Notes under the pieces: generated by a model | What the model saw: only the letters and a program-made list of their open reading frames with translations | Databases searched by the model: none | Told to the model about the DNA's origin: nothing | In this document: positions 1 through 64,000 of the stretch, piece by piece | Layout: each line of letters opens with the position of its first letter | Position numbering within the stretch: position 1 is the first letter of the stretch | Source: Tomocerus qinae | Taxonomy: Eukaryota; Arthropoda; Collembola; Entomobryomorpha; Tomoceridae | Direction of reading: 5' to 3' | Assembly: GCA_020055645.1 (NCBI GenBank) | Contig: CM034547.1 | Coordinates: forward strand, 66,808,884 to 66,872,883 | Length of the DNA: 64,000 bases | Position numbers and translations under genes: made by a program

Positions 1-175
1 AAAATGGAAACGGCGAAACAACAAAATCTTATGAATAGAAAACGAAAACTGCATGCTTTTTGATATTTTTTGCACCTTCAATCCTCTCTGCAATACACAC
101 TATAATCACTTTTCATATTATAACCTTTGCTGATATCAGTATTACAATAATTATCTAACTTTAACATAACTCAAG
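1..175. promoter_or_regulatory. Upstream region of the RII-alpha/IQ gene
   Basis: AT-rich sequence just before the ATG at 176, presumably 5' UTR and proximal promoter. I see no clear TATA-initiator pair, and the true 5' end may lie outside the window. Confidence 0.3.
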
Positions 176-283
176 ATGCCCTCAGCATCCATTCAGGAAA
201 TTACTGTCAATGAAGGTGGGACTACAAAGAAATACCAAATTCCGCAAGGATTAAAGAAAATTCTAGAAGAGATCTCCCGGGAG
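176..283 (+). CDS. Exon 1: start and first half of the RII-alpha domain
   Basis: ATG at 176 opens 36 codons ending in ISRE, followed by the donor GAG|gtaatg. The frame continues exactly into exon 2 to give SREVLRKQPDN, the RII-alpha signature. The start is chosen because it lies about 20 residues before the IPQGL motif, the usual spacing in this family. Confidence 0.8.
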
Positions 284-3200
284 GTAATGTGGCCGACCTA
301 TAATATTATTACATAAGAAATTCTCATGCTTTAATTAATTTAAAAACCTTTCGCTACGATAAATAGGTACTCAGAAAACAACCTGATAACAGTATTATTT
401 ACGAGTTCATTGCGGATTTTTTGGAGAGAAAACTAAGGAATGAGGTCGATGGCGGAGTCTATTCCACGGCAGATGGAAAAACGGTCACAGTCACACCAAG
501 TGGGACACTTGTCTACTCGGATGGAACACCCGTCCCTCCAGGAACGAAACTTAACTCTTCCACTGGACAACCTGTTATTGTTTCTTCCGCTGGGGCGCCA
601 GTGCCTCAAGCGTCTATTCACGATCATGTAGATAAAGTTCTAAGTAAAGCGTTGGATTTAGTTGACGTCCTGGAGACTCTGGATAACGGAGTACTTGCGT
701 TGGATACCGCAATACAAAATAAACTACAATTGTACACAACAGACGGACAACCGATTAGATACACTGCGAGTGGGCAAATTTTAAATTCTAAAGGAGAAAT
801 TCTTCCCCCGGGGACAAAACTTGTAACAAAGGATGGTAAAGAATTCAGGAAAAACACCCGTGGATCAGTGGACGATGTATCTGGGTTACCAGTTTTCCTG
901 ACAGAAGATGGGCGTTTGGTAACTATGAAAGAGGATGGAACACTCGTAGACTCCAACGGAAAGGCTATTCCCCCAGGAACGAAGATTTTCACTCCGAAAG
1001 GAGAACAGATAGCTGTGAATTCTGCTGGTAGGCCTGTTCCAGTTTCTAAAGATCTTGATCGTTATGCTACAAAAATTCAGGTGAGACTATAGTAGCCGTT
1101 CCCCAAAGAAAAAATAAACATTAAAAAAACTAAAAGAGATGTAAAAGAGATACAAAAACAAAAATGGAGAGTTAATTTTTGTTAATATTTTTCCAGGCTG
1201 CATTTAGAGGTCATTTAGCACGGAAAGGAGGTCGCAATTCAAAAGACGGTAAACTTCCTGAAAAATTGTTCGACCAAAATGGAAAGGAAGTGGTGATCAC
1301 GCCTAGTGGGCACATCTTGGATGCAAATGGTAAACCGATGCCCCCAGGAACCAGATTAAGGACGGCGAGTAACAAGGAAATAACCATCAGCCCTAATGGA
1401 ACAATTTTGCCTTCTGGGACAGCTGGTACAAAGTTGTTTACAGAAGACGGAAGACCAGTGAAAACAACAGCCAGCGGCACCTATGTACTAGAAGACGGAT
1501 CTCCTCTTCCTCCTGGTACGAAAGTGGTCGAGAAGAAAGTGGATGGTCCACTTAAGTTGGATACGGCAATGCAAAATAAACTACAATTATACACAACAGA
1601 CGGACAACCGATTAGGTACACTTCGAGTGGGCAAATTTTAAATTCTAAAGGAGAAATTCTTCCCCCGGGGACAAAACTTGTAACAAAGGATGGTAAAGAA
1701 TTCAGGAAAAACACCCGTGGATCAGTGGACGATGTATCTGGGTTACCAGTTTTCCTGACCGAAGATGGGCGTTTGGTAACTATGAAAGAGGATGGAACAC
1801 TCGTAGACTCCAACGGGAAGGCTATACCCCCAGGAACAAAGCTTTTCACTCCAAAAGGTGAACAGATTTCCGTGAATTCTGCTGGTAGGCCTGTTCCAGT
1901 TTCTAAAGATCTCGACCGTTATGCTACAAAAATTCAGGTTCGAAAGGAAAGCATTCTATCCCACATGGGATAAATTCAGAAATATTAATTTAAAGTTATA
2001 AAAATGTGATTTAGGCATACTATTTTATTTCCAGGCTGCATTTAGAGGTCATTTATCACGAAAAAATAGCCGCTCAAAGGATGGCACAAAAGGTGGGAAA
2101 ACACAGGCAAAGTTGTACGATGAAAATGGGAAGGAAGTGGTGGTAACTTCTAGTGGACACATCCTGGATGCCAATGGAAAGCTGTTGCCTCCAGGGACGA
2201 AGTTAAGAACGGCGAGCAACAAGGAATTAGCAATCAGCCCCAATGGAACAATTTTTCCTTCTCGGAGGTCTGCTACGAAATTGTTTACCGAAGATGGAAG
2301 ACCGGTGAAGACAACAGCTAGTGGTCAGTACGTACTTGAAGATGGATCTCCTCTGCCGCCAGGTACAAAAGTGGTCAAGAGGGGTAGTTCTGGTCAGCCT
2401 GATAGCGAATGGCTGACTAACTACTGGTCAACTCATGACATGCCCACCAGGCGTTCTGTTCCAGGAGATTCCACTCTCAGCGAAATGGCAGATGCTTTGA
2501 ATTATGTTTTATCGGAAGAGGATAGTATGGGGCCCATCGAGGCTTTTATTGCTATGATCCAGAGAGCTATTGAAAGCCTGATGTCAAAACTATCAAATAC
2601 TGAGCCCGGTGGTGACGGCCCAACTGGAGAGGGAGATCAGGCACAAATTGGAATCCCGGCACAGTTCGGAAATGAAACAGGGTCAACTGATAGCGCTACA
2701 ATTGTGCTGGACACCGCAATGCAAAAGAAACTTCAGTTGTATACAGAGGATGGACATCCGATTAAGTACACTCCAAGTGGGCAAATTATGAATTCCAAAG
2801 GACAACTTCTTCCACCAGGGACAAAACTTGTAACAAAGGATGGTCGGGAATTCAGGAGAAATACCAGAGGCTCAGTGTACGATTTAAGCGGAAAACCAGT
2901 TTTTTTAACACAAGATGGACGTTTGGTTGTGGTTGGGGATGATGGGACCCTTAAGGATGCGGATGGAAAGACTATACCTCCTGGGACACAACTTTTCACC
3001 CCCAAAGGAGAACAAATCTTTGTGAATCCTCATGGAAGACCTGTCCCACTCTCCAATGATGCGGACCGTTATGCCACTGTCATTCAGGTTGAAATTAAAA
3101 CCGTTTTTGTAGCACGATAATTTCAAAATAATGAATATTACAAAATATTTACGAACATGGAATTATTGTAGGCTGCATACAGAGGTCATTTGGTACGAAA

Positions 3201-4820
3201 AGGAGGTCGTCTCTCAAAGGAAGAAGATAAGAAAGCTAGTGGAAAGGCGGAGGAACAGGCAGGTTCGTCCAAAAAGCTGTACGATGAAGACGGACGTGAA
3301 GTGATAGTAACTCCAAGTGGACACATTCTAGATGCCTATGGAAAACTGCTACCACCAGGAACGAAATTAAGAACAGCGAGCAACAAGGAATTAGCTATCA
3401 GCCCTAATGGAACAATTTACCCTTCGCGTAGATCTATTTCGAAAATTTATACGAGTGATGGAAGGCCAGTGAAAGCTACGGACAGCGGTCACTACGTATT
3501 GGAGGACGGGTCTCCACTCCCACCTGGAACAAAAGTAAAAATCTCTGGAAGTAGAGATATGATAGTATCACCTCATGGTGGTTTGGAAGAGGATCGTCCC
3601 CAAGTCCCACAAGAAAGAAGAAGGTCGGGAAGGATGTTTACAGAAGACGGTCTGGAAATTGAAGCATCCCCGAGTGGGCGTGTATTAACATTGAGTGGGA
3701 ATGTGGCGCCAGAGGATACTAAAATAAAAACTATCGACCTGAGGAAAATTATTTCTGGGGAGGGGTCTTTCCCTGAAACAAATCTTTTCACGGAAAGTGG
3801 AATCCCGGTTGTGGTCACTTCCAGTGGACGAGTTTTTACAGTCGAGGGAAGAGAATTATTCCCAGGAGAGATTTTGCGGACGTCGGATAACAGAATAATG
3901 ACAGTCTCACCGTCGGGAGGTATAGTCCTTCGACCAACGACGAGCGTCCCTGTGACATCAAGTCTAGAACAGACTCCGAGTGGTCGCAAAGTTGAAGCGA
4001 CACAGAGTGGAGGAGCCTTGACTCCAAGTGGCAGGGCCTTGAACAGTACAGCTAGTTCTACTTCCCGCCCTCAATCCAGTGGGTCGTCAAAAGGGCTTAC
4101 CCGAAAAATGTATACCGAGGACGGCGAAGAGGTTTGGATGGATGCAAATGGGATGATCGTGACAAAGGACGGTGTAGAAATTCCAGCCAGCATGTTTGTT
4201 TCAACAGCCAGTGGGAAGTTAGTGGACAGAACAGCGTCGGGTCGAGCGGAACTACCTGCTGGCGGAGCAAGAGCTCCCGGAGGTGAGTCTGGAGGTCCTG
4301 GAAGTGGTGGCACTGGTGTAAGAGCAGATGACGATATTCTCTCTCAACCTGCAGCTGTGGTCGCAGAAATGGCGCGAAGAAATACGGATGAGGGATGGCT
4401 TTCGGAAGAACAGGCTGACCCAGAGGGAACTATGGTTGAATGGGCTTCAACCGTCGATGAATTTATGACAGGCCAAATCTCGACTATCGAAGGGGTTGGT
4501 AAAATATCCTAATTTATTTTTTACTATTTTATATTCAAATTATTTATGCTATTTAAAATTTACAGTTGCTGAACGGAAATATACCATTGAGTCAGGCTCG
4601 GGGGACAATTGTCTTTTTGACAGTTTCTTTCGTAGTGGGTTTGGTAATAGGTTACGGAATTGCTCGCTCTCTGGGACTAATCGGTCCTCCTCGTAATGCA
4701 CACGCAAATGTCAGAACTAGTCTAGGGAATCTGCATGAAATTGGGGGAGTGATTGGACCGGACGGTCGGGAACTTCGTCACGGGGTTGATGCAGGAGTTG
4801 GGAGATGCGTCAACAAGTAA
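176..4820 (+). CDS. RII-alpha domain, IQ-motif and PPGTKL-repeat protein (6 exons, spliced)
   Basis: Spliced model: 176-283, 367-1080, 1197-1937, 2035-3087, 3172-4494, 4566-4820; every intron is phase 0 and the product is about 1397 residues. Seen: residues 20-62 match an RII-alpha dimerisation/docking domain (IPQGLKKILEEISREVLRKQ followed by PDNSIIYEF). Three IQ motifs (IQAAFRGHLARK at 273, IQAAFRGHLSRK at 520, IQAAYRGHLVRK at 871) separate arrays of a repeat of about 30-45 residues with the pattern LFTxDGxPVxxTxSGxxLxxxGxxLPPGTKL; 13 canonical PPGT cores and two decayed ones. A hydrophobic run near 1326-1346 could be a membrane helix. Family knowledge: RII-alpha plus IQ occurs in SPA17-like sperm/ciliary proteins, which bind AKAP helices and calmodulin. 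Inferred: a flagellar or ciliary scaffold. The repeats are not a family I recognise. The last splice is the weakest part of the model. Confidence 0.8.
367..1080 (+). CDS. Exon 2: rest of RII-alpha domain and three PPGT repeats
   Basis: Acceptor aaatag|GTACTC, donor TTCAG|gtgaga, 238 codons. The first 24 residues finish the RII-alpha domain; then come repeats ending VPPGTKL, LPPGTKL and IPPGTKI. The exon ends YATKIQ, supplying the IQ dipeptide of the first IQ motif. Its 3' half is nearly identical in DNA to that of exon 3. Confidence 0.85.
1197..1937 (+). CDS. Exon 3: IQ core and four PPGT repeats
   Basis: Acceptor ttccag|GCTGCA, 247 codons. It opens AAFRGHLARKGGR, completing the first IQ motif, carries PPGTRL, PPGTKV, PPGTKL and PPGTKL cores, and ends YATKIQ. 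The donor is weak (CAG|gttcga); read-through would stop at 1973 after 11 further codons, a possible short isoform. Confidence 0.82.
2035..3087 (+). CDS. Exon 4: IQ core, PPGT repeats and an acidic spacer
   Basis: Acceptor ttccag|GCTGCA, 351 codons. It opens AAFRGHLSRK, has two repeats, a non-repetitive insert at about 2380-2700 (MADALNYVLSEEDSMG, possibly helical), two further repeats, and ends with IQ. The donor CAG|gttgaa is weak, like that of exon 3; read-through would stop at 3120. Confidence 0.82.
3172..4494 (+). CDS. Exon 5: IQ core, canonical and decayed repeats, Gly/Ser-rich linker
   Basis: Acceptor ttgtag|GCTGCA, 441 codons. It opens AAYRGHLVRK. Two canonical PPGT repeats are followed by decayed ones (APEDTKI, FPGEIL), then a Ser/Gly-rich linker and an acidic stretch. 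The end is uncertain: GGG|gttggt keeps phase 0 and joins a long frame in exon 6; GTTG|gtaaaa is a better donor but shifts frame. Read-through would stop at 4512. Confidence 0.7.
4566..4820 (+). CDS. Exon 6: possible transmembrane C-terminus
   Basis: Acceptor tacag|TTGCTG. In phase 0 it encodes 84 residues with a hydrophobic segment (VFLTVSFVVGLVIGYGIA) and a tail containing a decayed repeat motif (GPDGRELRHG), then TAA at 4818-4820. The phase-1 alternative gives a 43-residue hydrophilic tail stopping at 4696. Phase 0 is preferred because every other intron is phase 0 and the tail resembles the repeats. Confidence 0.6.
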   Translation: MLNGNIPLSQARGTIVFLTVSFVVGLVIGYGIARSLGLIGPPRNAHANVRTSLGNLHEIGGVIGPDGRELRHGVDAGVGRCVNK

Positions 4821-4954
4821 ACTACTAATTGATTGATGATTTTTTGAATGAGAATGCACGGACGATAATAATTACTAATATGATTTTCCAAATTGTTTGT
4901 ATATGTGTAATTTTAATAAGACGATGAGTGTAAATTATGCTTTCCTGTATCAAA

Positions 4955-4960
4955 AATAAA
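4955..4960 (+). promoter_or_regulatory. Polyadenylation signal AATAAA
   Basis: Canonical hexamer 135 bp after the stop codon at 4820, in an AT-rich stretch; the likely 3' end of the RII-alpha/IQ transcript. Confidence 0.6.
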
Positions 4961-7900
4961 ATATGTTTACACTTATTACATAACAAGTATGCGGGAGAAT
5001 AAATGTGGCCATGAGTGCAAATGAATAGAGAAAGAGAGATTCATGATAAAACTGAGCTTCATTCATATCAGTCCAAGTAAATTCAATTCAATCCAAAAAA
5101 CAAGAGAACCAAAGGAGACAATTGAGAAAAGAAACTTTCACTCGCGAGTCTCTCCTGACTTTCCCTCGACGTTCATTTAACCCCCAGAGTACGTATTCGT
5201 TATCATAATAATTAATTATAATAATTCATCAATCGATTATTAATAGAAGTTATAATAATAGTAGTAACAATGTAATGTAATGAAATGCAATGTAATGTAT
5301 AGTTAACGTTACGTAACTCATCTATTAATTAGTCTACACCATTGTAATGTAATCATCATACTTCACCGTACAATTACAACAAGTCCGTAATTCTTACAAG
5401 TAACGTCACGTTCACGTCAAATTCTCCGTTCATATATCCACTATACAAATGCAGCGCAGCAGTACAATTTCTAGCTATATATAGCTACATCTTATATAAC
5501 AAGACAAATACAATAGACAGACAGACAGATTTAGGTAGAGAGTATACAATAGAGAATAGAATACAAATTACGATGCAGTAACAGCAGAATTCACTAATAT
5601 ATTTACAATATTTTAACAGTATATCTTATCGTTCCATTTTATCTCGATCATCGCCATTATAGTATTATCTAGTCACGTTTTCCTCCTTTCAATTTTGCTA
5701 ATTTACAATACATAATACGCAGTTACGCACTATTCCCTATAGATTAGTTAATTAGTATGACTTATTTTTACAGTTAGGAGGATTCTCCCTTTCTCCAACG
5801 TCGTCTCGTCGCGATTTCGTTATCTTCTTTATCATTTAATTTACGTCTAATACAATACAGATAGGTAGATTAATTTAGGTAGTAGGTACTTGTTTTAAAG
5901 CCATCAGCTATCAACATCAATCAATTTACGTTCTCCCAAACCTCTCAATTTTCAGTCGTTTTACTCCACTGTCTACTTTCCCAAATTCACTACAGACAGT
6001 AATTTTCAAAATCAGTCCTATGGCCATCTTGCCCCTACGAAAACTCAACCAGATATGAAATTCCAATTCAATCTTTCATTTTCACTATGATATTTTCAGG
6101 GAGGACATCCAGAACTTAACACAATTTCATCCCCATCCAATCCAAAACAAACCGAGGAGAAACTACACTACTTTCTCTACGAGAAAGCAAGCTTTCTCCC
6201 ATAAAAGTGCTCTAATTCCATTTTTGCATTACAATTCTGAATGAGGAATTTATGTTTTAAAGACTGCATGCAATGAATTGGAATGGGGATGGTGGGTGTG
6301 ACACTCGCGCAAGGAGGCGTATCTTACTTAAATGAATTAGCTAACAATTACTTATTGCTTTGCCTTACGTATTGCTCCGTCCGAAGACCTTATACGACCT
6401 ACTTAGACACACATTAGGGTAAATGAGTGTGAAGAAAAAGAAAAAACAACAGATTATGTCAATTCACTGCTGTTGAATGTATTATTGGGATTGTGTAGAG
6501 AATTAGTGTGCATAGTAGTGCCTGTTTACGTATTATTGGTAGTAGCTATTAGTTTAGTGTTAGTTAGTATGTACGGTAATGTAATTATGTAGCTACGTAA
6601 TTAAGAATTACAGTAGCAGCAGTCCCATCTTATTCATTTCCATGATGGTCAGTCAGTGAAAAATCAAGGAGCCAGTCCAGTAACAGTTAGCTTACAATTA
6701 CAATCAGTCACAGTCCTATTATCATCCAACTGAATTACTTTCACCTCCCTTCACCTCCACCCACGCATTTACAGGAGTAGTAGTAGGAGACACATTTAAG
6801 ATCCATCATCAACCATTTCAACTGAGGGTATATAAAACAATCATAAATTACGTAAGCAGAACTGATAATCAATTACACAGTACTTGGACATTTGTACATA
6901 CACATCACTAATCCATATAGTTGTCTAACAATTGAATTGCGAGTACAAATATCGCTTACGATCAACGACGAATCTTCTGCGTCCCACCTCGTCTACTCCA
7001 CCTATTTAAATTACTACTATACGACACGCTACAATAATAATATACGAAACGAGCGAGCGATTACTTATGCAGCGAACGTACAAAAAAGAACACCATAACA
7101 TTTCAAAGGAACGACCAACTGTTTTCATCTTTGATTTCCATTCAATCTAATCCAATTCCATTCTCCATGGAATGCAAATGAATCGCCATTGGATTTAGAA
7201 ATTAGTTTTACTGAGACGACGAATGGTTTGCGTCAAAGATAGGATCTTCTGAATTGTAGTAAATTATTTTCACGTCTCACTGATACTATTTATAACAACA
7301 CAACATCATAAAGATCACTTAGCATTTAAATAGACACGGAAACATCTATTCAGCTTCTTTTCTCACAATAATTATTACACCATGCATCGTAAACTTAATT
7401 TTATGACTCGATAGTATATTTAACGTCAGATTATTTTAAGAGTACCTATTCCTACTTATAATACTTAGCAGCTAATATCGTTAAAGGTATATAGCCTACC
7501 ATCATGAGGTATCTAATTCATTTTAATAAGAAATAGGACAGGTGGGTGTGGGGCAGGTGTAACACTCTCATTTAAGAAACGAAAGCTTAATTAGCTGATT
7601 AATTATGAGTGGTTAAATTGTTAGTAGCAGCTCCTCACACTTTGTGACAGTACATTTAATTCTCGTCACATCAGTCGGTAATAAAAGGTGAATAATAATG
7701 AAGGAGGGGGTGGGGTGGCTCGAGGAGAAAGTCTGTCTTGTCACCAAAAGTCTTGTCTTGACTTGTCTCAAAAATCTGTCGTAACAAAAATCGCAGACAT
7801 TAATAATAAATCCTAGTTGCTACAGAACGTACATAAAATAATTTATAGTTAACTTTACATGAGATACGAAATCGACACACAAACAGTCAGATCCCTTCCA

Positions 7901-10088
7901 GGAATCAAAAACTGAATGCTGAGTCTTTTGCTGCTAGGTATATGAACCTAATAATGATTGATACTATATAATACGTATTTACTCCAACTGAACATAATCT
8001 ACCCTACTTCACTAAATACAGTATATGCATAATATAATTTATAATAATAAAACAGGGTGTAATAAGCATAGAAAGTTGTGGTAAGTCACTTCACTACATA
8101 TTATTATCCTCTTTAATAATAACAATAATAATCACTACAAAAACAAAACAAATGACACACAAGCTCAAAAATTCACATAAGATACCAAATATGAAATCAT
8201 AATTTCACTTTTCTACATCAAAAAAGCTACTCATTCTATACTAATGTAAGTATACTAACTACTTCTTTTCAAGTTTCATAAAATATTTACTGACAGTTTT
8301 TCTCAATTGCTTTCCCTGCTCCAATCCCAGAGGACAACGGACAAACATCCATGCTTTACAATTCTAATACAGACAGGTAAGTGTAAAATAGGTTACAAAA
8401 ATCCAAATTGCAAACACTTTCATCCTCCAAGATTTATGAAACTCAGATGTAGCAATAAACGATAATTATCTCAACAATTAAAAGAGACATGCAAAAAACT
8501 ACAATTGTGTGAAAGCTATCACTTGAATACGAAAAAAGACACTTACAACTACGCTGAATTACGTAGCCATTTCAAAAGTGCGTAACCCAACACGCCTACA
8601 CAGAACACGTACGTATATTAGAATATTACAACATATATTTTATAGGTTAATAGTGCCTATCATAACTCGAACACGAAATCAAGATCAATATAGTAAAAAA
8701 CACAAAATAAATGCCCATCGTTTCAGTTTTCATTCCACGTTCAAGTCAAGTAGTATCAAGGAGAGAACAGTGACAATTGACAATCTGTGAACAGATATAT
8801 TCGCGGATGTCTGATCTGCAATCAATCATTATAGCGATTACATAATAATTTTATTGAAGCCCAGCAAACAACTGATATCTGATATGCCCAAGTACAACTT
8901 TACATTTTTATAAAATGGTAGCTTTAACGTTAGTTGCAAACCAGATAACATCGCTATGGTCAATTGCATTCTTGTCTTACAAGTTCTTTTTTATGTACAG
9001 AAAAGGAATCGTGTACACTAACTCTTATATTTTCAATTCAATTCTCCTCTTCTGAGAGTATTAACTTGACCTGACTCTACGATTACCTATGTGATTAATA
9101 AAAAATGTAGCAAACTTTATAAAATGAATTCACCAGCCTCAACTCATTCGTACAGACAATGAATAGGAATACAGGTAAGAAAACTTAAAATGTCGCTATA
9201 AATGCATCCAGAAAAAAATTTCTGACTCTCATCTCCATCCTGTGGTATTGATTGGTGACTGTCATTGTTTAAATTGTCATTCATGGTGCCTACATTTAAA
9301 ATACAAGCTGAGTTCGAAACAAGACAACACTTTTGATTGTGACTTGATTGTGTTCGGGTAGAAGTAGAAAGTAGAAGGGAAAAGTTTTCCTGTTGTTGGA
9401 AACTCTCACAACACTCTAACGTAGGTTGATAAGCTTTGGTACAGATATAAACCCCATCAAATCATGCCTGAACTAACACCTGCTACCTTGTCTCGCTATC
9501 TCTCTGCCAAAAACTAGCTATAGATGTGTTTTAAAGTTTTAAAAAAGTTGGGATTAAACAACAAATAAGTCTAAGAAATCCCGTAGTTAGATACCAATTA
9601 ATTTGTATAAGATGAGAACATGGCACTGCTATCGTTATAATAAACAATTAATTAATTAGAGCACTGTTGATCTAGCGGAGACTGTCCAGGTGCAATGAGC
9701 GCACGCGGTGTAAAAAGGGAAGCACGAGAACGTCAGTAAGTGACATGAAAAGATGTGTCTACAGGGTTATCATTAAAAATTATAAGAGTCGACTTTCTCT
9801 CACTGAACTTTCTTTTGGGTTCCTATTAATATAGTGTTATATAAAGTTACGTAGACATTACAGTACGGAGTACACAGAGCTGGAGTACTCAGCTGGAGAC
9901 AGCTTTCTATCTTATCTACTGACTGTTGCCCTACGTGTTCTAATCAGCACAACAAACATTTGACAATTTCGACTCATATCATTATAATCATCATCTTAGT
10001 TAGTTTATCTCTATTATAATGCAGATAGATAGAGTTAGTTACACAGCACACGTAAGTAAAGTCTACGTAGCTAGACTACATCATCATA

Positions 10089-10094
10089 TTTATT
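10089..10094 (-). promoter_or_regulatory. Candidate polyadenylation signal for mnb
   Basis: TTTATT on the plus strand reads AATAAA on the mnb strand, about 380 bp after its stop. Other copies occur further on (for example near 8850), so this may be only a proximal site. Confidence 0.35.
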
Positions 10095-10476
10095 ATACCT
10101 TAGGTATAGCGATGAAATATCATAGAGCTATGTAACTTATTTCCTTACACGCAATTATAACATAATACGTAGGTTACGTCTTACTTCCTACAACGAACGA
10201 ATTAATTAGCTAACGTCTTACATAACATCATCGACGCAGTACAGTATAATTTATCATAGTAGTAGTTAGTTACAGATCTGCTTACATAGATTTCTAAGTA
10301 GTTACTTAGGAAAAGTAGCAATGATACAATCAGAGATAACGTGAAAGTATTTATGTACAATACAAATGTACAGCCATACTGTAATGTAATGTATATTTAA
10401 TTAAAATTAGTGATTAATTAATTACTTATTAGTGTTAATTATAGTTAATGATTGAGCATCTAGGATCAAGTCTTAG

Positions 10477-50325
<39,849 letters not shown>

Positions 50326-51719
50326 GGAACCATTGGTAGAAATAACAAATGACCAAGATATGTCCCTCGGTCAACCACTATTCACAAAATGACACAATAT
50401 TTACTTTTTATTCTTAAACTACTTGAGGAGCCTTAATTATCTAACACAATAATGGATATTTAACACATGTGTATCCAATTATTTATTAAGTTTGCGTTGT
50501 TGGCCAGATGCTAAGTAAAGTAAAGAAACGAATGTTTGGTTGGAGATAACAGCTGATTGTTTTGGGAGTAAACAATTTCATAATACTCATAAGAATTAAG
50601 GAAACTAATTTCACAGATTTTTTGCACTGTGTTGTATTCACAGAATTTAAATTATTATTAATTTTAACAAGTCGCTGAAAGAAATTCACTAACAACTAAA
50701 AATATACTGTCACTTAGGTGTAGGTGAAGGTAAAGGCAAAACTACCTCCGTATAAAACTATTGCGCATCAGCTTGATAAGGGATGTTCGTTGAACACTTC
50801 CTATGCTCATGCCTGTCTATAGGTCATTATTATATACTTTTTAAACTATACGCAGAATTTTCAATTTTTCTTCAGTGAAAGTTAAGTACAATCTGAAGTT
50901 CATGTTTTTGCCCCTTCTCTAATTACTTCGAACTTGATACTAACTAATGAGTGCGGGACAAAATCCAAGAATGAAGAAACGTATTGTTTTTCAGAGATGA
51001 ATATTCGTAGGAAATTTTAATTTGTTACTAAATAAAAAGAAAATTTGCTTTGAATTCCAGAGAATAAAATATTCTATCAGACCTTTAGAATTGCTGAGAA
51101 TAGTAGAGGGAGAGTAGAACAAAAATTAGGCTTAAGCCTAATGTCCAAAGTCCAAATAACACACACTACGTATTGTTAACAGTAACAAGTTTCGGAGTTT
51201 AGTTGAGGACTGAGGATCAATACTTGACCTCAGTCAGATGATGTTTTATTTGCGATTATAACAAAATAACAACACATTCCCTTGAATGAAGCAGAAACAC
51301 TATATGGTTGGTGACTGAATGGATAATACAAACTTTGGAACAATAAAATGGTAATTAGTGTATGGAGCAAGGACTCAAATAAATAAACATCTACGTTCCA
51401 TGAAACTGGAAACAGCTGATGGTTGCTTTGCTTCTGCTTCCACTCACTCAGCGACACCCCAAACAATGCGCAGACATTGCCAGACAGATGATCCTGTCCT
51501 TTCCGCCAAAAGCACTATAAAGTGAAATTTTTATATTGATGATCTCACAAAGAGGAGACTGAGAGAATTGCCAAAGAAGACAAATAAACAGAGGAGCCTC
51601 AAGGAAATGGCCACAGTGACGACTCACAATGACTTGGGCTACTGACACCACCAACCATACACACTTAAACAATCGTCAGACTCAAATTAGCAACTGACTT
51701 GATATTATTTGTGTGGAGT
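50326..51719. other. Sequence upstream of the mnb start codon
   Basis: AT-rich; contains the 5' UTR next to the ATG and possibly a 5' intron. No coding frame with support. Confidence 0.5.
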
Positions 51720-52180
51720 TGCTGGTTGGCTTTGGCTCTCTTAGCGTTCGTTCGCCCTCACGACGGATCAGTTCAACTCAGACTGTTTTGATGTGCGTAT
51801 GAAGGATGTAAATGGCCTGGCAACTGCCACCCAGCACACCCAACTACCCAGACGTCCAAGCACGTCACAACAACCCCCAAAGGGCCAAGCGTGCTTTGAA
51901 CGAACGCCTCCGTTTGGCCCAACCCGAACGCCCACTGGGCCCGACATCCAATCCTTACTCTCCTCTCATCCTGGCCAACACTCGAATGTCCTTGGAACGG
52001 CTATTGCCATTGCCTGCTCGACGGCTGAGACGGGTTTCGATTCCTTGCTCCAGCCTCTCATCTACCCCCTTACAAACATCCTCCGGAGCACCCGAAACAA
52101 GCGAGTCGGCTATCCGCTTCGCTTTTCACTACACTTCTGTACTAACTTTACTCGATCTCTTGCATTATCAACCATATAGG
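51720..52180. promoter_or_regulatory. CpG- and GC-rich block upstream of mnb
   Basis: Markedly richer in GC and CpG (CGTTCGTTCGCC, CGAACGCCTCCG, GACGGCTGAGACGGG) than anything around it. It sits 1.4 kb 5' of the mnb ATG, so it may be the promoter or a non-coding first exon; minus-strand donors such as TTT|gtaagg near 52066 exist. Overlapping plus-strand frames (one of 152 codons from 51812) look compositionally driven, but a first exon of a divergent gene is not excluded. Confidence 0.4.
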
Positions 52181-52270
52181 ATATCCATACAGCTATACAA
52201 GAGACACACTCATTTCACTTCTTCACCAACCATTCACTACACTACTATCACTTCTCTTCTATGTTCCTAA

Positions 52271-54755
52271 AACCTCTACATAATGTTTCTTCCAACTCCA
52301 ACCTCGCTCTTTCGCTCTCTATGTCTGGCTCTCCGACTCTATATTATATTATGTGAATCTCATGTTCTCATGTCTTGTGCTGGCTGCGATGATTGTATAT
52401 TGTATGGATCCGGATCGGGTTGGATACATGGATATGCGGATGGTAGAACCATTATAATACAATGTTAGTGATGCAAAAGTAAAAGCTCTCTTTACATTTC
52501 ACTCCATACACTGCTCCACTATTTTCCTTTGCTCATTGTTCCTCCGAACTGTTACAGTACGTTGCGAAAAATAGTCACTTTGCCTTACGGAAATAAGAGC
52601 AGTCCTGCAAAGCACGCTAACATATTATTTAATATTTAGTCACATACTAATATGAGATAAAATGACAAAACACCATCAAACCATCAGAATAACAAAAAAA
52701 TAATATTATCACCGAAACCGCGTACGCTCTACACCTTTTACACATATATGATTATATGATAATTTGATAATGATAACATTTACATTCCATGACCCAAATA
52801 TGATTATATTTTTATCAAGACCTAGGGATCTATGCACTCACTAGTTGTGTATACTATATGTACTTTCTGGATATTAGTTTGGAATGTTTAGTTATTTTGG
52901 GTCAATAAGTTATATGGGCTATGGTTATATTTACTTCTTAATTTATTTTAATATGATTTAAACTTATTTTAGTGAAGAGTAAAATATATTTATAGATACG
53001 TAAAATAAAATACAAGTGTAACAAGAAAGTCACTTTATATAGTACTTTCCCTTTTCTTATGCTACCTCCATATAAAACTTTCACCAACCTTTCACCGTCC
53101 CTTTCCCCCATTTAAAGTTAATGCAAACGATGGATTTATATAATTTAGTAGCGGAAATACAATGCTATTTTTCGGTGATGGGTTTTTTGGGTATATTCGT
53201 CGCAGATTCGCACCCATACTTGCAAACTTGCGTTGTTGATAAAATTATAATCAAAATTTAATAAATTAGCAATTAATATCATTAATCGAAAGAAAAAATC
53301 TACAAATGAAGCAACATTGCCGTGGTCGTGCAATAACAAAAATAGGTTAAACATATACACCTTAAAAATATACCAATGACTGAATTAGTCAGATTAATGA
53401 TACTCAAAATGCTATTTCTGAAATTAAAACTTAAAGGACTTGGTCGAGGCGAGGGCGAGGCGAATTATGTCGATATCGTGTTTCACATTCCACAAACCAC
53501 AAAAATAACAATTTCCATATTCTGTTGGGAAAAAGTTGCTTTCTTGTACAACGGTAGGCGGGAACACCTTCCACTAAAGAGATAACTACCCCAGATGACA
53601 GATGTTATTTTATTGAGTACAATTAAAAAATTCGTTGAATTGAAATATATCGGAGCTAAGAAACTCTAAACTAATTTTTAAATTTTAGATGCTTTTCTTT
53701 TATAAGCTTATAAGCCAAAAAACATTGACTGCCAGCTGTCCTGGGTTCCCTAACCAAAACTCAAAACAAAGACATTAATTAATTCGGTCTATTTCCGCTT
53801 CATGAGGCAATGACATGATTTTGTTTTCCTATAAAATTAATTTTCGTTATAAAACAAATATTTTACCCAATAAATATCAATAACATCACACGACAACAAC
53901 AGTTTCATAGGTTACTTCCCCGCTGCTGCTGCTACGCTGAAGAACTTCAATCAATTACCCATCAGAAGTTAGATGCGTCTACTAAAAACTTAGAGATACT
54001 GACTCGCCTTGTATAAATTTATCATTTTTATTTTTTCAAAACAGTAATAAGGAAATTGTCGTCTTTAAATGGGAATCGCAGGATCCGGCCCCCACCTAAA
54101 TCAAGCATAATATTATAGTCATTTGGTCAATAAAGCGCACTGGTTGTGGGTGATGGCAGTTGAACGTTTGTGTGGTATCAAAAGTGTCTATAAGACTGAC
54201 CAAGACCAATGGGCCAGGAGGAGAGGAGATTCATGGTTCCTATCCTGAATATTGAACAATGAACGAACATAATATATATATACATACCAAAAAGTCCATT
54301 AACCAGATGACAGCTGTCCATTGTCCATCCATATATAAAAAATCATTTGTCATTTGTACAAAAAATATGGAATTGACACGCATAAACATGACGAAAAATC
54401 AATGTAGACTGAATATCAACATTATTATATCCAATCAATACAACTCAGCCGAAATTCAAAACATGACGAGCCTACAGTTTACTACTGCCAATACCATAAC
54501 GACAATACTAAACTATACAGCATCTGAGCATCTCACATATCACAACACAATCATATCCGTTTTGGAATTCGGTCGAAGTGGGAACAAGTCAGTGTCATGA
54601 ATCATGAACTAAAGAACGACTCACAGTAGCTTGATCCCCATGGCTACTCCCCACATCAAACGACTAATAAATGACAAAAACGATTACCAATTTAGAATAT
54701 TTGACTTCCTAACATTGTTACATTACTGAATAATATACAGTCTGTCCGTCCGGAT
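52271..54755. other. Intergenic, nothing recognised
   Basis: AT-rich; frames are short and without domain signals. Confidence 0.5.
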
Positions 54756-54763
54756 ATTCCTAT

Positions 54764-55472
54764 TAGTGTTGCCCCGATGCGGGGATTTTGCCGCATCGGC
54801 GTTCCCGATGCATCGGCCATTTTCATTTGGCCGATACCGATGCAAGGCCGATGCATCGGCTGATGTGGCGAAACTTGATACTCAGAAAAATTTAATTTTA
54901 ATTTAATATACAGACAGTAGGCATCGATCGCTTTGAGTAGCTAACTCTTGACTAAAAATTTAAAAGCCAAAAATAAGTCAAGCAAACTTCAAAATTTATC
55001 TTTTGTACGAAAAGCAGCGAAGTAAAGTTGTTTGCCTTCAGTGGGCTATAGAGATAATTATTTGAAACAACATGGCATCTCCAGATAGGGGTAGAAGTTT
55101 AAAGTTTTAAATAATATAGTAAAGCGGAGTTTATCATGTTTTATGCGCCTTTTGCAATTTCATTTACTTTGTGTATACTTTGTGTACTACTTATGCTAAA
55201 ATATAAAATAAAATCTTCATTGCAACATAGTTATGGTAAGATGTCGTATTAAAAAGTCACTGTATCACAAAATCAAAAATTTAAAAAAAAATTATTTGTA
55301 ATTTTCACCGTGTAGAGATATTTTTTTAGATCTGGGTCGCATCGGCCAAAGAATCGGCCTACAGGCCGATTCTGGTATTTGAAAATGGCCGATACCGATG
55401 CATCGGTAATAGACGGAAATGGCCGCATCGGCCGCCGATGCATCGGCAGGCCGATGCATCGGGGCAACACTA
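54764..55472. mobile_element. Non-autonomous hAT element with 8-bp target duplication
   Basis: Ends TAGTGTTGCCCCGATGC and GCATCGGGGCAACACTA, flanked by the perfect 8-bp duplication ATTCCTAT (54756-54763 and 55473-55480). The 8-bp target and TAGNG-type end are diagnostic of hAT. Several copies of the palindrome CCGATGCATCGG and its relatives crowd both ends, as expected of transposase-binding subterminal repeats. The 709 bp contain no transposase. Confidence 0.93.
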
Positions 55473-55480
55473 ATTCCTAT

Positions 55481-57617
55481 AAGATAAATCGAACGGTTTG
55501 ATTGAGCTAGACAGTTCAATTTTCAGAAAACAATCAAGATAAACAGGAAGAACGAGTTTGTAAATGGGCAAGATCGGTCATACCCCCTCAACAGGGGAGA
55601 GCGAGGTTCACAGTTTAAAACAACTTGGTAACACGCACAACATAGTAACTTAGTTTCTATCTACCGTCAGCGGATACTACTAAATAGATTAGTCATCCCC
55701 TGACCGTGGAAGTTAGTGAAAGACTTAAAAACAGAAAAGCGATGCAATTTCCGTTCTATTCATCCTACGAAGTCGTGAGTGAATAGAATGAGCAATGAGC
55801 TTGTTGGACACCAAAAAGGTTCACAGATACTATTAACGTACTACTGTACTATCTACCTAATGTACCTAAGTTACAGTAACTGAGTAACAGGGGAAGTGGG
55901 CGAATGCGGAAGAAGCGAGTCAGATAGAGCTACTGACAACAACTGACTTCAAATTCAACACAGTAGGTTCTCCATCAGACTCGCCAAAATCAGAGAAATT
56001 GCCCCTAACCGTCCGCAACCGCAACACGATCAACGATAGATTTTGCTAGAATAACAACCCTTTAAATCTGACGGTTAGATAGAACCAAAATATCAAATAA
56101 TATTATAAATGAATAATGAATTAGTCATGACTCACGATTAGCTAGAAGAGTTCAGGTAGATGTACCAACCAATAATGCCCAGCTTCCAAAATCAGTCACC
56201 ACCAGCGCACCAGCTGATCAAAATGTGTGACTGATGACGTATAAGTAAGACAAAAGTCACTGAACGAAGATTATGGCCATCCGTAGCTGTTGGTTTGTCA
56301 TTTGTATTTTGTATGTTACGTGTCCTCCTCCCTGTAACCAGAGCAAGTCCTGATTCACAACAATTAATTGGTCTATCAACCACTAGCCAATGTTTCCGTG
56401 GCGTTGTCACTGTTAAGTTGAATTCAGTGATTTAGTGAACCAAAAGTCAAAAGTAGTTGATCAGCAGTCAGTTGTCAGTCAGCAGTAACGACATTCCTGA
56501 TGTTTCTTTATCCAATCACCAATATCCAAAGCTTTTGGAAGTTTATGGTGTTATTGTTATGATGTATGATGAAGTGTAGCCAGACTAAGCACCAGCAGAC
56601 AGCAGCATTTATTAAACGTGAATATTCAATATTATTACTTTAAAATTCTTTCTTCTGGTGAATAAATTGCGAAACACATTAGAGTTTATTATTTAAAGAA
56701 CTATTCTCACGTCTGATGCCGGGTCATATCACTTATATTATTTGACAATGACCAGAATGACCACCCAATGACCAAATGTTGAGCGCTCTATCATCTATAA
56801 TAATTCACAGTTTTCACCCAAGTCAAAACTCAGTCTGCCTTCTTTACCTAACTTCAATTCACAAACTGCCGACACTGCCGTTTTGCAATTTTCGAACTAT
56901 TTCACAATTTGGTTACGAAAGGACGAAATTAAGGGATTTATAATATAAAACTGATGAAGATGAGTTGATTGATGAGACTTGCAATTGCATTTGCAGCAAG
57001 ACCTGGCCTGGAACTTGGAATTGGAAGATGCCTTTTCCTGCTGGCTGCTGCTGAAATGCGACTATTATAAATATAAAACTAAAACACCGACCCGACAACT
57101 ATAGGTATACTTGTTACAGACAGGGGCAATAATATACAAAAACATCGACAATGCAATGCAAGCCATGCAATCTAAAGAGCAGCCAACGAATAATGTTGTT
57201 GAACTCGAATCAGAATCGAAATGTCTAGTCTGACTCGCAATTTTGCGGAAAGTTTGTGGTTTAAACAGCCGACGCTGAAAGTTAAGCTAGCCGAAATGGA
57301 TGCAATTAAAGGACAAAATAAGATAATTTTGACTTAAGAGTTCCGGTTACCAAGTTACTTGACCTGACCTCGACTATCAAATCAGCCCTGAACTTTTTTT
57401 TGGAAAATTGTAACTCCTCTAAGAATACTGGTCGTAGAAAGACAAGCTTGGTCTCTAAAAACGCAGAAAAGGTTGTTTTAACCAAGTACGTTGGAATATT
57501 CAACATTTTTATTTCCGATTTCGAGATATTAATGTTTTTGTGGAAAAAAGGTAATACCTCGCAACCATAGGTAAAATTTTATATATAAATTATGACATCA
57601 CTAGCGTTGGCATAGAG
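55481..57617. other. Intergenic, nothing recognised
   Basis: No gene or clear repeat; the short frames have no recognisable features. Confidence 0.5.
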
Positions 57618-58689
57618 AAAACCTACAGCAAGCCGTAACAGAAGCTCGCCTGAGTAAAGAGGACCGTGTGCACATTTTTGATAGAATAATAGTGTAAAAG
57701 ATACGTTAACAGATAATTATTAATGTTGGCCATCAAAATCAACAGAAAATCAAAGTAGATTAATGTTGACTATCAAAATCAACAGAAAATCAAAATAGAT
57801 TAATAATAACTATCAAAATTAAAAGGAAATGAAAATCGGTTATAGTTGCTTTACTATGAAATCTAAAGTCCGTTAGAAGCGGTATGAAATATTTTATACT
57901 ATCATGGTAACAATTTATAGGAAACGCAATTGAAATTTTTAATGCCCATTTTCTACTTTTACTATCAAAATTAAGACAAAGTGAGCGAGCGGTATCTTGG
58001 TAACCAGTAGACCAATGTGGCCTATTTTCAATAGGGGTTGTCAGTGGTCTATAGGCATTGTTTTCGTTAAGTTTGGTCAAAATCTATTAATGCGTTCGAA
58101 AGTTATCGTGTTCACTAACGGACGAACGGACGGACGGACTGTGCGATCCTATAAGCTGCCTTATTCAGGCGAGCTAAAAGCTCAATACTCTAAATCTTGT
58201 CAGTCCATTGCTTCCATTTATTTTGATACTCAATATTATTAAATTTTGATTTTTTGTTTATTTTGATACTCAATAAGGCAGCTTATAGAACCACACAGTC
58301 TGTCCGTACGTCCATCCCCACGATAACTTTCGAAAGAAATGACGGATATTGACCAAAATTTGTTAAAAACAATTCCTATGGGCCACTAACGATCCTTATT
58401 GAATTTGGGGTAAATCTGCTGGTTGGTTGCTGAGATACCGCGCGCTCACATTTTCTTCATTTTGATAGTCAAAGTGAAAATTTCACATTTAATGGACATT
58501 ATAAATTTCAATGTAGTTTCCTATAAATTGTTAGCCCGATTATAAAATATAAAATATTTTAATCCGCTTCTGCCAAATTTGAAATTTTATAATAAAGCAA
58601 ATTAAACCGGAAAATAACTGTAAGACAATGGAAATAAATCTATTTTGGATTTTTATTCGATCTTATAGTCAAATTTCCATTTTTCGATT

Positions 58690-59072
58690 TCCTTTTAATT
58701 TTGATAGTCATTGTTAACCGATTTTAATTTTCTGTAGATTTTAATACTCATAATCAATCAAGATTGAAGATCTGTAGATTTTCGTAGTCAACATTAATCA
58801 ATTTTGATTTGCTGTTGATTTTCATAGTCAACATTAATCAATTTTGATTTTCTGTTGATTTTCGTAGTCAACATTATTCAATTTTGGTTTTCTGTTGATT
58901 TTCATAGTCAGCATTAATCAATTTTGTTTTCTGTTGATTTTCATAGTTCTACATTATTCAATTTTGATTTCCTGTTGATTACGATAATCGATATCAATCA
59001 ATTTTGATTTGCTGTTGATTTTCATAGTCAACATTAATCAATTTTGATTTTCTGTTGATTTTCGTAGTCAAC
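58690..59072 (+). repeat. 40-bp minisatellite, first plus-oriented block
   Basis: About nine diverged units of GTTGATTTTCATAGTCAACA followed by TTAATCAATTTTGATTTTCT. The inverse orientation appears at about 57720-57835. Confidence 0.85.
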
Positions 59073-59339
59073 AGTTGCTGAGATACCGCGAGTTTACTTT
59101 GTCTTCATTTGATAGTCAAAGGGAAAAATGGGCATTAAAAATTGCAATAGCGTTTCATATAAATTGTAATAATGATAGTATAAAATATATCATGCCGCTT
59201 CTACTAAAACTGAAATTATATAGCAATATAACAAAAACTGAAAAATAACTTCAAAAGTAAAATAACGAATCTGTTTCAAGTTTGTCTTGATTTTAATAGT
59301 CAATATTAGTAATATATTTTCATTATGTATTAACTTTAA

Positions 59340-59620
59340 TAGTCAACATTAATCAATACTGCTTTACGGTTGATTTTGATAATCAACACCAATCTATTTT
59401 GATTTGCTGTTGATTTTGATAGTCAACATCAATCTATTTTTATTTGCTGTTGATTTTGATAGTCAACATCAATCTATTTTGATTTGCTGTTGATTTTGAT
59501 AGTCAACATCAATCTATTTTGATTTGCTGTTGATTTTGATAGTCAACATCAATCTATTTTGATTTGCTGTTGATTTTGATAGTCAACATCAATCTATTTT
59601 GATTTGCTGCTGGTTTTAAA
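59340..59620 (+). repeat. 40-bp minisatellite, homogeneous block
   Basis: About six consecutive, almost identical 40-bp units (GTTGATTTTGATAGTCAACA plus TCAATCTATTTTGATTTGCT). Each has TGTTGA/TCAACA inverted arms. More uniform than the neighbouring blocks, so recently amplified. Confidence 0.9.
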
Positions 59621-61050
59621 TTATGAATTATATTAATCTAGTTTGAATTAGTGCTTACTTTAATATTAAAAATAAATTTATTTCTATTATTATTACAACC
59701 AAAATGTGCACACGGTCTTCTTTACTCAGGAGAGCTTCTGTTACGGCTTGCTGTAGGTTTTAGCTCGTCTGACGAGCTTATAGAACCGCACAGTCTGTCT
59801 TTCCGTTCGTCCGTACCCACGATAACTTTCGAACTCAATGACGGAAGTTGACCAAACTTGCCATAAACAATGCCTATGGACCACTGACGATCCCTATTGA
59901 TTTTGGGGCTAATCGGTCCATTGGTTGCTGAGATACCGCGCGCTCACTTTGTCTTCATTTTGATAGTCAAAGTGAAAAATGGGCATTAAAAAGTTCAATT
60001 GCGTTTCCTATAAATTGTTAGCGGGATAGTATAAAATATTCCACTCCGCTTCTACCGAATTTAAGATTTTATAGTAAAAGCAAATAAAACCCGAAAGTAA
60101 CTATAAGAGGACCGAAATAAATCTATTTCGCATTTATATTCAATTTTATAGTCAAACTTGCATTATTCCAATTTCTATTGATTTTCATTATTAATATTGA
60201 CCGATTTTGATTCTCTTTAGATTTTCATAGTCAACATTATTCAATTTTAATTTAATGTTGATTTTCATAGTCAAAATTATTCAATTTTGAATTTATGTTG
60301 ATTTTTATGGTCAACAATTATCAATTTTGAATTTATGTTTATTTTCATAGTCAATATTAATCAATTTTAGCTCGCCTCTGAATAAGGCAGCTTATAGAAT
60401 CGCACAGTCTGTCTGTCCCCGTACCCACGATAACTTTCGAATGCAATGACGGATGTTAATTAAACTTGGTAAAAACCATACCTATGGGCTGGTGACGATC
60501 TCTATTGATTTTCGGGCAAATCGCTCCATTAGTTGCTGAGATGCCGTGCGCTCACATTGTCTTCATTTTGATAGTCAAAGTGAAAAATGGGCAATAAAAA
60601 GTTAAATTGCGCTTCCTATAAATTGTTAGAATGATAGTATAAAATATTTCACTCCGTTTCTACCAAATTTATTTTGAATTTATGTTTCATCGATTTTGAT
60701 TTTGTATTGATTTTGATAGTAAAGATTAATCAAATTTGATTTACTGTTGATTTTGATATTCAACATTAATCAATTTTGATTTTCTGTTGATTTTCATAGT
60801 CAACAGTTATCTATTTTGATTTTCTGTTGATTTTTCAAATGATATAGTTTCGTTTCCTTATAATATCAATGTCTGAATTTTTAATATGTCGTAGCTACAT
60901 ATATAAAGACTCAATTCTGAAAGCTTGATCAAAATCCATACGTTCGGTTTTGTGTTACGTGCGACTTTTCCTCTACCAAAATGTGTACACGGTAACCTTT
61001 ACTCAGGCGAGCTTCTGTTACGGCTTGCTGTAGGTTTTCATTATGTATTA

Positions 61051-61084
61051 AAAATCAAAATATATGTTAATATATTTTGATTTT
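61051..61084. repeat. Perfect 15-bp-stem AT hairpin
   Basis: AAAATCAAAATATAT and its complement around a 4-base loop, between two end copies of the composite element. Confidence 0.75.
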
Positions 61085-61252
61085 CAGGCTTTACTCAGGC
61101 GAGCTTCTGTTACGGATTGCTGTAGGTTTTATTTTTATACTTAATATTAACCTATAAACATCAAAATAAGTTTATTTCTATTATTCTACCAAACATGTGT
61201 ATACGGTCCCCTTCACTCAGGCGAGCTTCTGTTATGGCTTGCCGTAGGTTTT

Positions 61253-63428
61253 ATTGAATTCTCCCGTATTTTGAAAAACCCGGTGAGGTAGACGGTAGAC
61301 TTGGTAGACGTAGACCCCAGTTTTAGTCAGTTGCAATTGTACATATATAAATTAAATGGCATTTATATGTTTCCTTTCTACCTTTTGTGTACCATTAGAC
61401 TATGCTCTTTAGAATTTAACTTAAAATAATTTAAAAACTAAAGTCAAATAAAAGCACCAGTATTTATAGATACATGTGCCAAAATTAGGTAAGTTAAAAG
61501 GAAATATCATGTAAAAATTAAAGCTTTGAATCTGGACTAGACTGGACATAAAATAAAGGAAATAATAGTGTACTACAGAGGTTTCTCACAATTGGTGACC
61601 GGTCACTAAATTAACATGAATAGGTATTGAAATAACTACACTACCAGCCTGTGTTATCCTGGAATTGGGGGAAACGTCTATTGAATGTCAGTCTCCAGAA
61701 TGCGGATTTTGTGATTTTTGGGCAGGTTTTGACTCATTTAAGACAAAATAAACCAAAATTTAATAATATGCCATGTTGTCATTGCTCCCTCCGAAATATG
61801 GTACTGGTAGTGTCACATGTGGTTTAATTGCATTTAGCGTTTAATAATTGGACATTGGATCTTACAATGCGCGACCCAATCGAAATGTCGAGGTCGAGTT
61901 GAGTCGACAAAACAAAAATAAATTTGTCTACTAATAAATATGTCTGCTATTACACCTATGCCTTTTGGCAGAAAACAAAATTACTACCTATTTTGCCAAA
62001 TCGCCATTTTTGAATCCTGCCTGTTGGGTATCTTGTGATTTGGTGGAGTTTCTTTCCGGGAACGACGAATAGAGAATAGAGCAGTAGAGTAGCAATATAG
62101 ATTGTGCCTTTAAATATTTTGTAATACGTTTCTACGTTACTCTTCAAAAATTGGGACACATAAGAAACTTTGCTATGTGCATGGATTATAGTAGTGTGTG
62201 GGTAGTGGGTACTCTCTTAGTGTAATGTTGAGGTAAATCCATGTATGACATCGCAGATTTTAGGGAGGGTGGGGTCCACTCATCATTTATAAGTAAGGAC
62301 CTTACGACCCTACCCTGAAATAGACCACAAATATGAAATAATAATATGTTTAGTAATTTTATTTTTAGTTTGAGAAAAAAACGGACGTGCACAGGCGGCT
62401 ATTTTTGGAATGGAACTAGAGGAATAACTAGAACTTTGTAGAATCATTCTTATCAGCAGCGATTAGTATGCTTGTGTTATCCATATCATTGCAAAAATGT
62501 TAATTCATTCATAGCATAGAATTATCATAGTAACTCACCTTGGCTTTACCTAGGTAGTTTATGGTAGTTTATGCCAAATAACAAAACATTTTATGCCAAT
62601 ATGGGGAACACATACTTTAAAGGGGTCCTTAACGGTAATCCTTGAAACAGTAGACTTTTAAGGGTGGATAATATCGGGATATTTGAGTATACACTCTGTG
62701 TGTATTACTTAGGATTAGATTACGGTCCGTATTTATTTACCAAATTCTTCAAAATTTCCAAAAAGTGGCGGAAGGGGAATAGCTCGGATTTTATTATTAG
62801 CAAAAATTTTTTCAAACTTCTTTGTTGGCACCACAGAATTGTATTAGTACCTAGTATAGACTAAAAGCAGGAAACGAGCCTTGCAGTTAGTTAATTCTTG
62901 CCTATCAGAGGCGACCCGCAGAAGTGTTGGAAGTTCTAACCACATAACAATAGTAGCTGTTTATGTATTTGATTGGTTATTTTAGGCTGTTAGTTAAGGT
63001 GACTGACGGTTCTGTGGGAGACCGCCACTGTCCCCCCATCTAAACTGTGTAGTGTGTTGTGTAGTGTGTTGCACAAGGCCTAAAGAAGAAGGCCGAGGCT
63101 TTGGTTGGGACTATTCTTATCCTCTCCGAATGACAATACCAAGTACATTTACGTGCACGTCATAATATATGAATATTCCTTAATGTTGAATGTATGTTTT
63201 TGTTTAGTATAACACTCAACGACTCAACACATCCTATTATACTAATGGAAATTTGTTCTGTGTTCTGTCCTGGGCTGCGTGCGTCGATGACCCTACCGAT
63301 GACGCTTTACAGATGACATAAACTTAATAATTAACCTGAAGTAGATACAACCGACACCTGAGTTTCATCTCAACCCAACTGCCACTATCAACAATATCCG
63401 AAAAGAATTAGATCAAGACAATAAATTA
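61253..63428. other. Intergenic, nothing recognised
   Basis: No gene seen. A short GT-rich duplication (GTGTAGTGTGTT twice) lies near 63049-63070. Confidence 0.5.
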
Positions 63429-63605
63429 GAGCATCTTCGAATAAATTCGAGTACCTCCGAAAAATTCGAGTACCTCCGAATAAAATTTGAGTACCTCCGA
63501 ATAAATTCGAGTACCTCCGAATAAAATTTAAGTAACTCCGAATAAATTCGAGTACCTCCTAAAAAATTCGAGTTCCTCCGAATATATTCGAGTAACTTTA
63601 AATAA
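63429..63605. repeat. 20-21-bp tandem repeat, about nine units
   Basis: Units of TTCGAGTACCTCCGAATAAA with small length changes (20 or 21 bp) and substitutions. Confidence 0.88.
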
Positions 63606-63705
63606 GTATTTTCAATTAAGTTAGAACATTTTCGAATAAATACGGTACGTTAAATAGGTTGACGTTAAATAAAACAAGTGTTGCTTGGAAAAAATCAGCT
63701 TTTTT

Positions 63706-64000
63706 AACCCCTCAGTCCGTCCGTACCCACGATAACTTTCGAAAGCAAGAGCGGATCTTGACCAAACTTTGCAAACACAATGCCTATGGTTATTTCTATT
63801 GATTATTACTTGAACATTATTTCTATTGATTCTAGAATAAATCAGTCTATTCCATTCGTTTTGAGAAACCGCGCCCTAACTTTGTCTTAATTTTGGTAGT
63901 CCAATTAGTAAAAAGGCATTCAAAATTTAAATTACGTTTTCTATAAGTTGTTGTTGATAGTATTAAATGTTTCACATTGCTTACTGCACTGACAAACTTT
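63706..64000 (+). repeat. Further copy of the ACGATAACTTTCGAA core, cut by the window end
   Basis: CAGTCCGTCCGTACCCACGA onward matches the cores in the 57.6-61.3 kb composite, including GACCAAACTT and AATGCCTATGG, in plus orientation and more diverged. Confidence 0.75.

Follow-up and report, generated by a model that had tools for sequence, protein, structure and literature searches.

A putative membrane-anchored, internally amplified relative of SPA17 in the springtail Tomocerus qinae

Results

Gene organisation

The window analysed here is the whole stretch of 64,000 nucleotides of Tomocerus qinae contig CM034547.1 (assembly GCA_020055645.1, positions 66,808,884 to 66,872,883), and at 176-4820 of its forward strand lies an animal-type gene with six exons, as predicted from the sequence, and a predicted product of 1397 aa. 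Exon 1 (176-283) carries the start codon and the first half of the RIIa (D/D) domain, with a Pfam RIIa match, and ends at the donor GTAATG. The rest of the domain, to about 438, is found in exon 2 (367-1080), together with PPGT units 1-3 (motifs at 535, 805 and 970) and the first two residues of IQ1. Exon 3 (1197-1937) holds the remainder of IQ1, PPGT units 4-7 (1341, 1509, 1662 and 1827) and the first two residues of IQ2, and thus forms one complete IQ-to-IQ super-repeat. The remainder of IQ2 opens exon 4 (2035-3087), which continues with units 8-11 (2188, 2356, 2812 and 2977), an insert lacking PPGT at about 2389-2706 and the first two residues of IQ3. Exon 5 (3172-4494) comprises the remainder of IQ3, units 12 and 13 (3352 and 3520), decayed units and a low-complexity Gly/Ser stretch, while exon 6 (4566-4820) encodes a predicted transmembrane helix (about 4605-4664) followed by a C-terminal tail of 51 residues. 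A possible polyadenylation signal, AATAAA, is present at 4955-4960 (+), 135 nt 3' of the stop codon. All six exon lengths are divisible by 3, and exons 1-5, which themselves served as the training set for the coding score, gave 0.37-0.59 bits/codon in frame compared with -0.20 to 0.14 off frame. An ORF for SAXO1-2 (axonemal microtubule) lies about 5.5 kb upstream of the RIIa/IQ/PPGT gene, which is weak evidence for an axonemal reading.

Docking domain and IQ motifs

The RII-alpha domain placed at the N-terminus by the original prediction was recovered as Pfam RIIa (PF02197) at residues 24-55, residues 1-76 alone scoring 25.6 bits (cut-off 22.4) and the full-length protein 19.8 bits, under that cut-off. 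The three predicted IQ motifs were also found, as three PF00612 stretches (E 1.2e-17) at residues 273, 520 and 871, all fitting IQxxxRGxxxR; a longer IQ pattern, with a hydrophobic residue three places further on, matched none of the three. Compared with SPA17/Sp17 and with a shorter paralogue described below, two extra residues are inserted in the loop between helices I and II of the window RIIa (QPDN-SI-IYEF versus QPDNIYEF in the paralogue). PMC8339350 gives the loop motif Pxx[LIV] between these helices as the R2D2 hallmark. Because of the insertion this hallmark is not strictly present in the window RIIa (PDNS, then I) while the paralogue carries it as PDNI, and helix docking by the window domain could, judging from the loop, be altered. 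A pattern for AKAP-type amphipathic helices matched the window protein once, against 1.16 matches in shuffles, and an internal helix of this type was rejected as being at chance level.

PPGT repeat and super-repeat

The PPGT motif occurs exactly 13 times, the number of canonical repeats originally predicted, compared with a mean of 0.067 and a maximum of 2 in 2000 shuffles of the protein. The accompanying count of two decayed repeats proved too low, since at least three candidates can be read by eye in exon 5: PEDT at residue ~1052, FPGE at ~1102 and IPAS at ~1209 (near 3709, 3859 and 4183, + strand). The original prediction also overlooked a super-repeat, present in three copies inside the protein and conserved at the protein level, with dN/dS of about 0.09-0.19 in all six pairs of internal copies. 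Copies C1 and C2 share 97% of their residues and 95.5% of their nucleotides, which shows an array that is still changing. This near-identity, together with a paralogue having a single IQ and far fewer units, would suit an ordinary SPA17-type adaptor in which the repeats have grown recently and act as a passive spacer, without contributing any function. Such an interpretation is nevertheless unlikely, as the five other pairs, at dS of about 0.9-1.4, still keep 73-78% protein identity and a low dN/dS.

A named Pfam family covering the repeat would have spoken against the original prediction. In the two-unit pieces for which scores were obtained no family exceeded its own cut-off, but in the whole protein PapC_C (PF13953; 48.5 versus a cut-off of 27, about half of the model covered) and FlgE/F/G D1 (PF22692; 37.9 versus 27, with no single passing stretch) did so because weak partial matches were summed. 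On the scored pieces PapC_C reached 24.7, 17.7 and 14.8, and FlgE/F/G D1 14.9, 21.1 and 21.2, all below 27; PapC_C appeared at E<=0.1 for 7 of 11 units. The matches were read as probably a generic Gly-turn beta resemblance, and less probably as homology to the PapC usher or the flagellar hook (FlgE D1). A profile of the 11 repeat units gave a best E of 0.056 against PDB sequences, and one viral and one prokaryotic scan with a single 234-aa query confirmed as relatives none of 21 and none of 221 pattern stretches, respectively.

AlphaFold predicted short beta strands for a two-unit segment (pLDDT 80, pTM 0.65). The model of exon 3 reached a pLDDT of 61.8 only, which counts against the tether reading proposed below. 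Fold matches at E<=0.001 numbered zero in the PDB (two models) and zero among viral models (one model). The TCP10 G-box of CPAP/SAS-4 and the MORN beta repeats resemble the predicted PPGT units in having beta strands with Gly turns, but their Foldseek matches were weak (all E >0.001) and no sequence family is held in common: Tcp10_C matched a single unit out of 11 (E 0.058), which does not place the repeat among G-box proteins, and MORN was absent from the 17 Pfam families seen at E up to 10, in a search whose filters drop most matches above ~0.1.

A predicted membrane helix in the last exon

The transmembrane helix predicted in exon 6, likewise overlooked originally, has its hydropathy maximum (2.39) at residue 1328, and shifts the picture from the PKA-linked ruler in sperm or cilia, originally offered as a possibility, to an anchored tether. 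When the exon 6 sequence was compared with the genome at E<=10, its one match was itself. A mis-joined model, which would assign the membrane exon to a different frame or gene and leave a soluble protein, draws on the weak donor GTTGGT at 4495 and on an alternative donor, GTAAAA at 4499, giving 1357 aa and no membrane helix. This is very unlikely, given that coding signal is absent from the rival frame (0.00 versus 0.43 bits/codon for the exon 6 frame) and that the AATAAA lies 135 nt beyond the exon 6 stop.

Relationship to SPA17/Sp17 and to a shorter paralogue

Among solved structures, Sp17 chains are the nearest to the window protein and match it at both RIIa and IQ (whole-sequence E 3.4e-08), and over the RIIa stretch Sp17 scored 18.7 bits compared with 11.5 for the best PKA-RII chain. 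Both proteins have an N-terminal RIIa followed by an IQ of the form IQAAFRGH; the chains of SPA17/Sp17, on the other hand, are 147-151 aa long with the IQ C-terminal, whereas the window protein runs to 1397 aa, places three IQs internally and includes a membrane helix besides its 13 PPGT motifs. CABYR also combines RIIa with calcium-linked parts in flagella. Neither a PPGT repeat nor a membrane helix is known in CABYR or RSP7/RSP11. RSP7/RSP11 join RIIa to calcium-linked parts in flagella (PMC8339350), the SPA17 D/D forms dimers and together with ROPN1L binds AKAP18 at 82 nM (PMC8339350), and Sp17 is a fibrous-sheath protein with RIIa and a calmodulin-binding domain (PMC11276731).

A 321-aa paralogue, not seen by the original prediction, is encoded elsewhere in the genome (G000:C2:5807900-5809179; L010 3901-5180) in the order RIIa, PPGT-type repeat, one IQ, PPGT repeat. 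The two genes have introns in common, in RIIa (between E and VLR) and inside the IQ motif (between IQ and AA). Unlike the window protein, the paralogue has one IQ, far fewer units, an intact PDNI loop, an acidic C-terminus and, in its modelled frame, no membrane helix. The comparison originally drawn with SPA17 is thus upheld both by Sp17 as best solved relative and by a short paralogue keeping the RIIa-plus-one-IQ plan; that the layout was not a known one was fair as stated, although it amplifies a plan that occurs at least once more in the genome. Sp17 chains are also the best solved matches of the paralogue (E 4e-08; PKA-RII 2.1e-04), a lead that is due to the IQ, since its RIIa stretch alone ties at 24.3 bits for 9fqr (Sp17) and 24.2 for PKA-RII-alpha (2kyg), with 20.4 for the zebrafish SPA17 D/D (7my4). 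A third RIIa locus in the genome has IQ exons (IQAGFRG) nearby.

Alternatively, the window protein could store calmodulin or serve as a signalling scaffold away from cilia, in the manner of neurogranin/GAP-43 or Drosophila igloo, with its RIIa binding AKAPs at the cell membrane. The IQ cores and membrane helix suit a membrane calmodulin reservoir, the paralogue RIIa is by itself equally close to PKA-RII and Sp17, and the IQAGFRG exons near the third locus have what we take to be a neurogranin/GAP-43/igloo look. This alternative appears rather improbable, because the window RIIa is nearer to Sp17, a protein of the sperm tail (PMC11276731), than to PKA-RII by the bit scores given above.

Discussion

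Taken together, these results tentatively favour, at a probability of roughly 0.4, an internally amplified, membrane-anchored SPA17 relative that would link a docked scaffold to the membrane as a calcium-sensing tether. The RIIa domain would form a dimer, either homotypic or with a different D/D protein, and receive an amphipathic helix from a partner of the AKAP type; the axoneme or the sperm tail is the most plausible site. A long beta-strand rod may be built by the PPGT units, with three putative calmodulin-binding IQ helices held at set places, at which Ca2+/calmodulin could stiffen, relax or mark it, the C-terminal helix keeping the far end in the membrane. A further, rather doubtful proposal is a calcium-tunable strut from membrane to axoneme or scaffold. 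Its D/D head would dock an AKAP helix, its beta-repeat rods would be separated at set steps by IQ joints loaded with calmodulin, and its C-terminal helix would lie in the membrane. No D/D protein combining such a head, joints, rods and membrane helix is known to have been described, and none appeared among the papers listed in literature searches.

The tether would have evolved from the plan of a small docking protein of the sperm or cilium type, in which a PKA-like docking domain is combined with a calmodulin site, by multiplication of its middle and the likely addition of a membrane anchor. The locus illustrates the passage from a small docking protein to a long repeat protein through duplication of an exon-bounded unit, with the short form persisting in the same genome, and it provides a beta repeat in whose scored pieces no Pfam family exceeds its cut-off. 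If the tether reading is true, the protein would offer a direct handle on the calcium control of a link between flagellar or ciliary scaffold and membrane.

Gene model and domain content

The start of the window (G000:C2:66808884-66872883; 64 kb) is occupied by a gene modelled from sequence on the + strand, with six exons (176-283, 367-1080, 1197-1937, 2035-3087, 3172-4494 and 4566-4820), all in phase 0, a predicted product of 1397 aa and an AATAAA at 4955. Since several donors are weak (GTTCGA, GTTGAA, GTTGGT), the splicing is inferred. Of the two alternative donors for the final junction, that at 4495 opens into a frame with coding signal up to 4695 (0.43 bits per codon), versus 0.00 for the frame of the other, on a score trained on exons 1-5 of the gene itself with 4830-9000 as background. 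The last exon had no match in the genome other than itself. In the favoured frame, hydropathy averaged over 19 residues reaches 2.39 at residue 1328, which marks a predicted transmembrane helix, a feature missing from the original prediction.

The RII-alpha (RIIa) domain, three IQ motifs and 13 PPGT repeats that had been predicted were all recovered. Residues 1-76 scanned alone gave 25.6 bits for Pfam RIIa (cut-off 22.4), but the whole protein only 19.8, below it. All three IQ motifs (Pfam, E 1.2e-17) fit IQxxxRGxxxR, none fits a longer pattern with a hydrophobic end, and each contains an intron between IQ and AA[FY]RGH. PPGT occurs 13 times, whereas 2000 shuffles averaged 0.067 occurrences and never exceeded 2.

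Organization and structure of the repeat array

Seven of the 12 PPGT-to-PPGT spacings measure 51-56 residues, three measure 85-97 with an IQ motif in each, and the remaining two 90 and 152. The blocks preceding the IQ motifs (C1-C3) are copies of one another, as are those following them (N1-N3). C1 and C2 share 97% protein and 95.5% DNA identity and are a young duplication or conversion; protein identity in the other five pairs is 73-78%. The dN/dS of the six pairs is about 0.09, 0.16, 0.13, 0.15, 0.14 and 0.19, five of these ratios being rough because dS reaches 0.9-1.4. Introns 2-4 showed no clear mutual likeness. Consequently, the array is kept at the protein level while still changing.

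Glycines in C1 and C2 are spaced by 6-9 residues. AlphaFold gave a pLDDT of 61.8 for exon 3 (247 aa, 8 rows); for a two-unit repeat segment (11 rows) it returned mainly short strands (pLDDT 80.0, pTM 0.65). With Foldseek, no match at E<=0.001 was obtained for two repeat models in the PDB or for one among viral models. The weak matches include CPAP/TCP10, MORN, glucan- and choline-binding repeats and propellers; query TM-scores are <=0.27 for the two-unit model among the PDB matches listed, so the overall repeat shape is tentative. The Pfam families PapC_C (48.5) and FlgE/F/G D1 (37.9) pass the cut-off of 27 in the whole protein, but not in the two-unit pieces with scores shown. No confirmed relatives of the repeat were found in prokaryotic and viral collections.

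Related loci and genomic setting

At least one further PPGT-repeat gene is present in the genome searched (334 Mb, 115 contigs), on the same contig 61 Mb away. This five-exon paralogue codes for 321 aa, with repeats on both sides of a single IQ (Pfam RIIa 32.8 bits, IQ 22.6 bits), and has the RIIa and IQ introns in common with the window gene. Eleven RIIa-like places, PKA-R-like genes (identified by eye) among them, were found at E<=10, five of the eleven above cut-off. This search scores exons one by one, and intron-split RIIa genes may escape it: that of the window gene is absent from the 11, and the paralogue half-domain scored 20.9. A third locus (C4:17.13 Mb; L022, 1588-9310, + strand) carries an RIIa exon lacking an intron at the position shared by the other two, and close to it lie two stretches bearing IQ motifs and a long ORF of SRPxSAK repeats; its RIIa and IQ exons are a candidate third RIIa+IQ gene, if, as we infer, they join.

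About 5.5 kb upstream of the window gene lies a SAXO1-2 ORF (L009, 3692-4417, + strand; Pfam 32.9, cut-off 26.5), a neighbour weakly consistent with a ciliary setting; a glycosyltransferase-92-like ORF between the two scored 20.9, below its cut-off of 23.

Elsewhere in the window, exons of a kinase gene, DYRK1A/minibrain-like by eye, span 10477-48560 on the - strand (Pfam protein kinase domain, 16599-16973). A tandem array at 21816-23110 (26.4 copies, 98% matches) has a 49-bp unit holding inverted AGTGCGAGTT...AACTCGCACT. An inverted repeat of 268 nt (26072-26339 / 26949-27216; 98% complementary, 609 nt between arms) is possibly a foldback element, and 57719-60834 contains several 40-bp repeat arrays with similar units, apparently in both orientations.

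Comparison with Sp17/SPA17 and proposed role

Sp17 was the best solved-chain match of the window protein, covering RIIa and IQ, and likewise of the paralogue. The window RIIa scored 18.7 bits against Sp17 and 11.5 against PKA-RII. PMC8339350 describes D/D domains as dimerising and docking amphipathic helices, and SPA17 as binding AKAP18 weakly alone (9.6 uM) and at 82 nM with ROPN1L; the R2D2 hallmark given there is Pxx[LIV] within the loop connecting helices I and II. The paralogue loop (PDNI) fits this pattern; that of the window protein (PDNSII) does not, and because of its two additional residues docking may differ. Since this hallmark, one of those tested, is absent and its size and additional parts differ from those of SPA17, the window protein was not filed as an SPA17 orthologue.

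The layout is on sequence grounds real, under protein-level constraint and unusual; judged by the Sp17 matches and the paralogue, it nevertheless grows out of a known plan. It did not appear among the papers listed in the literature searches, which does not prove that it is absent.

According to PMC11276731 and PMC11779644, respectively, Sp17 is a fibrous-sheath protein with RIIa and calmodulin-binding domains, and radial-spoke helices receive ciliary proteins docked via RIIa domains. A role outside cilia is the less probable reading, made slightly more likely, at the expense of an anchored adaptor, by the paralogue RIIa alone, which ties Sp17 with PKA-RII (24.3 versus 24.2 bits). Taken together, the D/D, Sp17 and RIIa biology described in those three sources favours, with a probability of roughly 0.4, an anchored adaptor, whose RIIa head would dock to a partner helix, whose calmodulin joints would be spaced along a beta rod of PPGT repeats and whose C-terminal tail would be held in a membrane, its mode of action being, by analogy, probably SPA17-like.
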